Source: Dongia deserti (lineage in GTDB: Bacteria > Pseudomonadota > Alphaproteobacteria > Dongiales > Dongiaceae). From it: 64,000 nt of DNA. Position numbers and translations under genes: made by a program. The stretch is from the NCBI RefSeq assembly GCF_003574735.1, contig NZ_QORW01000022.1:1-64000 (forward strand), written 5' to 3'. Below the pieces are notes generated by a model that saw nothing but the letters and a program-made list of their open reading frames with translations, did not search any database and was not told where the DNA came from. How positions within the stretch are numbered: position 1 is the stretch's first letter; each line of letters begins with the position of its first letter. This document shows positions 1 through 64,000 of this stretch, one piece after another.

Positions 1-168
1 TGGCCCGCGATCAGTCACGATCGCACCAACAGGCCGGACATATGGACGCAAGCGATCGGACCTGCTCAACCATCCAATCAACCTTGCAGGCAAAGGGCCG
101 TCCACATATGGATGGTCGGACCAAGCCCGACCGTGACGGTTATGGGCTAACAGTGGGGGGCATCCTTC
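1..168. other. non-coding window edge downstream of the hydroxyacid dehydrogenase
   Basis: No convincing gene is visible here. The segment lies downstream of the minus-strand oxidase that ends at 169. It holds two loosely similar stretches, each with ACATATGGA followed shortly by TCGGACC, and a weak GGTCGG/CCGACC inverted repeat near 115-133 that could help end transcription of the oxidase. A 63-codon open frame at 42-233 has no visible homology and overlaps the real gene antisense. Confidence 0.3.
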
Positions 169-1575
169 TCACACCAGCTTCCCCGGATTCATCAAATCGT
201 CCGGATCGAGCATGCGCTTTATCCGACGCATGAGGTCGAGTTCCGCCGCAGGCTTGCGGTGCTGCAGTTCGGCGCGGCGCAGCTGGCCGATGCCGTGCTC
301 GGCGCTGATCGAGCCGGCGAAGCGCGCGACGAGGTCGTGGACGATGCGGTTCATCCCTTCGGTGCGGGCGAGGAACTGCGCTTTGCTTTCGCCTTCCGGC
401 TGGGTCAGGTTGAAATGGATATTGCCGTCGCCGAGATGGCCGAAGGCCAGCAGGCGCGCTTCGGGCCAGGCGGCAAGGACGGCCTCGAATCCGGCCTTGA
501 CGAAAGCCGGCACCTGCGCGACCGGCACCGAAACATCGTGTTTGATGCTGGCGCCCGTTCGGTTCTGGCCCTCGACAATGCCTTCACGCAGCTGCCACAG
601 GACGAGGGATTGCGCTTCGGAGCTAGCGACCGCGGCGTCGATGATCTCGCCCGCGTCCAGCGCGTCGGCCAAGCACTGCTCCATCGCGGCGCGAATGTCG
701 AAGGCGGCGGAACTGGTGTTGGCTTCGATGAGAATGGACCAGTCGGCGAGACGCTCGAGCGGCCAGGCGAGCCCCGGCATGAAGCGCTGCCCCAGCTCGA
801 TCCCGAAGCGCGGCAGAAGCTCGAAGCTCACCAGCTGATCGGCCAAACCGGCGCGGCAACGCGCCAGCAAGGCCGGGGCGACGTCGAGGTCCGACAGCGC
901 GACAACGGACGTGGCGCGCGCGACCGGTTTCGGGAACAGCTTCAAGGCCGCGGCCGTGATGATGCCGAGCGTTCCTTCCGAGCCGATGAAGATCTGCTTG
1001 AGATCGTACCCCGTATTGTCCTTGCGCAGGCCGTGCAGGTTGGAGAGCAGCGTGCCGTCGGGCAGCACGATCTCCAGCCCAAGGCAGAGGTCGCGCGCAT
1101 TGCCGTAGCGCAGCACATTGATGCCGCCGGCATTGGTGGCGAGGTTGCCGCCGATCTGGCAGGTGCCCTCCGCCGACAGGCTCAGCGGAAACAGGCGGTC
1201 GGCTTCGTTCGCTGCCTGCTGCAGGTTGGCGAGGATGCAACCGGCTTCCGCGATCATGGAGTTGTTGAGCGGATCGATGGTGCGCACTTTGGTGAGCCGC
1301 TTCAGGCTCAGGAGAATCGCCCTGCCGCTGTCATCGGGCGTGGCGCCGCCGCTGAGACCGGTATTGCCACCCTGCGGCACGATCGGCGCGTGATGCTGCC
1401 GCGCCAGGCGCACGATGGCCTGTACCTCCGCGACCGTGCCGGGCAGCACAACGGCCCGCGCGCGGCCATGATAGATGCCGCGCCAATCGGCAACGAAGGG
1501 CGCTTGGGTGTCCGGCTCGATCAGGCAGTGGCGCGCACCGACGATCGCCTGCAGACCCGCGATCAGCGAGTCCAT
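169..1575 (-). CDS. FAD-binding D-2-hydroxyacid dehydrogenase / glycolate oxidase GlcD-like
   Basis: Predicted flavoprotein that oxidises a D-2-hydroxy acid (D-lactate, glycolate or D-2-hydroxyglutarate type) to the 2-oxo acid. The 468-residue length fits the family. The N-terminal PCMH-type FAD domain shows PQGGNTGLSGG at about 67-77 and IGGNLATNAGG at 141-151. The C-terminal FAD-oxidase cap shows FGHLGDGNIH at about 378-387 and SAEHGIG at about 424-430, followed by MNPGKL near the end. This is the single-polypeptide form without a fused Fe-S domain, closest in layout to D-2-hydroxyglutarate or D-lactate dehydrogenases. The exact substrate cannot be read from the sequence. It stands alone, 18 bp downstream of the DUF992 gene on the same strand. 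Confidence 0.85.
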   Translation of the reverse strand: MDSLIAGLQAIVGARHCLIEPDTQAPFVADWRGIYHGRARAVVLPGTVAEVQAIVRLARQHHAPIVPQGGNTGLSGGATPDDSGRAILLSLKRLTKVRTIDPLNNSMIAEAGCILANLQQAANEADRLFPLSLSAEGTCQIGGNLATNAGGINVLRYGNARDLCLGLEIVLPDGTLLSNLHGLRKDNTGYDLKQIFIGSEGTLGIITAAALKLFPKPVARATSVVALSDLDVAPALLARCRAGLADQLVSFELLPRFGIELGQRFMPGLAWPLERLADWSILIEANTSSAAFDIRAAMEQCLADALDAGEIIDAAVASSEAQSLVLWQLREGIVEGQNRTGASIKHDVSVPVAQVPAFVKAGFEAVLAAWPEARLLAFGHLGDGNIHFNLTQPEGESKAQFLARTEGMNRIVHDLVARFAGSISAEHGIGQLRRAELQHRKPAAELDLMRRIKRMLDPDDLMNPGKLV

Positions 1576-1593
1576 CGGGCGGCCTCGCGATAG

Positions 1594-2067
1594 CTACTGT
1601 GTGTAGGAAAGCGATAGGCGCGTGACACCGACATTGGCGCCAATTCCGACATTGCCTTCGACCTGCAACGGCTGGAGCGAGATCTTGCCGCCGTCGCCAC
1701 CGAACAACAGATTGACCTTGACGCCGATTCCAGCCGAGCCTCCGGCCCCCGCGCCCGTGTAGTCACCTGCCAGCGCGCCCGGGGCGACGTTGTCGCCCGG
1801 TGCGATGACCCCCCACACGATCGATCCCGCATGAAAATAGCCGAGGTCGAAGCCCCAATCGCGGATCTGGCCGTTGTAGCGCTCGACCGCTCCGTTGGCG
1901 CGGTTGAACACGCAACTCACATTGCGGTTGGACCCGATCAGATACCCGAAGCCGGAGGATACGTTGCAGACCAGGCTGCCGAGATTGACGTCGGCCCGCG
2001 CCGCAGCGGGCAAGGCCAAGGCGGCACACGCGGCCGCAGCCGCGATGGCAAGGCGAGAGAGACGCAT
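1594..2067 (-). CDS. DUF992 family exported protein
   Basis: A 157-residue secreted protein of unknown function. The N terminus is a clear Sec signal peptide (MRLSRLAIAA, then an Ala-rich core and cleavage near AARADV). The mature part begins NLGSLVCNVSSGFGYLIG, followed by a second Cys in NVSCVF, the pattern of DUF992 proteins of alphaproteobacteria. The rest is Gly-rich and probably beta-structured (for example QIRDWGFDLGYF and a glycine run near GAGAGGSAGIG). The two cysteines probably form a disulphide in the periplasm. It is probably transcribed alone from the roughly 140-bp gap upstream. Function is unknown; the family call rests on overall pattern and is fairly secure. Confidence 0.75.
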   Translation of the reverse strand: MRLSRLAIAAAAACAALALPAAARADVNLGSLVCNVSSGFGYLIGSNRNVSCVFNRANGAVERYNGQIRDWGFDLGYFHAGSIVWGVIAPGDNVAPGALAGDYTGAGAGGSAGIGVKVNLLFGGDGGKISLQPLQVEGNVGIGANVGVTRLSLSYTQ

Positions 2068-2211
2068 GAATGCTCCCCGTTGATGTGTCGATGGCGGATT
2101 GCGACTCCGCCCCTGTCCGATGGCTCATGATGGAACAAGTCGCGAAGACGGGGAAACTGTATTTTGATCAGGATATTGTGACCTGAACCACGGACGAACC
2201 GGCGAATCCGG

Positions 2212-3165
2212 CTAGCGCGCTGCGGCTGCGCGACGCAGGCGATCGTTAATGGCGATGCCGAGGCCGGTCTCCGGCACCGGCATCACCGCAATGGCGCAAT
2301 ATTGCGGATCATCCAGGCGGCGCAGCAACGCGAACAGGTTCGCAGCCGCTTCCTGCAGGTCGCCGATGGGGCTGAGATTGAGCGCGTCCTTGGGCGCCGA
2401 CGGCCCGAAACCGAGCAGTATCTCGCCTGGCTCCGCCGCCGCGGCATTGAGGCGCACGGGTAGCGACGGAGCATAGTGGCTGAGCAAGCGCCCCGGCGAA
2501 CGCGGCGCCGCGGAATCCTCGGCACCTGTCTCGATCGTGACCGGCTCCTGCAGGACCTCGGCGATCGCTTCCGCCGGCACGCCCCCGGGCCGCAGGATGC
2601 GCGGCTTGTCGTCGAGCAGGCTGAGCACCGTCGACTCGACGCCCACCGTGCAGGCGCCGCCGTCGATGACGAACTCCACGTTGTCGCCAAGGTCTGCCAG
2701 CACATGGTCGGCACTGGTCGGCGACAGGCGTCCGGAGGGATTGGCGCTGGGTGCTGCCAGCGGCAGTCCTGTCATCGTCAGCAGCGTTTGCGCGATCGTG
2801 TGTGCCGGTACGCGGATCGCGACGCTGTCGAGTCCCGCGGTCGCCAACAGCGAGATGCGGCAATCGCGCCGCCGCGGCAGAACCATGGTGAGCGGCCCCG
2901 GCCAGAAGCTGCGCGCCACCGCCTGTGCGTTCGCCGACACCTCGGCGAACTGGACCGCGTCGGTGGCGCTGGCAACATGCACGATGAGCGGGTTGAAGCT
3001 CGGCCGTCCCTTGGCGGAAAAGATCGCGGCGACCGCGCGATCGCTGGTGGCGTCACCGCCTAGGCCATAGACCGTTTCCGTGGGGAAGGCGACCAGCTTG
3101 CCCTGGCGCAAGGCACGGGCCGCGTCGCCGATCTCAGTCAAGGTCGGCTGCAGTCGTCTAGCCAC
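2212..3165 (-). CDS. L-threonylcarbamoyladenylate synthase (Sua5/YrdC/YwlC)
   Basis: Makes threonylcarbamoyl-AMP from threonine, bicarbonate and ATP for the t6A37 modification of ANN-decoding tRNAs. The YrdC domain motifs are all present: KLVAFPTETVYGLGGDA, KGRPSFNPLIVH and PSANPSGRLSPT. After it comes the Sua5 C-terminal domain with SPGRLLSHYAP, so this is the long two-domain form. The frame is open upstream to 3264, but a GTG at 3163-3165 overlaps the TAG stop of cysQ (GTGGCTAG) and gives a normal 317-residue protein; I prefer this start for translational coupling. TTG at 3180 is an alternative. Confidence 0.9.
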   Translation of the reverse strand: MARRLQPTLTEIGDAARALRQGKLVAFPTETVYGLGGDATSDRAVAAIFSAKGRPSFNPLIVHVASATDAVQFAEVSANAQAVARSFWPGPLTMVLPRRRDCRISLLATAGLDSVAIRVPAHTIAQTLLTMTGLPLAAPSANPSGRLSPTSADHVLADLGDNVEFVIDGGACTVGVESTVLSLLDDKPRILRPGGVPAEAIAEVLQEPVTIETGAEDSAAPRSPGRLLSHYAPSLPVRLNAAAAEPGEILLGFGPSAPKDALNLSPIGDLQEAAANLFALLRRLDDPQYCAIAVMPVPETGLGIAINDRLRRAAAAR

Positions 3166-3925
3166 GGCGTCCGCGGGCAATGAAATGCGGATTACGGAAA
3201 CCCGGCTTGCCGTAGGTGAGAGGCCCGCCTTCCACTGTCGCCACCGATCCGCCCGCCGCCGCAAGAACGGCGTGGCCGGCGGCCGTGTCCCACTCCATGG
3301 TCGTGCCGAAGCGTGGATAGAGGTCGGCCACGCCTTCCGCCAAGCGGCAGAATTTGAGCGACGAGCCCGCCACGATCGTGTCGTTCACGTGCTCGCCCAG
3401 CGCCTCGGCTTTCACCCGTTCGTCCGCAGCGTGCGAGCGGCTGATGGTCATGGTTGCGCCCTCTGCCGGCAGATCGCGTGCCGCAACGCGTTCGAACGCG
3501 GACCCATTGAAGCTGCGCTCCGCGATGCCGGAATGGCCGCGATAGATTTCATTGAGCGCCGGCAGGTAGACGATCCCCAGCACGGGTTTCGTTCCGTCCA
3601 CCAAGGCGATGTTGACCGTGAACTCGCCGTTGCGTGCGACGAACTCCTTGGTGCCGTCGAGCGGGTCGACCAGCCAGAAGCGCTCGGGCGCGTGCTCCGG
3701 CAAGCCATGGGCATGCGCCTCTTCTTCGGCGACCACCGGAATGTCGGGCGTCAGGCGGCGCAATGCGGCGACGATCACCGCCTCCGCGGCGACGTCCGCC
3801 GCCGTGACCGGCGACTTGTCCGCCTTGCGCGCGGCGGTGAAATCCCCTGCGTACACCTTCATGATCTCGTCGCCGGCGAGGCGGGCGATCTGCGTCAGCT
3901 CTTCTGCGAGTTGTGCGTGGGTCAA
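3158..3925 (-). CDS. cysQ: 3'(2'),5'-bisphosphate nucleotidase CysQ
   Basis: An inositol-monophosphatase-fold phosphatase that removes the 3'-phosphate from PAP, the by-product of sulfate activation and of phosphopantetheinyl transfer. At 255 residues it has normal length. The metal-binding signature is seen as VAEEEAHAHG, then LVDPLDGTKEFVARNGEFTV, with the C-terminal signature EWDTAAGHAVLAAAGG. It starts 4 bp after the stop of the molybdopterin subunit and its end overlaps the preferred sua5 start, so all three are probably cotranscribed. SuhB-like inositol phosphatases are the main alternative, but the GTKEF signature favours CysQ. Confidence 0.9.
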   Translation of the reverse strand: MTHAQLAEELTQIARLAGDEIMKVYAGDFTAARKADKSPVTAADVAAEAVIVAALRRLTPDIPVVAEEEAHAHGLPEHAPERFWLVDPLDGTKEFVARNGEFTVNIALVDGTKPVLGIVYLPALNEIYRGHSGIAERSFNGSAFERVAARDLPAEGATMTISRSHAADERVKAEALGEHVNDTIVAGSSLKFCRLAEGVADLYPRFGTTMEWDTAAGHAVLAAAGGSVATVEGGPLTYGKPGFRNPHFIARGRRG

Positions 3926-3929
3926 TGGC

Positions 3930-6254
3930 CTAGACCTTTCGTGCCGTTTGTAGTGCTTGCCAAACCGCCAGCGGTGTTGCGGGCATATCTATGTGCGCGA
4001 CGCCGCGCGCCGCTAGTGCATCGACCAGCGCATTCATGACGGCAGCCGGCGCGGCGATGGCGCCTGCTTCCCCCGCGCCCTTGATGCCGAGCGGATTGGT
4101 GCGGCAGGGCACTTCGATGAACTTGCATTCGATGTCCGGCAGATGATCGGCGCGCGGGAGCGTGTAGTCCACGAGCGAGCCGGACAGAAGCTGGCCGCTT
4201 TCCGGATCATACACCACATGCTCATGCAAGGCCTGGCCCAGGCCCTGCGCAACGCCGCCATGAATCTGACCTTCGACCAGCAGCGGATTCACGATCTTGC
4301 CGAAATCATCGATCACGTTGTAGCGGAGCACATCTATGATGCCGGTGTCGGGATCGACCTCCAGCTCACAGATGTGGCAGCCGTTGGGATAGGTGTTGGC
4401 GGGTGGCTTGAAATGCGCGCGCTCGGCAAAGCCGAACTCGCCCAGCTCCTCCGCGACATCGCTGTCGTAGGCTGCCGCCGCGACCTCGTCAAAGCTGAGC
4501 GCACGGTCCGTGCCGGTCACCGAAAAACTGCCTTCCGCGAACTCGATGTCCGCTTCCGCGGATTCCAGCAGCACCGCAGCGATGCGCTTGCCCTTGGCGA
4601 TCACCTTGTTGGCGGCATTCACGATCGCGTGGCCCCCGGCATTCAACGAGCGCGAGCCGGCGGTGGCGCCACCATATGGCATCTGATCGGTGTCGCCCTG
4701 GATCAGGCGCACGCGGCGTGGATCGATGCCGAGCTGCTCGGCAACCAGCTGCGCATAGGCCGTGGCATGGCCTTGGCCGTTGGATTGCGTGCCGATCACG
4801 ATGGCGACGCCGCCATCGGATTCGATCCGCAGCTCCGCGATCTCCTCCTCGCCGCCGGCGCAGGATTCGATATAGGTCGCCATGCCGATGCCGCGCAGCT
4901 TGCCCTTATCCTTGGATTGTTCGCGCCGTGCCGGGAATCCCGCCCAGTCGGCGAGTTTCATGCCTTCGTTCATCAGGCGCGCGAACTCGCCGCTGTCGTA
5001 ACTCTCGCCGAGCGCAGTCTCGTACGGCATTGCCTCGGGCGGGATCATGTTGCGGCGGCGGATTTCGTCGGGAGTAAGGCCGGTCTCGCGCGCGCAGGTG
5101 TCGACCAGCCGCTCGATGAGATAAGCGGCCTCGGGCCGGCCGGCGCCGCGATAAGCCTCGACCGGAACCGTGTTCGTGAAGGCGCCGCGGATGCTGAGAT
5201 GCGCCGTCGGAATCTTGTAGATTCCGACATTCATCGGCGCGCCGACGAACGTCGGGATGTAGGGCGCGAAGTTCGAGAGCGATCCGCCCATGTTGGCGAT
5301 GGTCTTCACGCGTAGAGCGAGGAAGTGCCCGTCGCGATCCAGCGCCATCTCCGCGACGCTGACGTGATCGCGGCCATGGGTGTCGGACAAGAATGCCTCG
5401 CCGCGCTCGGCGATCCACTTGATCGGCCGGCCGGCCGTCTTCGCCGCCCACAGCAGCGCGCCATATTCCGGATAGTTGACGGCCTTCATGCCGAAGCCGC
5501 CGCCGACATCATTGGTGATGACGCGCACGCGGTCGCGCGGGAGGCGCAAGACATCTTCCACCAGCCAGCGCTGGATCCAGTGGCTGCCCTGGCTGGAGAC
5601 ATGGAGCGTGTAGCGGCCGTCATAGGCGTCATAAGCGCCGACCGCGCCCCGCGGTTCCATGGAATGCACCACCACGCGGTTGTTGATGAGCTCCAGGCGC
5701 ACGACTTTCGCCGCTTTGGCAAAGGCCGCCTCGGTCGGCGCCTGCTCGCCGAGCTCCCAGTCGAAGCACAGGTTGCCCGGTGCCTCCTCGTGCAATTGCG
5801 GTGCGTCCGGCTTCAGCGCGGCGACCGGATCGGTCACGACCGGCAGCGGATCGAAATCGATCTGGATCGCTTCCAGCGCGTCCTTCGCCTGCTCGACGGT
5901 TTCAGCCGCCACCAGCGCGATCGCCTCGCCCACATGGCGCACGCGATCCTTGGCCAGCGGCCAGCGCACAGGGCGCGCGCTGTCGGTGCCGTCCTTGTTC
6001 TTCAGGCCCGCGTCGGCCGAGATGCCGCCCAGCTCCTTCATGTCCGCGGCGGTCGCGACCAGGACGACGCCCGGCATCGCGCGCGCGGCGCTCACGTCGA
6101 TGCTCTTGATCTTCGCATGGGCATGGGGCGAGCGCAGGAACAGGCCATGCAATTGGCGCGGCAGGTCGATGTCCCCGACATAGCGCCCCGCGCCGGTCAG
6201 GAACCTGCCGTCCTCCATGCGTCGCATAGGTTGTCCGATGCCGAACTTCGCCAT
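3930..6254 (-). CDS. xanthine dehydrogenase-family molybdopterin-binding large subunit (CoxL-like, form II type)
   Basis: The catalytic large subunit of a molybdenum hydroxylase of the xanthine dehydrogenase / aldehyde oxidase / CO dehydrogenase family. N terminus [21 protein letters not shown] is typical of CoxL-like chains. The active-site loop reads [10 protein letters not shown], not the AYRCSFR of true aerobic CO dehydrogenase, so CO is unlikely. The C-terminal cofactor and catalytic region includes [16 protein letters not shown], whose Glu is the conserved base. Start at 6254 (MAKFGIG) is supported by AAGGA upstream; the in-frame TTG at 6272 is less likely. Neither the 2Fe-2S small subunit nor the FAD subunit is encoded nearby. 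Substrate unknown; an aldehyde or N-heterocycle is plausible. Confidence 0.85.
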
Positions 6255-6282
6255 CGACTCTGTGTCCTTCAAGTCAGGTCAG

Positions 6283-7068
6283 TTACCGGCCGATGAAACG
6301 CGGCTTGCGCTTCTCAAGGAAGGCGGCGCGGCCTTCCTGGTAATCCTCGGTCTCGGCCGCTTGTGCCTGCAGCTCCGCTTCGACCGCCAGCTGCTGTTCC
6401 AGCGAATGATGGCCGCTGACATTGATCGCATGCTTGATGAGGCCGATCGCCGCCGTCGGCATGTCGGCCAAGCGCCTAGCCAGCGCATCCACGTCCTTCG
6501 TGAAATCCGTATCGGCGACGGACCTCCAGATCAAGCCCCACTCCGCCGCAGTCTTTGCCTCGATCGGTTCGCCCAGCAGCGACAGCCCCAGCGCGCGCGC
6601 CTGGCCCACCATCCGCGGAAGGAAGTAGCTGCCACCGCCATCTGGGATCAATCCGATATTGACGAAAGCGTTGCTGAACTTTGCGCTCTCTGTTGCAATG
6701 GCGATGTCACAGGCGAGGGCCAGCGAGCAGCCCGCACCCGCGGCGACGCCATTGACCGCCGCGATCACCGGCTGGGGCAACGATCGCAGCTGCCGTATCA
6801 CAGGATTGTAATGACGCTCGACCACGGATCGCACGGCGCGCGTGTCGTCCATCGCTTCGTGATCAGTGAGATCCTGCCCCGCGCAGAACCCGCGTCCCGT
6901 GCCCGTCAGAATGACGGCGCGCACCGTGTCGTCGCCGTCGATATCCGTCAAAGCCGCGCTCAGATCCACGAGCATCCCCAGCGTCAGGCTGTTGAGCTTG
7001 TCCGGCCGGTTGAGGATCAGGCGCGCAACGGCGCCGTCGCGCTGGAGCAGAATAGGTGTTTCCGTCAT
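6283..7068 (-). CDS. enoyl-CoA hydratase/isomerase, PaaG-like
   Basis: A crotonase-fold protein of 261 residues. It resembles PaaG, the isomerase that converts ring-1,2-epoxyphenylacetyl-CoA to oxepin-CoA, in several blocks: GRGFCAGQDL, a VERHYNPVIRQLRSLPQPV segment, GVAAGAGCSLAL as oxyanion loop, and GLIPDGGGSYFLPR carrying the catalytic Asp. The C terminus ends KRKPRFIGR. ATG at 7068 has GGAAAAG just upstream; the longer frame to 7155 adds a non-homologous extension. No other paa genes (paaABCDE, paaK, paaZ) are in the window, so another enoyl-CoA isomerisation or hydration is possible. It is the first gene of the run with the molybdopterin subunit, cysQ and sua5. Confidence 0.85.
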   Translation of the reverse strand: MTETPILLQRDGAVARLILNRPDKLNSLTLGMLVDLSAALTDIDGDDTVRAVILTGTGRGFCAGQDLTDHEAMDDTRAVRSVVERHYNPVIRQLRSLPQPVIAAVNGVAAGAGCSLALACDIAIATESAKFSNAFVNIGLIPDGGGSYFLPRMVGQARALGLSLLGEPIEAKTAAEWGLIWRSVADTDFTKDVDALARRLADMPTAAIGLIKHAINVSGHHSLEQQLAVEAELQAQAAETEDYQEGRAAFLEKRKPRFIGR

Positions 7069-7126
7069 GGTCTTTTCCGGGCGATGGCTTTGCCATAGAT
7101 AGACGACGCAGCATGCTGCGACCAGC

Positions 7127-7525
7127 ATGAAAAGTGTGGAGGGGTGGTTGCACAAATTTCTGGCAGCGGCTGGACTGAATGGCGCGATGGGCGTCGCATT
7201 TGGAGCCTGGGCCGCGCACGGGCTCGAGGGAAGATTGTCACCGGCGGCGCTGGACTGGATTCGTACCGGCGCCTCCTATCAGTTGTGGCACGCGGTGGCG
7301 CTGCTCGGTCTCGCGGCGCTTGCCACGCGCCATGCCACGCGCCTCATTGCGGTGGCGGGGACCGGCTTTGGCGTGGGCGCGCTCCTGTTCGGCGGCTCCC
7401 TCTATCTCTATGCCTGGACGGGGCAAGGATGGTTCGCGACCATCACGCCAGTGGGCGGCGCCATGATGATCGGCGGCTGGCTCGCGACCCTTGCGGCCGC
7501 CTTTCGCGTGGGTGCAAGATCGTGA
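7127..7525 (+). CDS. DUF423 family small membrane protein
   Basis: A 132-residue inner-membrane protein of the DUF423 (YgdD) family with about four hydrophobic helices. The family signature near the start is GLNGAMGVAFGAWAAHGL, followed by SYQLWHAVALL and a second conserved loop, FGGSLYLYAWTG, then TPVGGAMMIGGWL near the end. Function is not known. The ATG at 7127 gives a typical N terminus, but GTG at 7136 is possible because upstream ribosome-binding sequence is weak. It diverges from the PaaG-like gene across 58 bp, and its TGA overlaps the GTG start of the next gene. Confidence 0.8.
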   Translation: MKSVEGWLHKFLAAAGLNGAMGVAFGAWAAHGLEGRLSPAALDWIRTGASYQLWHAVALLGLAALATRHATRLIAVAGTGFGVGALLFGGSLYLYAWTGQGWFATITPVGGAMMIGGWLATLAAAFRVGARS

Positions 7526-8280
7526 GACGGGTTCTGAAATTCTGGCTGGCCGCTTGCGCCTTTGCGATCGCGGCGTGGCCCGCGGTGGCGCAGGATGCGG
7601 ATGTGCAGCCGAGCTTCGATTGTGCCGCCGCCACGACGCCGATCGAAGTGCTGATCTGCGCCGATGCCACCTTGGCCGATCTCGACCGCGCGTTGGCGGA
7701 CAGCTATCATGCAGCGCTGGCGACGCGCGTGGGCGAAGCGCAGCTCCTGTTGCGTGAGGAGCAGCGTGCCTGGGCGCGAAGCCGTTCGGGTACCTGTGGG
7801 GTCGACCGCGATCCTGCGATCGAGGTCGGTGCGATCGGCTGCCTGATTGCGCTCTATCGCGCGCGCATTGCCGAGCTGCAGCCTGGCAAGGGCGGCGGCA
7901 ACGCCGCTTCGCCATCCGGCTACGGCTGGCTCATGGGGGATTGGACGGTCGCTGCCATTCGCAAGCCGCCGGCCGATGTGGTGCGCGCGGCTGCGGCTAA
8001 GGCGCAGCTTGGCCGCACCCTGCACTTGGCGGAGGGGCCGATCACGACGCTCGGCGGTGCCGCCTGTTCCTTTCCACGCTACAGCGCCGAACCCGCACCC
8101 AGGCCGGAATTCGGCGATTTGAGCGACTATCCGGCCGCTGTGATGGTGCGGCTGTCTTGCGTAGGTATTGCGTTGTTGGATTTTGTGCGGTTGACTGATG
8201 AAAAGATCCTGATCGGGAGGGTGAGGCCGTTTTCGAGTTGGAGCGCCGGCGCTAGCAGCGCCGGAAGAAGGAGAGGATGA
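7522..8280 (+). CDS. LprI-like (DUF1311) exported protein with an unassigned C-terminal part
   Basis: A 252-residue predicted periplasmic protein. The GTG start at 7522 overlaps the DUF423 stop (GTGA) and gives a Sec signal peptide (MRRVLKFWLAACAFAIAAW, cut near VAQDAD). Residues about 30-115 match the lysozyme-inhibitor LprI / DUF1311 pattern: FDCAAATTPIEVLICAD, LADLDRALADSYHAAL, EEQRAWARSR and a further Cys pair (TCGVD and GCLIALYRARI). The C-terminal half (about 125-252), beginning near GYGWLMGDWTVA, is not a domain I recognise; it may be a ligand-binding beta domain. Inhibition of host or rival lysozyme is a family-based guess. Confidence 0.7.
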   Translation: MRRVLKFWLAACAFAIAAWPAVAQDADVQPSFDCAAATTPIEVLICADATLADLDRALADSYHAALATRVGEAQLLLREEQRAWARSRSGTCGVDRDPAIEVGAIGCLIALYRARIAELQPGKGGGNAASPSGYGWLMGDWTVAAIRKPPADVVRAAAAKAQLGRTLHLAEGPITTLGGAACSFPRYSAEPAPRPEFGDLSDYPAAVMVRLSCVGIALLDFVRLTDEKILIGRVRPFSSWSAGASSAGRRRG

Positions 8281-9213
8281 ATGACCACCGCCTTCTTCAC
8301 GCATCCCGCCTGCCTTGAGCACGATACCGGGCAGGGACATCCGGAACGCCCCCAACGGCTCGAGGCCGTGTTGCTGGCGTTGGGTGAACCGGAATTCAGC
8401 AAGCTGGAGCGGCGCGAAGCGCCGCTGGCCGAGATTTCGCACATCACGCGCGTCCATGACAAAGCCTATGCGCAGGACCTGCTTGCGCGCACGCCGCAGC
8501 GCGGCTGGGTCGCGCTGGATGGCGATACGCTGATATCGGCCGGCTCCGGCGAAGCGGCGTTGCGTGCGGCCGGGGCGATGATCGCGGCGGTCGATCTGGT
8601 GCTGAAGAACGGCGCCGCCAACGCGTTCTGCGGCGTGCGTCCCCCCGGTCATCATGCCGAGAGCGACATGGCGATGGGCTTCTGCCTGTTCAACAATGTG
8701 GCGATCGGCGCGGCTCATGCGTGCGCGGCGCATGGCCTCAAGCGCGTCGCGATCATCGACTTCGACGTGCATCACGGCAATGGCACGCAGCACATGTTCG
8801 AGCATGATGCGCAGATCTTTTACGCATCCACGCACCAGATGCCGCTCTATCCCGGCACCGGCGCGCGCAGCGAAAAAGGTGTCGGGAACGTCTGCAACGC
8901 GCCGCTGCCGCCCTTCGCAGGCAGCGATGAGTTCCGCGATGCGTATGAGGAGATCGTGTTGCCGGCGCTCGACCGGTTCAAGCCGGAACTGGTCATGATC
9001 TCCGCCGGGTTCGATGCGCACCGCGCCGATCCGCTGGCGAGCCTCGAGCTGGAAGCGGAGGATTTCGGCTGGGTGACCGAGCGGCTGTGCGAGGTGGCGA
9101 AGACACATTGCGGCGGCCGGCTGGTCTCAACGCTCGAAGGCGGCTACGACCTGGAAGCCCTGGCGGAGAGTTCGGCCGCCCATGTGGCTGCCCTGCTCGC
9201 GGCAAAAACCTGA
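8281..9213 (+). CDS. histone deacetylase family protein (zinc deacylase)
   Basis: A class II-like arginase-fold zinc deacetylase of 310 residues, of the bacterial HDAC/acetoin-utilisation/acetylpolyamine-amidohydrolase superfamily. The catalytic elements are all visible: the tandem His in RPPGHHAE (H124, H125), zinc ligands D162 and H164 in DFDVHHGNGTQ, a third ligand at about D250 in FDAHRADPL, and the transition-state Tyr in LEGGYD (Y289). ATG at 8281 follows the LprI-like stop directly, with GGAGAGG upstream. Substrates of such bacterial enzymes include acetylpolyamines, acyl-lysines and amides; which applies here is unknown. In related alphaproteobacteria this gene often precedes xseB-ispA, as here. 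Confidence 0.9.
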   Translation: MTTAFFTHPACLEHDTGQGHPERPQRLEAVLLALGEPEFSKLERREAPLAEISHITRVHDKAYAQDLLARTPQRGWVALDGDTLISAGSGEAALRAAGAMIAAVDLVLKNGAANAFCGVRPPGHHAESDMAMGFCLFNNVAIGAAHACAAHGLKRVAIIDFDVHHGNGTQHMFEHDAQIFYASTHQMPLYPGTGARSEKGVGNVCNAPLPPFAGSDEFRDAYEEIVLPALDRFKPELVMISAGFDAHRADPLASLELEAEDFGWVTERLCEVAKTHCGGRLVSTLEGGYDLEALAESSAAHVAALLAAKT

Positions 9214-9246
9214 TCTTTTCAGCCACTTGGCTCGATTCCGCCGGCC

Positions 9247-9275
9247 TTGCTGAGGGGGAGGGGCGTCGATAGAAT
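9247..9275 (+). promoter_or_regulatory. candidate sigma-70 promoter for xseB-ispA
   Basis: TTGCTG at 9247-9252, a 17-bp spacer and TAGAAT at 9270-9275 fit a housekeeping promoter, placed about 68 bp upstream of the xseB ATG. Only the motif is seen; start-site mapping would be needed. Confidence 0.4.
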
Positions 9276-9298
9276 GCCGCCCCGAATCATGGAATGGA

Positions 9299-9321
9299 CC
9301 CCGCGTTCGCCGGACGCGGGG
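9299..9321. terminator. GC-rich hairpin in the xseB leader
   Basis: A perfect 8-bp stem CCCCGCGT / ACGCGGGG with loop TCGCCGG, followed by CAATCGTTT. It lies 86 bp after the deacylase stop and 21 bp before the xseB ATG. It could end read-through from the deacylase gene or shape the xseB leader RNA; the weak T tract makes a full terminator uncertain. Confidence 0.4.
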
Positions 9322-9342
9322 CAATCGTTTAGAGGCAAGGGA

Positions 9343-9609
9343 ATGGCCCAGGACCAGGCGACCGGGACGAGCGTTCCGGCCGACATCGCAGCCTTGAGCT
9401 TTGAAGAGGCGCTGGCCGAGTTGCAGGAGCTGGTGAAGCGCCTGGAGCGCGGCGACAACAAGCTCGAGGACGCGATCAAGGCATACGAGCGCGGGGCGGC
9501 TTTGAAGCGCCATTGCGAGGCGAAGCTGCGCGAGGCGCAGCTCAAGGTCGAGAAGATTGTATTGTCCCAGGACGGCTCGGTGGGCGTCGAACCCACCAAG
9601 CTGGACTAG
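9343..9609 (+). CDS. xseB: exodeoxyribonuclease VII small subunit
   Basis: An 88-residue protein that joins XseA to form exonuclease VII, which degrades single-stranded DNA to oligonucleotides. The conserved XseB core is clear: [18 protein letters not shown], then [15 protein letters not shown] and [15 protein letters not shown], forming two long helices. ATG at 9343 is preceded by GGCAAGGGA; frames extending to 9247 add only low-complexity sequence and pass through the candidate hairpin. It is followed 33 bp later by ispA, the usual arrangement. xseA is not in this window. Confidence 0.92.
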
Positions 9610-9642
9610 CCGTCGGAATTTCTTCTTCAGGGGATCTCACAT

Positions 9643-10527
9643 TTGTCGATCGAACGTGCATTGAACGAAGCCGCAGCGGCGGCCAATCGCATGCTGGACC
9701 AGCTGTTGCCGCCGGTGATGGGGGCGGAGGGGCGCGTGGTCGATGCCATGCGCTACGCCACCATGGGCGGCGGCAAGCGCATCCGGCCCTATCTGGTGAT
9801 CAATAGCGCGGGCTTGTTCGACGTGCATAGCGATTATGCGCTGCGCACGGCGGCCGCCGTCGAGATGCTGCATTGCTACAGCCTCGTGCACGACGATCTG
9901 CCGGCGATGGACAACAGCGACCTGCGCCGCGGCCGCCCGACGGCGCACAAGGAGTTCGACGAGGCGACGGCGATCCTGGCCGGCGACGGATTGCTCACCA
10001 TGGCGTTCGAGGTGCTGGCCGATCCGGCGACCCATCCCGATGGGCACGTGCGCGCCGACCTCGCGCACGCCCTGGCGAAGGCTGCCGGCGCGGCTGGGAT
10101 GGTGGGCGGGCAGATGATCGATTTGCTGGCGGAGCATGAGCGGCTCGATATCGGCGCCATTACGCGCCTGCAGCGGTTGAAGACGGGCGAGATCATCGCC
10201 TTCTCCTGCGAGGCCGGTGGCATCCTCGGCCACGCCCCGCCGCATATGCGCCAGGCCCTGGTGTCCTATGCCCACGATCTGGGCCTCGCGTTCCAGATCG
10301 TCGACGACCTGCTGGACGCCGAAGGCACCGCGGCCGAGACTGGCAAGCCGGTCGGCGCCGACGCGGCCGCGGGCAAGGCGACCTTCGTGTCGATCCTCGG
10401 GCTAGAGCGGGCGCGGGCGCAGGCGCGGCTGCTGGGTGATCAGGCCAATGGCCATCTGGAGATTTTCGGCGCCAAGGCGGATCCCCTGCGCTGGATGACC
10501 GACTTCGTGATCACCCGCAAGAGCTGA
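9643..10527 (+). CDS. ispA: polyprenyl / farnesyl diphosphate synthase
   Basis: A trans-isoprenyl diphosphate synthase of 294 residues that condenses isopentenyl diphosphate with DMAPP and GPP to give farnesyl diphosphate. The first Asp-rich motif is DDLPAMD at 84-90, with the arginine-rich stretch LRRGRPTAH after it; the second is DDLLD at 221-225. GGGKRIRPYL binds IPP. Residues before the first DDxxD (HCYSLVH) fit a short-chain, FPP-type enzyme. The start is TTG at 9643 with AGGGGA eight bases upstream. It lies directly behind xseB. Instead of dxs, the next gene is a MATE transporter. Confidence 0.93.
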   Translation: MSIERALNEAAAAANRMLDQLLPPVMGAEGRVVDAMRYATMGGGKRIRPYLVINSAGLFDVHSDYALRTAAAVEMLHCYSLVHDDLPAMDNSDLRRGRPTAHKEFDEATAILAGDGLLTMAFEVLADPATHPDGHVRADLAHALAKAAGAAGMVGGQMIDLLAEHERLDIGAITRLQRLKTGEIIAFSCEAGGILGHAPPHMRQALVSYAHDLGLAFQIVDDLLDAEGTAAETGKPVGADAAAGKATFVSILGLERARAQARLLGDQANGHLEIFGAKADPLRWMTDFVITRKS

Positions 10528-10560
10528 TCCTCAAGGGTCGTAAGCCGGAATGATGGACCC

Positions 10561-11961
10561 ATGTCGAGCGATATCACACACGCGGCCGTTGCTGCCGACA
10601 CGCTCGCCGTGGCGCCGAACTGGCGCCGTGAGGTCTGCGAGACGCTGATTCTGACCATCCCCATCGCGGGCGGCCTGCTCGCGGAAATGGGGATGGGTGT
10701 CATCGACTACAAAATGGCTGGAGAGCTGGGCGACGTTGCGCTCGGCGCCGCGAGCTATGGCCTGCAGCTGATCTTCACGGTGATGTTCTGGGGCATGGGG
10801 GCGATCGCGGCCACGGGTGCGGTGGGCGCGCAAGCGCATGGTGCCGACGACGCGGCAGCCGTCTCGCGTTCCATGCAGCAGGGCTTTGTGATGGCAACTC
10901 TTCTGAGTGTGCCCATCATCGGCCTGCTGCTCATCGCGCGTGAGGTGCTGCCCTATGTGGAGGACGATCCCGAAGTCGTGCGCCAGGTGCGCGCCATCGT
11001 GCTCTACGGCTTGGGCTGGGTGCCGCTGGCTTTCTGGTTCACCGTGCTGCGTAATTTCGTGACGGTGATGAGGCGGCCTACCATCGTCACGGTCTGTGCG
11101 ATCGCCGGCCTGCCTCTGGCCGTGCTGCTGAACTACATCTTCATGTACGGGAACTGGGGTGCGCCGGCGATGGGCGCGGCGGCGGTCGGCATGAACGGAA
11201 CCATCATTGCCGTTCTGCACCTAGTCATGATCGTCGTGTATGTGCAATTCGTCCCGCGCCTGCGCCATTACCGGGTATTTTCCGGGCTGCTGTCGGTCAA
11301 CAAGGAGATGATGCGCGAGCTGTTCCATGTCGGCATCCCGATCGCGCTCGCGTACCTGTTCGAGACTGGCCTGTTCTTCGTATCGACAGTGCTGATGGGT
11401 ATCATTTCCACCCAGGCCCTCGCGGCGCACAGCGTTGTCCTGAATGTCTGCGCGGTCAGCTTCATGGTGCCATATGCCTTGTCGCAGGCGGCAACCGTGC
11501 GCGTCGGCTATGCCGTCGGTGCCGGGCAGCTGCGGGCCGCGCGCCGGGCGGGCGACGTGGCGGTCGCGCTCGGGATCATGTGGATGCTGCTGGCGGCTGC
11601 CATCATGTGGTTCTGGCCACGCCTGCTGACCGGCTTTTACCTCGATTCCGCCGATCCGGCCAACCAGGCGGCGATCGTCATCGCCATCGAGCTGTTCGTG
11701 CTGGCGGCGATCTTCCAGGTGGTGGACGGCACTCAGGTGACGACACAAGGCGCGTTGCGCGGCCTCAAGGACACCAAGGTGCCGATGATCATCTGCGGCC
11801 TCGGTTACTGGGTCTTCGGCCTGGGCAGCGGCGTCGCCTTGGCTTTCCTGTTCGATCTGGGCGCAATCGGGTTGTGGTACGGCTTGGCCATCGGGCTAGC
11901 TGTTTCCGCGGCCCTGCTCTTGCTGCGCTGGCGCCGCCTGTCGGCGCGCCTCGTTGCCTGA
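10561..11961 (+). CDS. MATE family efflux transporter
   Basis: A 466-residue, 12-helix multidrug and toxin extrusion transporter that probably exports organic cations or other toxic compounds in exchange for H+ or Na+. The N-terminal half has the LILTIPIAGGLLAEMGMGVID segment, with a duplicated bundle after about residue 240 (FHVGIPIALAYLFETG). Gln and Gly-rich elements such as GAVGAQAHGADD and VDGTQVTTQGALRGLKDTKVPM are family hallmarks. Its TGA overlaps the tlyA ATG (TGATG), so the two are translationally coupled. It occupies the slot where dxs is found in many alphaproteobacteria. Substrate unknown. Confidence 0.9.
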   Translation: MSSDITHAAVAADTLAVAPNWRREVCETLILTIPIAGGLLAEMGMGVIDYKMAGELGDVALGAASYGLQLIFTVMFWGMGAIAATGAVGAQAHGADDAAAVSRSMQQGFVMATLLSVPIIGLLLIAREVLPYVEDDPEVVRQVRAIVLYGLGWVPLAFWFTVLRNFVTVMRRPTIVTVCAIAGLPLAVLLNYIFMYGNWGAPAMGAAAVGMNGTIIAVLHLVMIVVYVQFVPRLRHYRVFSGLLSVNKEMMRELFHVGIPIALAYLFETGLFFVSTVLMGIISTQALAAHSVVLNVCAVSFMVPYALSQAATVRVGYAVGAGQLRAARRAGDVAVALGIMWMLLAAAIMWFWPRLLTGFYLDSADPANQAAIVIAIELFVLAAIFQVVDGTQVTTQGALRGLKDTKVPMIICGLGYWVFGLGSGVALAFLFDLGAIGLWYGLAIGLAVSAALLLLRWRRLSARLVA

Positions 11962-12731
11962 TGGCGAGGGAACGCGCCGACAAGCTGCTGGTCGAGCGCG
12001 GCCTGGTCGAATCCCGCGCGAAGGCCCAGGCGCTGATCATGGCGGGCAAGGTCTTCAGCGCCGACCGCCGCATCGCCAAGGCCGGCGATCTGGTTCCCGA
12101 TGACGCGCCGCTGGATGTGAAGGGCCAGGACCATCCCTGGGTCTCGCGCGGCGGCTTGAAGCTGGCGCATGCTCTTTCCCATTTCGCGCTCGATCCCACA
12201 GGCGCGATCGCCATCGACGTGGGTGCCTCGACGGGCGGCTTCACCGACGTGCTCCTGGCTCATGGCGCGGCGAAGGTTTATGCGGTCGATGTCGGCCACG
12301 GCCAGCTTGCCTGGAAGCTGCGCAACGATCCGCATGTCGTGGTGCTGGAGCGCACGAACGCGCGCCATCTTTCGCCCAAGGAGATTCCGGAGCCGACCGA
12401 TTGGGTGGTATGCGACGCGAGCTTCATCGGCCTGGAGACCGTGCTGCCCACCGCCTTATCCTTGACCAAGCCCACTGCAATGGCGGTTGCCCTCATCAAG
12501 CCGCAATTCGAGGTTGGCCCCGATCGTGTCGGCAAGGGCGGCGTGGTGCGCGACCCGGCCCTGCATCAAGAGGTGTGCGAGCGCATCCACGCCTGGTTCC
12601 AGCGTCAGCCGGGATGGTCGGTGCTTGGCATCGTGGAAAGTCCGATCCTGGGTCCCGAAGGGAACAAGGAGTTCCTCATCGCCGCGCGCAAGTCGCCAGT
12701 CCAACCGACATCCACAAAGGAGGAACCATGA
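11961..12731 (+). CDS. tlyA: TlyA family rRNA 2'-O-methyltransferase
   Basis: A 256-residue SAM-dependent RNA methyltransferase; characterised TlyA proteins methylate 2'-OH groups of 16S C1409 and 23S C1920. An S4 RNA-binding domain covers about residues 3-62 (ADKLLVERGLVESRAKAQ). The FtsJ-like Rossmann domain follows: WVSRGGLKLAHAL with the catalytic Lys region, AIDVGASTGGFTDVLL (SAM motif I), VVCDASFIGL and ALIKPQFEVG. ATG at 11961 overlaps the MATE stop, and its own stop overlaps the next ATG. The neighbourhood with ispA and xseB is the common one. Confidence 0.9.
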   Translation: MARERADKLLVERGLVESRAKAQALIMAGKVFSADRRIAKAGDLVPDDAPLDVKGQDHPWVSRGGLKLAHALSHFALDPTGAIAIDVGASTGGFTDVLLAHGAAKVYAVDVGHGQLAWKLRNDPHVVVLERTNARHLSPKEIPEPTDWVVCDASFIGLETVLPTALSLTKPTAMAVALIKPQFEVGPDRVGKGGVVRDPALHQEVCERIHAWFQRQPGWSVLGIVESPILGPEGNKEFLIAARKSPVQPTSTKEEP

Positions 12732-13162
12732 AAATCGCGTTCGCATCGTGGCAGTTCTGGGCTGCGCTGTCCGCGATCTCTGCTGCGCTGACTGCGATCT
12801 TCGCCAAAGTCGGCGTCGAGGCGGTCAACTCGGACTTCGCGACTTTCATCCGCACCATCGTGATCATGCTGGTGCTGGCAGCCATGCTTACCGCAGCGGG
12901 CGAGTGGCAGAATCCGGCCTCGATCTCGAGCCGCACGTACTTGTTCCTTGTCCTCTCCGGTCTCGCGACTGGCGCGTCGTGGCTGTGCTATTTCCGTGCC
13001 CTGAAGCTGGGCGACGCCGCCCGCGTGGCACCGATCGACAAGCTGAGCGTCGTCCTGGTCGCCGTGTTCGGCACCTTTTTCCTGAGCGAGAAACTGTCGC
13101 TCGCCAACTGGCTGGGCGTCGCCCTCATCGCCGGCGGCGCGATCCTGGTGGCGACGAAATAG
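12728..13162 (+). CDS. half-size EamA/DMT family transporter
   Basis: A 144-residue membrane protein with about five hydrophobic helices and one EamA repeat, compared with two in normal DMT transporters of about 300 residues. Signature parts include FWAALSAISAALTAIFAKVG at the start, DFATFIRTIVIM, GLATGASWLCYFRALKLGDAARVAPIDKLSVVLVAVF and a final WLGVALIAGGAILVA. Such single-repeat proteins act as homodimers or heterodimers. ATG at 12728 overlaps the tlyA stop (ATGA) with AGGAGGA just upstream, so expression is coupled. Substrate unknown. It converges on sppA with only 4 bp between stops. Confidence 0.85.
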   Translation: MKIAFASWQFWAALSAISAALTAIFAKVGVEAVNSDFATFIRTIVIMLVLAAMLTAAGEWQNPASISSRTYLFLVLSGLATGASWLCYFRALKLGDAARVAPIDKLSVVLVAVFGTFFLSEKLSLANWLGVALIAGGAILVATK

Positions 13163-13166
13163 CTCC

Positions 13167-14948
13167 TTACTCGACTCCCCCATTCACCACCAGCGGCGGC
13201 GACCACAGCAGGACCGCATCGGGCTGCTCGATCAGCGGGCGGAGTGCGCGCGCCAGTTCGCTGGCTCCTGGAACTAGCGCGGCGTTCTCCCTCAGCGCAG
13301 GCGCCGCCGCTCCGCCGCGCATGAACTCGCTGACCAGGCTCTCCCAGCGCTGCTCCTCGGACGGATAGCTGACCAGTGCGACGCCGGTCTCTTGCGCGAT
13401 CTTGGTCTCCTGCTTGGCGAGGCGGATCGCCGTGCTGAGCCCGCCGAGTTCATCCACCAGGCCGCGCGCCTGGGCATCGGCCCCCGTCCAGACCTGGCCC
13501 TTCGCGGCTTCCTCGACCTCCTCCGGCGAGAGCTTGCGGCCGCTCGCGACCTTGCCAATGAAGTCGGCGTAGATCTCGTCCAGCCGGCTCTGCAGCTTGG
13601 CCCAGGCCTCCGGCGAATAGTCGCGATTGACGCTATTGGTGCCGGCGGCGGCCCCGGACTGCACGCCCTCGAAATTGATGTTGAGGTTGCTCCACAGCTC
13701 GGTCAGCACCGGCTTGCCCGCGAACACGCCGATCGAGCCGGTAATGGTTCCCGGCTGCGAGACGATCTTGGTGGCGGGCGCGGCGATGAAATAGCCGCCT
13801 GACGCTGCCTGCCAGCCGAAGCTCGCGATCACCGGGATGCCGAGCTCGCGCGCCCGCGCCACTTCACGCCAGATCGCATCGGCCCCGACATACGAGCCGC
13901 CCGGCGAATCGATCCGGAAGATGATGGCGCGCACGCGGTCGTTGATGGCGTCGGTGAAGGCCTGGACGATGGTGTCGGAGCCGAGGGCGCCGGCATCGCC
14001 GAACGGATCGGTCTCGCTGTCGCCCAGGATCACCGGCCCGTTGCCGCGGATGATCGCGAAGCGCGGCGCCGAGGCGGAGGATTCCGGAATCTGCGCGGCA
14101 TATTCCGCGATGTCGACGGACGCATCCTCGCCCAGCACGCCATAAGTTACGGCCGCAGCCTGGTCCCAGTAGCTGAGTTCATCCACCATGCCTTCGTTCT
14201 TGGCCTCGTCGGCATTCCATGGCGAATTGTCGATCCAGCGGCGCACGATGCTGACATCCTTTTTGCGGTCGCCGGCGATGCCGTCCACCACCTGCGTCAG
14301 CCACGAATCCGTCAGCTGCTGCAGATTTTCGCGTAACGGCACAGGCATGGCGGTTTCGGTGAAGAGGTCAGGCGCGCCCTTGTACTCCTTGCGCTTGCTG
14401 ACCCGCGGCTGGATGCCGAGCCAATTGAGCGCGGCGCGCATGAACGGCTGCTCGAGTATGAAGCCCATCAGCCCGACTTCGCCCGACGGCTGCAGGAAGA
14501 TCCGGTCGGCACTAGCCGCCGCGTAATAATGTAGGGTGCCGTCGCCGGCTTCGCCAAAGGATTCGGCGAAGGCATGGATCGGCTTGCTGCTAGCGTGGAA
14601 ACCGGTGAGGGCATCGCGGATCTCCTGCGCTTCGGCGATGTTGAGCGGACCGCGGCCGACCTTGAGCATCACGCCTTTCACGCGGCTGTCGGTGGCGGCG
14701 GCCTCCAGGCCCAGCACAATATCCTCGATGGTCGGCTTGCCGATCGGTGCAAAGGGCAGCGTGATATGTTCCTTTGCCAATCCTTCACTGAGATCGATGG
14801 TGAGGACGGCCTGATCGGGAACCTGGATGCGCGGCTTCGCCAACTCTTCGAAGAAAAAGAAACCGACCACGACCATGGCGACGATGGCGATGCCGATCAA
14901 TGCCAGAAGCCAGAATATGAACCGCACAACAAAGCGGAGAAAGCCCAT
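13167..14948 (-). CDS. sppA: signal peptide peptidase SppA, 67K type
   Basis: A membrane-anchored Ser/Lys protease of 593 residues that degrades cleaved signal peptides. One N-terminal transmembrane helix (about 9-33) anchors two tandem S49 domains facing the periplasm. The catalytic Lys is K190 in KRKEYKGAPDLF (aligning with E. coli K209) and the nucleophile is S383 in WQAASGGYFIA (E. coli S409). RIDSPGGS at about 345-352 is the conserved loop before the nucleophile. Length matches the long E. coli-type enzyme, not the 36K SohB/short form. A promoter-like pair lies upstream in the gap shared with the divergent RNA methyltransferase. Confidence 0.93.
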   Translation of the reverse strand: MGFLRFVVRFIFWLLALIGIAIVAMVVVGFFFFEELAKPRIQVPDQAVLTIDLSEGLAKEHITLPFAPIGKPTIEDIVLGLEAAATDSRVKGVMLKVGRGPLNIAEAQEIRDALTGFHASSKPIHAFAESFGEAGDGTLHYYAAASADRIFLQPSGEVGLMGFILEQPFMRAALNWLGIQPRVSKRKEYKGAPDLFTETAMPVPLRENLQQLTDSWLTQVVDGIAGDRKKDVSIVRRWIDNSPWNADEAKNEGMVDELSYWDQAAAVTYGVLGEDASVDIAEYAAQIPESSASAPRFAIIRGNGPVILGDSETDPFGDAGALGSDTIVQAFTDAINDRVRAIIFRIDSPGGSYVGADAIWREVARARELGIPVIASFGWQAASGGYFIAAPATKIVSQPGTITGSIGVFAGKPVLTELWSNLNINFEGVQSGAAAGTNSVNRDYSPEAWAKLQSRLDEIYADFIGKVASGRKLSPEEVEEAAKGQVWTGADAQARGLVDELGGLSTAIRLAKQETKIAQETGVALVSYPSEEQRWESLVSEFMRGGAAAPALRENAALVPGASELARALRPLIEQPDAVLLWSPPLVVNGGVE

Positions 14949-15000
14949 TTCACCAATCCGTCTTTTTTGTTGCCCCGGAACCGGGCGCCATCATAAGCCA

Positions 15001-15028
15001 GCTATATCGCCTGTGTCTTGATGATCAA
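15001..15028 (-). promoter_or_regulatory. candidate sigma-70 promoter for sppA
   Basis: On the minus strand TTGATC (15028-15023), a 16-bp spacer and TATAGC (15006-15001) lie about 55 bp upstream of the sppA ATG, in the 85-bp divergent gap. Motif match only. Confidence 0.35.
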
Positions 15029-15033
15029 ATGGC

Positions 15034-16311
15034 ATGAGCCGAACAGATAGCGCGACCGACGACAAAGTGGAACTGGTCACCACCGCCATGGGCGGGCAGG
15101 GCGACGCCATCGCAGCGTGGCAGGGCAAGCGGGTGTTCGTGCCCAACGCCTTGCCGGGCGAGCGGGTGCGCGCCCGCCTGCGGTCGGCAACCGGCGGAGA
15201 CCTGGCCGCGACCGCGGTCGAGATTCTCGATCCCTCGCCGGATCGCGTCGGCCCGTCACGTGAAACCTGCGGCGGCTGCGCCCTGCAGCATTGGGCGGAG
15301 CCGGCGTATCGCATCTGGAAGATCGATCTGGTGCGCCAGGCGCTAAGCCATCGCGGCCTCGGCATCCCGGCGCGCATGGAGACGGTGTTCGTGCCGCCGG
15401 CGACACGCCGGCGGGCGGAGTTCGCTGCGGCAAAGCACGGCGGCGCGATCCGGCTCGGATTCCACGCGCGCGGCAGCAGCGACATTGTCGACCGGCACGA
15501 ATGCCCGATCCTGGTGCCGGCGCTCCGCGCGCTGATGACGCCGCTGCGCAGGGCTTTGGGCGAGATTCTGAACGCGGGGCAGAGCGCGGACATTCTGGCG
15601 ACCGAGACCCTCACGGGCATCGATCTGCTGATCACGGCTGACGAGCCGCCGAACGCCGCAGGGCGCGCGACCCTGGCACGGCTCGCGGCGGGCAGCAACA
15701 TTGCCCGCATGGGCTGGCAGGGACAACGTGGCTCGCCGGAGCCGATCGTATTGTTGCAGCCGCCGCAGGTGCGGTTCGGCGACGTGCTGGTCGACCTGCC
15801 GATGCCGCCCTTCTTGCAGCCGAGCGCGGAGGGCGAGGCGGCACTGAAATCGGCGGTGCTCTCCATGATCGGAAAACCCAAGAAGATCGCTGAGCTCTAT
15901 GCCGGTGCCGGCACCTTCACCTTCGACCTGGCGAAGATCGGGAAAGTGCACGCCGTCGAAGGGAGCAAACCGGCGCTTGCCGCACTGGAGCAGGCAGCTA
16001 ACCGTGCCCAGCTTGGGCACCGCATCACCACGGAAGCGCGGGACCTGGAGCGCGCACCGCTCACCTTCCAGGAACTGAAGAACGTCGATGTCGTCGTATT
16101 CGATCCGCCGCGCGCTGGCGCCAAGGCGCAATCGGAGATGCTGGCGAAGGCGCGCGTGAAGCGGATCGTCGCGGTCTCCTGCAACCCCGCCACCTTCGCG
16201 CGCGATGCGCGGGCGCTGGTGGATGGCGGCTACGACTTTACCGCAATCACCATCGTCGACCAGTTCATCTGGTCGCCGCATATCGAGCTGGTGGCGGAAT
16301 TCCGGCGGTGA
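15034..16311 (+). CDS. class I SAM-dependent RNA (uracil-5-)-methyltransferase, RlmD/RumA family
   Basis: A 425-residue Fe-S-dependent uridine C5 methyltransferase, probably acting on 23S rRNA (U1939 or U747 in E. coli numbering). It opens with a TRAM-like RNA-binding segment (AMGGQGDAIAAW to PGERVRARL). The 4Fe-4S cysteines are seen in ETCGGCALQHW and RHECPIL. The SAM domain has IAELYAGAGTFTFDLA, and VVFDPPRAGA is followed by the catalytic Cys in AVSCNPATFARDA. ATG at 15034 is the first good start. Which uridine is modified cannot be decided here. It converges on aroC with 46 bp between stops. Confidence 0.9.
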   Translation: MSRTDSATDDKVELVTTAMGGQGDAIAAWQGKRVFVPNALPGERVRARLRSATGGDLAATAVEILDPSPDRVGPSRETCGGCALQHWAEPAYRIWKIDLVRQALSHRGLGIPARMETVFVPPATRRRAEFAAAKHGGAIRLGFHARGSSDIVDRHECPILVPALRALMTPLRRALGEILNAGQSADILATETLTGIDLLITADEPPNAAGRATLARLAAGSNIARMGWQGQRGSPEPIVLLQPPQVRFGDVLVDLPMPPFLQPSAEGEAALKSAVLSMIGKPKKIAELYAGAGTFTFDLAKIGKVHAVEGSKPALAALEQAANRAQLGHRITTEARDLERAPLTFQELKNVDVVVFDPPRAGAKAQSEMLAKARVKRIVAVSCNPATFARDARALVDGGYDFTAITIVDQFIWSPHIELVAEFRR

Positions 16312-16318
16312 TGAACGC

Positions 16319-16355
16319 GCGCTTCAGATAATCGGAGTGGAAGAACGTGAAGCGC
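16319..16355. terminator. inverted repeat between convergent genes
   Basis: GCGCTTCA at 16319-16326 pairs with TGAAGCGC at 16348-16355 across 21 bases, exactly in the gap between the convergent RNA methyltransferase and aroC stops. The long loop and lack of T tracts make its role as a bidirectional terminator tentative. Confidence 0.3.
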
Positions 16356-16357
16356 CG

Positions 16358-17452
16358 CTAATCCACCCCGCACTGCGCGCGGTGGCGCAGCAGGTGGTCG
16401 GCGAGCACGACCGCCATCATGGCTTCTCCGATCGGCACGGCGCGGATGCCGACGCAGGGGTCGTGGCGGCCGGTGGTGACGACGTCGATCTCCTCGCCGG
16501 CGGTGTTGATGCTCTTGCGCGGCTGGCTGATCGACGACGTGGGCTTGACCGCAAAGCGCACGATGACGTCTTGACCGGTCGAGATACCGCCCAGGATGCC
16601 GCCCGCCATGTTGGAGAGGAACTTGAGCTTGCCGTCCTCCCCGATGCGCATCTGGTCGGCGTTCTCCTCGCCGCGCAGCGCCGCGGCCGCGAAGCCGGCG
16701 CCGATCTCCACGCCCTTGACGGCGTTGATGCCCATCATCGCGCTGGCCAGGTCGGCATCGAGCTTTCCATAGATCGGCGCGCCGAGGCCGACCGGCACGC
16801 CGGACGCAATCACCTCGACCACGGCCCCGATCGATGAGCCGGCCTTACGCGTCTTGTCCAGCAACGCCTCCCATTGCGGCACGACCTGCGCGTCAGGGCT
16901 CCAGAAACTGTTGCGTTCCGTTTCCGCCCAATCCCAGCGCGTGCGGGCAATGCTGAGGCTACCGATCTGGATCAGCGCGCCGCGGATCTCTACCGGATCC
17001 GGCAGCAGATACGCCAGTACCTTGCGCGCGATCGCGCCCGCCGCCACGCGCGAGGCGGTCTCCCGCGCGGAGGATCGCCCGCCGCCGCGGTAGTCGCGGA
17101 TGCCGTGATACTTGGCCCAATAGGTGAAGTCGGCGTGGCCGGGGCGGAACTGGTCCTTGATCCCGCTGTAATCCTTGCTGCGCTGATCCTCGTTCCGGAT
17201 CATGAGCGAGATCGGCGTGCCGGTGGTCTTGCCCTCGAACACGCCCGAGAGAATCTGTACCGTGTCGCTCTCACGCCGCTGCGTGACGAAACGCGACTGG
17301 CCGGGCTTGCGCTTGTCGAGCCAAGTCTGGATGTCCGCCTCCGCGAGTTCGATGCCGGGCGGCGTGCCGTCGACCACGCAGCCGATCGCCGGCCCGTGGC
17401 TTTCGCCCCAGGTGGTGAAGCGGAACAGATGGCCGAAGCTGTTATGCGACAT
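16358..17452 (-). CDS. aroC: chorismate synthase
   Basis: The last shikimate-pathway enzyme: it eliminates phosphate from EPSP to form chorismate, using reduced FMN. All three signature regions are seen: GESHGPAIG close to the start, [18 protein letters not shown] in the middle and [17 protein letters not shown] near the end. The ATG at 17452 ([10 protein letters not shown]) gives 364 residues, the family's usual length; the frame stays open upstream to 17794 only because it runs antisense-free through fabI in another frame. fabI lies 8 bp upstream on the same strand, so the two are probably one transcript. Confidence 0.96.
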
Positions 17453-17460
17453 CCGCTCGC

Positions 17461-18303
17461 CTAACCTTTGCGCTCGGCAAAGTCCGTCAGCATCTTGGCC
17501 AGCTCGCCCGCCGCATCGGTGCGCATCATGCCGACCACGTTGTAGCCGCTGTCGACATGGTGCAGCTCGCCGGTCACGCCGCGCGACAGATCGCTCAGCA
17601 GATAGAGGCTGGCGCCGCCTACATCCTCGATGGTGACGTTGCGCGCCAGCGGCGAGTTGAGCTCGTTCCAGCGCAGGATGTGCCGGAAGTCGCCGATGCC
17701 GGACGCCGCCAGCGTCTTGATCGGCCCGGCGGAGATCGCATTGACCCGGATCTGCTGCTCGCCGAGATCGGCGGCGAGATAGCGCACCGAGCATTCCAGC
17801 GCGGCCTTGGCGACGCCCATCACGTTGTAGTGCGGCATCACGCGCTCGGCGCCGAAGTAGGAGAGAGTGAGGAGACTGCCGCCGTTCGGCATGAGGTGTC
17901 GCGCACGCTCCGCCACCGCCGTAAAGGAGTAGCAGGAGACGTCCATGGTCTGCTGGAAGTTGGCGCGGCTTGTCGTGACGTATTGGCCCTTCAGCTCCTC
18001 CTTATCGGAGAAGGCGATGGCATGCACCACGAAATCGAGACTGCCCCAAGCCTGTTTCACGGCCGCGAAGGTGGCGTCGAGGCTGGCATCGTCGGTGACC
18101 TCGCACGGTAGCACGAGGGACGAGCCGAGCGATTCCGCCAGCGGTTTCACCCGCTTCTGCAGCGCTTCGCCCTGGAAGGTGAAGGCCAGCTCCGCGCCGG
18201 CCTCGTGCGCGGCCTTGGCGATGCCCCAGGCGATCGAGCGATCATTAGCGACCCCCATGATCAGGCCGCGCTTGCCGGCCATCAGGCCGCTCTTGGAGTT
18301 CAT
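17461..18303 (-). CDS. fabI: enoyl-[acyl-carrier-protein] reductase FabI
   Basis: NADH-dependent reductase for the last step of each fatty-acid elongation cycle; the target of triclosan. A 280-residue SDR-type protein with [17 protein letters not shown] at the nucleotide site and the FabI catalytic Tyr and Lys seen as the YNVMGVAK segment (Tyr-x6-Lys), followed by [18 protein letters not shown]. The start is the ATG at 18303 (MNSKSGL), 8-9 bases after GGCAGG; an in-frame GTG at 18318 would add five residues. A promoter-like pair lies 48-75 bp upstream. aroC follows 8 bp downstream. Confidence 0.95.
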
Positions 18304-18350
18304 TGAAGTACCTGCCACAACATCTTGATATCTTTACCGGAATCACAGGC

Positions 18351-18378
18351 ATCCTACACCAATGCCGGGGTGGGTCAA
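18351..18378 (-). promoter_or_regulatory. candidate sigma-70 promoter for fabI-aroC
   Basis: On the minus strand TTGACC (18378-18373), a 16-bp spacer and TAGGAT (18356-18351) precede the fabI ATG by 48 bp. The -35 box overlaps the loop of the hairpin at 18364-18389. Motif match only. Confidence 0.45.
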
Positions 18379-18389
18379 TGAACCCCGGC
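18364..18389. terminator. hairpin between the dnaJ-like gene and fabI
   Basis: GCCGGGGT at 18364-18371 pairs perfectly with ACCCCGGC at 18382-18389 around a 10-base loop. It lies 32 bp after the stop of the minus-strand dnaJ-like gene and could separate its transcript from fabI. No T run follows, so intrinsic termination is uncertain. Confidence 0.4.
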
Positions 18390-18420
18390 GCGGTGTGGGA
18401 ATGGGTCGCAGAACAGGGGT

Positions 18421-19341
18421 TTAGTCGGTGCCGAACTTGCCCCGGACCTTGTACGGATGGTTCCGGGCAGATTTCTCGATCGCGGCCTTGAGCTCGGAAT
18501 CGACCTCCTTCGGCAGCATCACTACCAGGCGCACGTACTGGTCGCCGCGCGCCCCGCCTTTGCCGACTTGCACGCCCCTGCCGCGCAGGCGCAGCTGCGT
18601 GCCGCTGTTGGAGCCCGCCGGCACCTTGAGCGAAACGCGGCCGTCGATGGTCGGCACGTTGATGATGGCGCCAAGCGCCGCTTCATAAAGCGTGATCGGC
18701 AGCTCGACCAGGATGTCGTTGCCGTCGCGGCTGAAGATCGGGTGCGCCTCGACCGTCACCTCGATGAAAGCATCGCCCGCCGGCGCGCCGCCGCGGCCCG
18801 GCAGTCCTTGCCCTTTCAGCCGTAGAGTCTGGCCGCTGTCGGTGCCGGGCGGCAGCTGCACTTCCAGCGTCTTGCCATCGGCCAGCTGCAGCCGCTGTTT
18901 GGTGCCGAGCACGGCTTCGAGGAATGGCACGCGCACCTGATAGCTGACGTCCGCACCCTTGAGCCGGACGGAATCGCGCGCGTCCTTGCCGAAGCCGAAG
19001 AAGTCGCCGAACAGGTCCTCGGTGAAATCCGCATCGTCCTCGAGCCCGAAGCCGCGGGTCGTCCGGCGCTGCTGCGTGCCGCCGCCGGGGCGGCTGTTGG
19101 AATATCGGAATCCGCGCGGCTGGCCGCTCTCGTCGATCTCGCCGCGGTCGTATTTACGCCGCTTCTCGGGATCGCTCAGGAAGTCGTAGGCGGCGGTCGT
19201 CTCCTTGAACTGCGCCTCGACCTTCTTGTCGCCGGGATTGAGGTCGGGATGCAGCTTCTTGGCGAGCTTGCGGTACGCGCGCTTGATCTCTTCATCGCTC
19301 GCGTTCCGAGTGACGCCCAGGACTCTGTACGGGTCGGTCAT
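18421..19341 (-). CDS. DnaJ-domain co-chaperone, CbpA type
   Basis: A class II J-protein of 306 residues that stimulates DnaK ATPase activity and hands over unfolded clients; CbpA relatives also bind curved DNA. The J domain occupies about residues 3-68 with the HPD triad in [13 protein letters not shown] Gly/Arg-rich linker ([12 protein letters not shown]) follows, then two DnaJ C-terminal beta domains (from about 125; [17 protein letters not shown] and [17 protein letters not shown]). The CxxCxGxG zinc finger of true DnaJ is absent. It is probably monocistronic, upstream of fabI. Confidence 0.9.
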
Positions 19342-19415
19342 GCCGCATTACCCTCCGGGCCCCAAGGTAGGTGCGCCCGGGGGCGGCGACAAGAGCGGCT
19401 CGGCGGCCGCGTCGC

Positions 19416-19892
19416 TCAGTTCATCAGCTTCCAGGTGCCGTCGGGCTGGCGGCAGGCGGTGCCGGTTCCGCTCTGGCTTTGGCCGCCCGCGGAAACGCCG
19501 GTCTGGTAAGTGCGGCACGTGCCGGTGGCGGTCTGCTGGGTGCTGGTCGGCGTAGTATAGCCGCTGGTGTTGTTCTGCGGGTTGGACCATTTGGACGTCT
19601 GGCCGTCCGCATTGTTGTCGAGAGCGTAGCGCGCCGTGCTGTAGGCCTGCTGGCGGTCGCGCTCATCCAGGTAGTTGCCGACCCGGTTGCCGACCAAACC
19701 GCCCACCAGCGCCCCGGCGCCGATCGCCCACCATTTGCCATCGCCGAGCGCTGCGCCCGCGGCGGCGCCACCCAGCGCGCCCAGGACTGTTCCGCCTTGC
19801 TCCTTGGTGATGCCGCCACCGCCGCCGGAGCTGGCGCAGCCGGCCACCAGCGACAGGGCCAACAAAGCCGACAGGACCTTCCGTAACATCAT
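19416..19892 (-). CDS. glycine-zipper lipoprotein
   Basis: A predicted lipoprotein of 158 residues. The leader [19 protein letters not shown] has a lipobox (LVAGC), so the Cys should be acylated. Then comes a Gly-rich segment that forms a glycine zipper: [18 protein letters not shown] and [18 protein letters not shown], followed by the helical [18 protein letters not shown] and a Gly/Ser/Thr-rich tail ending [11 protein letters not shown]. This is the 17-kDa surface antigen / RT0821-like layout; an outer-membrane or periplasmic envelope role is likely. Start is ATG 19892 or the adjacent ATG 19889, which is better spaced from AAGGGA. Confidence 0.8.
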
Positions 19893-20030
19893 GCGTTCCC
19901 TTGCGTTTCTTCCCTGCAGGCCGCGTTCGAACCGCAGCCGACTGCAGCGAAAATGAGGCCGCCGGTCCGTGGAATCAATGCTATAGAAGGCGCTCTCGGC
20001 AATGTGACGAAAGTCCCGGAAGTCCTTGAA

Positions 20031-20621
20031 ATGTCTCAGCATCCGAACTCCGAACCATACGAACTGTTCCAGCGCTGGTATGCCGAGGCGGAAGCCAAGG
20101 AACCGAACGACCCGAATGCCATGGCGCTCGCGACGGTTGGTGCCAACGGTCAGCCTTCGGTCCGCATGGTGCTGCTGAAGGACGCCGATCCGCGCGGCTT
20201 CGTGTTCTACACCAACTATGAAAGCCGCAAGGGCCGGCAGCTCCTGGAGATGCACAAGGCTGCGATCGTGCTGCATTGGAAATCGCTCGGCCGGCAGGTC
20301 CGGGCGGAAGGCGCGGTGGAGAGCGTGACGGACGAGGAGGCGGACGCCTATTTCGCCTCGCGGCCGAAAGCCAGCCAGATCGGTGCCTGGGCTTCACAGC
20401 AATCGCGCCCGCTGGAAAGCCGGTTCGAGCTGGAAAAGCGCATCGCCTCCTTCAGCGCGAAATACGCCATCGGCGCCGTACCGCGGCCGCCTCACTGGTC
20501 GGGCTTCCGCATCATTCCGCATTACATCGAGTTCTGGGAGAACCGGCCGTTCCGGCTGCATGACAGGCTCGTCTATCATCGCGCCGACGACGGTTGGACG
20601 ACGGAGAAGCTTTATCCGTGA
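20031..20621 (+). CDS. pdxH: pyridoxamine 5'-phosphate oxidase
   Basis: FMN-dependent oxidase that makes pyridoxal 5'-phosphate from PNP or PMP. The 196-residue protein shows [20 protein letters not shown], the FMN-site SRKGRQL segment, [28 protein letters not shown] and the C-terminal PP-loop [11 protein letters not shown] with FRLHDRL and a final LYP, all typical. ATG at 20031 gives the usual N terminus; GTG 20004 upstream is an alternative. It diverges from the lipoprotein gene, and its stop overlaps the GTG of the cation pump. PLP fits the many PLP enzymes in this region but is housekeeping. Confidence 0.94.
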
Positions 20622-21532
20622 CGGCGATGGCGCCATCGGAGCAAGCACGGCTGATGCGGCTCGCCAGCCTCGCATCGGTCGGGTCGGCGTTGCTGTTGAT
20701 CGTGCTCAAGCTCGGCGCCTTCCTGCAGACCGGATCGGTGAGCCTGCTGTCGACCTTGTTCGATTCCGCGCTCGATGCCGCTGCCTCGATCGTCAGTCTG
20801 ATTGCCGTGCGCCAGGCGCTCGTTCCCCCGGACGCGGAGCATCGCTTCGGCCACGGCAAAGCCGAGCCGCTGGCTGGCCTCGTCCAGGTCGCTTTCATCC
20901 TCGGCACGTCGGTCCTCCTGCTCACCGAGGTGATCGATCGCTTTGTCACGCCGCAACCGATCGAAGCGCCGGAAGTGGGTGTCGCGGTGATGATTATTTC
21001 GCTGCTGGTGACGGGATTGCTGATCCTGTTCCAGCGCCACGTCGTGCGCCGCACCGGTTCCATCGCGATCAGGTCGGACCAGGCGCATTATGCGACCGAC
21101 TTCCTGGTCAATTGCAGCGTCATCGCCGCTCTTGTGCTGAGCGCGGCGCTCGACTGGTGGTGGATCGACCCGGCGATCGGCCTCGCCATCGCAATCTTCA
21201 TCGCCGCCACGGCCGTGCGGATCGGCAAGGACGCGCTCGACATGCTGATGGACCGCGAGATGGATGAGGCCGATCGGACCCGCATCAAGGAGATCGTGCG
21301 CGGCCATCCCGAGGTGCTGAACCTCCACGACCTGCGCACCCGCGCCGCAGGCCGCGACAGGTTCATCCAGTTCCATCTGGAGCTGGAAGGCTCGCTCAAC
21401 CTGTCGGACGCGCATCGCATATCCGACGCGGTCGAGACCGACGTGCGTGCGGCGTTTCCCGGTGCGGAAGTGATTATCCACGAGGATCCGGCCGGCGTGG
21501 TCGAACGGCGCGCCTCGTTCCGCTATCATTGA
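20618..21532 (+). CDS. cation diffusion facilitator (FieF/ZitB type)
   Basis: A 304-residue proton-driven exporter of divalent metal (Zn, Fe, Mn or Cd). Six helices are expected. Metal site A residues are visible as [10 protein letters not shown] in helix 2 and HYATDFLVN in helix 5, the FieF-like D-x3-D / H-x3-D arrangement. [14 protein letters not shown] is the conserved loop. The cytosolic C-terminal domain (from about 210) carries the [21 protein letters not shown] pattern. GTG 20618 overlaps the pdxH stop (GTGA) and is well placed after GGAGAAG; ATG 20627 is an alternative. Confidence 0.9.
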
Positions 21533-21543
21533 GGAAGATCAAG

Positions 21544-22287
21544 ATGAGTGGAGAAGCCAGAAAAACCGTCGTCCTCACCGGCGCCAGCCGCGGGATCGGC
21601 CATGCCACGGTCAAGCGCTTCAGCCAGGAGGGTTGGCGCGTGCTGACCTGCAGCCGCGACGTGATACCGGATTCCTGCCAATACGATCCCAACTGGACCA
21701 ATCACATCACGGTCGATCTGGGCCGACCGGAGGAAACCGACCGCTTCGTGGATGAGGCGCTGCAGATCCTCGGCGGCCAGCCGGTTCACTCGCTGGTCAA
21801 CAACGCGGCGATCAGCCCGAAGACCAGCTTCAAGGAGCGGCTCGGTATCCTCAACGGCGACGTCGATGCTTGGCGTGAGGTGTTCGAGCTCAATTTCTTC
21901 ACGCCGCTGAAGCTGGCGCGTGGCTTTGCCAAGCCCCTGCACCAGGGCAAGGGCGTCATCGTCAACATTACCTCGATCGCCGGCCACGCGATCCATCCCT
22001 TCGCCGGCTCGGCCTATTCGACCTCGAAGGCCGCGCTATCGGCGCTCACGCGTGAGATGGCGGTAGAGTTCGCCGCCCTCGGCGTGCGCGTCAATGCCGT
22101 CGCCCCGGGCGAGATCGAGACCGCGATGATCGGCCCGGAGTACGAGGCGCTGATCCCGCGCATCCCCATGGGCCGAATGGGCACGACCGAGGAGGTCGCG
22201 GGCGTGGTGTTCCAGCTGTGCGGCCGGGATTTCGGCTATGTCACCGGCACGGAGATCTTCCTCACCGGCGGACAGCATCTCTTTTAG
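21544..22287 (+). CDS. SDR family oxidoreductase
   Basis: A classical short-chain dehydrogenase of 247 residues. It shows TGASRGIGHATV (cofactor loop), LVNNAAIS, ITSIAGHA with the active-site Ser, YSTSKAA (Tyr and Lys) and VNAVAPGEIETAM. Substrate is unknown; the layout resembles 3-oxoacyl reductase or sugar-type SDRs. The ATG at 21544 follows GAGGAAG at good spacing; the in-frame TTG at 21529 overlaps this site and is less likely. It starts 11 bp after the metal-pump stop, so it is probably the third gene of pdxH-cdf-sdr. Confidence 0.85.
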   Translation: MSGEARKTVVLTGASRGIGHATVKRFSQEGWRVLTCSRDVIPDSCQYDPNWTNHITVDLGRPEETDRFVDEALQILGGQPVHSLVNNAAISPKTSFKERLGILNGDVDAWREVFELNFFTPLKLARGFAKPLHQGKGVIVNITSIAGHAIHPFAGSAYSTSKAALSALTREMAVEFAALGVRVNAVAPGEIETAMIGPEYEALIPRIPMGRMGTTEEVAGVVFQLCGRDFGYVTGTEIFLTGGQHLF

Positions 22288-22448
22288 GCGGCGGTCTGGC
22301 GCGCCCACACGCGGCCGGTACGGTGCATCTCCGGGGCACGGAACGGACCAGCCTCTCCCGCGTTTTGCCTTGATCTCGATCATGCAGATGAGCGGGTGCG
22401 ACGGTGCCGCAACCAATACCGTTCCAAACCGGTCCGGATCGCCGCGCG

Positions 22449-23933
22449 ATGACAGAAGATGGACGGGCATTGGTTCCGAGTCAGACGTGCTGGCGGCGCG
22501 AACAGGCAGACCGCTTCGCGCTGATCGTGGATGCTGCGGATTACTTCCGTTTCGCCAAGGCGGCGATGCTCGAGGCCCAGCACAGCATCATGCTGATTGG
22601 ATGGGACTTCGACACGAGGATCAAGTTCGAGCCTCAATCGCCGACTATGCACGGGCCCAACCGGCTGGGCCGGTTTCTCATCTGGCTGCCGAAGCGGCGC
22701 CCCGGCTTGCAGATATATCTCCTCAAGTGGGATCTGGGCATGGTCCAGGCATTGGGACGTGGGATGACGCCGTTGTTCGTGCTGGATCTGATCACAACCG
22801 CACGCCTCCGGCTGAAGCTCGATGCCGCCCACCCGGCGGGCGCTGCGCATCATCAGAAGATCGTCGTGATCGATGACAGCCTGGCGTTCTGCGGCGGGAT
22901 CGACATGACCGTGGATCGCTGGGACACGCGCGAGCACCGCGATGGCGATCGGCGCCGGAGAAAGCCGAGTGGCCGCGCGTATGCGCCGTGGCATGACGCC
23001 ACGGCGGTGGTCGACGGTGACGCCGCCCTCGCGATCGGAGATCTCGCGCGCGAACGATGGCGCCTCGCCACCGGAGAACGCATCGCACCAGCGTCGAGCC
23101 GGAGGCCTGCGTGGCCTCGCGATCTTACTCCCATCTTCGAGCGGGTCGAGATCGGCATCGCCCGCACAATCCCCGAGTTCGACGGCAACCCGGAGGTCCG
23201 GGAGATCGAGAGACTGTATCTCGAGGCATTCGCCCGCGCGCGCCGGACCATCTATATCGAGACCCAGTACCTTGCATCGCGCAAGCTGGTAGAAGGACTG
23301 GCGCGGCGGCTCGGCGACCGCGAGGGGCCTGACATCGTCATCGTCCTCCCGGAGAGCGCCGGGGGCTGGCTGGAGCGCAAGGCGATGGACGGCGCCCGGC
23401 GCAAGCTGCTGCGGCTGCTCTGGCGCGCCGACCGGCACCAGCGCCTTGGCGTCTATTATCCGGTCACGCAATCCGGCGAGCCGATCTATGTCCACGCCAA
23501 GATCATGATCGTGGACGACTGGCTGCTCCGCGTCGGCTCGTCCAACCTTAACAACCGCTCTATGGGTTTCGACACGGAATGCGATCTCGCCCTCGAGGCC
23601 GCGCCGGATGAGATCGAGGGGACGAAAACGCGCGGGGCCATCAACTCGATCAGGCGCGATCTCTTATGCGAGCACCTCGGTGTGGAGGTCGATGTATTCA
23701 TGGCCGCGTTCGACCGTTCCGGTGGGTCGCTACTCAAGACAATCGAAGCCCTGCGCCGGCCGGGCAGAACGCTGAACGCCTTCAAGGTGGAGGACATCGC
23801 GGAGGATGAGAGCATCCTGGCCGAGAACGAGCTTCTGGACCCGGAGGGCGCCGCACCGAGCCTGAAGGAGCAGGCCATCCGGGGCCTGAGAGACCTCATC
23901 TCGCGCATGCGCGTGCGCAAGCAGACTTCATGA
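22449..23933 (+). CDS. phospholipase D superfamily protein with two HKD motifs
   Basis: A 494-residue PLD/transphosphatidylase-type enzyme that hydrolyses or transfers phosphodiester head groups. HKD motif 1 is HHQKIVVIDDSLAFCGGID and motif 2 is HAKIMIVDDWLLRVGSSN, followed by NNRSMGFDTEC, each with the trailing Asp and Gly-Ser/Gly-Gly. The N terminus (CWRREQADRFALIVDAADYF) and the IGWDFDTR segment match the PLD half of PLD-VTT fusion proteins, but no transmembrane VTT half follows; the C terminus is polar and basic (RMRVRKQTS). ATG 22449 is chosen by similarity; the frame is open to ATG 22404. It stands alone. Confidence 0.85.
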   Translation: MTEDGRALVPSQTCWRREQADRFALIVDAADYFRFAKAAMLEAQHSIMLIGWDFDTRIKFEPQSPTMHGPNRLGRFLIWLPKRRPGLQIYLLKWDLGMVQALGRGMTPLFVLDLITTARLRLKLDAAHPAGAAHHQKIVVIDDSLAFCGGIDMTVDRWDTREHRDGDRRRRKPSGRAYAPWHDATAVVDGDAALAIGDLARERWRLATGERIAPASSRRPAWPRDLTPIFERVEIGIARTIPEFDGNPEVREIERLYLEAFARARRTIYIETQYLASRKLVEGLARRLGDREGPDIVIVLPESAGGWLERKAMDGARRKLLRLLWRADRHQRLGVYYPVTQSGEPIYVHAKIMIVDDWLLRVGSSNLNNRSMGFDTECDLALEAAPDEIEGTKTRGAINSIRRDLLCEHLGVEVDVFMAAFDRSGGSLLKTIEALRRPGRTLNAFKVEDIAEDESILAENELLDPEGAAPSLKEQAIRGLRDLISRMRVRKQTS

Positions 23934-24070
23934 TCGGGTCGGTCGTCAGGCGGTGTTCTATGCCTGCTTGGCCAAACCTTGTTTTGACGCTGCAACGTCC
24001 ACGCGCCAATCCAAATCTCCTGTGGACAACGCACACACTCGCAGCAACTAGGCCAGTACTGCTCGAGGAA

Positions 24071-24322
24071 TTAGGTTCTTCGGTTGATCAGGGCCGCCTG
24101 CGCCTCTACGAGGTCGGGGGAGGGCAGGTCCATGTCGTGCGAGACGTCGACCAGCCAGCTATCGCCGTGCCTGGTCGCGATCCAGTTCAGCAGACCTTCG
24201 CGCCTTGGCCACGGATCGTTGGCGAAGATCGATGCCAAGGGCTGGGCATCATGGCGGTTCCAGGCCTCGACCAGTTTGGCGGCAAGGCCTTCGATTGCGG
24301 TTATCGCTATTTGATCGATCAT
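24071..24322 (-). CDS. miniature SnoaL-like / SgcJ-EcaC-type protein with internal deletion
   Basis: An 83-residue frame with a strong ribosome-binding site (GGGAGGTG) before ATG 24322. Residues about 8-35 (IEGLAAKLVEAWNRHDAQPL and IFANDP) look like the start of SgcJ/EcaC (SnoaL-fold) proteins, while residues about 37-70 (WPRREGLLNWIATRHGDSW and HDMDLP) look like their end. Family members are about 130-145 residues, so roughly 50-60 central residues, the core of the cone-shaped barrel, appear to be missing without loss of frame. It is 16 bp downstream of the PadR gene and probably cotranscribed. Whether it folds is doubtful; it may be a decaying gene. Confidence 0.6.
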   Translation of the reverse strand: MIDQIAITAIEGLAAKLVEAWNRHDAQPLASIFANDPWPRREGLLNWIATRHGDSWLVDVSHDMDLPSPDLVEAQAALINRRT

Positions 24323-24338
24323 GGGACACCTCCCTGAT

Positions 24339-24878
24339 CTAGACCGCTTCCCACAATTTCTGGAACCATTCGCGCCGCCCCTGCACTTCCTCGATCTCGT
24401 GGTCGAGCCAGGGGAGCATGGCGCTGTCGGTGTCGGTGTGGTGATCGCGCAGGTCGTTCAGGCGGATGAGCTCGCGGTCGCACACTTCCATCAGCATCTC
24501 GAGCTGCTGGCGGCGCTGCTCCGGCGTCAGCAGATCGAGAAAATGGAGCTTGAGCGCGACGATCAGCTTGTTCACTTCGCCCATCGGGCCGCGCAGATTG
24601 GCGTTCATCAGGCGCTGCAGCTCGGCCTCTCCGTCCTTGGTCAGGCGCACGGTCTGAGTGTCGTGCGGCGCCTGGGGACCGGTGGCCTCGATCAGCCCCT
24701 CGATCTTCAGCAGCTCCAGCGATGGACCCAACAGGTCGAGCGAGGGGCCAACGATGCGGGCGGTGAAATGCCGGATGTCCCGCGCCAGTTCGGCATAGAC
24801 GCGCGGCCGCTTCGCCAGCAGGCCAAGGGCCGCTAGCCGCACCGCTTCGCTGGGAATCAGGCTATTATCCTTGTACAT
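24339..24878 (-). CDS. PadR family transcriptional regulator
   Basis: A 179-residue regulator. The N-terminal winged helix (about 10-85) shows EAVRLAALGLLAKRPRVYAEL, GPSLDLLGPSLELLKIEGLIE and the wing TQTVRLTKDGEAEL. The C-terminal part (about 100-175) is a helical dimerisation domain of the Vir-type PadR layout (QLEMLMEVCDRELIRL). It lies 90 bp behind the last gene of the ABC importer on the same strand and 16 bp before the SnoaL-like gene, so it may regulate either or itself. No clear operator is visible. Confidence 0.75.
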   Translation of the reverse strand: MYKDNSLIPSEAVRLAALGLLAKRPRVYAELARDIRHFTARIVGPSLDLLGPSLELLKIEGLIEATGPQAPHDTQTVRLTKDGEAELQRLMNANLRGPMGEVNKLIVALKLHFLDLLTPEQRRQQLEMLMEVCDRELIRLNDLRDHHTDTDSAMLPWLDHEIEEVQGRREWFQKLWEAV

Positions 24879-24968
24879 CCGAAGCTTAAGTGTTCAGCAC
24901 GCAGCCCATTGTAGCGGGCCGGTGAGACTCTGTCCATGTCGATTGCGAACGATTCGCAACAAGGCGAA

Positions 24969-25838
24969 TCAGCGCAGGCCGCGCAGCCGCTCCGAGCGTC
25001 GGCGCAGCAATTCGACCGTCACCAGCATCAGGACGGCGATGGTGATGAGGACGGTGGCGGCCGCCGTGATGGTCGGGCTGATCATCTCGCGGATGCCGCT
25101 GAACATCTGGCGGGGCAGGGTGCGCTGCTCGGTGCCGCCAACGAACAGCACGACCACGACTTCGTCCCACGAGGTCACGAACGCGAACAGGGCGCCCGAG
25201 ATCACACCGGGTGAGATCAGCGGCAGGATCACCTTGCGAAACACGAGCGTAGGCGGCGCGCCCAGGCTGGCGCCGGCGCGGATCATCGACTGGTCGAAGC
25301 CGGTCAGCGTCGCCGTCACCGTGATGACGACGAAGGGTGTCGCCAGCAGCGTGTGCGCAAGGATGACCCCGACATAAGTGTTGTTGAGGATGATGTTCGA
25401 TTCGCCCGGCAACATCAGCGGGTTGGCGTAGAAGAAATAGAGCGCAGCCGCGGTGATCACCACCGGCACGATCATGGGCGAGATCAGCACCGCCATGATT
25501 GCGGCGCGGAATGGAATGTTCGGACGCGATAGGCCGAGCGCCGCGATCGTGCCAAGCGTCGTCGAAAGGATCGTGCTGAAGAAGGCGATGATGACGCTGT
25601 TCTTGACCGCCGTCGTCCAGCGGTCATTGAAGAAGAAGTCCTCGTACCAGCGCAGCGACCAGACATCGCGCGGGAAGGACAGGAACTTGGAATCGTTGAA
25701 GCTGATCGGAATCACGATCAGGATCGGTGAGATCAGGAACAGCAGCACCAGGCCGCAGAAGATATAGAAGAACAGGCGCCAGACGCGCTCCTGCGTCGAA
25801 GCATACGGCGGCAATCCGAGGAGCGGGAGCTTGCTCAT
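24969..25838 (-). CDS. ABC importer permease, PotC type
   Basis: A 289-residue inner-membrane permease with six predicted helices, of the spermidine/putrescine (PotC/PotI) class. The cytosolic EAA loop that docks on the ATPase is seen as MIRAGASLGAPPTLVFRKV followed by LPLISPGVISGALFAF. Other class features are SFNDSKFLSFPRDVWSLRWY after helix 1 and the GLSRPNIPFRAA loop. It begins 6 bp after the PotB-type gene ends and is the last importer gene in the A-D-B-C order. Which amine is carried cannot be read from the permease. Confidence 0.9.
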   Translation of the reverse strand: MSKLPLLGLPPYASTQERVWRLFFYIFCGLVLLFLISPILIVIPISFNDSKFLSFPRDVWSLRWYEDFFFNDRWTTAVKNSVIIAFFSTILSTTLGTIAALGLSRPNIPFRAAIMAVLISPMIVPVVITAAALYFFYANPLMLPGESNIILNNTYVGVILAHTLLATPFVVITVTATLTGFDQSMIRAGASLGAPPTLVFRKVILPLISPGVISGALFAFVTSWDEVVVVLFVGGTEQRTLPRQMFSGIREMISPTITAAATVLITIAVLMLVTVELLRRRSERLRGLR

Positions 25839-25844
25839 CCAGTC

Positions 25845-27086
25845 CTATCCCAGCTTCATCTTGTCGATGCCGACCAGCTTGTTATAGGCCCAGTACAGCA
25901 CCATGGTGATGATAAGCAGGATGGCGCCGAGCGCTGCCGCCTGCCCGAAATTGATGATGTTGTTCATGTAGTAGGCGACGTAGTAGCTGACCATCTGGTC
26001 GCGCGGCCCGCCGACCAGCGCCGGCGTGATGTAGTAGCCGAGGCACAGAATGAACGTCAGCAGGCAGCCGGCGGCGATGCCTGGCACGGTCTGCGGGAAA
26101 TAGACCTTCCAGAAGGCGTGGAACGGCCCGGCACCGAGCGAGCGCGCGGCACGCACGTGGCTCGGCGGGATGTTCTTCATCACGCTGTAGATCGGCAGTA
26201 GCGTGAACGGCAGCTGGATGTGCGTCATCGCCACGATGGTGCCGAAGCGCGTGAAGATCATCTCGAACCGCTGGTTGACGATCATCTCCGCCAGGTCGTT
26301 GAGCGGCCCCTCGCTGCGCAACAGCACGAACCAGGCCGTGGTGCGCACCAGCAGCGAGGTCCAGAACGGCAGCATGACGAAGATCATCAGCAGGTTGGCG
26401 CGGTGCGCCGGTTGAGTCGCCAGCAGATAAGCAACCGGGAAGCCGAGAATCAGGGTCAGCACGGTGACGACACCGGCGATCCAAAAGGTACGGCCATAGA
26501 CATCGACGAAGACGGCCTGGTCGGGTGGCACGGACTCGAGGCCCTCGGCGCCGTGGCGCAGGTCGATCGAGGACAGCCAATAATAGGACGTGTAATGGCC
26601 TGAGGCGTTCCTGATGGTGCGCCAGAGCCGGGGATCTCCCCAGACCTTGTCGGCCTCCAGGAACACCTCCTTGTAGGGCCCGGTTTCCATCTTGCTGACG
26701 GTGCGGGTGATGCTCTTGAACTTCGAGATCGCGCCGGCGTACTCGTAGTTGATGCGCTTGGCGATTTCGCCGGCCTGGCGTTGTTCCTGCGCGGCTTTCA
26801 GGTCGGCCGCCAAGGCGGCGAAGGCCGCTTCATCCGGGACGCTCTGCCCGTCCCACTCAGAGAGCGCTTGGTTGGTGTGGTCCAGGCGACCGAACGTCTC
26901 TTCGTTGACGACGCTTTTGTAGCCCATGCGGCCGAGCGGGATGAGGAAGGTGATGAGGACGAAGAGGAAGAGCGGCAGGATCAGCCCCAGCGCCTTCAGC
27001 TTCCGGGACCGTTCGGCCCGCGCCAGTCGCGCCCTCAGCGAGACGCCGTCGATGGTGAGGAGAGGCGCCCTGTCCGCAATGGCCAT
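25845..27086 (-). CDS. ABC importer permease, PotB type
   Basis: A 413-residue permease, larger than PotB (about 285) because of a roughly 130-residue insertion after the first helix (about 65-185) predicted to be periplasmic, with charged helical stretches such as EAAFAALAADLKAAQEQRQAGE. The core resembles PotB/PotH: VYGRTFWIAGVVTVLTLILGFPVAYLLA, LPFWTSLLVRTTAWFVLL, and the EAA loop HVRAARSLGAGPFHAFWKV followed by FPQTVPGIAAGCLL. Such long-loop PotB proteins occur with opine- or amine-type importers of alphaproteobacteria. It lies 79 bp behind the binding-protein gene. Confidence 0.88.
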   Translation of the reverse strand: MAIADRAPLLTIDGVSLRARLARAERSRKLKALGLILPLFLFVLITFLIPLGRMGYKSVVNEETFGRLDHTNQALSEWDGQSVPDEAAFAALAADLKAAQEQRQAGEIAKRINYEYAGAISKFKSITRTVSKMETGPYKEVFLEADKVWGDPRLWRTIRNASGHYTSYYWLSSIDLRHGAEGLESVPPDQAVFVDVYGRTFWIAGVVTVLTLILGFPVAYLLATQPAHRANLLMIFVMLPFWTSLLVRTTAWFVLLRSEGPLNDLAEMIVNQRFEMIFTRFGTIVAMTHIQLPFTLLPIYSVMKNIPPSHVRAARSLGAGPFHAFWKVYFPQTVPGIAAGCLLTFILCLGYYITPALVGGPRDQMVSYYVAYYMNNIINFGQAAALGAILLIITMVLYWAYNKLVGIDKMKLG

Positions 27087-27165
27087 GTGATGTGAATGCC
27101 TTCGTTGCTTCGAACGGGCGCCGGCAAGAGCGAAACCGGCGCCCGTTCGGTCTGCTACGCGGTGG

Positions 27166-28224
27166 TTACTGAGCCAGCCAGGCGTTGAAGCGCTTGGTCA
27201 GCTCTTCGTTGTTATCCGCCCAGAACACGAGATCGGTCGTGATCGCTGTCTTCATGTTGTCCGGGTAGGTAGGCAGCGTCGGCGCGATGGCCGGATCGAC
27301 CAGCTTGATCGCATCGACATGAGTCGGCGCATAGGCGATGTATTTCGACTGCTGCGACATTTGCTTCGGATCGCTGGCGAACTTGATGAAGTCGTACGCC
27401 AGATCGACATTCTTGGTCCCTGCCGGGATCACCCAATAGTCCCAGTCGAACTCCTGGTAATCCCACACGATCTTGAAGTTCTTGCCTTCCTTGATCGCGT
27501 TGCCGATGCGGCCGTTCCAGGCGCTGGTCATCACGACTTCGCCGTTGGCAAGCAGTTCGGGCGGCTGGGCGCCCGCTTCCCACCACACGATGTCCTTCTT
27601 GATGGTGTCGAGCTTCTTGAAGGCCTGATCGACTCCTTCGGGGGTGCTCAGCACGTCGTAGACCTTCTCAGCCGGCACACCGTCGGCGATCAGGGCCCAT
27701 TCCAGGTTACCGAATGGCTTCTTCAGGAGGCCGCGCTTGCCGGGATACTTCGTCGTGTCGAAGAGGTCCATCAGCGTCGTGGGCGGGTTCTCCTTATAGA
27801 CGTCGGCGTTGTACGCGAAGATCGTCGAATAGGCGATCGTGCCCACGGCACAATCGAGTGCGGTACCGGGCAGGAACTTCGACTTGTCGCCGATCTTGGA
27901 ATAGTCGAGCTCTTCCAGCAGACCTTCGTCGCAACCCGCGAGCGCATGCCCCGAATCAACGTCCATCACGTCCCAAGTGACGTTGCCGGCTTCCTTCATG
28001 GCCTTCAGCTTGCCAAGCTCGCCGTCATATTCCTCTTCGACGATCTTGACGCCCGTCTCCTTCATGTACGGCTCGTAATAGGCCTTGCGCTGGCTTTCCT
28101 GGTAGGCGCCGCCCCACGAGACGATGGTGAGCTGGTCCGCGGCCACCGCTTTGGGCACGTCGACCACGCTGAATACAGCAGCGACCGCCAGGGCGCTGAC
28201 TGTAAGACTGAGTAACTGCTTCAC
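27166..28224 (-). CDS. ABC importer periplasmic substrate-binding protein, PotD/F type
   Basis: The periplasmic ligand-binding component, 352 residues. The GTG start at 28224 follows GGAGG by six bases and yields a signal peptide (MKQLLSLTVSALAVAAVFSV, cut near AVAAD). The mature protein begins QLTIVSWGGAYQESQRKAYY, typical of the PotD-like cluster D. Later DVMDVDSGHALAGCDEGLLEEL and MTSAWNGRIGNA line the predicted cleft. Family ligands include putrescine, spermidine, agmatine and opines; this sequence is not close enough to PotD to name one. The longer frame to 28278 would add residues in front of the signal peptide. Confidence 0.88.
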   Translation of the reverse strand: MKQLLSLTVSALAVAAVFSVVDVPKAVAADQLTIVSWGGAYQESQRKAYYEPYMKETGVKIVEEEYDGELGKLKAMKEAGNVTWDVMDVDSGHALAGCDEGLLEELDYSKIGDKSKFLPGTALDCAVGTIAYSTIFAYNADVYKENPPTTLMDLFDTTKYPGKRGLLKKPFGNLEWALIADGVPAEKVYDVLSTPEGVDQAFKKLDTIKKDIVWWEAGAQPPELLANGEVVMTSAWNGRIGNAIKEGKNFKIVWDYQEFDWDYWVIPAGTKNVDLAYDFIKFASDPKQMSQQSKYIAYAPTHVDAIKLVDPAIAPTLPTYPDNMKTAITTDLVFWADNNEELTKRFNAWLAQ

Positions 28225-28320
28225 GCGAACCTCCATGTTTTTCAGCAGCCCGCTTGGTGCGCCATCGCTGGCATCCATCCCCCAACGGTTCCGGGCTGGT
28301 GGAACCGCAGATGGTCGAGT

Positions 28321-29415
28321 TTAGAAGGCATCGAGCGCGCGGCAATCCTCCGCCCGCCACCCTATACGGATGGTCGAACCGGGTTCGAGGTCCGGCACGC
28401 CCTCCGAGTTCGGCACCTTGATGACGAAGTTGGCGTGGCCCAGCACCTGGACCCGTGCGCGCGTGTGGTCGCCGAGATAGATCAGCTCTTCCACCCGCGC
28501 TTCGAACTGGTTGGCGCAGGCGCCGTCGCCGGGATTGATGCGCACCCGTTCCGGCCGCAGCGAGAGCGTGGTCTTGGCCCCCACATTGCTGATGCCGACG
28601 GGCAGGGCGCGGATCTCGCCCGCGTCGCCGACCTTCACGCGGCAGTGGCTGCCGTTCAGCTCGGTCACGATGCCGCTCAGGCGATTGTTCTCGCCGATGA
28701 ACTGGGCGACGAAAGAGTTCTGCGGATGCTCATAGAGATCCGCCGGGCTCGCCAGCTGCTGGATCGCGCCGTCATTGAAGACCGCGACCCGGTCGGACAT
28801 TGTCAGCGCCTCGCCCTGGTCGTGCGTCACATAGACGACCGTGACGCCCAGGCTCTGGTGGATGTGCTTGATCTCCAGCTGCATGTGCTCGCGCAGTTGC
28901 TTGTCGAGCGCGCCCAACGGCTCATCCATCAGCACCAGCTTGGGATCGAAGACGAGCGCGCGGGCAAGGGCTACGCGCTGCTGCTGCCCGCCGGAAAGCT
29001 GTGCCGGCCGGCGCTTGCGCATCTGGGAGAGTTGCACCATGGCCAGGGCGTTCTCGATCTTTCTGTCTATATCGGCCTTCGACAGCTTCCGCACGGCAAG
29101 CGGAAACGCCAGGTTCTCCTCCACCGTCATGTGCGGGAACAGGGCATAGTTCTGGAACACCATGCCGATGTTGCGCTTGTGCGGCGCGACATTGTTGATC
29201 TCTCGCCCGTCCAGTTCGATGCGGCCGTGGGTCGGCACCTCGAACCCCGCAAGCATCATCAGCGTGGTGGTCTTGCCGGACCCGGAGGGCCCGAGCAGTG
29301 TCAGGAACTCGCCGCGCCGGATGGGAAGGTTCAGGTCCTTCACCACCAGCGTTTCGCCGTCATAGGATTTCTGAACGTCGATGAAATTGACGAACGCGCT
29401 GCCGCTCGTGCTCAT
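28321..29415 (-). CDS. ABC importer ATP-binding protein, PotA type
   Basis: The ATPase that powers the importer; 364 residues. Walker A is GPSGSGKTTT, the Q loop FQNYALFPHMTVEEN, the ABC signature LSGGQQQRVALARAL, Walker B LVLMDEPLGALD and the switch His in YVTHDQGEAL. The C-terminal TOBE domain (from about 250: FIGENNRLSGIV, LSLRPERVRI) is the CysA/PotA regulatory kind. ATG at 29415 (MSTSGSAF) is chosen because the homology starts there; the frame is open to 29811 but that part is not protein-like. It is the first gene of the importer operon, divergent from a LysR gene. Confidence 0.92.
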   Translation of the reverse strand: MSTSGSAFVNFIDVQKSYDGETLVVKDLNLPIRRGEFLTLLGPSGSGKTTTLMMLAGFEVPTHGRIELDGREINNVAPHKRNIGMVFQNYALFPHMTVEENLAFPLAVRKLSKADIDRKIENALAMVQLSQMRKRRPAQLSGGQQQRVALARALVFDPKLVLMDEPLGALDKQLREHMQLEIKHIHQSLGVTVVYVTHDQGEALTMSDRVAVFNDGAIQQLASPADLYEHPQNSFVAQFIGENNRLSGIVTELNGSHCRVKVGDAGEIRALPVGISNVGAKTTLSLRPERVRINPGDGACANQFEARVEELIYLGDHTRARVQVLGHANFVIKVPNSEGVPDLEPGSTIRIGWRAEDCRALDAF

Positions 29416-29906
29416 GCGCTTTAGACCGACCCCTTCCCTGTAGGCCGACACCTTCGACGATCGGCGGAACGTTTCATTCGCTCTCGCCTCGACATGCCGG
29501 ACTTTTTTGTAGGACCCCAATTCGGCCTTCGAGTCAATGCGGAAATTGAATGGTTTCATCATTCTGGCAAAAAGTGTGCCGCACCTGACCATCTGGTTAG
29601 GATGCCGCGCGGGAGTGAATGGCGCCGCGCAATGGGCGCACGCGGGACCGAATGGGAATTTGATGATGAGTCGGTGCCGATCTTCGCGGCATCGGCGCAC
29701 AAAACAGAGGCACACAGCGACGCGCAAACGACGAGTGCGTGACCACGGCGCGGCGGCGAAGCGCAAGTCGGTACAGCCCGGCCCATGGCCATGCGCTAGT
29801 ACGGAAGGCATAGGTCAGAGGTGTCGCGACACCGTAACGTCTTGCCGCATAATAACAAAAACAAACTATGTGAACGCCGAGACAACGAATTGGTAGGGAC
29901 GCGCTG
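29416..29906. other. 490-bp divergent control region between the ABC importer and a LysR gene
   Basis: No convincing gene lies here although frames are open on both strands. The likely contents are the importer promoter (minus) and the LysR promoter (plus). An exact 14-bp palindrome sits at 29820-29833, and an A-rich stretch at about 29850-29875 (AATAACAAAAACAAAC) follows it. No certain -10/-35 pair was found. Confidence 0.5.
29820..29833. promoter_or_regulatory. perfect 14-bp palindrome, candidate operator
   Basis: GGTGTCGCGACACC reads the same on both strands. It lies 74 bp upstream of the LysR start and 405 bp upstream of the importer ATPase gene. Position and symmetry suit a dimeric regulator, but chance cannot be excluded. 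Confidence 0.35.
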
Positions 29907-30785
29907 GTGCGCCACGTCGACCTTGATTTATTGCGTACATTCCAAGCGGTGGTGGAGACCGGAAGCTTCGCCAGCGCCGCGGAACAATTGGGATGCACGC
30001 AACCCGCGGTGAGCCTACAGGTGAAGCGGCTGGAGACCTTGTTCGGCCAGACGCTGGTCGAGCGGGCGCGTCCGGCGCGCGCAACGGAATCCGGGCAGAC
30101 CGTTCTCGGCTATGCCCGGCGCATGCTGCGCCTCAATGACGAATTGCTCAGCCGCTTCGACCACGGGCGCGAAGGCATCACGCTGCGCGTCGGCATTCCC
30201 AACGATTTCTCCGTCGCGATGCTGCCGATGGCGCTAAGCCGTTTTGCGGCGACCGAGCCGGGCGTCATCCTCGACCTGCAATCCGACCTCAGCAGCGCGC
30301 TGCTCGAGGGATTGCGCGCTGGTCAGTACGATCTGGTCGTCGCCATGACCACCGAGCGCGTCAGCGACCTTGCCGTGAAGAACTGGAGCGAGCGGTTGGT
30401 CTGGATCGCATCGCCCGATGTGAAACCGAGCGCCGACAAGCCGCTGCCGTTGATCTGCTATCCGGAAGGCTGCGTCTATCGCGCACGCATGTTGCAGCGC
30501 CTGGCGGAAGACGGGATCAACTGGCGCATCGCCATGACCAGCTCTTCCTTCACCAGCATCGTGGCGGCCGTCGAATCCGGGCTCGGGGTTTCCGCCTTCG
30601 CGGAGAGCACCGCGCCGGCGCAGCTGGTGGTGGAGCGGCGCAAGCCCTGGCCCGATCTCGGCACCGTCAGCGTCGGGCTCTATCGCCATCCCGACAGCGC
30701 CAACGGTGCCGGCCAACGCCTTGCCGACTGCCTCCTGGAAAGCCTCGATACCACCGAGCGCAGGCCCCGCCGCCGCGGGGAATAG
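29907..30785 (+). CDS. LysR family transcriptional regulator
   Basis: A 292-residue LTTR. The winged-helix DNA-binding part occupies about 1-62 (LDLLRTFQAVVETGSFASAA, then CTQPAVSLQVKRLETLFG). The C-terminal effector domain starts near 90 (LRVGIPNDFSVAMLP) and is a periplasmic-binding-protein fold. The start is GTG at 29907. Being divergent from the importer operon, it is the most likely regulator of it; the effector might then be the imported amine. This link is inference from position only. Confidence 0.88.
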   Translation: MRHVDLDLLRTFQAVVETGSFASAAEQLGCTQPAVSLQVKRLETLFGQTLVERARPARATESGQTVLGYARRMLRLNDELLSRFDHGREGITLRVGIPNDFSVAMLPMALSRFAATEPGVILDLQSDLSSALLEGLRAGQYDLVVAMTTERVSDLAVKNWSERLVWIASPDVKPSADKPLPLICYPEGCVYRARMLQRLAEDGINWRIAMTSSSFTSIVAAVESGLGVSAFAESTAPAQLVVERRKPWPDLGTVSVGLYRHPDSANGAGQRLADCLLESLDTTERRPRRRGE

Positions 30786-30927
30786 AAGCCATTGGTGCCT
30801 TCCGCCGCGCCCCCAGCATCGACTCATTGACTAATTCCCCAGCAGTCCCTGTCGCCTCGCGTCAGCTTGGCATGAGCCAAGAGCATGAACTATACAGTGC
30901 GCGGGGATAGATCGCGGGGTAGGTCAG

Positions 30928-32253
30928 TTGGCTGGGTCTGGTAGACAGAAGCGGGCGGCAGCCAGATCGATGCTTGGCGCTGAGGCGGAATTGCGTGCGG
31001 TGCGTATCGAGGCGGCTATCCTGCTGGACCGGGCGCTCCGGCTGGAAAGCCTGGCCGTCGCGGCCGAGGATTCAATCGGATCACGCATCCTTCGCAGCAT
31101 CGAGACCTGCGCATCGGCGCTTCGTTCCACGGTCAAGCAGTCCGATTCCAAGCCGCGCAAACGGAATCCGGATGCCGGGCGTCATGCCGCTGTGCTGCTG
31201 AAATCCGGGCTATTCGATCCGGAATACTATCTTCGCCGTAATCCTGACGTCGCGATCGCAGGTGCGAATCCCGTCATGCACTATCTGGCGCATGGTGCCT
31301 CGGAGCTGCGCGACCCCGGGCCCTGCTTCTCGACTTCGTGGTATCTTGCGCGATATCCCGACGTCGCGGAAAGCGGCGATAACCCACTTTACCATTTCAT
31401 CCTTCGCGGCTATTCCGAGGGTCGCCTTCCCGTTCCATCAAGCGATGCCGATCGCCGCCTCATCAGTGCACAGAGCTGCCCTGGCAGTGCTGCGTCGGCC
31501 CCGGTCGGTGTCGCGGGATCGAAGGAGACGGGCACACGCGAGAAAGGCGGGCGGCTCGTCGTCTACACGGCGTTGTTCGGCGACTACGACGACCTTTTCG
31601 TGCCATCTCCCGAGCAGGCGGAACGCTGCGACTTCGTCGTGTTTACCGATCGGCAGGATGTTCCCGCGCCATGGCGCCGCGGACCCGTCTGCTATGCGGC
31701 GCCCAACCGGTTCAAGCAGAATCGATTCTACAAGCTGCTGCCGCATAGGCTGTTCCCGGACTATGAATGGAGCCTCTATCTCGATGGCAATATCGATCTT
31801 CGGATAGATCCGGTGGAGTTCCTGGAGCGCTATTGCAGCGCCGGTCCGGATTTCTTCGTCTTTCGGCATCCCAGGCGCCAGAGCATACTGGAAGAGCTCG
31901 CGGCCTGCATCGAGTTGAGGAAAGACGACGCCGAACTGATGGTTCGACAGGTCGCTCGATACTTCGAGCACGGATTCCGCCACGCGTTCACGCTGACCGA
32001 GAACAACGTTCTGTTGCGCCGGCACAATGATCCGGAGCTGGCCGCGCTGGGCGAGGCTTGGTGGGAGGAGGTCAGGTCCAAGTCGCAACGCGATCAACTC
32101 TCGCTGTCCCATGTCGTCGAGAAGCAGGGTTACAAGGGGATTGCCCTGTTCGAGGACGGGCGGGCGACAGCGCGCTACTATCCCGGTCTGACGCTACGGC
32201 CGCACCGCGCCCAGTCCTGCTCGCTCGACCAGGCCGATGACAGCGTCGTCTAG
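30928..32253 (+). CDS. DUF616 glycosyltransferase with N-terminal tandem repeats
   Basis: A 441-residue protein with three parts. Residues about 15-80 are helical. Residues about 90-168 hold two copies of the FDPEYYLRRNPDVA / FSTSWYLARYPDVA repeat, each followed by a NP-x-HY/F-x10 segment; this repeat is common in rhamnan- and capsule-type glycosyltransferases. From about 209 comes a DUF616 (TOD1/MUCI70-like) catalytic domain: LVVYTALFGDYDDL, DFVVFTDRQD, FKQNRFYKLLPHRLFP and the acidic LYLDGNIDLR. It probably builds surface polysaccharide. Start TTG 30928 follows GGTAGGT; ATG 30970 is an alternative. The next gene overlaps it by 17 bp. Confidence 0.75.
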   Translation: MAGSGRQKRAAARSMLGAEAELRAVRIEAAILLDRALRLESLAVAAEDSIGSRILRSIETCASALRSTVKQSDSKPRKRNPDAGRHAAVLLKSGLFDPEYYLRRNPDVAIAGANPVMHYLAHGASELRDPGPCFSTSWYLARYPDVAESGDNPLYHFILRGYSEGRLPVPSSDADRRLISAQSCPGSAASAPVGVAGSKETGTREKGGRLVVYTALFGDYDDLFVPSPEQAERCDFVVFTDRQDVPAPWRRGPVCYAAPNRFKQNRFYKLLPHRLFPDYEWSLYLDGNIDLRIDPVEFLERYCSAGPDFFVFRHPRRQSILEELAACIELRKDDAELMVRQVARYFEHGFRHAFTLTENNVLLRRHNDPELAALGEAWWEEVRSKSQRDQLSLSHVVEKQGYKGIALFEDGRATARYYPGLTLRPHRAQSCSLDQADDSVV

Positions 32254-33121
32254 GGCACTGAGCTTCGTCTGCGCAGAATTGTACCGCAGGTCCGGCAGCA
32301 CCTATCTCCGTGCCGTCCAGCTTGCCGAGTTGGCCACTCGGCGGCTCTCTTCCGTGCGGGTGCGCAATCTCGCGGAGTTGAATGGGGATGTCCGAGACGA
32401 GGTCTTGGTATTCAACAAGTCATGCCTGCAGCCCCAGTTTCTGGCCGGTGTTCTGGAACGGCTGCCGGCTCTGCGCCGGCATGCCCTCTGCGTTGCCGAT
32501 CCTATCGATCTGCTGATTGCTGATGAGGTCCTGGCGAACTTCGACGGCGTGATCGCCGCATCGATCGGGCAGGCGGAGCATCTATCATCCCGCCTCTCCA
32601 GTCCGGTGTTTCTCGTTCACCACCACGTCGACCTCCGTCTTCGCACATCGGCGAGGGAGTGGGATGGCGCCCGCGCGGCCTATTTCGGCGAGTTGGTCAA
32701 TACCTGGCACGTCGGTACTCTGAATGACCTCGTCGATTTCTTCTCTGTCGACACCACAAACGCCGTCGATATTCCCTGGGCACGGCACGTGCCGTTCTAC
32801 AACGTGCACTATTGCCTGCGCCGGACTCGTTCCATCGACGGATTCAAGCCGGCGACGAAGCTCTTTCTGGCGGCGTCGTTCGAGGCACCCGTCGTGATCG
32901 AGCGCTCCAACGACGAAGCGCGTCGTCTGTTGCCGCGCGACTATCCGTTCTTTGCCGAATCGACCGAGCTGGCCGAGATTCGCGCGCTGCTCCATCGGAT
33001 GGCCGATGCGTTCGGGAAGGACGAATGGCTGTACGCCAAGAAAGTCATGGCGGCAATCGACTGCTACCGTCCGGATCGCGTCCTCGATGCGATCGAGGAA
33101 ATGATGCGGAAGTTGGGCTAG
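32237..33121 (+). CDS. uncharacterised protein coupled to the DUF616 glycosyltransferase
   Basis: A 294-residue soluble protein that I do not recognise with certainty. Its start overlaps the end of the glycosyltransferase gene, so the two are coupled. The layout is alpha/beta: a first half with RNLAELNGDVRDEVLVFNKS and LCVADPIDLLIADEV, and a second half with VDIPWARHVPFYNVHYCLR, then GFKPATKLFLAASFEAPVV and ERSNDEARRLLP. The last block resembles the C-terminal donor-sugar half of GT-B proteins (a glycan-modifying role would fit), but no signature is strong. No signal peptide or membrane helix is visible. Confidence 0.55.
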   Translation: MTASSRALSFVCAELYRRSGSTYLRAVQLAELATRRLSSVRVRNLAELNGDVRDEVLVFNKSCLQPQFLAGVLERLPALRRHALCVADPIDLLIADEVLANFDGVIAASIGQAEHLSSRLSSPVFLVHHHVDLRLRTSAREWDGARAAYFGELVNTWHVGTLNDLVDFFSVDTTNAVDIPWARHVPFYNVHYCLRRTRSIDGFKPATKLFLAASFEAPVVIERSNDEARRLLPRDYPFFAESTELAEIRALLHRMADAFGKDEWLYAKKVMAAIDCYRPDRVLDAIEEMMRKLG

Positions 33122-33129
33122 AAGGCGCG

Positions 33130-34551
33130 CTAGGCGCTCTGCAGGTCGTCGTTTTCCGTGAGCCGGCCGACGATGCGGCGCAGCCGCGCCATTTCCTCCT
33201 TTACCGCCGGCGCGAGCGGCAAGGCGTCGCGCAGCTCCACCTCGCCCGCACCATAGCGGTCGAACGCATTGAAGGAGTAGGTCTCGTTGAGTGAAGCAAC
33301 GTCCCTGCGCAAGCGCTTGTAGACGAATTCCTCCCACGAGCGATTGAAGTAGTGATTGATGCGCGCGGCGGAGGGCGCGGTGCGGGGATTGTGGAGATCG
33401 AGCGGCAGCCCCTGGAGGTCGGTGACGCGGCCGTCGATCTGCTTCGGAACATGGATGCCGATCCTTCGCGCGTCGCGCAGGCGCACCAGCGATTTCACCA
33501 GCCGGTGGAACGTCGGTGCCGCCTTGGTGAAGCGCTCGATAACCAGCTCGGTGCCGCGGTTCCGCTGGCCGGCGGATCCGAATATGCGCCATGGAATTCC
33601 GATTGCGCTGATCCCGGGATCGGATGGCAGGAGATCGTCAAGGGTGAGGCCGGGATCGAGCACCAGGAACTCGTCTAGATCGGCGAACAGGCACCATTCG
33701 ACACGGGAACGCAGACGGCGCAGCGCATTGTTATAGGCGCGGCGCTGCCTATCCTCGCAATCCTTCCAGAAGACGGCATTGATGATCCCTGCGCGGGCGA
33801 GAGGCGCCAGAATACGGGGCGTACCGTCATTGCTCTCGTTGTCGTAGATCGTGATCTGCTCAAAGCCCAGGACCCGATAGTGAGCGATCCACTGCAGCAG
33901 ATAGGGCGCCTCGTTGCGCACGATCGCCATGATGCCAAACTTCGCGGGGCGCGGCGCGAACCGGTACCAGGGACGCTTCGTCGTCCGCGTCTCCATTGTG
34001 GGCAAGAGCACGGGGACGCCCTTTGCCTTCCGCCCGATGATCCAGCCGGCCATCGGCCCGCCGCCGGTCTCCAGCGCGCAGGCCTGCGGAAACAGCGGCG
34101 CCAAGGCCCTTGGTGTCAGCCTGCGTCCGTCGGCCGGCACGTCCAGGGCGAAATCCAGGCAGGACGTGGTATGAACGAAGCATCCGCCCAGCCGCAGGAC
34201 GCGCATGGTTTCGTGGGCGGCATCGCGCAGGTCGTCGCAGCGATGGAGGGCTCGGTCGGCGATGACGAAATCGTACTCATCGCTGAGCAGTGCCAGGTTC
34301 TCGAGCGTGAAATCCGGATAATCGAGGATGAGTAGCTTCGTCCTGGCTAGGCCCAGCCATCGCGCCAGCCAGACGGAACCCGTCATCACGACGGCCTTCT
34401 TGTCTTCGGAATCCTCGACCGCGAGGCGGCCCCTCAGGTCGTGCCGGATTGCGGAGCGGATGAACTGGAAATCAGGCCGGACCTCGAACGCGAGGCGCTG
34501 CGTCAGATGCGCCCGCAGTCTCTTCAGCCGATTCAACGCACTTTCCCCCAA
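33130..34551 (-). CDS. methyltransferase-like / family 2 glycosyltransferase fusion
   Basis: A 473-residue two-domain protein. Residues about 45-175 look like a class I methyltransferase core (LLILDYPDFTLENLALLS, YDFVIADRALHRCDDL, HETMRVLRLGGCFVHTT), but the Gly-rich SAM motif I is missing. Residues about 204-430 are a GT-A domain of the glyco_tranf_2_4 kind: FGIMAIVRNEAPYLLQWIAHY, TIYDNESNDGT and the metal-binding DLDEF at 291-295, with NHYFNRSWEEFVYKRLRRD later. It converges on the gene pair at 30928-33121. Role: probably transfer of a sugar to a surface glycan; the acceptor is unknown. Confidence 0.75.
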   Translation of the reverse strand: MGESALNRLKRLRAHLTQRLAFEVRPDFQFIRSAIRHDLRGRLAVEDSEDKKAVVMTGSVWLARWLGLARTKLLILDYPDFTLENLALLSDEYDFVIADRALHRCDDLRDAAHETMRVLRLGGCFVHTTSCLDFALDVPADGRRLTPRALAPLFPQACALETGGGPMAGWIIGRKAKGVPVLLPTMETRTTKRPWYRFAPRPAKFGIMAIVRNEAPYLLQWIAHYRVLGFEQITIYDNESNDGTPRILAPLARAGIINAVFWKDCEDRQRRAYNNALRRLRSRVEWCLFADLDEFLVLDPGLTLDDLLPSDPGISAIGIPWRIFGSAGQRNRGTELVIERFTKAAPTFHRLVKSLVRLRDARRIGIHVPKQIDGRVTDLQGLPLDLHNPRTAPSAARINHYFNRSWEEFVYKRLRRDVASLNETYSFNAFDRYGAGEVELRDALPLAPAVKEEMARLRRIVGRLTENDDLQSA

Positions 34552-34631
34552 CCAGCATGCGGAACGCGGCTCTTATAGCATGTTCGGCTGGCTTGCCAGC
34601 GGGGGGCCGATATGTCGCCGGCCGGGAGCGC

Positions 34632-35849
34632 CTAGACGGCGACCGGCAGCGACAGCTCGCGCCAGCACGCGTCGAGCGCGTACGCCAGGCTGTCGATCAT
34701 CGCATCGTCATGCAGCGGCGAGGGCGTGAAGCGCAGGCGCTCGGTACCCTTGGGGACGGTCGGATAGTTGATCGGCTGGGCATAGTGGCCGTGGCCGCGC
34801 AGCAGCCGGTCGCTGATGGTCTTGCAGGCGCCGGGATCGCCCACCTTCACCGGCACTATGTGACTGTCATTCGGCATCACCGGCAGGCCGATGGCGGTCA
34901 GCCGCGACTTCAACGTGCGGGCGCGCTCCTGGTGCCGCGCCCGCAGATCCTGCGCGCCGCGGATGACGGCGAGGCTCGCGCGCACGCCGGCAACGATGGC
35001 AGGCGGCAGCGACGTGGTGAAGATGAAGCCGGGCGCATAGGAACGCACGAAATCCACCAGGGCCGATGAACCTGCGATGTAGCCGCCGATCAGGCCGAAG
35101 GCCTTGGCGAACGTGCCTTCGATCACGTCGATGCGCTGGGCGACGCGGTCGCGTTCCGCGATGCCGGCGCCGGCCGGGCCGTACATGCCGACCGCATGCA
35201 CTTCATCGAGATAGGTGAGGGCGCCGAACTCCTGGGCGACGTCGCAGATCGCGGCAATCGGCGCGATGTCGCCATCCATCGAATAGACCGACTCGAACGC
35301 GATGATCTTCGGACGCTTGCGGTCCGCCGCCGTCATCAGTTCCCGCAGATGCTGCGCATCGTTGTGGCGGAAGATGTGATATTCGGTCCGGCTGTTGCGG
35401 ATGCCGGCGATCATCGAGGCATGGTTCTGCGCATCCGAATACACAATGGCGTTGGGCAGGTGCCGCGCCAGCACGCCAAGCGTCGCCTCGTTCGACACAT
35501 AGCCGGAGGTGAAGAGCAGAGCCGCGTCCTTGCCGTGCCAGGCGGCGAGTTCGCGCTCCAGCATGACATGACCGTGGGTCGTGCCGGCGATGTTGCGCGT
35601 GCCGCCTGCACCCGCACCCTGGTTGGCGATGGCCTCCTGCATGGCCGCGATGACGTCCGGATGCTGGCCCATGGCGAGGTAGTCGTTGGAGCACCAGATG
35701 GTGACTTCGCGCGCCGGGCCGTCCGGCCGTTCGCGCCACAGGGCGCGCGGATAGCGGCCAGCCTGGCGCTCCAGATCCGCGAAAATCCGATATCGGCCCT
35801 CTGCTTTCAGCTCGCCCAGTCGTTCGCGAAAAAACCGCTCGAAATCCAT
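34632..35849 (-). CDS. hemA: 5-aminolevulinate synthase
   Basis: PLP enzyme that condenses glycine with succinyl-CoA to 5-aminolevulinate, the first step of haem synthesis in alphaproteobacteria. The 405-residue length is standard. Seen: [11 protein letters not shown] start, [22 protein letters not shown] (substrate loop), [22 protein letters not shown] and the PLP Lys K249 in [11 protein letters not shown] 35849 is chosen because homology begins there; an in-frame ATG 35906 would add 19 unlikely residues. Its presence implies the C4 route to tetrapyrroles. Confidence 0.96.
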
Positions 35850-35934
35850 CGCTACCGAAATCCCACCCGGACCCTGTCCGGGCCATTGTCGAACCAATCG
35901 ATTCACAAACTATGAAGAGCTTTTGCTCCCATGG

Positions 35935-36771
35935 CTATGCGTTCTTTGGGCGCATATGACGGTGCACTTCGGCGAACGGCATGGCCTCCGACGCAAAGGA
36001 AAAGGTGCCATTTCCCTTGATTTCCCGCGCCGCCCGCATCAGAGCACCAAGCGCCGCCCGTGCCAGGGACGAGCCAAGGCTGATTCGCTTCACCCCTGCT
36101 TCTGCCAATTGTTGCACCGTGAAGGTGCCGCCAACCAGCCCCATGACGACATTCACTGGTCTCGAAACGCTGGCGCAGACCGTACGGATCTGTTCCAGGC
36201 TGGTGAGGCCGGGCGCATACAGCACCTCCGCGCCCGCTTGTTCGAAGGCCTGGAGCCGCCGGATCGTGTCGTCGAGGTCCGGCCGCCCGTGCAGGAAATT
36301 CTCCGCCCGCGCGGTTAGGACAAACGGGATAGGCAGCGATCGCGCCGCCTCGACCGCGGCGGCCACGCGCTCCACCGCCAGGGTGAGGTCATAGATAGGT
36401 TTGGCCTCGTCCCCGCTCGCATCTTCGATCGAGCCGCCCGCCAGCCCGATGGCAGAGGCCGCGCGGATGGTCTCGGTGCAATGCTCCGGATCATGGCCGA
36501 ACCCGTTTTCCAGATCGGCCGAGACCGGCAGATCCGTCGCCTCGACGATGGCGCGCGCGTTGGCCAGCGTCTCGGCGCGGCTGAGGCTGCCCTCGGAATC
36601 CCGGCGCCCGATCGAGAAGGCGAAGCCCGCACTGGTGGTCGCCAGCGCCTCGAAGCCGAGCGAACTCAGCAGTAGCGCCGAGCCCGCATCCCACGGATTG
36701 GGAATCACGAACGCACCCGGGCGCTCATGTAGGGCGCGGAAGGCGAGGGCCTTTTCGAGCTGGGTGGACAT
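35935..36771 (-). CDS. isocitrate lyase / PEP mutase family protein
   Basis: A 278-residue TIM-barrel protein of the PEP mutase/isocitrate lyase superfamily. Features: FVIPNPWDAGSALLL, ALATTSAGFAFSIGRRD, PVSADLENGFGHDPEH with metal-binding acidic residues, GGSIEDASGDE and FVLTARAENFL. The KKCGH-type loop of true isocitrate lyase is absent, so lyase activity on isocitrate is unlikely; oxaloacetate decarboxylase or carboxyphosphonoenolpyruvate-type C-C bond chemistry is possible. ATG 36771 follows GAGAGGAG; the frame reaches 36792. It lies 227 bp downstream of the aminotransferase stop, and probably is its own unit. Confidence 0.8.
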   Translation of the reverse strand: MSTQLEKALAFRALHERPGAFVIPNPWDAGSALLLSSLGFEALATTSAGFAFSIGRRDSEGSLSRAETLANARAIVEATDLPVSADLENGFGHDPEHCTETIRAASAIGLAGGSIEDASGDEAKPIYDLTLAVERVAAAVEAARSLPIPFVLTARAENFLHGRPDLDDTIRRLQAFEQAGAEVLYAPGLTSLEQIRTVCASVSRPVNVVMGLVGGTFTVQQLAEAGVKRISLGSSLARAALGALMRAAREIKGNGTFSFASEAMPFAEVHRHMRPKNA

Positions 36772-36792
36772 GCTGATCTCCTCTCCCTTCAA

Positions 36793-36998
36793 ATAAGGAT
36801 CTCTTCCCCTTGTGGGGCAAGGATGCGGAGCCTTAGCGAGGCGCAGCCGAGCTTAGGCGGAGCCGGATGGGGGGTAGCACGGCGAGAGCCGGCGCGCTCT
36901 ATAGAACGCAATTTGTCGAGGCCGCAGCGCGGCATTGCCCCCATCCCGACCTTCCCACTTTAGTTTCAGGGAAGAAGGCGACGGAGTTTGGCAGCAGT
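36793..36998. repeat. GC-rich intergenic element with separated inverted repeat
   Basis: A 206-bp gap between two minus-strand genes. GGATGGGGG (36865-36873) is complementary to CCCCCATCC (36938-36946), bracketing about 64 bases, and CCCCTTGTGGGG near 36818 is a short hairpin. The style resembles the mosaic intergenic repeats frequent in alphaproteobacterial genomes; whether it is repeated elsewhere cannot be judged from this window. It may also end the aminotransferase transcript. Confidence 0.4.
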
Positions 36999-38396
36999 CT
37001 ACGCCGCCGCGCTCAGGTGCCCTTCGCGCTTCAGCCATGTCTCGGTATCCTCGAGCGCCCTGGCGAACCGGTCGAACGTGCTGTCGATCTCCGCCTCGGT
37101 CGCCACCATCGGCGGGCAGAAGCAGAGCGCGTCTGCCACCGGCCGCACGATGAGGCCGTGATCATGCGCCATGCGTACCAGATTGGCGCCGACCAGCAAT
37201 TTGGGATCGAAGCTCTCCTTCGTCTTCTTGTCCTTCACCAGCTCGATCGCGCCGACCAGGCCGACGCCGCGGCATTCTCCCACCAGCGGATGATCGGCGA
37301 AGGAATGGAGGCGCTTCAGGAAATGCGGCGCAAGATCGCGCACGCCGTCGATGATCTTCTGCTCCTCGTAGATCTTCAGCACCTCGACCGCGCAGGCTGC
37401 GGAGGCCGGATGGCCGGAATAGGTGATGCCGTGAGCGAAGGCGACGTTCTTGGCGCTATTGTCGCGCAGGGCCTCGTACACGCGCTGGTTCATCATGATG
37501 GCGGCGATCGGCATGAAGCCGGCCGATAGTTGCTTGGCCATGGTCATGATGTCCGGCTTCATGCCGAAGGTCTGCGACCCCCACCAATTGCCGGTGCGCC
37601 CGAAGCCGCAGATGACCTCGTCGGCCACCAGCAGGATGTCGTATTTCTGGAGCACCGCCTGGATCTTCTCGAAGTAGGTCCGCGGCGGAACGATCACGCC
37701 GCCGGCGCCCATGACGGGCTCGGCGAACATCGCCGCGATGGTATCCGGCCCCTCCGCCAGGATCAGCTTTTCCAGGCTCTCCGCGCAGCGCGTCGCGAAC
37801 TGCTCTTCCGTCTCGCCGGGCTGGCCGAAGCGGTAGTGATGCGGACAGTCGGTATGCAACGTGCCGGCGATCGGCAGGTCAAAATCCTTGTGGATCGCGG
37901 GCAGGCCGGTGAGCGACCCTGCTGCGACGGTGACGCCATGATAAGCCTTCACGCGCGAGATGATCTTTTTCTTCTGAGGACGCCCGAGGCCGTTGTTCAT
38001 GTAGCGCACCATCTTGATGACAGTGTCGTTGGCCTCGGAACCGGAATTGCAGAAATAGGCCTTGGACATCGGCACCGGCGCCAGGCTCACCAGCTTCTCC
38101 GCCAGCTCGACAGTGACCGCCGCCGTCTTCTGCGTGAAGGTGTGATAGAAGGGCAGCGCCTGCATCTGCTTGGCGATCGCCTGGGTCAGGCGCGGCACCT
38201 CGCCGAAGCCGAGCGAGCAGCACCACAGGCCCGCGAGCCCGTCCATGTATTCCTTGCCGTCCTCGTCATAGATGTAGACGCCCTTGCCGCGCGTGACGAC
38301 GAAGCCGCCTTCCTTCTCGTTCTTCAAGGCGTTGGTGTAGCCGTGGAAGTGAAACGCGGCATCCTTCGCCGCCAGTGAATTCGGCCTCGGGCTCAT
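36999..38396 (-). CDS. class III (omega) aminotransferase, amine:pyruvate type
   Basis: A PLP-dependent aminotransferase of 465 residues that most likely moves the amino group of an omega-amine (polyamine, beta-alanine or similar) to pyruvate. It shows AGLWCCSLGFGE, NSGSEANDTVIKMVRY (phosphate loop), AYHGVTVAAGSLTG, AEPVMGAGGVIVPP, VADEVICGFGRTGNWWGSQ and the PLP Lys in MAKQLSAGFMPIA. It resembles SpuC-type polyamine:pyruvate transaminases more than ornithine or acetylornithine types. Context with the amine importer (7.5 kb away) is suggestive but they are not one operon. The substrate cannot be settled from sequence alone. Confidence 0.85.
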   Translation of the reverse strand: MSPRPNSLAAKDAAFHFHGYTNALKNEKEGGFVVTRGKGVYIYDEDGKEYMDGLAGLWCCSLGFGEVPRLTQAIAKQMQALPFYHTFTQKTAAVTVELAEKLVSLAPVPMSKAYFCNSGSEANDTVIKMVRYMNNGLGRPQKKKIISRVKAYHGVTVAAGSLTGLPAIHKDFDLPIAGTLHTDCPHHYRFGQPGETEEQFATRCAESLEKLILAEGPDTIAAMFAEPVMGAGGVIVPPRTYFEKIQAVLQKYDILLVADEVICGFGRTGNWWGSQTFGMKPDIMTMAKQLSAGFMPIAAIMMNQRVYEALRDNSAKNVAFAHGITYSGHPASAACAVEVLKIYEEQKIIDGVRDLAPHFLKRLHSFADHPLVGECRGVGLVGAIELVKDKKTKESFDPKLLVGANLVRMAHDHGLIVRPVADALCFCPPMVATEAEIDSTFDRFARALEDTETWLKREGHLSAAA

Positions 38397-38422
38397 GGTC
38401 TCGCATCCTCAGACAAAGCGAA

Positions 38423-38442
38423 GGCCAGCGACGAGGCTGGCC
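38423..38442. repeat. small hairpin upstream of the aminotransferase
   Basis: GGCCAGC and GCTGGCC pair around a 6-base loop, 27 bp upstream of the aminotransferase ATG. It could sit in the leader RNA or be part of a palindromic intergenic repeat; no function is shown. Confidence 0.25.
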
Positions 38443-38511
38443 AGCATCCAGCGATACTATCCACGCTACGCCAAGCGAAGTCAAAGGCATGGCAATGTCA
38501 CGGTACAACGA

Positions 38512-39492
38512 CTAGCGTCTGGGCGCGTTCTTGCGTTCTCGGCGGCTCTGTGCGGTCTTGCGCGTCACCTGGCCCACTCGCTGCTCGCCGCAGTGCCGCG
38601 CAAGCGCTTCCCGCAGGCAAACGGCGGCCGGCCCAAGCGGCTCATCAGTGCGGCGCGCGAGGTAGCCGTTCACGATGCTGTCGCCGCGGTGGCCGAGCGC
38701 CGCAGTCGGTACACGCACCAGCCTTCCCTCGGCAAGATCCTGCTCCACCTGCCACAATGGCAGCCGGCCCCAACCGACGCCTGCCAGGATCAGCGCGTGC
38801 TTGGTATCCTGGCCGCGCACGCGCCAGGTTCCCGGTGAGAGCACCCCGAAATCGCGTCCCCCCGACAACAGCGTCGGATCCTCCTGCACGATCTGCAGAT
38901 GATCCGCGAGCTCGATCGTGCCAAGCGGCTCCTTTCGCCGTGCGCGCTCCGCGAGCGGATGGTCGGCCGCCACCACCGCCACGAACGAGAACGACATGAG
39001 ACGCTCGAGCTCGATGCGTGGATCGCGGAAGTCCTCGCCGGCCATGATGGCGAGCGAGCAACGGCGTTCGCGCAAGGCTGCGAGCGGGCCGCCAAGCGGC
39101 TCGAGCGAAAGGCGCGCGCTCACCGTTGGATAGGCATCGCGCAGATCGCGCAGCGCGGCGCCGACAATCGGCAGCGGAAACAAGGTGTCGACCACGAACG
39201 ACAGCGTGCGCTCGATGCCGGCGCGGAAACCTTGCGCCCGCGCCCGCATGGCGTCGACCTTCAGCAGGATCGCGCGTGCGTCCGCGAGCAGGGCGTCGCC
39301 CTCAGCGGTCAAGGTCGGCCGATGGTTGGTGCGATCGAACAACGCGGTGCAAAGTTGGGCCTCGATGTTGCCGATGGCGTGGCTCACCGCCGATTGCGCG
39401 CGGGAGAGGCGCTGGGCAGCCGAGCGGAAGCTGCCGCTTTCCGCCACAGCCACGAATACGCGCATCTGGTCGAGAGTGAGGGCATCCAACAT
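38512..39492 (-). CDS. LysR family transcriptional regulator of the wrbA locus
   Basis: A 326-residue LTTR with an N-terminal winged helix (TLDQMRVFVAVAESGSFRSA, then RAQSAVSHAIGNIEAQL) and a substrate-sensing domain from about 90 (LSFVVDTLFPLPIVG). The C-terminal tail is very basic (QSRRERKNAPRR). It is divergent from wrbA-MFS across a 100-bp gap that holds an ATAG-N11-CTAT box, so control of wrbA and autoregulation are likely. The effector may be a quinone or other electrophile by analogy with similar pairs; that is inference. Confidence 0.87.
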   Translation of the reverse strand: MLDALTLDQMRVFVAVAESGSFRSAAQRLSRAQSAVSHAIGNIEAQLCTALFDRTNHRPTLTAEGDALLADARAILLKVDAMRARAQGFRAGIERTLSFVVDTLFPLPIVGAALRDLRDAYPTVSARLSLEPLGGPLAALRERRCSLAIMAGEDFRDPRIELERLMSFSFVAVVAADHPLAERARRKEPLGTIELADHLQIVQEDPTLLSGGRDFGVLSPGTWRVRGQDTKHALILAGVGWGRLPLWQVEQDLAEGRLVRVPTAALGHRGDSIVNGYLARRTDEPLGPAAVCLREALARHCGEQRVGQVTRKTAQSRRERKNAPRR

Positions 39493-39502
39493 GATCTACT
39501 CC

Positions 39503-39521
39503 ATAGATCAAACCGAGCTAT
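39503..39521. promoter_or_regulatory. candidate LysR box ATAG-N11-CTAT
   Basis: ATAG (39503-39506) and CTAT (39518-39521) form an inverted repeat with 11 bases between, the T-N11-A layout of LysR operators. It lies 10 bp before the LysR ATG (divergent) and 71 bp before the wrbA ATG, followed by a TATATT that could serve as a -10 element for wrbA. Confidence 0.45.
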
Positions 39522-39592
39522 ATTTTGCCAATTCCTTAGAACGATTGAAAGGCGCCACATAGCCTCCAGTGTCGGCCAATGGAGAGGTGCAG

Positions 39593-40228
39593 ATGACGAA
39601 GGTGCTGGTGCTCTATTACTCGTCCTATGGGCATATCGAAACGATGGCTCGTGCCGTTGCCAACGGTGTGCGCGAAGCCGGCGCGGACGTCACGGTGAAG
39701 CGTGTGCCGGAGCTGGTGCCGGAAGGCTTCATGCGAAGGTCCGGCTACAAGCTCGATCAGTCGGCACCAATCGCGACCGTCGCCGAGCTGCCCGACTACG
39801 ATGCCATCATCATCGGCACGCCGACGCGCTTCGGCAACATGGCCGCGCAGATGAAGAACTTTCTGGATCAGACCGGCGGCCTCTGGGTCAAGGACAGGCT
39901 GGTCGGCAAGGTCGGCAGCGTCTTCACCTCGACCGGCAGCCAGCATGGCGGGCAGGAATCGACCATCCTCGCGACCCACGTCGCGTTGATGCACCTGGGC
40001 ATGGTCACGGTGGGCCTGCCTTACAGCTTCAAAGGACAGATGCGCATGGACGAGATCACCGGCGGCTCACCTTATGGCGCCTCGACGCTGGCCGACGACG
40101 GCAAGGGCGGCAGCCGCCAGCCCAGCGCCAATGAACTGGCCGGCGCGCGCTATCAGGGCCGCTACGTCGCCGAAATCGCTGCCGCGGTCGCGAGCCGCCG
40201 CGACCGTCTGCTGGAGATCGCACAATGA
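39593..40228 (+). CDS. wrbA: NAD(P)H:quinone oxidoreductase WrbA
   Basis: A flavodoxin-like, FMN-binding quinone reductase of 211 residues that reduces quinones by two electrons, avoiding semiquinone radicals. Seen: [15 protein letters not shown] (phosphate loop), [33 protein letters not shown] and [14 protein letters not shown], all WrbA hallmarks. The ATG at 39593 follows GGAGAGG; an upstream in-frame ATG at 39569 is less likely. Its stop overlaps the ATG of the MFS gene (ATGA), so they are coupled. Confidence 0.93.
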
Positions 40229-41457
40229 TCGCGGCCTCGCGCTGGCCACTCATTCACCTGATCGTCGGTGCCGGCATTGTCTCGGCGTTGCAGGTCGGCA
40301 AGGCGCCGGCGGCGCTCGCCACGGTGCAGGCCGATCTTGGGTTGGATCTGCCGACGGCATCATGGCTGCTCTCTGCGTTCGCTCTGGTCGGTGGCATTGC
40401 CGGAATCGCCATCGGCATCGCCGTCGACCATGTCGGCGCACGCCGCATGGCGATTGGCGGTCTCCTGCTGCAGGGCGTCGCGTCGGCCGCGGGCGCGCTG
40501 ATGAGCGGCGCGGCACCGCTGCTGGCATCCAGGCTCGTGGAGGGTGTCGGCTTCCTGGCGGTGGCGGTTGCCGCCCCGGCGCTGATCGTCGCGGTGGCGC
40601 GGCCGCGCGACCTGAGCCGCGCGTTCGCGGAGTGGGGCACGTTCATGCCGGTCGGCATGGCCATCGTGCTGCTCGCGGCACCGATCTTGTCCGCGATCGG
40701 CTGGCGCGGTTTCTGGCTGGTGAATGCCGCGATCCTCCTCGGCTATGCCATAGTACTGGCGGTGGGCACGCGCGCGATCGCGCCGGCTGCCGGTTCGCGT
40801 CGCAGCATCGCCGCCGATATCAGAGACACCTTGGCCGCGCGAGGGCCGTGGCTCCTCTGCGGCCTGTTTGCCGCTTTCTGCGCCGGATATTTCGCGGTGT
40901 TTGGCTTCCTGCCCGTCATTCTGTCGGATCGCCTGGGCGTCAGCGCGGGAACCGGCGGTGTGCTGTCCGCCTTCGCCATCGCGGTGAACGCCATCGGCAA
41001 TCTCGTGTGCGGGATCCTCTTGTCGCGTGGCGTCCGCCGGTCGCACCTTCTGCTGATCGGCTTCATCACGATCGGCATCTGCACGTTCGGCATCTTGAGC
41101 ACGGATGTGCCCGGTCTTGCCGCCTATGCGCTCTGTGTCCTGCTGTCGCTAATCTGCGGCATCGTCCCGGTGGCACTGATCGATGCAGCGCCGCGCTATG
41201 CTCCGCGTCCCGATCTGGTCGGCGCGACCGTGGGCTTCCTGATGCAAGGCAACAACATCGGCCTGATCATCGGCCCTGCCGCTGCCGGGTACATTGCAGG
41301 CGCCTTTGGTTGGCCGGCGGTTTCGTTCGCCGTCGCGCTCATCAGCGCAGTCGCGATCTTCGGCGCCCTCGCACTCGCGCGAAGCGCCGCAGGACCGCGG
41401 TCAGCCGGCGAAGCGGCACGTAGCAAATCGGCTGGCCTCCAGCGTCAATGTCGCTAA
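40225..41457 (+). CDS. MFS transporter
   Basis: A 410-residue major facilitator with 12 predicted helices, possibly an exporter. The loop 2-3 motif is [16 protein letters not shown], and the second half repeats it weakly ([14 protein letters not shown]). Two large hydrophobic halves are separated by a basic segment ([14 protein letters not shown]). It is coupled to wrbA by an ATGA overlap and is under the same presumptive LysR control, so efflux of the compound that induces the quinone reductase is plausible. Substrate unknown. Confidence 0.85.
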
Positions 41458-41513
41458 TATCCCCTGCATGGCAGGCGACCAGAAGGCGCCGCGCTCTGGC
41501 AAGGGAAGTAGTC

Positions 41514-42329
41514 ATGACATTGGGCATCTGTGTTGGCGGCGTGTCCGGTTGGACCGGCAGCGCCATTGCGCAAGCGGTTCTGGATGATCCGGAGCTCGAA
41601 CTCTCCGGCGCCGTTGCGCGCAGGTGCAAGGGCAAGGACGCCGGGCAAGTGATCGGCCGCACCGCCATCGGCCTGCCCGTTGTCGACAGCGTCGAGGCTG
41701 CGCTCGAGGCCGGCACCAGCGAGGTCTACATCGACTACACGCACCCGAGTTCGGTGAAGGTGAATGTACTTGCAGCACTCAATCGCGGCGTGCCTGCGAT
41801 CGTCGGCACGTCCGGCCTCTCCGCCGCGGATTATGCGGAGATCGCCGAGGTGGCGGAGGCACGCGGCCTCGGCGTGGTGGCGAGCGGCAACTTCTCGATC
41901 ACCGCCGCTTTGCTCCAGCATTTCGCGGTGATCGCCGCCCAGCATGTGCCCGATTTCGAGATCATCGACTACGCCAAGTCCACCAAGCCGGACGTGCCGA
42001 GCGGCACCGCGCGCGAGCTGGCGGAGCGGCTTGGCGCCATCGCGCCCAGCAATCCCGGCGTGCCGCTCGACAAGATCATCGGCCCCAAGGAAACCCGCGG
42101 CGCCAACATCAGTGGGGGCCGCGTCCATTCCGTGCGCCTGCCCAGCTATGTGCTCGCGGTCGAGGCCATCTTCGGCAAGGCGAGCGAGCGGCTCGCCCTG
42201 CGGCACGACGCCGGCACCAGCGCTGAGCCCTATGTCAGCGGCACCCTGCTCGCTGCCCGTCGCGTGCGCGAGATCAAGGGCTTGGTGCGCGGCTTGGACA
42301 CGCTGTTGTTCGGCGAAGCGCAGAAGTGA
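41514..42329 (+). CDS. atypical DapB-like dinucleotide-binding reductase
   Basis: A 271-residue protein with the DapB (4-hydroxy-tetrahydrodipicolinate reductase) fold: ICVGGVSGWTGSAIAQAVL at the nucleotide site, YIDYTHPSSVKVNVLAAL, PAIVGTSGL, ASGNFSITAALLQHF, and PSGTARELAERLG. In canonical DapB the segment before PSGTA is E-x-HH-x-x-K-x-D; here it is IIDYAKSTKPDV, so the two His (catalytic H159 and H160 in E. coli) become A154 and K155, while K158 and D160 remain. It may therefore catalyse another reduction. ATG 41514 has AAGGGAAG upstream. No lysine genes adjoin it; the MFS gene ends 57 bp upstream. Confidence 0.8.
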   Translation: MTLGICVGGVSGWTGSAIAQAVLDDPELELSGAVARRCKGKDAGQVIGRTAIGLPVVDSVEAALEAGTSEVYIDYTHPSSVKVNVLAALNRGVPAIVGTSGLSAADYAEIAEVAEARGLGVVASGNFSITAALLQHFAVIAAQHVPDFEIIDYAKSTKPDVPSGTARELAERLGAIAPSNPGVPLDKIIGPKETRGANISGGRVHSVRLPSYVLAVEAIFGKASERLALRHDAGTSAEPYVSGTLLAARRVREIKGLVRGLDTLLFGEAQK

Positions 42330-42367
42330 CGCTGCGGCCGGATTACCTTGGAGCCTATGATAACTGA

Positions 42368-42583
42368 GTCAATCTGGTACGGACTTCGAAACACCGTCTA
42401 TGCGAAGCGACTGATCTGCTTCGCGAACACCCTGATTTGGTGTCGATGCGCAATGGCATTGGAGAGACGGCGTTGCATTCCTCGCTGTCGAAATTGATGC
42501 CGAAGGTGCAGCCTGGCTGCAGGCTAGGGGATTTGATCTGAACGTGAAGAATGAGTTTGGCACTCGCACGGCAGTACTCGCCC
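42368..42583 (+). pseudogene. ankyrin-repeat protein relic with frameshift
   Basis: In the frame starting at 42368, REHPDLVSMRNGIGETALH (to 42478) reads as an ankyrin repeat. If one T is restored after 42478 the neighbouring frame continues FLAVEIDAEGAAWLQARG and FDLNVKNEFGT (42479-42560), a second repeat in phase. Thus a single-base deletion has broken the frame. The 5' end has no start codon and the 3' end is lost at the stop of the PAS gene. The relic is small and I cannot say what the parent gene did; ankyrin-type homology is a pattern reading. Confidence 0.5.
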
Positions 42584-43114
42584 CTAGATCACCACCTTCC
42601 CATCTTCGCGGTGCGGCAGGTTGCCGGGGATGACGGCGACCATCAGCATCTCGACCTTGGGCGGACTATCGCCGAGGGGGAGGATCAAGGTTTCTTCGGA
42701 GAAGTGCTGCCGATCGAACAGGCCGTTCTTGCGGTAGCGGTAGGGCTCGCCGCTGTCGACCACGCGGTCATAGGTCTCCTTGATGAAGGCGACATATTCT
42801 TCGCCCGGCAGCTCGTCGAGATAGCGGCCGGTGTAGTCCGTGCCGGAGAGCTCGACGAGGATCGAGCCATCGAGCCGAAAACGATAACGCCGCGGGTCGC
42901 GCTCGACGTCGACCAGCGTCACGTAGCCGAGCACGTAGCGGAACTCGACCGGGTCGATCTCTGCCTTGCTCGGGAACAGCCGCGCGCCGCGCTTCTCCAG
43001 CCAGTAATCGAGCAGCCGGCGCAGCCGGTCATCTTCGAGCTGCAGGTCAGGCGCCTTGCTCTTCGCCAATGGAGAGAGCCTTCTGGTCTTGCGCAACGAC
43101 TGAGAGTAGCGCAA
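42584..43114 (-). CDS. PAS_5 domain protein
   Basis: A 176-residue soluble protein of the PAS_5 (PF07310-like) kind found widely in alphaproteobacteria. Residues about 28-165 make the PAS-like fold: DDRLRRLLDYWLEKRGARLFPSKAEIDP, then FRYVLGYVTLVDVERDP, YRFRLDGSILVELSGTDYTG, LPGEEYVAFIKETYDRVVDSGEPY and RQHFSEETLILPLGD. No output domain is attached. Function unknown; it starts 37 bp after the HWE kinase stop on the same strand, so the two may be cotranscribed and share a signal. Confidence 0.8.
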   Translation of the reverse strand: MRYSQSLRKTRRLSPLAKSKAPDLQLEDDRLRRLLDYWLEKRGARLFPSKAEIDPVEFRYVLGYVTLVDVERDPRRYRFRLDGSILVELSGTDYTGRYLDELPGEEYVAFIKETYDRVVDSGEPYRYRKNGLFDRQHFSEETLILPLGDSPPKVEMLMVAVIPGNLPHREDGKVVI

Positions 43115-43151
43115 CGCCGTCGACCCTTAAAGGTGCACGAGACCTGGCTGG

Positions 43152-45611
43152 CTAAATCGCCACTTCCAGGGAGCAGATCAGGCCATTCGGGTTGTAGTCG
43201 AGGTTCGCGTTTCCGCCGCCACCCTGCAACGCACGCTCGATCAGGAAGGAGCCGAAGCCCTTGCGCTCCGGCGGGACCACCAGCGGTCCGCCAAGCTCGC
43301 GCCAGGTCAGGCGGACCACTTGTGCATCCTCCTCGCCTGCAACCTCCCAAGTGAGCCTGACCACGCCATAGGCGTTGGAAAGCGCGCCATATTTGACGGC
43401 GTTCGTGGCCAGCTCGTGCAGTGCCATGGTGAGCAGGGAAGCGTCCCGCGCGCTGACCCAGATATCCTCTGGCCCTTTGGTGAGGAAACGCGCGCTGTGC
43501 TGCGCCTCGAACGGCCGCAGGGCCCGGCGCACGACCTCGTGCAACTCCGCTCGGTTCCATCGTTCCAAGGTCAGCAGGTCCTGGGCGTTGGCGAGTGCCA
43601 TCAACCGGGCGATGAACGCATCGCGCTCCGCCGCCGGAGCGCCCGCTAGCGTCTGCCGCGCGATCGCCTGGACAGTCGCCAGGATGTTCTTGATGCGATG
43701 CTTGACCTCGCCCACCAGCAGCTCTTGTTGCTGCTCGCCGCGCTTGCGCTCGGTTATGTCGCGCACGATTTTCGAGGCGCCAATGATCTTGCCGTCGGCA
43801 TCCTTAATCGGAGAGACGGAGAGAGAGATATCCACCAGGCCGCCATCCTTGCGCCGGCGCACAGTGTCATAGTGCTCGATCTGCTCGCCGCGGCGGATGC
43901 GCGCCAGAATGCCCGGTTCTTCGTCCGCGCGCTCCGGCGGCATCAGCATCGTGACCGGCCGGCCGATTGCTTCCTGCGCCGTGTAGCCGAACAGCCGCTC
44001 TGCACCACGGTTCCAGGTTGTGATGACGCCATCAAGGTTCTTGCTGATGATCGCCTCGTCGGAGGATTCGATGATGGCGGCTAAGCGCCGGGCGTTCTGC
44101 TCTGTCCGGGCCCGCTGCAGGATCTCTATCTGCGCACTGCGCAAGAGTCGCGCGTTGTCGATAGCAATCGCGGCATGCGCGGCAATGCCGGCGACGATGT
44201 CTTCCGCCTCCTGCGTGAATATGCCGGCCTCGTCGTGGCCGAAGAACAGCCCACCCTGCGGCTGGCCGGTTTTCGAAACCACCGGCACCGCCAGATAGCT
44301 CGCGACCCGCAATTGGGCCACCTGGGCGCCGAAATCGGGCGCGTCATGCCTGTAGCGGGCATCTTTCCGGATGTCGTCCGACCGGACGGGATTGAGGCCG
44401 AGGGAGCCGGGATCGAAGAGTGTGGAATTGCGCAGCAGCTCGATCTTGGCAAATGCCTCACGCGGTGCGCCGCTAACGGCATAGAGCGTGTAGGAGTCGG
44501 AATTCCCATTGTCCAGCTTGTAGAGGAACGCGCCGAACCTCGCCCCGACGGCCTCTGTTGCGATGTCGGTTACGGTTTGAACGACATGCTCCAGGTCAAG
44601 ATTGCTGGAGATCGTCTTGGCGACCCGGTTCAGGAACCTCAGCCGGTCCTGCTGCTCTCGCAAGTCGCGCTGAGCTGCTTTCAAACCCGAAATGTCGAGG
44701 ATGCTGACCAAGGTGCGCGCGCAGCGCTCGCCCTCGAACGCGATGGTGAGCATTACATCCAGAGGCCGGCCGTGCAGCGTCTGCATGGTCCCTTCGCCCT
44801 CGAACCGCCGTTTCCCGTCCCACAACGCCGCCAGTTCTTCGACGAACACGGCCTGCGTCGCCGGCAGGAACACCCGGTTCAGGGACGTGAGCAGGTCGCG
44901 CTTCTCAGCCGCTCCAAACAGCTCGAGCGCGTACTCATTCACGTCGGTGATGCGCACAAGCTCCATCGCCCGCATCAATGCATCGGGATCGGCAGCGAAG
45001 TGGCCGCGCAGATCCGTCACGCCGCGGCCGCGCAGATCATCGAGCAGCGCTAGGACGTCGGAGAAATCCTCCTCCCACAGTGCCACGCGCGCGCCTTCGA
45101 AGATGCCGTGGTAGCGGCTCTCGCTGTCCGCCAGACGCTGCTCGGTTAGCCGCCAGTCGGTAACATCGACCAGCATATTGACGGCGCCGATCAGCGTCCC
45201 GCTTTCGTCGCGCAACGGTGTCGGGAACGGCCTGAAGCGAACGCGGCTGCCGTCCGGACGTTCGGCCAGTGCTTCCACGCCTCTGATCGCCCGGTTCTCC
45301 TTAATCGCCAGGGCCATGGGGCACTGGTCGTGTGGCATCGGCGTGCCGTCCAGCTGATAGAGCCGCCAAGACCCGCACCAGTAGCTGGAGCCAAGCGGCG
45401 GGCGATGGCCCCAAAGGTCAGCGGCTGCATCGTTGTAGTACGTGAGGCGCCCCTGGGCGTCGGTGATATAGATCGCGGCCGGTAGGAGCTCGATCACCTT
45501 GTAGAAATCGGCATGGAACGTTGTCGGAATCGCGCTGGCGGTCGCGGCGATGATGGCCCGGTCGAGCGGCTGTTGTCCCTTGACTTTCAAGCTCTTGGCA
45601 CGGCCACTCAT
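43152..45611 (-). CDS. PAS/GAF sensor histidine kinase, HWE family
   Basis: An 819-residue soluble sensor kinase. The order is PAS (about 35-155; ITDAQGRLTYYNDAAADLWG), a second PAS-like domain (about 165-310), GAF (about 325-480; ATEAVGARFGAFLYK and LRVASYLAVPVV), a third PAS with PAC (about 490-615; SSDEAIISKNLDGVITTWN), and an HWE kinase core. The phospho-acceptor is H638 in GEVKHRIKNILATVQ; the N box is HELATNAVKYGALS near 732-745, and W-R-E near 770 is the family's signature. No transmembrane helix is seen, so signals are cytosolic (redox, light or small molecule). No response regulator is next to it. Confidence 0.92.
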   Translation of the reverse strand: MSGRAKSLKVKGQQPLDRAIIAATASAIPTTFHADFYKVIELLPAAIYITDAQGRLTYYNDAAADLWGHRPPLGSSYWCGSWRLYQLDGTPMPHDQCPMALAIKENRAIRGVEALAERPDGSRVRFRPFPTPLRDESGTLIGAVNMLVDVTDWRLTEQRLADSESRYHGIFEGARVALWEEDFSDVLALLDDLRGRGVTDLRGHFAADPDALMRAMELVRITDVNEYALELFGAAEKRDLLTSLNRVFLPATQAVFVEELAALWDGKRRFEGEGTMQTLHGRPLDVMLTIAFEGERCARTLVSILDISGLKAAQRDLREQQDRLRFLNRVAKTISSNLDLEHVVQTVTDIATEAVGARFGAFLYKLDNGNSDSYTLYAVSGAPREAFAKIELLRNSTLFDPGSLGLNPVRSDDIRKDARYRHDAPDFGAQVAQLRVASYLAVPVVSKTGQPQGGLFFGHDEAGIFTQEAEDIVAGIAAHAAIAIDNARLLRSAQIEILQRARTEQNARRLAAIIESSDEAIISKNLDGVITTWNRGAERLFGYTAQEAIGRPVTMLMPPERADEEPGILARIRRGEQIEHYDTVRRRKDGGLVDISLSVSPIKDADGKIIGASKIVRDITERKRGEQQQELLVGEVKHRIKNILATVQAIARQTLAGAPAAERDAFIARLMALANAQDLLTLERWNRAELHEVVRRALRPFEAQHSARFLTKGPEDIWVSARDASLLTMALHELATNAVKYGALSNAYGVVRLTWEVAGEEDAQVVRLTWRELGGPLVVPPERKGFGSFLIERALQGGGGNANLDYNPNGLICSLEVAI

Positions 45612-45705
45612 GCACGGATCTCCGGAAGCGCGCCTTCACGACAACGCTTCACGGTAGGTTGGGTTCCGTCAATTCAGCGGCTTCCGCGAAGGCCGCGAAC
45701 TGTCG

Positions 45706-46947
45706 TCACTCGCCGCGCAGCGCTGCCAACGCGGCCTCCGCCGCCGCTTCGCCGGTCAGATGCGCGCCGTGGACATCGCCCATGTAGCAATGGTGAACGG
45801 CCTCGCCGGCGAAGAACAGGCGGTGCTCGATCGGCAGTCCCAATTCCGCGCGCGCAGCATAGCGTCCAGGTTTGGCGGCGGCATAGCAGCCTCTGATCCA
45901 GGGATCGTGATCCCAGTCGGCAAAGACGATCCGATCCGTCACGCACGCCTTCACGTCGTTACCGAAGATTGCCGCAAGCTGCGTCAGTGCGTAATCCGCC
46001 GTGGGGCGCGCGCCTTGCGCAGCCAGTTCTTTGGCGAACGGACCATTGAGCATGGCCGTGACGATGTTATGGCCGCCTTCGCGCACCACGAATTCGACCG
46101 ATTCGGTGGCGCCGAGATCCGGCATGAGCATCATCGAGTCGACATCGCCGAACGGATTCCGCGTAAAGCCGAGCGCGACCTTGTTGCAGCTGCCGAGCGG
46201 CAAATCGGCGATCGCCTGCTGCTTCCGGTCGGGCAGTGATGGACTGAAACGGATCACCTCGTTCGCCAGCACGCCGGTGGAAACCGCGATGATCACCGCG
46301 CGCGCTTCGATCGTGCCGCGCGGCGTTTCCACCGCAACCCCGTTCCTGCCGCCCCAGGCGATGTGCGTTGCCGGTGTTTCCAACTCAACCGGAATGCCCT
46401 GCGCATGGCGCACAATCAGAGCGCCGAAGCCATCCAGGATCGGCCAATCGTCGCCCTCCCAGACATAGCGCGCGAAATCTAGAGCCGAGGATTGCGCAAG
46501 CGTCACGCCTTGCTTGGCGATGAAGTTCGCCTCGAAGAAGTCGTGCCATTTGCCGCGGACGGGAAACAGCGCGGAGGCGGGGCAATCATGCTCTCCGTCA
46601 CCGATCGCGGCGATCTTAGCGAAGCAATCGTCGACATAGGCGAAGCATTCATCATGCTCGGGGCCGGAAAGGATGGCCCGGTTACGCGCGACGCGAAAAT
46701 CCTCCGGCCCTTGTTTCACGTGGAACAAATAGCGATCGACCAGCGGAGTCAGTGGGTTGAGCGCCGGCGAGTGCAGCCAATGCCCACCGAGATCAACCGG
46801 CGCGCCGAGCGTGGCGCTGTCCGTGACGACGCGGCCGCCGATGTGCGGCTTGGCCTCGAGCAGGCGGAACGAGGCGCCCTTGTCCACGAGGCGCCGCGCC
46901 GCAGCCAATCCGGCGGCACCTGCGCCGATGATGACGATATCCAGCAT
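45706..46947 (-). CDS. FAD-dependent amine oxidase (monoamine oxidase-like)
   Basis: A 413-residue flavoprotein of the monoamine/polyamine oxidase family that should oxidise an amine to imine with release of H2O2. The FAD Rossmann motif is VIIGAGAAGLAAARRL close to the start, with LLEAKPHIGGRV and DLGGHWLH as the usual second block. The C-terminal FAD block LFFAGEAVHHCYMGDVHGA is clear. ATG 46947 (MLDIVIIGAG) follows GGGAG; the frame is open to 47139 but homology starts at 46947. No covalent FAD Cys is evident. Substrate unknown; fits the amine-catabolic theme of the window. Confidence 0.85.
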   Translation of the reverse strand: MLDIVIIGAGAAGLAAARRLVDKGASFRLLEAKPHIGGRVVTDSATLGAPVDLGGHWLHSPALNPLTPLVDRYLFHVKQGPEDFRVARNRAILSGPEHDECFAYVDDCFAKIAAIGDGEHDCPASALFPVRGKWHDFFEANFIAKQGVTLAQSSALDFARYVWEGDDWPILDGFGALIVRHAQGIPVELETPATHIAWGGRNGVAVETPRGTIEARAVIIAVSTGVLANEVIRFSPSLPDRKQQAIADLPLGSCNKVALGFTRNPFGDVDSMMLMPDLGATESVEFVVREGGHNIVTAMLNGPFAKELAAQGARPTADYALTQLAAIFGNDVKACVTDRIVFADWDHDPWIRGCYAAAKPGRYAARAELGLPIEHRLFFAGEAVHHCYMGDVHGAHLTGEAAAEAALAALRGE

Positions 46948-47081
46948 AATGAATCTCCCGAATGCATGACGGGCTGCCGATGAGCGGCACCTCCGCCATG
47001 CGTCTTGTCCCAAGAAACGCAAGGAGCCGTTCCCAGCGAGGCGCGCCTCGTTCAGGGAATCGCTGCGCGGGAGATCAGGAG

Positions 47082-47217
47082 ATGGACCAGTACAAGGAAG
47101 CGGCCTTTTGCTGAGTGGAGCAGTATCTTGGCCAGCCACCGGCGTAGAATCAAGTCATCTGGCAGTACGGCGAGCGGCGCTCAGGGGGCACAAGTCCGTG
47201 GCCTTGATGGATCCCGG
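47082..47217 (+). pseudogene. degraded 5' duplicate of the M20-like amidohydrolase gene
   Basis: MDQYKEAAF begins at 47082 after a GGGAGATCAG leader much like that of the intact gene at 47704 (MDRYKEAVF). In the same frame VEQYLG matches VDRHIG and NQVIWQYGE matches NQIIWHYGE. The codons at Trp11 and Trp22 of the intact gene are TGA (47112-47114) and TAG (47145-47147) here. After 47174 one base must be added to restore the frame, giving ALRGHKSVAL beside ALREYKSAAW. About 43 codons remain; the rest is replaced by the VOC gene, whose stop is at 47218. Confidence 0.75.
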
Positions 47218-47586
47218 CTATTGGTGGACCGCTTCGAGCTTGTGGCCGTCGGGGTCGGTCACGAAGGCTGCGTAGTAGGTCGGGCAGTAGTGCGGCCTCA
47301 AGCCGGGTGCGCCACTATCGCGGCCGCCCAGACGCAAGGCCGCCGCGTGAAAAGCATCGACTGCGGCCTGGCTCGGCGCTTCGAACGCCAGATGGAAACC
47401 ATGACCCGGCGGCGATGCCGCAGCAGCCGGGAACAAGGCGAGCTTGTCATTGCCACCGGCTGTGCCGTAGCCGACGCCGTCCGCATTGCTCCAGACGCGG
47501 ACGTACCCCAACGCCGACAAGACGCCGTCATAGAACGCCGCCGCCAGGTCGAGATCGGCGACGCCGAGTGATACATGGCTGAGCAC
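47218..47586 (-). CDS. VOC family protein (glyoxalase-fold)
   Basis: A 122-residue single VOC-superfamily protein of the dioxygenase/glyoxalase type. It opens MLSHVSLGVADLDLAAAFYDGVLSALG in two blocks and closes YYAAFVTDPDGHKLEAV, the usual beta-alpha-beta pattern, with H4, H62-H64 region and the final E as possible metal ligands. Most relatives are annotated glyoxalase/bleomycin-resistance-like, of unknown substrate. The gene is minus-strand and convergent on the relic at 47082-47217; its promoter would lie in the gap before the amidohydrolase gene. Confidence 0.8.
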   Translation of the reverse strand: MLSHVSLGVADLDLAAAFYDGVLSALGYVRVWSNADGVGYGTAGGNDKLALFPAAAASPPGHGFHLAFEAPSQAAVDAFHAAALRLGGRDSGAPGLRPHYCPTYYAAFVTDPDGHKLEAVHQ

Positions 47587-47703
47587 GTCTGCTCCCCGCG
47601 ATCTGTCCCGACATTCTTTGCGTGATGGCGAGATGGGTCAATCCCCGCCACTTGTCGCCGCTGACGCAACTCGCCATGCTGCCCACGGACAGGAGATCAG
47701 CAT

Positions 47704-49287
47704 ATGGACCGATACAAGGAGGCCGTGTTCGCTTGGGTAGATCGCCACATCGGCAATCTCTCGGACTGGAACCAGATCATCTGGCACTACGGCGAAACGG
47801 CGCTGCGCGAGTACAAGTCCGCCGCCTGGTATGTCGCACGCCTTAAGGAAGCGGGTTTCGAGGTCGAGGCCGGCACTGGCGGCATGCCGACTGCCTTCCG
47901 CGCCACCTGGTCGAACGGCGAGGGCCCGCGCATCGCGGCTTATGCGGAGTACGATGCGGTGCCGGGCAACTGCCAGGCGGCCGCCACCAGCAAGATGCCG
48001 CGTGCCGGCCTGTCGCCCCATGCCGGCGGCCATACCGATCCGCACTCCGCATTGGGCATTTCGGCGCTGGGCGGCGTACTGGCCGCCAAGGCGGCGATGA
48101 CGGAGATAGGGCTCAAAGGCACGATCGTGTTTTTCGGCGAGCCGGCCGAGAAGCTGCGCCTGTCGAAACCGGTCCATGCGGCTAAAGGCTATTACGAGAA
48201 CCTTGACGCGGCGATCAGCTTTCATCCGACCTACATGCTGCCGCTGGTGAACACGGCGCGCTGGGATACCCATTGCGGCGCCGGGTATGCCTGCATCTAC
48301 ACCTTCGAATGTCCGGAGCCGGAAAGCTGGCTCAGCGACTCGAGCTCGCCGATCCCGGCCAGCCACGTCGCGGCGCGGGCGCCGGGAGCGACCGACGCCT
48401 TGTTCCACATGTTCGGGCTAACGAAGCAAACCCAATCCAACATGCTGCCCTTCACCCAGGGCTGGTCGTTGAGCGAGGCGATCCTGACGGCGGGGCAGGC
48501 GACGGCGGACAACCTGCCGGCCCAGATCGCCGAGATCCAGTATCTCTGGCGCACGCCCACCATTGAAATGGCGGAGCAGGTCGCACGCGTGCTCGACAAC
48601 AATGCCGAAGCCGCCGCCAAAGCCGCGCACTGCACCTGGAAACGCACCTGGGTGACCAAATCGCGGCCTGGCCTGCCCAACCATGCGCTAGCCGAGGCGA
48701 CCTATCGCAACATCGTGCTGGCCGGCGCGCCGAAATGGGGCGAGGAGGCGATTCGCTTGGCGCGGGAGATCCAGAAGGAACTGGGCCTTACGCCGATGGA
48801 CAAGCCCTATCTCAGCGCCTGCGAGACCACCATCCCTCCTATGGAGGCGGAGATGAAGCTGCGGCAGGATTTGCCGCCGTCGCAGCTCAATTCCACCTCG
48901 GACGATTACACCGAATACTGCTGGCACTGCCCGACGGTGCGCTTCTACATCGCGCGACCGATGCTGAAGGCGCCGAAAGGATTCAGCTATCCGGCCTGGG
49001 CGATGAATGCCCTGGGCGGCCTGAGGCCCTGCATCGATCCCATGATCCGTACCGCCGCCAAGACCGTTGGGGCGACCATCACGGACCTCCTGTCTAACAG
49101 CGAGCTGCTGCGGAACGCCCAAGGGGAATGGCGTCACCGGACCGGCGGCATCAGCGGCAAGGATTGGGTGGCACCCCTGCTGCCCAAGGACTTCCGTGTG
49201 CCGCTGGATTTCCGCTGGCCGGAATATGTGACGACAGCGCGCGGCGAAGAATGGTGGATCCCGACGAGAGGGGAGGAACGGTTATGA
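47704..49287 (+). CDS. M20-like amidohydrolase, AbgB-related, altered metal site
   Basis: A 527-residue peptidase-M20D-like enzyme related to AbgB, the p-aminobenzoyl-glutamate hydrolase subunit. It has AYAEYDAVPG (about 80-88), then PHAGGHTDPHSALG (105-118), FFGEPAEK (143-150) and SFHPT (172-176). In AbgB these blocks are HGCGHNLLGT, GCPGEEGG and WHPE, so the metal-ligand Cys becomes Gly (G108) and the second Glu of the EE pair becomes Lys (K150), while the first Glu is kept. That points to a one-metal or otherwise changed active site. ATG 47704 follows AGGAGATCAG. The stop overlaps the SDR start (ATGA). Substrate unknown; probably an amide. Confidence 0.8.
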   Translation: MDRYKEAVFAWVDRHIGNLSDWNQIIWHYGETALREYKSAAWYVARLKEAGFEVEAGTGGMPTAFRATWSNGEGPRIAAYAEYDAVPGNCQAAATSKMPRAGLSPHAGGHTDPHSALGISALGGVLAAKAAMTEIGLKGTIVFFGEPAEKLRLSKPVHAAKGYYENLDAAISFHPTYMLPLVNTARWDTHCGAGYACIYTFECPEPESWLSDSSSPIPASHVAARAPGATDALFHMFGLTKQTQSNMLPFTQGWSLSEAILTAGQATADNLPAQIAEIQYLWRTPTIEMAEQVARVLDNNAEAAAKAAHCTWKRTWVTKSRPGLPNHALAEATYRNIVLAGAPKWGEEAIRLAREIQKELGLTPMDKPYLSACETTIPPMEAEMKLRQDLPPSQLNSTSDDYTEYCWHCPTVRFYIARPMLKAPKGFSYPAWAMNALGGLRPCIDPMIRTAAKTVGATITDLLSNSELLRNAQGEWRHRTGGISGKDWVAPLLPKDFRVPLDFRWPEYVTTARGEEWWIPTRGEERL

Positions 49288-50093
49288 GCAGCGCAAGCGA
49301 TCATGGGGGCGACTACGCACCGAACTTCGATCTGACAGGGGCGGTCATGCTGGTCACCGGTCCGGCCCGCGGGCTGGGGCGCGCCAGCACGCTGGCCTGC
49401 GCGGCGGCCGGGGCGGACATCGTGCTCGGCCTTCGCGACTTGAGCACCGATGGCGGCCTTGCCGCCGAGATCGAGGGGCTGGGGCGGAAAGTGCTGCCCC
49501 TCCAGCTCGACGTCACCAGGATGGATCAGATCAGGGACGGCGTGGCCCGTGCGCTGGACCGGTTCGGGCGGATCGACATCCTGCTCAACAATGTTGGCGT
49601 CGGACCGGAAAACCCGGCGGAAAAGGTGATGGAGGCGGACTTCGACTTCACCGTGAACGCCAATCTCAAGGGTACGTTCTTCGTGACCCAGGCGGTCGGC
49701 CGGAGCATGATCCAGCGCAAGAAGGGCCGGATTATCAATATGAGCTCCCAGGCCGGCAGCGTCGTCCTGCATGGCGAATCGATCTATTGCATGACCAAGG
49801 CGGCGATCAATCACCTGACCCGCTGCCTCGCCTCGGAATGGGCGCCGTACGGCATCACCGTCAATAGCATTGCCCCGACCTTCATCAATACTGACGGGAC
49901 CGCGCCAGCGTTGTCCGACCCGGACTTCAAACGCAGGACCCTGGCCCACATCCCCCTTGGCCGGATCGGCGATCCCAAGGACGTGGCCGCCGCGATCGTC
50001 TTCCTGGCATCGCCGGCAGCATCGCTTATCACCGGCACCAACCTGCTGGTGGATGGCGGATGGTCGGTCGCCGACATGCGATCTGCGCTCTGA
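49284..50093 (+). CDS. SDR family oxidoreductase (amidohydrolase operon)
   Basis: A 269-residue classical SDR. It has VTGPARGLGRAS (cofactor loop; TGxxxGxG-type), ILLNNVGVG in place of NNAG, INMSSQAGS with the catalytic Ser, and ESIYCMTKAAINH with Tyr and Lys, then NSIAPTFINTDGTAP and a usual TGTNLLVDGGWS C terminus. It is coupled to the amidohydrolase by ATGA overlap, so it may act on the alcohol or ketone side product of amide cleavage. This is inference from context. Confidence 0.87.
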   Translation: MSSASDHGGDYAPNFDLTGAVMLVTGPARGLGRASTLACAAAGADIVLGLRDLSTDGGLAAEIEGLGRKVLPLQLDVTRMDQIRDGVARALDRFGRIDILLNNVGVGPENPAEKVMEADFDFTVNANLKGTFFVTQAVGRSMIQRKKGRIINMSSQAGSVVLHGESIYCMTKAAINHLTRCLASEWAPYGITVNSIAPTFINTDGTAPALSDPDFKRRTLAHIPLGRIGDPKDVAAAIVFLASPAASLITGTNLLVDGGWSVADMRSAL

Positions 50094-50186
50094 TCGCGAA
50101 TCCGGCTTGCCGAAAGTCATAAGAGAGTTTTGAATCCGCGCTGATCTGGGACTCGAAGGCATACCGGTCCAACGGGAGGGGTGAAG

Positions 50187-50588
50187 ATGGCTGCTAAGAA
50201 GGCAACGAAGAAGCACGCTGGCAAGAAGGCGGCAAAATCCAGAAAGGCGCGCGTGAAGTCGAAGGCCAAAGTCGCGCGTAGGAAGGTCTCGCGCAAGAAA
50301 GTCGCCAAGAAGACCGCGCGGAGGAAAGCCGCCCGGAAAGCGACGCGCAAGTCGGCGCCGAAAAAGAAGGCTGCGAAGAAAAGGGTCGCGAAGAAAAAGA
50401 CGGCGCGGAAGAGCGCCCCCAAGAAGAAGGCAGCGGCCCGCAAGGCCCCCAGACGGAGAAGGCCGACGCCCAGTCCGGTCATGGCGCCAGAAACGCCCGT
50501 GAGCTCGCTGGAACCGACGTCAGGCCCATCTCCCGAAGGGGAGTCCTCGTCGGGTGAAGGCTCCAGCGGCGAGAACACCGCGGGTTAG
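50187..50588 (+). CDS. histone H1-like / AlgP-type Lys-Ala-rich basic protein
   Basis: A 133-residue, very basic protein. Residues 1-95 consist of Lys, Ala and Arg in AAKK-, KKVAKK- and RKSAPKKKAA-like runs, with RKSAPKKKAA occurring twice. Residues about 96-133 form an acidic, Ser/Pro/Glu-rich tail (PSPEGESSSGEGSSGE). This is the layout of bacterial histone H1-like proteins (AlgP, HctB). It likely binds DNA or RNA electrostatically. ATG 50187 follows GGAGGGG; a GTG 50181 start is weaker. A strong hairpin lies 44 bp downstream. Confidence 0.7.
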   Translation: MAAKKATKKHAGKKAAKSRKARVKSKAKVARRKVSRKKVAKKTARRKAARKATRKSAPKKKAAKKRVAKKKTARKSAPKKKAAARKAPRRRRPTPSPVMAPETPVSSLEPTSGPSPEGESSSGEGSSGENTAG

Positions 50589-50632
50589 TGGCTGGGCACT
50601 CGGCTAGAGCCATCCATCCGCGACTCGGTCGT

Positions 50633-50667
50633 GCACAGCTCGCCGAAGGCGATTCGGCGAGCTGTGC
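50633..50667. terminator. perfect 15-bp hairpin between convergent genes
   Basis: GCACAGCTCGCCGAA (50633-50647) is exactly complementary to TTCGGCGAGCTGTGC (50653-50667) with the 5-base loop GGCGA. It sits 44 bp after the basic-protein stop and 91 bp before the DUF1127 stop on the other strand. No T run follows on either side. It is the strongest stem in the window and may be a bidirectional transcription or stability element. Confidence 0.6.
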
Positions 50668-50758
50668 GGTAATTCCGGAACTTCGAGGCGGTGCATCCGT
50701 CCGACGGGTGGTGTAGCATGTGGCTCCCTCACCAAACCCCGTTTCCCTGCTTCGCCCG

Positions 50759-50989
50759 TCAGCCATGCCATCTGCCCCCGCGGACGACCATGTCGATGTC
50801 GCTGCGGGTGATCCCTATGTCCTTCAAGAGGTAATCGCTGAGGCTCGCCAGATGCTCGGCTTCGCGCCGCGACCGATGGGCGTGCATCAAGCCTTCAAGA
50901 AAGGCAAAGATCCTTGTAATCGCCCGTGGGCCTTGCCTGTTGCAAGCGGTTCCCGGCCCTTGTGACGCTGTTGCGTTGAGGTTCGTCAT
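50759..50989 (-). CDS. DUF1127 small protein
   Basis: A 76-residue protein. ATG 50989 is preceded by GGAGGAAAC. The C-terminal part shows the DUF1127 helix, with RSRREAEHLASLSDYLLKDI and GITRSDIDMVVRGG. Such small Arg-rich proteins of alphaproteobacteria are linked with RNA binding and with phosphate and RNA turnover in Agrobacterium. The N-terminal 30 residues are less conserved. A second DUF1127 gene is at 63358. Confidence 0.85.
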   Translation of the reverse strand: MTNLNATASQGPGTACNRQGPRAITRIFAFLEGLMHAHRSRREAEHLASLSDYLLKDIGITRSDIDMVVRGGRWHG

Positions 50990-51161
50990 TGTTTCCTCCA
51001 TCCAAGTTGGAGGCAGGGTAGCGAACCCCCGCAACACTCGCTTGGGCGCCAGTGGGTTATTTCCTGACGGTTTTCTGGTTTTTTGCAGACGAGATCGGGC
51101 TTCATCCTTGCCGGTCCGGGCTCCCGGCTCCGATAATCGGCGACCCGACGGGAGGCGGTCA

Positions 51162-52802
51162 GTGATCTACCGGTTTGCCGATTGCGAGCTGGATACGGGG
51201 CGGTACGAGCTGCGCTGCCAGGGCGTCCTTAAGGCTGTCGAGCCGCGGGTCTTCGACCTCTTGCAGTATCTCCTCGAGAACCGCGATCGCACCATCACGA
51301 AGGATGAGCTCTACAAGGCGATCTGGCAGGGGCGCTTCGTATCGGAATCCGCCCTCAGCAGCCGGATCAAGGCCGCGCGACAGGCGGTCAACGACACCGG
51401 GGAGGACCAGGGAATCATCCGCACCGTGCATGGCCGCGGCTTCCGTTTTGTTGCGGAGGTGGAGCCTGCCGATGGTGATCGGCAGGAGCGCGGTCAGCCT
51501 CCTCGCGGGGAGACCAAGGTCTCGGTCGCTGTCCTGCCCTTCGCCAACATGAGCGGCGATCCGGAACAGGAGTATTTCAGCGACGGAATCACGGAAGATC
51601 TCACCACCGACCTTTCCAGGATATCGGGCCTGTTCGTGCCCGCGCGCAACTCGACATTCCGGTACAAGGGCGCGGCGGTGGACGTGCAGCAGCTCTGCAA
51701 GGATCTGGGCGTCCGCCATGTGCTGGAGGGGAGCGTTCGCAAGGCCGGCGGCCGCGTCCGGATCACGGCCCAGCTGATCGACGGCGAGACCGGTGGGCAT
51801 CTATGGGCGGATCGCTATGACCGGGACCTTACGGATGTCTTCATCGTCCAGGACGAGATCACGCACCGCATTGTGGAATCGCTGCGGGTGACGTTGCTGC
51901 CGAGCGAGCGCAAGGCGATCGAGAAGGTCCCTACAGAGAACCTCGAGGCCTACCAGTACTATCTACGCGGCCGGCAGTTCTTCCATCAGCAGACCAAGAA
52001 CAGCATGGAGATCGCGAAGCGGATGTTCGAGCGGGCGATCGCGCTCGACCCGAACTATGCACGCGCCTATGCGGGCCTCGCTGACTGCGAATCCGAGCGT
52101 TACATGGGCAGCTACGCGGACGTGACGCCGGAAAGCATTCTAGCGGCGAGCGCGCGGGCGCTGGAACTCGACGCGGACCTCGCCGAGGCCCACGCCTCGC
52201 GCGGCCTCGCTCTCTCCACCTTGGAGCGCCATGAGGAGGCCGAGCGCGAGTTCAAGGCGGCGATGCGCCTGGACCCGAACCTGTTCGAGGTGCTCAAGTT
52301 CTATGCGCGCGCGTGCCAGTCGCAGGGACGGTTCGCCGAGGCCGCCGAATACTTCGAGCGAGCCTGTGCAGCCAGTCCGGACGACATTCGATGCCCGGTC
52401 TTGCTGGCTCAGAATTACCGGGACCTCGGCCGTCGCCACGAGGCGGAGGTTGCACTGCGACGCAGCCTTGAAAAGATCGAGCGCGAGCTGCAACGCAATC
52501 CCGAGCGCTCCAATGCCGCCGCGCTCGGCGCCGTGGTCCTGGCAACACTCGGCGAGACGGCGCGCGCCAGGGACTGGGCGTCCATGGCGCTGTCGCTGGA
52601 CCCGGACGATCTGCTCACACAGTACAACACTGCCTGTGCCTATGCTCTGATGGGCCAGGCTGAAGCAGCCATTGATCTACTGGAGCGCGCGATCCCGCGC
52701 ATCCGCGGCCGGCTCCAGACACGAATCCGGTACGACAGCGACTTCAACTCGCTGCGTTCGCTGCCGCGGTTCCAGGCGCTGTTGAAGATTGTGGGCGGCT
52801 GA
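51162..52802 (+). CDS. OmpR-type winged helix / TPR protein (CadC-like regulator)
   Basis: A 546-residue regulator. Residues 1-105 make an OmpR-type DNA-binding wing (YRFADCELDTGRYELRCQG, FDLLQYLLENRDRTITKDEL, FVSESALSSRIKAARQAV). Residues about 120-260 are the FlgO-like/adenylate-cyclase-associated domain: VAVLPFANMSGDPEQEYFSD and GVRHVLEGSVRKAGGRVRIT. Residues about 290-540 are six or more TPRs. No membrane helix is visible, unlike CadC. The GTG start at 51162 follows GGGAGG; the longer frame to 50940 is not homologous. Its signal is unknown. Confidence 0.82.
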   Translation: MIYRFADCELDTGRYELRCQGVLKAVEPRVFDLLQYLLENRDRTITKDELYKAIWQGRFVSESALSSRIKAARQAVNDTGEDQGIIRTVHGRGFRFVAEVEPADGDRQERGQPPRGETKVSVAVLPFANMSGDPEQEYFSDGITEDLTTDLSRISGLFVPARNSTFRYKGAAVDVQQLCKDLGVRHVLEGSVRKAGGRVRITAQLIDGETGGHLWADRYDRDLTDVFIVQDEITHRIVESLRVTLLPSERKAIEKVPTENLEAYQYYLRGRQFFHQQTKNSMEIAKRMFERAIALDPNYARAYAGLADCESERYMGSYADVTPESILAASARALELDADLAEAHASRGLALSTLERHEEAEREFKAAMRLDPNLFEVLKFYARACQSQGRFAEAAEYFERACAASPDDIRCPVLLAQNYRDLGRRHEAEVALRRSLEKIERELQRNPERSNAAALGAVVLATLGETARARDWASMALSLDPDDLLTQYNTACAYALMGQAEAAIDLLERAIPRIRGRLQTRIRYDSDFNSLRSLPRFQALLKIVGG

Positions 52803-52806
52803 TCAC

Positions 52807-53733
52807 TCACTGCGCTGGTCTTGCCTTGGCGGATTTGCGCAGCTCCGCCCCGATGTTCCACAGGATTGCGGCCAGCACCAGGCCGCCGCCGAAAAAGGTT
52901 TCCGGCGCCGGCACTTCGTTGAAGAAGATCCAGACCCAGAGCGGCGACATCGGCACTTCGCTCGCACTGAGCAGGGCGGCCTGGGCGGAGGGCAGGCGGC
53001 GCGCGCCCATCGTATAGAGGCCAAGCCCACCGCCCTGCGTCACGATGCCAAAGGCCGCCAGCCAGAGGATATCGGTCACGGTGGCGGTGAACGGGTCGAC
53101 CATCGGAAAGGCGATGATCGCGGCGGCAATGCCCGACAGCGCCGCCGCTTCCAGCATCGGCACATCGCGGTGGCGGCGCATGATCACCGTCATGACCGCC
53201 ATGGTGAAGGTCATGAACAAGGCGGCGAGGTCACCCAGGATGTGGCCGCCGCCGAGGCCAGTGGAGCCGCCGACCGTGACGATGACGCCGGCGCCGGCCA
53301 CCAGGCTACCGATCAGGGTGCGCCGGCCAGCCCGCTCGCGGAACCATAGCCAGGCGAAGATCGCGGTGATGAAGGGCAGGGTGGCATAGATCACCGTCAC
53401 GTTGGCGACGGTGGTGTTCTGCAGCGCGTAAATGAACGCGATTTTGCCGGCCGCGGAGATCAAGATGAGCGCAATGCCGGCCAGGCTGAAGGCGCGCTGC
53501 CAGTCGAAGCCGAAGCGGCGCCGCTCGATCATCGCCAGCACTGCGATCGAGAGGCCGCCGAAGATGCCGCGCCAGAACACGACCACCCAGATGTCGATTG
53601 GGACCGTCCGCGCAAAGAAACCGGCGGTGCTCCAGGCCAAAGCGGAGCTCAGCACCAGGGCGATGCCGATTGTGGTGCCTCGGTCGGCGCTGGCGGGGGA
53701 AATGGGGTCGGCGGCGCCGGTCTGGTTCGTCAT
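52807..53733 (-). CDS. EamA/DMT family transporter
   Basis: A 308-residue drug/metabolite exporter with ten helices in two EamA repeats. The first begins GIALVLSSALAWSTAGFFAR and the second at about 167 (GDLAALFMTFTMAVMTVIM). The glycine-rich AGAGVIVTVGGS and ALLSASEVPMSPLWVW are family features. It converges on the wHTH-TPR gene with 4 bp between stops and lies just downstream of the 5'-nucleotidase on the minus strand across a 26-bp gap, so cotranscription with it is likely. Substrate unknown; nucleosides, amino acids or amines are possible. Confidence 0.87.
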   Translation of the reverse strand: MTNQTGAADPISPASADRGTTIGIALVLSSALAWSTAGFFARTVPIDIWVVVFWRGIFGGLSIAVLAMIERRRFGFDWQRAFSLAGIALILISAAGKIAFIYALQNTTVANVTVIYATLPFITAIFAWLWFRERAGRRTLIGSLVAGAGVIVTVGGSTGLGGGHILGDLAALFMTFTMAVMTVIMRRHRDVPMLEAAALSGIAAAIIAFPMVDPFTATVTDILWLAAFGIVTQGGGLGLYTMGARRLPSAQAALLSASEVPMSPLWVWIFFNEVPAPETFFGGGLVLAAILWNIGAELRKSAKARPAQ

Positions 53734-53759
53734 ACGAGGGCTTCAGGCTTCCTTGCGCT

Positions 53760-55286
53760 TTACTGGACCAGCTTGACCCGCCCTTCGACCTTCGGCGCGA
53801 TCGTGCCGGCCTTGGCGATGTAGGACATCACGTGGTCGGCCAGCAGCGTACCATCCAACTCGCCCAGGATGACGTTGCCCTCGGCGAGCATCGTATAGCC
53901 GTCGCCACCCCGCAGCATGAAATCATTGGTCGCGAGCCGGTATGTCGCCTGCCTGTCGAGCGGCTTGCCGGCCACCTCCACCGCGACGACGCGGCTGCCG
54001 CCGGGCTTCTTCAAGTCCACCTGCATGGTCAGGCCGGACACCTGCGGGAAACGGCCGGCGCCTTCCTCGACCTGCGCCACACCGTTCTCCAGCGCGGCCA
54101 GCAAGGTCGCGCCGGTCACCTCGACCAGCACGGTCTTGTTGCCGAAGGGCAGCTCCGTCAGCACGTCGCGCCGCAGCAGCCCAGTCCCGGCCGGATATTC
54201 CTTGTTGCCGCGAATGCCGCCGCCATTGACGATGGCGATATCGGCGCCGATCGCCGCGCGCATCGCGTCGGCGATCAGGTTGCCGATGGCTGCCTCGCCG
54301 CCGCGCACGGTCGGGCGCCGGCTGTCGAGCGGCGTCTGGGTCGTGCCGATGGCGACATCCAGCTCCTTGGACAGCTGGGCCTCGAGCTCCTTGGTCTTGG
54401 CTGCGGCCGCCGCGCTTGGCTCCACGTTCGCGGTATCGATCAGGCGGAAGTTCGGCCACCACGTGACGCTGCGCCGGCCATTCTCCTCCTCGACATCGAT
54501 GGCAAGATCGATGGCGGTCACGAACTCGGCCTGTTCCTTGGATTCTGCCAGCAGGGTCTTGCCGTCAAAGAAGATATTGAGGTCGTGATCGTCAGCCGAC
54601 AGGATCACGTCGGCGGCGCGGCTGTCGAACAAGGCGCGATCCTTGGAGCGCGCCGCATGGGCGACGGCGATCACCAGGTCTGCGCCATTCTTGCGCAGCT
54701 GGCCGGCTTCCGCGATGCCGGTTTTGACTGTCGGCAGAAGCACCAGGTCGCCGGGCGAGGACTTTTCCTGCGAATCGTCTGCGGCGAGGCCGACGACGCC
54801 CACTTTCACACCGCCGAATTCGAAGACCTTGGTAGCGGCGAAGCCGGGGAGGGGCTTGCCGTCGGGGCCTTGCAGGTTGGCGGCGAACAGCGGGAACTTG
54901 GCCTCGCTCATCCGCTGCCGGAAGACATCCGGTCCGAAATCGAATTCGTGATTGCCCGGCACGAAGACATCGGGTGGCGCGATGTTCAGCAGCTCGATCA
55001 CGTGGCGGCCATGATCGAAACCGGACATCAGAGAGGGCGACAGGGTATCCCCGGCATGGACATAGAGCAGATGCCCGCCCTTCGCACGCTCCTGCTCAAC
55101 CACGCCGGCCAGCCGTGCGAAGCCGCCGCGCGGGCCGGCGCCTTCCATCTTGTCGATGTCGTTGACCAGCAGGAGTGTGAGGTTGACGGTCTCGGCTTGC
55201 GCGGGAACTGCCGCCAGCACAAGCAGGATCGGGCCTACGATCAGGCGCCCGGTGCGACGAAAGATGTGATGTCCATGGTGAAACAT
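53760..55286 (-). CDS. periplasmic 5'-nucleotidase/metallophosphatase, UshA-like
   Basis: A 508-residue exported metallophosphatase. A signal peptide ends near AQA (30-31). The N-terminal metallophosphoesterase domain shows NDID (42-45), HAGDTLSPS with D80, GNHEFDFG with N112, H210, and SADDHD (230-235). The C-terminal nucleotide-binding domain shows GNLIADAMRAA and NGGGIRGN. Relative to UshA (D41-x-H43, H252-x-Q254) two histidine ligands are Asp here (D45 and D232). Probably releases phosphate from nucleotides in the periplasm; the altered ligands could change metal or substrate choice. Followed by an EamA exporter. Confidence 0.85.
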   Translation of the reverse strand: MFHHGHHIFRRTGRLIVGPILLVLAAVPAQAETVNLTLLLVNDIDKMEGAGPRGGFARLAGVVEQERAKGGHLLYVHAGDTLSPSLMSGFDHGRHVIELLNIAPPDVFVPGNHEFDFGPDVFRQRMSEAKFPLFAANLQGPDGKPLPGFAATKVFEFGGVKVGVVGLAADDSQEKSSPGDLVLLPTVKTGIAEAGQLRKNGADLVIAVAHAARSKDRALFDSRAADVILSADDHDLNIFFDGKTLLAESKEQAEFVTAIDLAIDVEEENGRRSVTWWPNFRLIDTANVEPSAAAAAKTKELEAQLSKELDVAIGTTQTPLDSRRPTVRGGEAAIGNLIADAMRAAIGADIAIVNGGGIRGNKEYPAGTGLLRRDVLTELPFGNKTVLVEVTGATLLAALENGVAQVEEGAGRFPQVSGLTMQVDLKKPGGSRVVAVEVAGKPLDRQATYRLATNDFMLRGGDGYTMLAEGNVILGELDGTLLADHVMSYIAKAGTIAPKVEGRVKLVQ

Positions 55287-55358
55287 GCATCCCTCCCATC
55301 GTGATATCGCGATGGGAGTCTTACCCCGGCTGTCGTGACACGCGCAATGTCAGGCTGA

Positions 55359-56591
55359 TTATGCGAGCGCCTGATCCAAAGCTGTCAGCAGCCGATCGAT
55401 ATCGCGATCGTCGTTGTAGTGCGCCAAGCCGATGCGCACCACGCCATCCTCCGCCGTCAACCCCAGCGCCTTGATCAAGCGCGCGGCCCAGAAATCGCCG
55501 TGGCCGATGGCGATCTGCCGCGCGTTGAGCTTGGCGACGATATCGGCGGACGAGCGGCCGGGCACATGGAATGCGATGACCGGCGCAAGACGACCGTCGC
55601 TGCTCGGCTGGCGGCCGACAATGCGTACCTCGCGGCGCGATCCCAGAAAGGCCGTGATCTTGTCCGCGAGCTTTGCCTCATGCGTACCGATCAATTGATA
55701 GACGCGCTGCAGCCGTGCGTGGAAGCGATTGGCCGGCGTCAGCTTATGATGGGCGTGCAGCTTGTCGAAATAGTCCGCAATGCCGACGCACCCGGCCGCG
55801 AGCTCGTGATTGGGCCCGCCGGGCAGGAACTTGTACGCGACGTTCTCGTCAGTGATGAAATGGTGGTTCTGGTTGCGCAGCTGCTTCAAGACCTCGCGCT
55901 TGCCATAGAGCACCGACTGATGCGGGCCGCACACCTTGTACAGGCTGAAGACATAGAAGTCGCAATCGAGTGCCTTGACGTCGACCGGGAAGTGCGGCGC
56001 ATAGGCGGTTCCATCGACGAAGGCGAGAGCGCCTGCCGCGCGGATTTTCTTCGCCAGCGCGGGCACGTCATGCACGATCGAGGCGACGTTGGAGCAGTGG
56101 GTGAACGCCACCAGCTTCGTGCGCGCGGAGAGAAGCTCGTCCAGAATCTCGTAGCGCAACGCGCCGGTCTTGCGATCCACCGGCCATTCGCGGACGACGA
56201 TGCCGAACTCCTCCAGGCGGCGCCAAGCGCCGACATTGGCCTCGTGATCCTGCTCGGTCACGATGATCTCGTCGCCCGGCTTGAACTGATGCCGCAGCGC
56301 CTGCGTCATCAGGTAGACATGCATGGTGGTGGAGGGGCCGAGCACGATTTCGTCATGATCAGCATTGATGAACTCCGCCATCAGATGCTTGCCGTGCTCG
56401 ATCCGCTCGGTCGCACGACGCGAGGACGCGAAGTTCCAGTTCGGCTGGACCTGCGTCTCGCTCATATATTCGCGCGTGCTCTCGATCACCTGGCGCGGCA
56501 CATAGGTCCCGCCGGCATTCTCGACGAACACCCAGCCATCGGCGAGTGGTGGGAACTGCTCGCGCACGAAGGCAGTGTCGAGAGCGGTCAT
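55359..56591 (-). CDS. class V aminotransferase / cysteine desulfurase-like PLP enzyme
   Basis: A 410-residue fold-type I PLP enzyme. The PLP Lys lies in YVFSLYKVCGPHQ; HEANVGAWRRLEE and FVDGTAYAPHFPVD with the Asp that pairs with the pyridine nitrogen come earlier. The N terminus WVFVENAGGTYVPRQVIEST is the class V opening. The Cys loop that defines IscS/SufS is not evident, so it may be an isopenicillin-epimerase-like or kynureninase-like lyase rather than a sulfur donor. ATG 56591 (MTALDTAF) is favoured over the frame start at 56657. Substrate unknown. Confidence 0.82.
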   Translation of the reverse strand: MTALDTAFVREQFPPLADGWVFVENAGGTYVPRQVIESTREYMSETQVQPNWNFASSRRATERIEHGKHLMAEFINADHDEIVLGPSTTMHVYLMTQALRHQFKPGDEIIVTEQDHEANVGAWRRLEEFGIVVREWPVDRKTGALRYEILDELLSARTKLVAFTHCSNVASIVHDVPALAKKIRAAGALAFVDGTAYAPHFPVDVKALDCDFYVFSLYKVCGPHQSVLYGKREVLKQLRNQNHHFITDENVAYKFLPGGPNHELAAGCVGIADYFDKLHAHHKLTPANRFHARLQRVYQLIGTHEAKLADKITAFLGSRREVRIVGRQPSSDGRLAPVIAFHVPGRSSADIVAKLNARQIAIGHGDFWAARLIKALGLTAEDGVVRIGLAHYNDDRDIDRLLTALDQALA

Positions 56592-56756
56592 GCCATGGTT
56601 TCGATCTGATTGCACCGCTTCTCTTCCGTCATCGCCGGGCGAGGAGCGAAGCGACAAGACCCGGTGATCCGAGTTTGGACGTGCCGCTTGCAGGCAAATT
56701 TGGATGGCCGGATCTTCGTTCCGGCCGTGAGGGGGAGAGCCAGTCTGGATGGGTGA
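56592..56756. repeat. REP-like palindromic intergenic element
   Basis: The 165-bp gap holds two nested inverted repeats. One is a CATCGCCGGGC ... GACCCGGTGATC arrangement at about 56628-56672 around GAGGAGCGAAGCG; the other is GGCCGGA / TCCGGCC at about 56715-56735 with a 7-base loop. The wording resembles the REP-like elements scattered between genes of many alphaproteobacteria. Other copies are not in this window. Confidence 0.45.
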
Positions 56757-57902
56757 TCACGATCTTGCCCTCAGGGCCGTGCTGTTGAGTGTTCGCAGGA
56801 ACCGTGAAACCCGTGCGAGCCCTTCCTCCAGCACAGCGCGGTTGTTCGCGTAGCCGATCCGGACATAGCCTTCCATATCCAAGGCGCTGCCGGGCGTGAA
56901 CATGACTCCCTCGGCCTCGAGCAGGCGGATGCAGAATTCTTGCGACGGCATGTCGAAATCGTATTTCAGCAGGGCGACCGTGCCGCCTTTTGGCTTCACG
57001 TAGGAGATCGACGGTTCCTGCGCCACCCAGCGATCGAGGAATGCGAGGTTGGTGCGCACGATGTCGCGGTTGCGGGCCAGGATGGCGTCGCGATGTTCCA
57101 GCGCGATCGAGGCAAAGTGGTCATCCAGCATGCCGACGCTGATGGTGTTGTAGTCGCGGTGGATCGAGACGGCGCGGATCAAGTCGACCGGCCCCACGAT
57201 CCAGCCCAGCCGCAGGCCCGCCAGTGAGAAGGCCTTGGACATGCTGCCGGTGCTGATGCCGCGCTCATAGAGGTCGGCCATCGACACGGTGAGCTCGTCG
57301 CCCACCTGGTCCACGCCGCGATACACCTCGTCACAGAGGACATGCGCGCCGCAGCGGGCAGCCATGTCGGCGATTCGCTGCATCATCGCCCGGTCCATCA
57401 GCGAGCCGGTCGGATTGTTCGGGTTGTTGATGGCGATCAGCTTGGTGTTGGGCGTGACGAGGCGCTCGATGTCGTCGAGATCGGGGAGGAAGCCGTTCTC
57501 CTCGCGCAACTTGTGGATCTGCACGTCGGCGCCGTAGCTCTCCGGAATCGAATAATGCTGCTGGTAGGTCGGCACCACCGAGATGACGCGATCGCCCGGT
57601 TCCACCAGGGTCGCGTAGACCAGCGCGTTGGCGCCGATCGCGCCGTGGGTGATGACGACGTTCTCCGGCGCTTGCCGGGAATAGAGCGCCGCCACATTGC
57701 GCCGCAGCCGCTCGGAACCCTCGATGGCACCGTAGGTGAGCTTGAGCGGCAGCAGCTCGTCCACAATGACGGCGCGCTTGTCTGCCATGTCCAGCAGCTG
57801 CGCAACGGTCAGCGATTCAACGCACGTCTCAGCCAGGTTGTAGGCGCACTGCGTCTCGTACTGGTTCATCCAGATTTCGACGCCAAACGGCTTGATCTTC
57901 AT
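56757..57902 (-). CDS. class I/II aminotransferase (fold-type I PLP enzyme)
   Basis: A 381-residue aminotransferase. It shows GAIGANALVYATLV, the AINNPNNPTGSL block with the conserved Asn and Pro, LCDEVYRGV with Asp and Tyr, and the PLP Lys in STGSMSKAFSLAGLRLGW. The opening FGVEIWMNQYETQCAYNLAET resembles the capreomycidine-synthase (VioD)-like group. The ATG at 57902 is chosen since the longer frame lies over pyrE in another frame. It begins 17 bp after the pyrE stop, so both are likely one transcript. Substrate not inferable. Confidence 0.87.
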   Translation of the reverse strand: MKIKPFGVEIWMNQYETQCAYNLAETCVESLTVAQLLDMADKRAVIVDELLPLKLTYGAIEGSERLRRNVAALYSRQAPENVVITHGAIGANALVYATLVEPGDRVISVVPTYQQHYSIPESYGADVQIHKLREENGFLPDLDDIERLVTPNTKLIAINNPNNPTGSLMDRAMMQRIADMAARCGAHVLCDEVYRGVDQVGDELTVSMADLYERGISTGSMSKAFSLAGLRLGWIVGPVDLIRAVSIHRDYNTISVGMLDDHFASIALEHRDAILARNRDIVRTNLAFLDRWVAQEPSISYVKPKGGTVALLKYDFDMPSQEFCIRLLEAEGVMFTPGSALDMEGYVRIGYANNRAVLEEGLARVSRFLRTLNSTALRARS

Positions 57903-57919
57903 GATGGGCGCTCGCTGGC

Positions 57920-58612
57920 CTATTCCTTGCTGGCCGGGTTCTTTCCGCCACGCGCCGCGGACCAGGCTTCGGGGTTCTCGAGGAACGAGCGCACGTCCTT
58001 CGCCTCCTCCGCGCTGAGGTGGCCGAGATCGCCGGCGACCTGCAGGACATCCCACCAGGTGGCAAGGCCGATGAGGGTGACGCCCTGCGCTTTCAGGTCG
58101 TCGAGCGCCTGCGGGAAAATGCCGTAATGGAACACGACCAGCGCATGGCTGACCTTCCCGCCGGCATTGCGGATGGCGTTGATGAAGTTGAGCTTGCTGC
58201 CGCCGTCGGTCGCCAAGTCTTCGACCAGCAGCGTCCGAGCACCTTCGGGCAAGACACCCTCGATTTGCGCATTGCGGCCGAAGCCCTTCGGCTTCTTGCG
58301 GATATAGGCCATGGGCAGGCCGAGCTTGTCGGCGATCCAGGCGGCGTAGGGAATGCCGGCGGTCTCGCCGCCCGCGATCACGTCCAGGCTTTCCACGCCG
58401 ATCTCGCGCCAGATTGCTTCGATGGCATGGCCGGTGATCAGCATACGCGCACGGGGATAGCCGATCACCTTGCGGCAATCGACATAGACCGGACTGGCGC
58501 GGCCGGACGTCAAGATGAAGGGGTCTTTGGGCCGCATCAGGACGGCGCCAATCTCCAACAGAACGCGCGCGACGGCGGGGCCGGAGGGACCGGCGGAACC
58601 CGGGCTGGTCAT
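57920..58612 (-). CDS. pyrE: orotate phosphoribosyltransferase
   Basis: Joins orotate to PRPP to make OMP in de novo pyrimidine synthesis; 230 residues. The PRPP motif TLLVEDLATDGGSK is exact for the family, with SGRASPVYVDCRK near the start and IAGGETAGIPYAAWI and YIRKKPKGFGRNAQIEG as substrate loops. ATG 58612 (MTSPGSAG) is selected; ATG 58630 upstream adds six residues. The class I aminotransferase gene follows directly. Other pyr genes are absent from the window, as usual in alphaproteobacteria. Confidence 0.95.
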   Translation of the reverse strand: MTSPGSAGPSGPAVARVLLEIGAVLMRPKDPFILTSGRASPVYVDCRKVIGYPRARMLITGHAIEAIWREIGVESLDVIAGGETAGIPYAAWIADKLGLPMAYIRKKPKGFGRNAQIEGVLPEGARTLLVEDLATDGGSKLNFINAIRNAGGKVSHALVVFHYGIFPQALDDLKAQGVTLIGLATWWDVLQVAGDLGHLSAEEAKDVRSFLENPEAWSAARGGKNPASKE

Positions 58613-58739
58613 ATTGAGTCTATCTCCCAACGCAAGGTGGGATGGTTCTAGCGGTTGGACCAGTGTTCATGCAATTGTTAACCTACCCTTGGCGGCTTTG
58701 CCGCTAGAATGGTCTGGGCTGAATTGAGCTAGGATTTCA

Positions 58740-59912
58740 ATGGCGTCGGCACCGCTCTCTCTCGCGCGCCGCATGCTGTTCGGCAGGAAGGCCGGCCTCG
58801 ACGGCACGCTCCCGCCGGGCAAACGGCCGTTCCGTGTCCTGTCCATTGACGGCGGCGGGATCCGCGGCATCCTGCCGGCCATGGTGCTGGCCGACCTGGA
58901 GCGGCGCACCAACCGGCCGATCATCGACCTGTTCGACATGATCGTCGGAACCTCGAGCGGCGGGCTGATCGCCCTGGCGCTCGCCTGCCCCGGTGAAGGC
59001 GGACGGCCGCGTCATACCGCGCGGGACGTCGTCCGAGTCTATGAAGCAGATGGCAAGCGCGTCTTCTCGCGCTCGGTCTGGCACAAGATCCGCGCCGTCG
59101 GCAACTTGGCGGATGAGAAGTATCCGAGCACGGGCCTTGAAGAGGTCCTGGAAGGATATTTCGGCGATTGCCGGCTCAAGGATGCCCTATGTGACGTGGT
59201 CGTGCCGGCCTACGAGATCGAACGGCGCTTTCCGTTCTTCTTCAAGGTCAGCAACGCGCGCGTGAAGCAGTATTACGACTATCCGATGAAGCAGGTGATC
59301 CGCGCTGCCACGGCCGCACCGACCTATTTCGAACCAGCCCGTATCGAGATCGACGGACCGAACGACTATTATGCTTTGGTCGACGGTGCCCTGTTCGCCT
59401 ACAACCCCGGCATGTGCGCCTATACCGAGGTGCTGCATCGCTTCCCGGATCACGAATCCATCATCATGGTCTCGCTCGGCACCGGCGAGCTGACGCGCCG
59501 CTTGCCCTATGACGAGGTGAAAGGTTGGGGCGCGGCGCGCTGGGCGCAGCCGACCTTCGCGCTGATGTGCGATGGCATCTGCGACGTGGTCGACTACCAG
59601 CTCCAGCAGCTGCTGCCGCCGACGCCAGGCGGCATGCGGCAATATTACCGTTTCCAGGCGCGGCTCGATGTCGGCAACGATGATATGGACGATGCCAGCA
59701 GCACCAACATCCGCGTGCTGAAACTGCTGGCGGAGGACATGCTGCAGGCCAACCGCGCCACACTGAGGCAGCTCTCCGAGCACCTGCTGCACTGGGCGCC
59801 GCCCAGGGCCGATGCGCCGCCGCCCAACGTTGCCAACGACCCCATGCCTTCCGGCGATTCGCTCGCGGAGGCGGCGCAAGCGTTCAAGGCCGAGGCAGCA
59901 AGCCGTGACTGA
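58740..59912 (+). CDS. patatin-like phospholipase
   Basis: A 390-residue patatin-fold lipid acyl hydrolase. It has the oxyanion loop IDGGGIRGILPAMVLADLE, the nucleophile Ser in IVGTSSGGLIAL and the dyad Asp in LVDGALFAYNPG (DGA form). It lacks signal peptide and membrane helices, so it acts in the cytosol or at the inner face of the membrane. It resembles CapV in being a stand-alone patatin, but there is no CD-NTase gene near, so I do not assign a defence role. The promoter is likely in the 127-bp gap from pyrE. Confidence 0.88.
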   Translation: MASAPLSLARRMLFGRKAGLDGTLPPGKRPFRVLSIDGGGIRGILPAMVLADLERRTNRPIIDLFDMIVGTSSGGLIALALACPGEGGRPRHTARDVVRVYEADGKRVFSRSVWHKIRAVGNLADEKYPSTGLEEVLEGYFGDCRLKDALCDVVVPAYEIERRFPFFFKVSNARVKQYYDYPMKQVIRAATAAPTYFEPARIEIDGPNDYYALVDGALFAYNPGMCAYTEVLHRFPDHESIIMVSLGTGELTRRLPYDEVKGWGAARWAQPTFALMCDGICDVVDYQLQQLLPPTPGGMRQYYRFQARLDVGNDDMDDASSTNIRVLKLLAEDMLQANRATLRQLSEHLLHWAPPRADAPPPNVANDPMPSGDSLAEAAQAFKAEAASRD

Positions 59913-59950
59913 ATCGTGACGTATCCCAAGGCGTGCGTCGAGGTGCCGTG

Positions 59951-60727
59951 GTGAGCGTCATTCTGGTCGAGCGCAGCCACTCCGCCGCGTTGGCGACGGT
60001 TCGGCTGAACCGTCCGGACAAGCGCAATGCCATGACCTTGGACATGTGGCGCGAGCTCAGGGAGGTCTTCACGCTGCTGGAGCAGGACGTGCAGGTGCGC
60101 TGTGTGGTCGTGCGGGGCACGAGCGGTCACTTCGCGGCCGGTGCCGATCTGTCGGAATTCCCGGCCCTGCGCGCGACCGCGGAGCAAGCGGAAACCTACG
60201 GCCGTCAGATGGTCGCCGCGCTGACGGCGATCCGCGATTGCCGGCATCCTACGATCGCTGCGATCGAAGGCCTGTGCGTGGGCGGCGGCCTTGAGATCGC
60301 GTTGATGTGCGACCTGCGGCTCGGCGCGGCAGACAGCCGCTATGGAGTCCCGATTCAGAAGGTCGGCGTGGCGATGCCCTATCCGGAGCTCGCCATTTTG
60401 ACTCACATGCTGGGCCGCCCGACCATGCTGGCCTTGCTGCTGGAGGGGCAGCTGCATGATGCCTCCTGGGCGGAACGGCACGGCCTTCTGACCCGAACCG
60501 TGGCCGATCTTGAAGCCGAGTTAGCGGCCACAATCGGACGTATCTTGACCGGGTCTCCCGCCTCGCATCGCCACCACAAAAGCTTCACACAACGTGCCGT
60601 CGATGTGCTCCAGTCTCTCGATGCAGAGGATATCCGGCGCTCCTATGCGGCGGTGGAATCCGAGGACTATCGGGAGGGAATCGACGCCTTCCTCGCGCGA
60701 CGGACTCCGAAATTCCCGGGTAATTGA
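59951..60727 (+). CDS. enoyl-CoA hydratase/isomerase family protein
   Basis: A 258-residue crotonase-fold enzyme. Features: VRLNRPDKRNAMTLDM, VRGTSGHFAAGADLSEF for CoA binding and the first oxyanion residue, IEGLCVGGGLEIALMCD, RYGVPIQKVGVAMPYPELA and a YREGIDAFLARRTPKF tail. The usual second catalytic Glu of hydratases (GxxPxxGG) is replaced by AMPYPE, so hydratase activity is uncertain and isomerase or hydrolase action possible. The GTG at 59951 follows GAGG; GTG 59933 and 59948 are alternatives. Lies 38 bp after the patatin gene, possibly cotranscribed. Confidence 0.8.
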   Translation: MSVILVERSHSAALATVRLNRPDKRNAMTLDMWRELREVFTLLEQDVQVRCVVVRGTSGHFAAGADLSEFPALRATAEQAETYGRQMVAALTAIRDCRHPTIAAIEGLCVGGGLEIALMCDLRLGAADSRYGVPIQKVGVAMPYPELAILTHMLGRPTMLALLLEGQLHDASWAERHGLLTRTVADLEAELAATIGRILTGSPASHRHHKSFTQRAVDVLQSLDAEDIRRSYAAVESEDYREGIDAFLARRTPKFPGN

Positions 60728-60843
60728 ATCTCTGGCAATTGAATCTAGGATTTGAAACATCTGGATTGGACGAAGCGGTCCCTCGAGGTTAAAGTGATTC
60801 CAGGGACGGTGGCTCGCCGCCATCGGAAAGGGACGGTGAAGCA

Positions 60844-61248
60844 ATGAAAGAGCTGCAAGAAGGCTTGCGGATGCCCTATCGCGACTTCTGGGTCGCTTAT
60901 CTGGATGCCCACCGCAAGCCCGCGACCAGAGGGATGCACTATCTGGCGACACTCACGGGTATCGGCGGAGCGGTGTTGGCAGTCTGGCTGGAGTTCCTCT
61001 GGTTCATGGCAGGCGGCATCGCTCTCGGCGTCGTCATAGCCGTCAGTTCGCACCACCTGATCGAGCACAACCAGCCGTTGATCCGGGTCAATCCGTTCTA
61101 TGGTGCAGTGTCGGATCTCAGGATGTGCTGGCTCGCTTTGACAGGCGGGTTGACCGCGGAATACGCGCGGCTCGGGCTTGGCCGGCCAGGACCGAAGGAG
61201 CGCGTGGCAACCGTGCCGGCGAGGGACACGGCAGCCCGTCCGGCGTAG
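60844..61248 (+). CDS. DUF962 / Mpo1-like membrane protein
   Basis: A 134-residue protein of the DUF962 group with about three membrane helices. Family residues include YRDFWVAYLDAHRKPATRGMHY, the central HH-E motif in SSHHLIEHNQP and LRMCWLALTGG. In yeast the Mpo1 relative is a dioxygenase in alpha-oxidation of phytosphingosine-derived 2-hydroxy acids; bacterial roles are not established, so function is only inferred. ATG 60844 follows AAGCA; there is a 116-bp gap from the enoyl-CoA hydratase. Confidence 0.75.
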   Translation: MKELQEGLRMPYRDFWVAYLDAHRKPATRGMHYLATLTGIGGAVLAVWLEFLWFMAGGIALGVVIAVSSHHLIEHNQPLIRVNPFYGAVSDLRMCWLALTGGLTAEYARLGLGRPGPKERVATVPARDTAARPA

Positions 61249-61263
61249 CCTCGACGCCTCCTC

Positions 61264-61674
61264 TCAACCGCGAGGCGTCACGTAGCGGAAGGTTCCATCG
61301 CCGCGCGCGATCACGCGGCCATCCTGGCTTTTGATCTCGGCCGTTCCATAGGCGATGGTGCGTCCGCCACCGATGTGCCGACCGATCGCGGTCAGCACGT
61401 CGCCCACTTTCGCCTGACCCAGGAACTGCATCGACAACGACAGGGTGACAGCGGGCAGGGCCTTGTCAGGTCCCTGCGCCAAGGCGACCGCGACTCCCGC
61501 TGCGGTATCGATCAGAGTGGCGAGCGAGCCGCCATGGGGCACGTTGAGCCGGTTCAGATGTTTGCGTTCCACGGCGAGCTCCAGCTCGCAATAGCCGGTG
61601 TCGCGCTTGGTGACGCGATACCCGATCAGCTCGGAATAGTCGCTGCGCGGGTGCTGCCAGTCCATGTCGTTCAT
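61264..61674 (-). CDS. PaaI-family hotdog thioesterase
   Basis: A 136-residue hotdog-fold acyl-CoA thioesterase (4HBT/PaaI type). It shows NRLNVPHGGSLATLIDTAAGVA with the catalytic Asp on the central helix (the PaaI HGG-x6-D pattern) and a C-terminal beta sheet VGDVLTAIGRHIGGGRTIAYG. ATG 61674 (MNDMDWQHP) is preferred; the frame continues upstream only through the repeat element at 61696-61803. It may release acyl groups from CoA in line with the crotonase-type enzymes here. Confidence 0.85.
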   Translation of the reverse strand: MNDMDWQHPRSDYSELIGYRVTKRDTGYCELELAVERKHLNRLNVPHGGSLATLIDTAAGVAVALAQGPDKALPAVTLSLSMQFLGQAKVGDVLTAIGRHIGGGRTIAYGTAEIKSQDGRVIARGDGTFRYVTPRG

Positions 61675-61695
61675 CAGTGGTTCACCTGTTGTGAC

Positions 61696-61803
61696 GTGGT
61701 CGCGTTTTCGGCGTCGAACCGGCTTCCACTTCGGCGGAAAGCGCTCTTCGAAGTGGTCGCGTTTCTGTCGCCGAATCTGCTTCCAGTTCGGCGGGCAACG
61801 CTC
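61696..61803. repeat. tandem dimer of a 51-bp intergenic repeat, 57-bp period
   Basis: Copy 1 is 61696-61746 and copy 2 is 61753-61803. Each begins GTGGTCGCGTTT on the plus strand, has CTTCCAsTTCGGCGG (s = C or G) in the middle and ends with CGCTC. The two copies are about 75% identical. The minus-strand reading contains CCGAAGTGGAAGCCGG, much like an interspersed intergenic repeat of alphaproteobacteria. It lies between the thioesterase ATG and the GST gene, and it leaves the minus frame open, so it may be mis-annotated as an N-terminal extension. Confidence 0.65.
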
Positions 61804-61893
61804 CGGGAGACCCGGCATGATCGGCAAGCGCCCTTGCCAGCTCAAGGGAAATCCTCAAGACTGCCGGCGATTGCGGGCGCGGACGAAGGCAGG

Positions 61894-62517
61894 ATGATCG
61901 ATCTCTACACCTGGGGCACGCCGAACGGCCACAAGATCCACATCATGCTGGAGGAGACCGGTCTGCCGTACCGGATCCACAAGGTGGACATCGGCGCGAA
62001 GGAGCAGTTCAGCCCCGAATACGTGAAGATCAATCCCAACAGCAAAATCCCCGCGATCATCGACCGGGACGGCCCCGACGGCGGGCCGGTGACTATCTTC
62101 GAATCCGGTGCCATCCTGTTGTATCTGGCGGAGAAGACCGGGCGCTTCCTGCCCGCGGAGGACGAGCCGCGCGCCCGCGTGCTGGAATGGCTGATGTTCC
62201 AGATGGGCAATATCGGGCCCATGTTCGGCCAGTGCTATCACTTCAGGAGCTCGGCGCCCGAGCGCATTCCCTACACCATCGACCGCTACACCCGTGAAGT
62301 GGGACGGCTCTACGGCGTGATGGACAAGCGCCTTTCCACGGGCGCCTATCTCGGTGGCGAGGAATTCTCGATCGCCGACATCGCGACCTGGCCGTGGACC
62401 AAGAATCCCGCTGCCTATGACCAGGACCCAGAGGACTTCCCGCACGTCAAGAAGTGGATCAAAAAGATCAGCGAACGGCCGACAGTGAAGCGCGCGCTGC
62501 GCGTGCTGGATGCTTGA
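61894..62517 (+). CDS. nu-class glutathione transferase, YfcG type (copy 1)
   Basis: A 207-residue thioredoxin-fold GST. Like E. coli YfcG it has T9 and N11 in TPNGHKI, instead of a catalytic Ser or Cys, and the [15 protein letters not shown] loop for glutathione. [16 protein letters not shown] and the [12 protein letters not shown] segment are typical. YfcG-type enzymes reduce disulfides with glutathione. ATG 61894 follows AAGGCAGG. The second copy starts 14 bp after its stop, so the two form an operon made by tandem duplication. Confidence 0.9.
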
Positions 62518-62531
62518 AGGGACGCGTCGCG

Positions 62532-63227
62532 ATGATCGACCTTTATACTTGGCCGACGCCCAACGGGCACAAGATCCATATCGCGCTGGAGGAAATGGGG
62601 CTTGCCTACGCGGTGCATGCGGTCGATATCGGCGAGGGCGATCAATTCAAGCCGGAGTTCCTGAAGATCAGCCCCAACAACCGTATTCCCGCGATCGTCG
62701 ACCAGGACGGGCCGAAAGGAAAGCCGCTGTCGCTGTTCGAATCCGGTGCCATTCTCATCTATCTGGCGGAGAAGACCGGCCAGCTGCTCGCGCCTAGCGG
62801 CAATGCGCGCTATATCGCGGTCACGTGGCTGATGTTCCAGATGGGGAATATCGGGCCGATGCTGGGCCAGACCCACCACTTCCGCACCTATGCACCGGAG
62901 AAGATCCCGTACGCGATCGAGCGCTACACCAACGAGGCCAAGCGGCTCTACGGCGTGCTGGATCGCCGGCTCGGCGAAGCGGAGTACCTGGCAGGGGACT
63001 ATAGCATCGCCGACATCGCGACCTTCCCGTGGCTGCGTTCGTGGGAACGTCAGGGAGTCACGCTGTCGGACCATCGCAACGTGGAACGCTGGTTCCACAC
63101 GATCGAAGCGCGGCCGGCCGTCCAACGCGGATTGCAGGTGCTCGCCGACCGTGGCAACAAGCAGCAGCCCTTCACCGACCGCCAGCGCGAGATCCTGTTC
63201 GGCAGGACGCAGTACGAGCGGCGGTAG
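62532..63227 (+). CDS. nu-class glutathione transferase, YfcG type (copy 2)
   Basis: A 231-residue paralogue of the preceding gene with the same [15 protein letters not shown] start (T9 and N11), [15 protein letters not shown] and [15 protein letters not shown]; its central block is closer to E. coli YfcG than that of copy 1. The C terminus is longer ([17 protein letters not shown]), a feature that may affect dimer or substrate specificity. Probable glutathione-disulfide reductase. Start ATG 62532; ribosome-binding sequence is weak, in keeping with coupling to copy 1. Confidence 0.9.
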
Positions 63228-63357
63228 TCGCCTCCGTCACCACATGCCGCGTCCCCCCGTGTCAGGGGAAGCCGAGCGTGTTCTATGCAGACAAAAAGAC
63301 GGCCGATACATTTGCATGCATCGGCCGGGAAGGGGGCTCTTCAGGCAGACGTTTCGG

Positions 63358-63615
63358 TTATCGCCAGCGCGCCATCAGCGTGTCGACGAACTCCTCGATC
63401 TGGCCGCGCTCGATGCCGGCGTCGCGCAGTAGATGGTCGTCCACCTTGTTCAGGGCCCGGATGATCTCGCGGCGGCGCCATTGCGCCCAGATCCACGACA
63501 TCATTCGGGCGATCATGCGGATGAGATCGCGCTGCCCGGCGAGGGCACGCGCGCACCGATCCTGCTGCCGCAGACCGCGCGGCAGGGCGGGACAGGCGGT
63601 GGTGAGGTCGGTCAT
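63358..63615 (-). CDS. DUF1127 small protein (second copy)
   Basis: An 85-residue protein ending in the DUF1127 pattern RRREIIRALNKVDDHLLRDAGI, then ERGQIEEFVDTLMARWR. The N-terminal half holds a hydrophobic/aromatic segment (MIARMMSWIWAQW). It is divergent from the LysR gene at 63729, with CTTCAAA-type repeats in the gap. Function unknown; possibly RNA binding by family knowledge. Confidence 0.82.
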   Translation of the reverse strand: MTDLTTACPALPRGLRQQDRCARALAGQRDLIRMIARMMSWIWAQWRRREIIRALNKVDDHLLRDAGIERGQIEEFVDTLMARWR

Positions 63616-63622
63616 AAGATTT

Positions 63623-63720
63623 CTTCAAATTTGGTTCAGGCTCTCGAGCGCTATCTGAAGGTAAACAGTGCGGACCTTCAAACGAATCCTGCTTGACGGA
63701 TCATTGAGCGGGATTTGAAG
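63623..63720. promoter_or_regulatory. divergent gap with repeated CTTCAAA motif
   Basis: CTTCAAA occurs at 63623-63629 and 63676-63682, and its complement TTTGAAG at 63714-63720, all between the DUF1127 start and the LysR start. The last two copies form a wide inverted repeat. The spacing suits a regulator site but no function is shown. Confidence 0.3.
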
Positions 63721-63728
63721 ATGCGCCC

Positions 63729-64000
63729 ATGGCAAAGCCGATCAATCTAGCGGCCTTGCGCGGCTTCGAGGCGGCCGCGCGGCACCTCAGTTTCACCAAG
63801 GCAGCGGCGGAATTGAACGTGACGCCGGCGGCTGTCAGCCACGCCATCCGCGAGTTGGAGCTGGATCTGAGGGTGCGGCTCTTCGAGCGCTCGAGCCGCG
63901 TGGTGCGCCTGACTGCCGCGGGCGAGACTCTGTCGCGCGCAGTGGCAGAGGGGCTGGGGACGATCGGCCGTGCGGTGCAGCGCCTGCGCGCGCTCGATGG
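63729..64000 (+). CDS. LysR family transcriptional regulator, GcvA-like (partial)
   Basis: The first 90 or so residues of an LTTR; the gene runs off the window. The winged helix reads NLAALRGFEAAARHLSFTKA, then LNVTPAAVSHAIRELELDL and LFERSSRVVRLTAAGE. The opening and the VSHAIRELE recognition helix resemble GcvA/AmpR-type regulators. ATG 63729 is the start; it is divergent from the DUF1127 gene. Confidence 0.85.
   Translation, partial: MAKPINLAALRGFEAAARHLSFTKAAAELNVTPAAVSHAIRELELDLRVRLFERSSRVVRLTAAGETLSRAVAEGLGTIGRAVQRLRALD

Follow-up and report, generated by a model that had tools for sequence, protein, structure and literature searches.

A dead copy of a hydrolase 5' end beside a VOC gene in Dongia deserti and its proposed origin

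Upstream of an intact amidohydrolase gene of Dongia deserti lies a short stretch of DNA that reads like the beginning of the same gene, which raises the question of what it is, from which gene it was derived and how it came to stand against a VOC (glyoxalase-like) gene. The window, that is, the whole stretch of DNA analysed, comprises the first 64,000 nucleotides of contig NZ_QORW01000022.1, and an earlier note on it had claimed that positions 47082-47217 hold a recognisable copy of the hydrolase 5' end with its leader and ATG. When 47040-47260 was aligned locally, as DNA, with 47600-49400, positions 47070-47204 paired with 47692-47827 at a score of 67, far above shuffled sequence (500 dinucleotide shuffles of the query; mean 22.0, maximum 32), and a looser alignment, starting at 47068/47690, paired 47068-47204 with 47690-47827. 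By alignment and whole genome match the relic is thus placed at 47068-47204 on the forward strand and comprises the leader, the ATG at 47082 and some 41 hydrolase codons. The claimed extent holds as regards the presence of a relic, but the clear match stops at about 47204, ahead of a junction zone with the end of the VOC gene (47205-47217) in which the boundary was placed by eye to within about 13 bases. Read from 47082, the relic frame is MDQYKEAAFC*VEQYLGQPPA*NQVIWQYGERRS, and its counterpart in the intact gene is MDRYKEAVFAWVDRHIGNLSDWNQIIWHYGETAL. As the note had said, Trp11 is TGA and Trp22 is TAG, while the third Trp (27) is intact, and a single base is missing downstream of the NQVIWQYGE codons, which shifts the frame. 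The RBS-like stretch and the ATG are both preserved, the gene body is absent, nothing is recognisable beyond about codon 45, and the VOC gene indeed sits where the remainder of the copy would be. A search of the organism's own genome with the hydrolase protein (E <= 0.001) found two places, the intact gene and the relic, the latter at E 8.4e-4 over residues 1-32 with one TGA and one TAG. Positions 47068-47204 hold a dead copy of the hydrolase 5' end. It is an ordinary gene relic, sharing truncation, two stops and a frameshift with the usual bacterial pseudogene remnant and differing from it in nothing essential. An assembly artefact is unlikely, because the two copies are only 68% alike (94/138).

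The intact gene (47704-49287, forward strand) encodes a protein of 527 aa, which matches the NCBIfam amidohydrolase model TIGR01891 (E 4.3e-27) over residues 20-183, at 95.2 bits and hence under the curated cut-off of 153.75. No family was returned by a Pfam-A search, even at E 10, and the sequence match to the solved structure of HmrA (PDB 3ram) is weak (E 1.1e-7). The label "M20-like" is that of the earlier note, and no profile search result names family M20. Relatives at about 50-65% identity occur in records titled Bacillus, Chloroflexi and Bathyarchaeota. It may be noted that the relative in G010 (locus L017, G010:C1:1558807-1560375) has one in-frame TGA in the whole genome match, possibly a pseudogene or a sequencing error.

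The order of features in the window is oxidase, 134 bp to the relic ATG, relic, VOC gene, 117 bp, hydrolase and SDR dehydrogenase. The left neighbour, a flavin amine oxidase (45706-46947, reverse strand; Pfam PF01593, E 1.3e-50), occupies this place in each of the four genus genomes. The VOC gene (47218-47586, reverse strand; PF00903, E 2.7e-12) is preceded by a promoter-like site, TTGACC-17-AAGAAT (47613-47641, reverse strand), which is a consensus match only. Then follow the leader of the intact hydrolase (47651-47703, forward strand; left limit approximate and set by eye), which is the second copy of the repeated stretch, and, beyond the hydrolase and overlapping its end, the SDR gene (49284-50093, forward strand; PF13561, E 2.8e-62). 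A second relative of the oxidase (35%) is present elsewhere in the same genome (G000:C44:183219-184446) split between two matches that overlap in different frames, one of them containing a TAG, and is perhaps another broken gene.

We compared this locus with the genus as far as it was found, which is four genomes including the window's own (G000), the other three (G001, G002 and G003) being metagenome assemblies of the same genus, G001 68% complete. In G001 the order is oxidase, 104 bp, intact hydrolase start and SDR, with no VOC gene between oxidase and hydrolase. In G003 it is oxidase, 18 bp, VOC, 122 bp, hydrolase and SDR, and in G002 oxidase, 15 bp, VOC, 114 bp and hydrolase, with no match to the SDR beside the hydrolase in G002. 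The relic is absent between oxidase and VOC gene in both G002 and G003. When its DNA was searched for in 21 genomes (own included), matches were found in the four genus members, and those in G001-G003 fall on the hydrolase start itself. The VOC gene of the window is 79% identical to those of G002 and G003, the next best being 53% or less (six genomes: G000-G003, G009, G014), and the VOC genes of these two relatives are likewise preceded by TTGACC.

The note had taken the relic for a former duplicate, since lost, and had proposed looking in related genomes for a second full amidohydrolase at this place. At E <= 0.001 hydrolase matches occurred in 45 of 116 genomes (own included), many of them weak, and G001, G002 and G003 had a single match each, so that no second full gene was found among the four genus genomes (G001 being 68% complete). 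That two complete hydrolases once flanked the VOC gene, the copy on the oxidase side having since been mostly deleted, is nevertheless what a true 5' copy with leader and ATG that ends at the VOC gene might suggest. For such a history the gene must have been duplicated, the VOC gene inserted and sequence deleted. Against it, each of the three relatives has one hydrolase match and nothing is recognisable past about codon 45, and a recent version of it is rejected by the AU test described below; an old version is possible, and we consider the reading as a whole improbable. A full second hydrolase gene, though possible, is unnecessary for explaining the relic.

Whether the relic was copied from its own neighbour was judged from its affinity, a test which rests on about 138 bases. 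It is identical to G001 at 113 of 138 bases, to G002 at 104 of 137, and to its own intact gene and to G003 at 94 of 138 each. At the 32 sites where its own gene and G001 differ, the relic agrees with G001 at 22, with its own gene at 3 and with neither at 7, and the split of 22 to 3 has p 0.00016. Over 75 loci, the same three genomes included again, its best local scores were 148 with G001, 110 with G002 and 65 with G003. In a tree of the 5' end a branch separates relic and G001 from the rest (98.2/97); we count this tree as unrooted, since the outgroups are poorly attached, within the opposite side. The full-set AU test compared six trees over 122 relic bases on the fixed backbone ((G000,G002),G003), with G009 and G014 as outgroups and G011 left out. 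Relic with G001 was best (0.955), followed by relic with G002 (0.079), relic outside all four (0.061), relic as sister of the G000+G002+G003 gene (0.058, 6.9 log units below the best), relic with its own gene (0.035) and relic with G003 (0.031). On the 5' end alone, again with six trees, relic with G001 was best when G000 was joined to G003 (0.983) and was disfavoured (0.037) on the species-tree backbone, with G000 joined to G002; relic with its own gene gave 0.0007 and 0.0035 in two trees, relic with G002 0.002, and relic beside G000+G003 0.015. A recent tandem duplicate of its own gene is therefore rejected, both by the AU results (0.035; 0.0007 and 0.0035) and by the 22-to-3 sites. Relic with G003 is rejected too (0.031), and relic with G002 is rejected by the 5' end (0.002) but not by the full set (0.079). 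Of the claim of a lost duplicate there thus remains a dead 5' copy, which is older than the note supposed. A relic next to an intact gene, it follows as a warning, need not have been copied from that gene. Outgroup states are mixed at the seven sites that unite relic and G001, and polarity is therefore unreadable there. Either an early copying of the gene, near the base of the genus clade, or an origin on the G001 side is possible, and the poorer score of the tree that makes the relic sister to the G000+G002+G003 gene leans towards the latter.

We consider, with a probability of about 0.5, that the relic is the old hydrolase start beside the oxidase, severed from its gene by the VOC gene, the stretch having been duplicated at insertion. 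In this history, the simplest one, the ancestral state would have been a hydrolase start lying divergently beside the oxidase, as it still does in G001. In the lineage that gave rise to the window's species and to the two relatives closest to it the VOC gene, with a promoter of its own, would have come to separate that start from a second one, which carries the working gene, and the start on the oxidase side would have become a stump. The repeated stretch runs from the leader to about codon 41, and the duplication was therefore most likely of that stretch only and not of the whole gene, as in an insertion with partial target duplication. Left without a gene body, the stump would thereafter have accumulated its two stops and frameshift, and it would have been lost entirely in G002 and G003. 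The homology, the stops, the neighbours in four genomes and the exclusion of a recent copy of its own gene are results, and the mechanism of insertion, its occurrence in a single step, the direction of change and unconstrained drift are inferred.

The DNA between oxidase and relic bears on the same proposal. The intergenic stretch 46948-47067 on the oxidase side resembles the oxidase-hydrolase intergenic stretch of G001: with the relic leader included (to 47081) the score is 49, which was reached by none of 500 single-base shuffles. Most of this likeness comes from the last 18 bases; without them the score is 34, reached by 9 of 1000 shuffles, and the G001 leader (34) then fits about as well as the window's own second leader (33), which counts against the proposal. 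The leader of the intact hydrolase, compared likewise with the G001 leader without the last 18 bases, scored 46 (0 of 1000 shuffles).

The reading of the stump as the old start has to be weighed against the order of the species. A tree of secA, gyrB and infB (4635 columns filled in all five genomes) gave (((G000,G002),G003),G001) with supports 99.2/98 and 100/100; infB is merely a fragment in G001 and G003, between which its identity is oddly high (91.9%), and dnaK was left out, its matches in G001 being short only. A 12-kb stretch around rpoB (12003 columns) also joined G000 with G002 (99.9/100), with 154 supporting sites for G000+G002, 113 for G002+G003 and 98 for G000+G003, while rpoB by itself weakly joined G000 with G003 (87.4/82). 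With the order ((G000,G002),G003), the compact oxidase-VOC junction that G002 and G003 share does not map simply onto the species tree, and an insertion with duplication in the common ancestor therefore requires two losses of the stump. The old-start reading thus needs two such losses that left nearly the same short gap between oxidase and VOC gene each time. The alternatives to a double loss are a later entry of the stump into the line of the window's species and an exchange of the locus.

An exchange would mean that a haplotype of G001 type was joined to one of G002/G003 type, an ordinary homologous exchange having made one junction and an illegitimate join the one at the VOC end, so that stump and working gene would come from different parents. 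The compact junction of G002 and G003 would then be ancestral and the double loss unnecessary, and relic with G001 is the best of six trees on the full set as well as the best of six on the 5' end. Furthermore, PMC3240628 and PMC5361080 describe joining in bacteria with one homologous and one illegitimate end. Homology-facilitated illegitimate recombination of the kind described there would account for one homologous and one non-homologous junction and for a native stub beside an incoming gene, but the junction here is located only to within about 13 bases (47205-47217). Against such a mixed origin, the window's oxidase is near those of G003 and G002 (82.8% and 80.2% of bases) and not that of G001 (67.2%), and its first bases, judged by eye, also side with G002 and G003; an import anchored in the oxidase would therefore have to stop at about its start codon, and by eye no imported tract is seen at the oxidase start. 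The tree of the intact hydrolase, in which the inner order is unresolved, likewise keeps G001 outside G000+G002+G003 (99.5/95). We regard this exchange as possible though somewhat doubtful. For the severed old start, one uninserted relative and two stump-free relatives make the order of events almost readable, and the locus would preserve, in a small way, the record of a gene arriving between divergently oriented neighbours.

If the relic is such a stump, it would be expected to have drifted without constraint. Its differences from G001 are distributed over the three codon positions as 7/7/10, statistically compatible with evenness (p 0.39), and those of the intact gene from G001 as 5/5/17, which is uneven (p 0.002). 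The contrast between the 7/7/10 of the relic and the intact pairs is not significant (p 0.17 and 0.10), and the relic is uneven against its own gene (9/9/21, p 0.01) and against G002 (7/7/16, p 0.03). Decay without constraint is therefore compatible with these counts, which hold too few sites to prove it; the stronger sign of decay lies in its stops and its lack of a gene body. The suggestion that the relic displays which residues survived longest is not borne out by these counts, and nothing indicates that the residues still in agreement were selected. It is very improbable that the stretch was retained for a function, for instance to encode a short leader peptide or to regulate the oxidase: the RBS-like stretch and ATG are unbroken, but the stretch is missing between oxidase and VOC gene in G002 and G003, and a consensus scan, which misses other promoter types, found no sigma-70-like site in it.

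Insertion with long target duplication was reportedly described by Nobusato et al. in 2000. In such an event the insert lies between direct copies of the target, a relative with the empty site has a single copy, and both copies derive from one target. In the window the direct copies 47068-47204 and 47690-47827 flank the VOC gene at 47218-47586, and G001 provides the empty-site relative, with a single hydrolase copy and no VOC gene between oxidase and hydrolase. As to a single target, the relic as sister of the G000+G002+G003 gene had AU 0.058, and relic with G001 was preferred. The locus shares with the known cases an inserted gene between two direct copies far longer than a transposon duplication, one copy on an intact gene and the other an orphan fragment. 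It differs in that the copies are 68% alike (94/138) and were perhaps not identical at the start, and in the nature of the insert, since PMC3031569 describes such insertion for restriction-modification genes, the insert in the window being a VOC gene. That this gene and its promoter, an ordinary metabolic unit bearing no restriction-modification or transposon function, entered by an insertion that duplicated some 140-200 bp of the target (upper limit by eye) is a specific form of the proposal which we hold to be doubtful. Another genus of the family (G007; locus L037, G007:C102, 5850-8759) has a 79-bp copy of the hydrolase 3' end, at 90% identity, 2.75 kb downstream of the intact gene, and between the two 3'-end copies are ORFs that match models of an Eco57I-type methylase and a XamI endonuclease. 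Here a restriction-modification module has probably been inserted, with long target duplication, into a relative of the hydrolase gene at its opposite end. If both this case and the VOC insertion are true, such duplication would mark a general route of gene insertion, not one peculiar to restriction genes.
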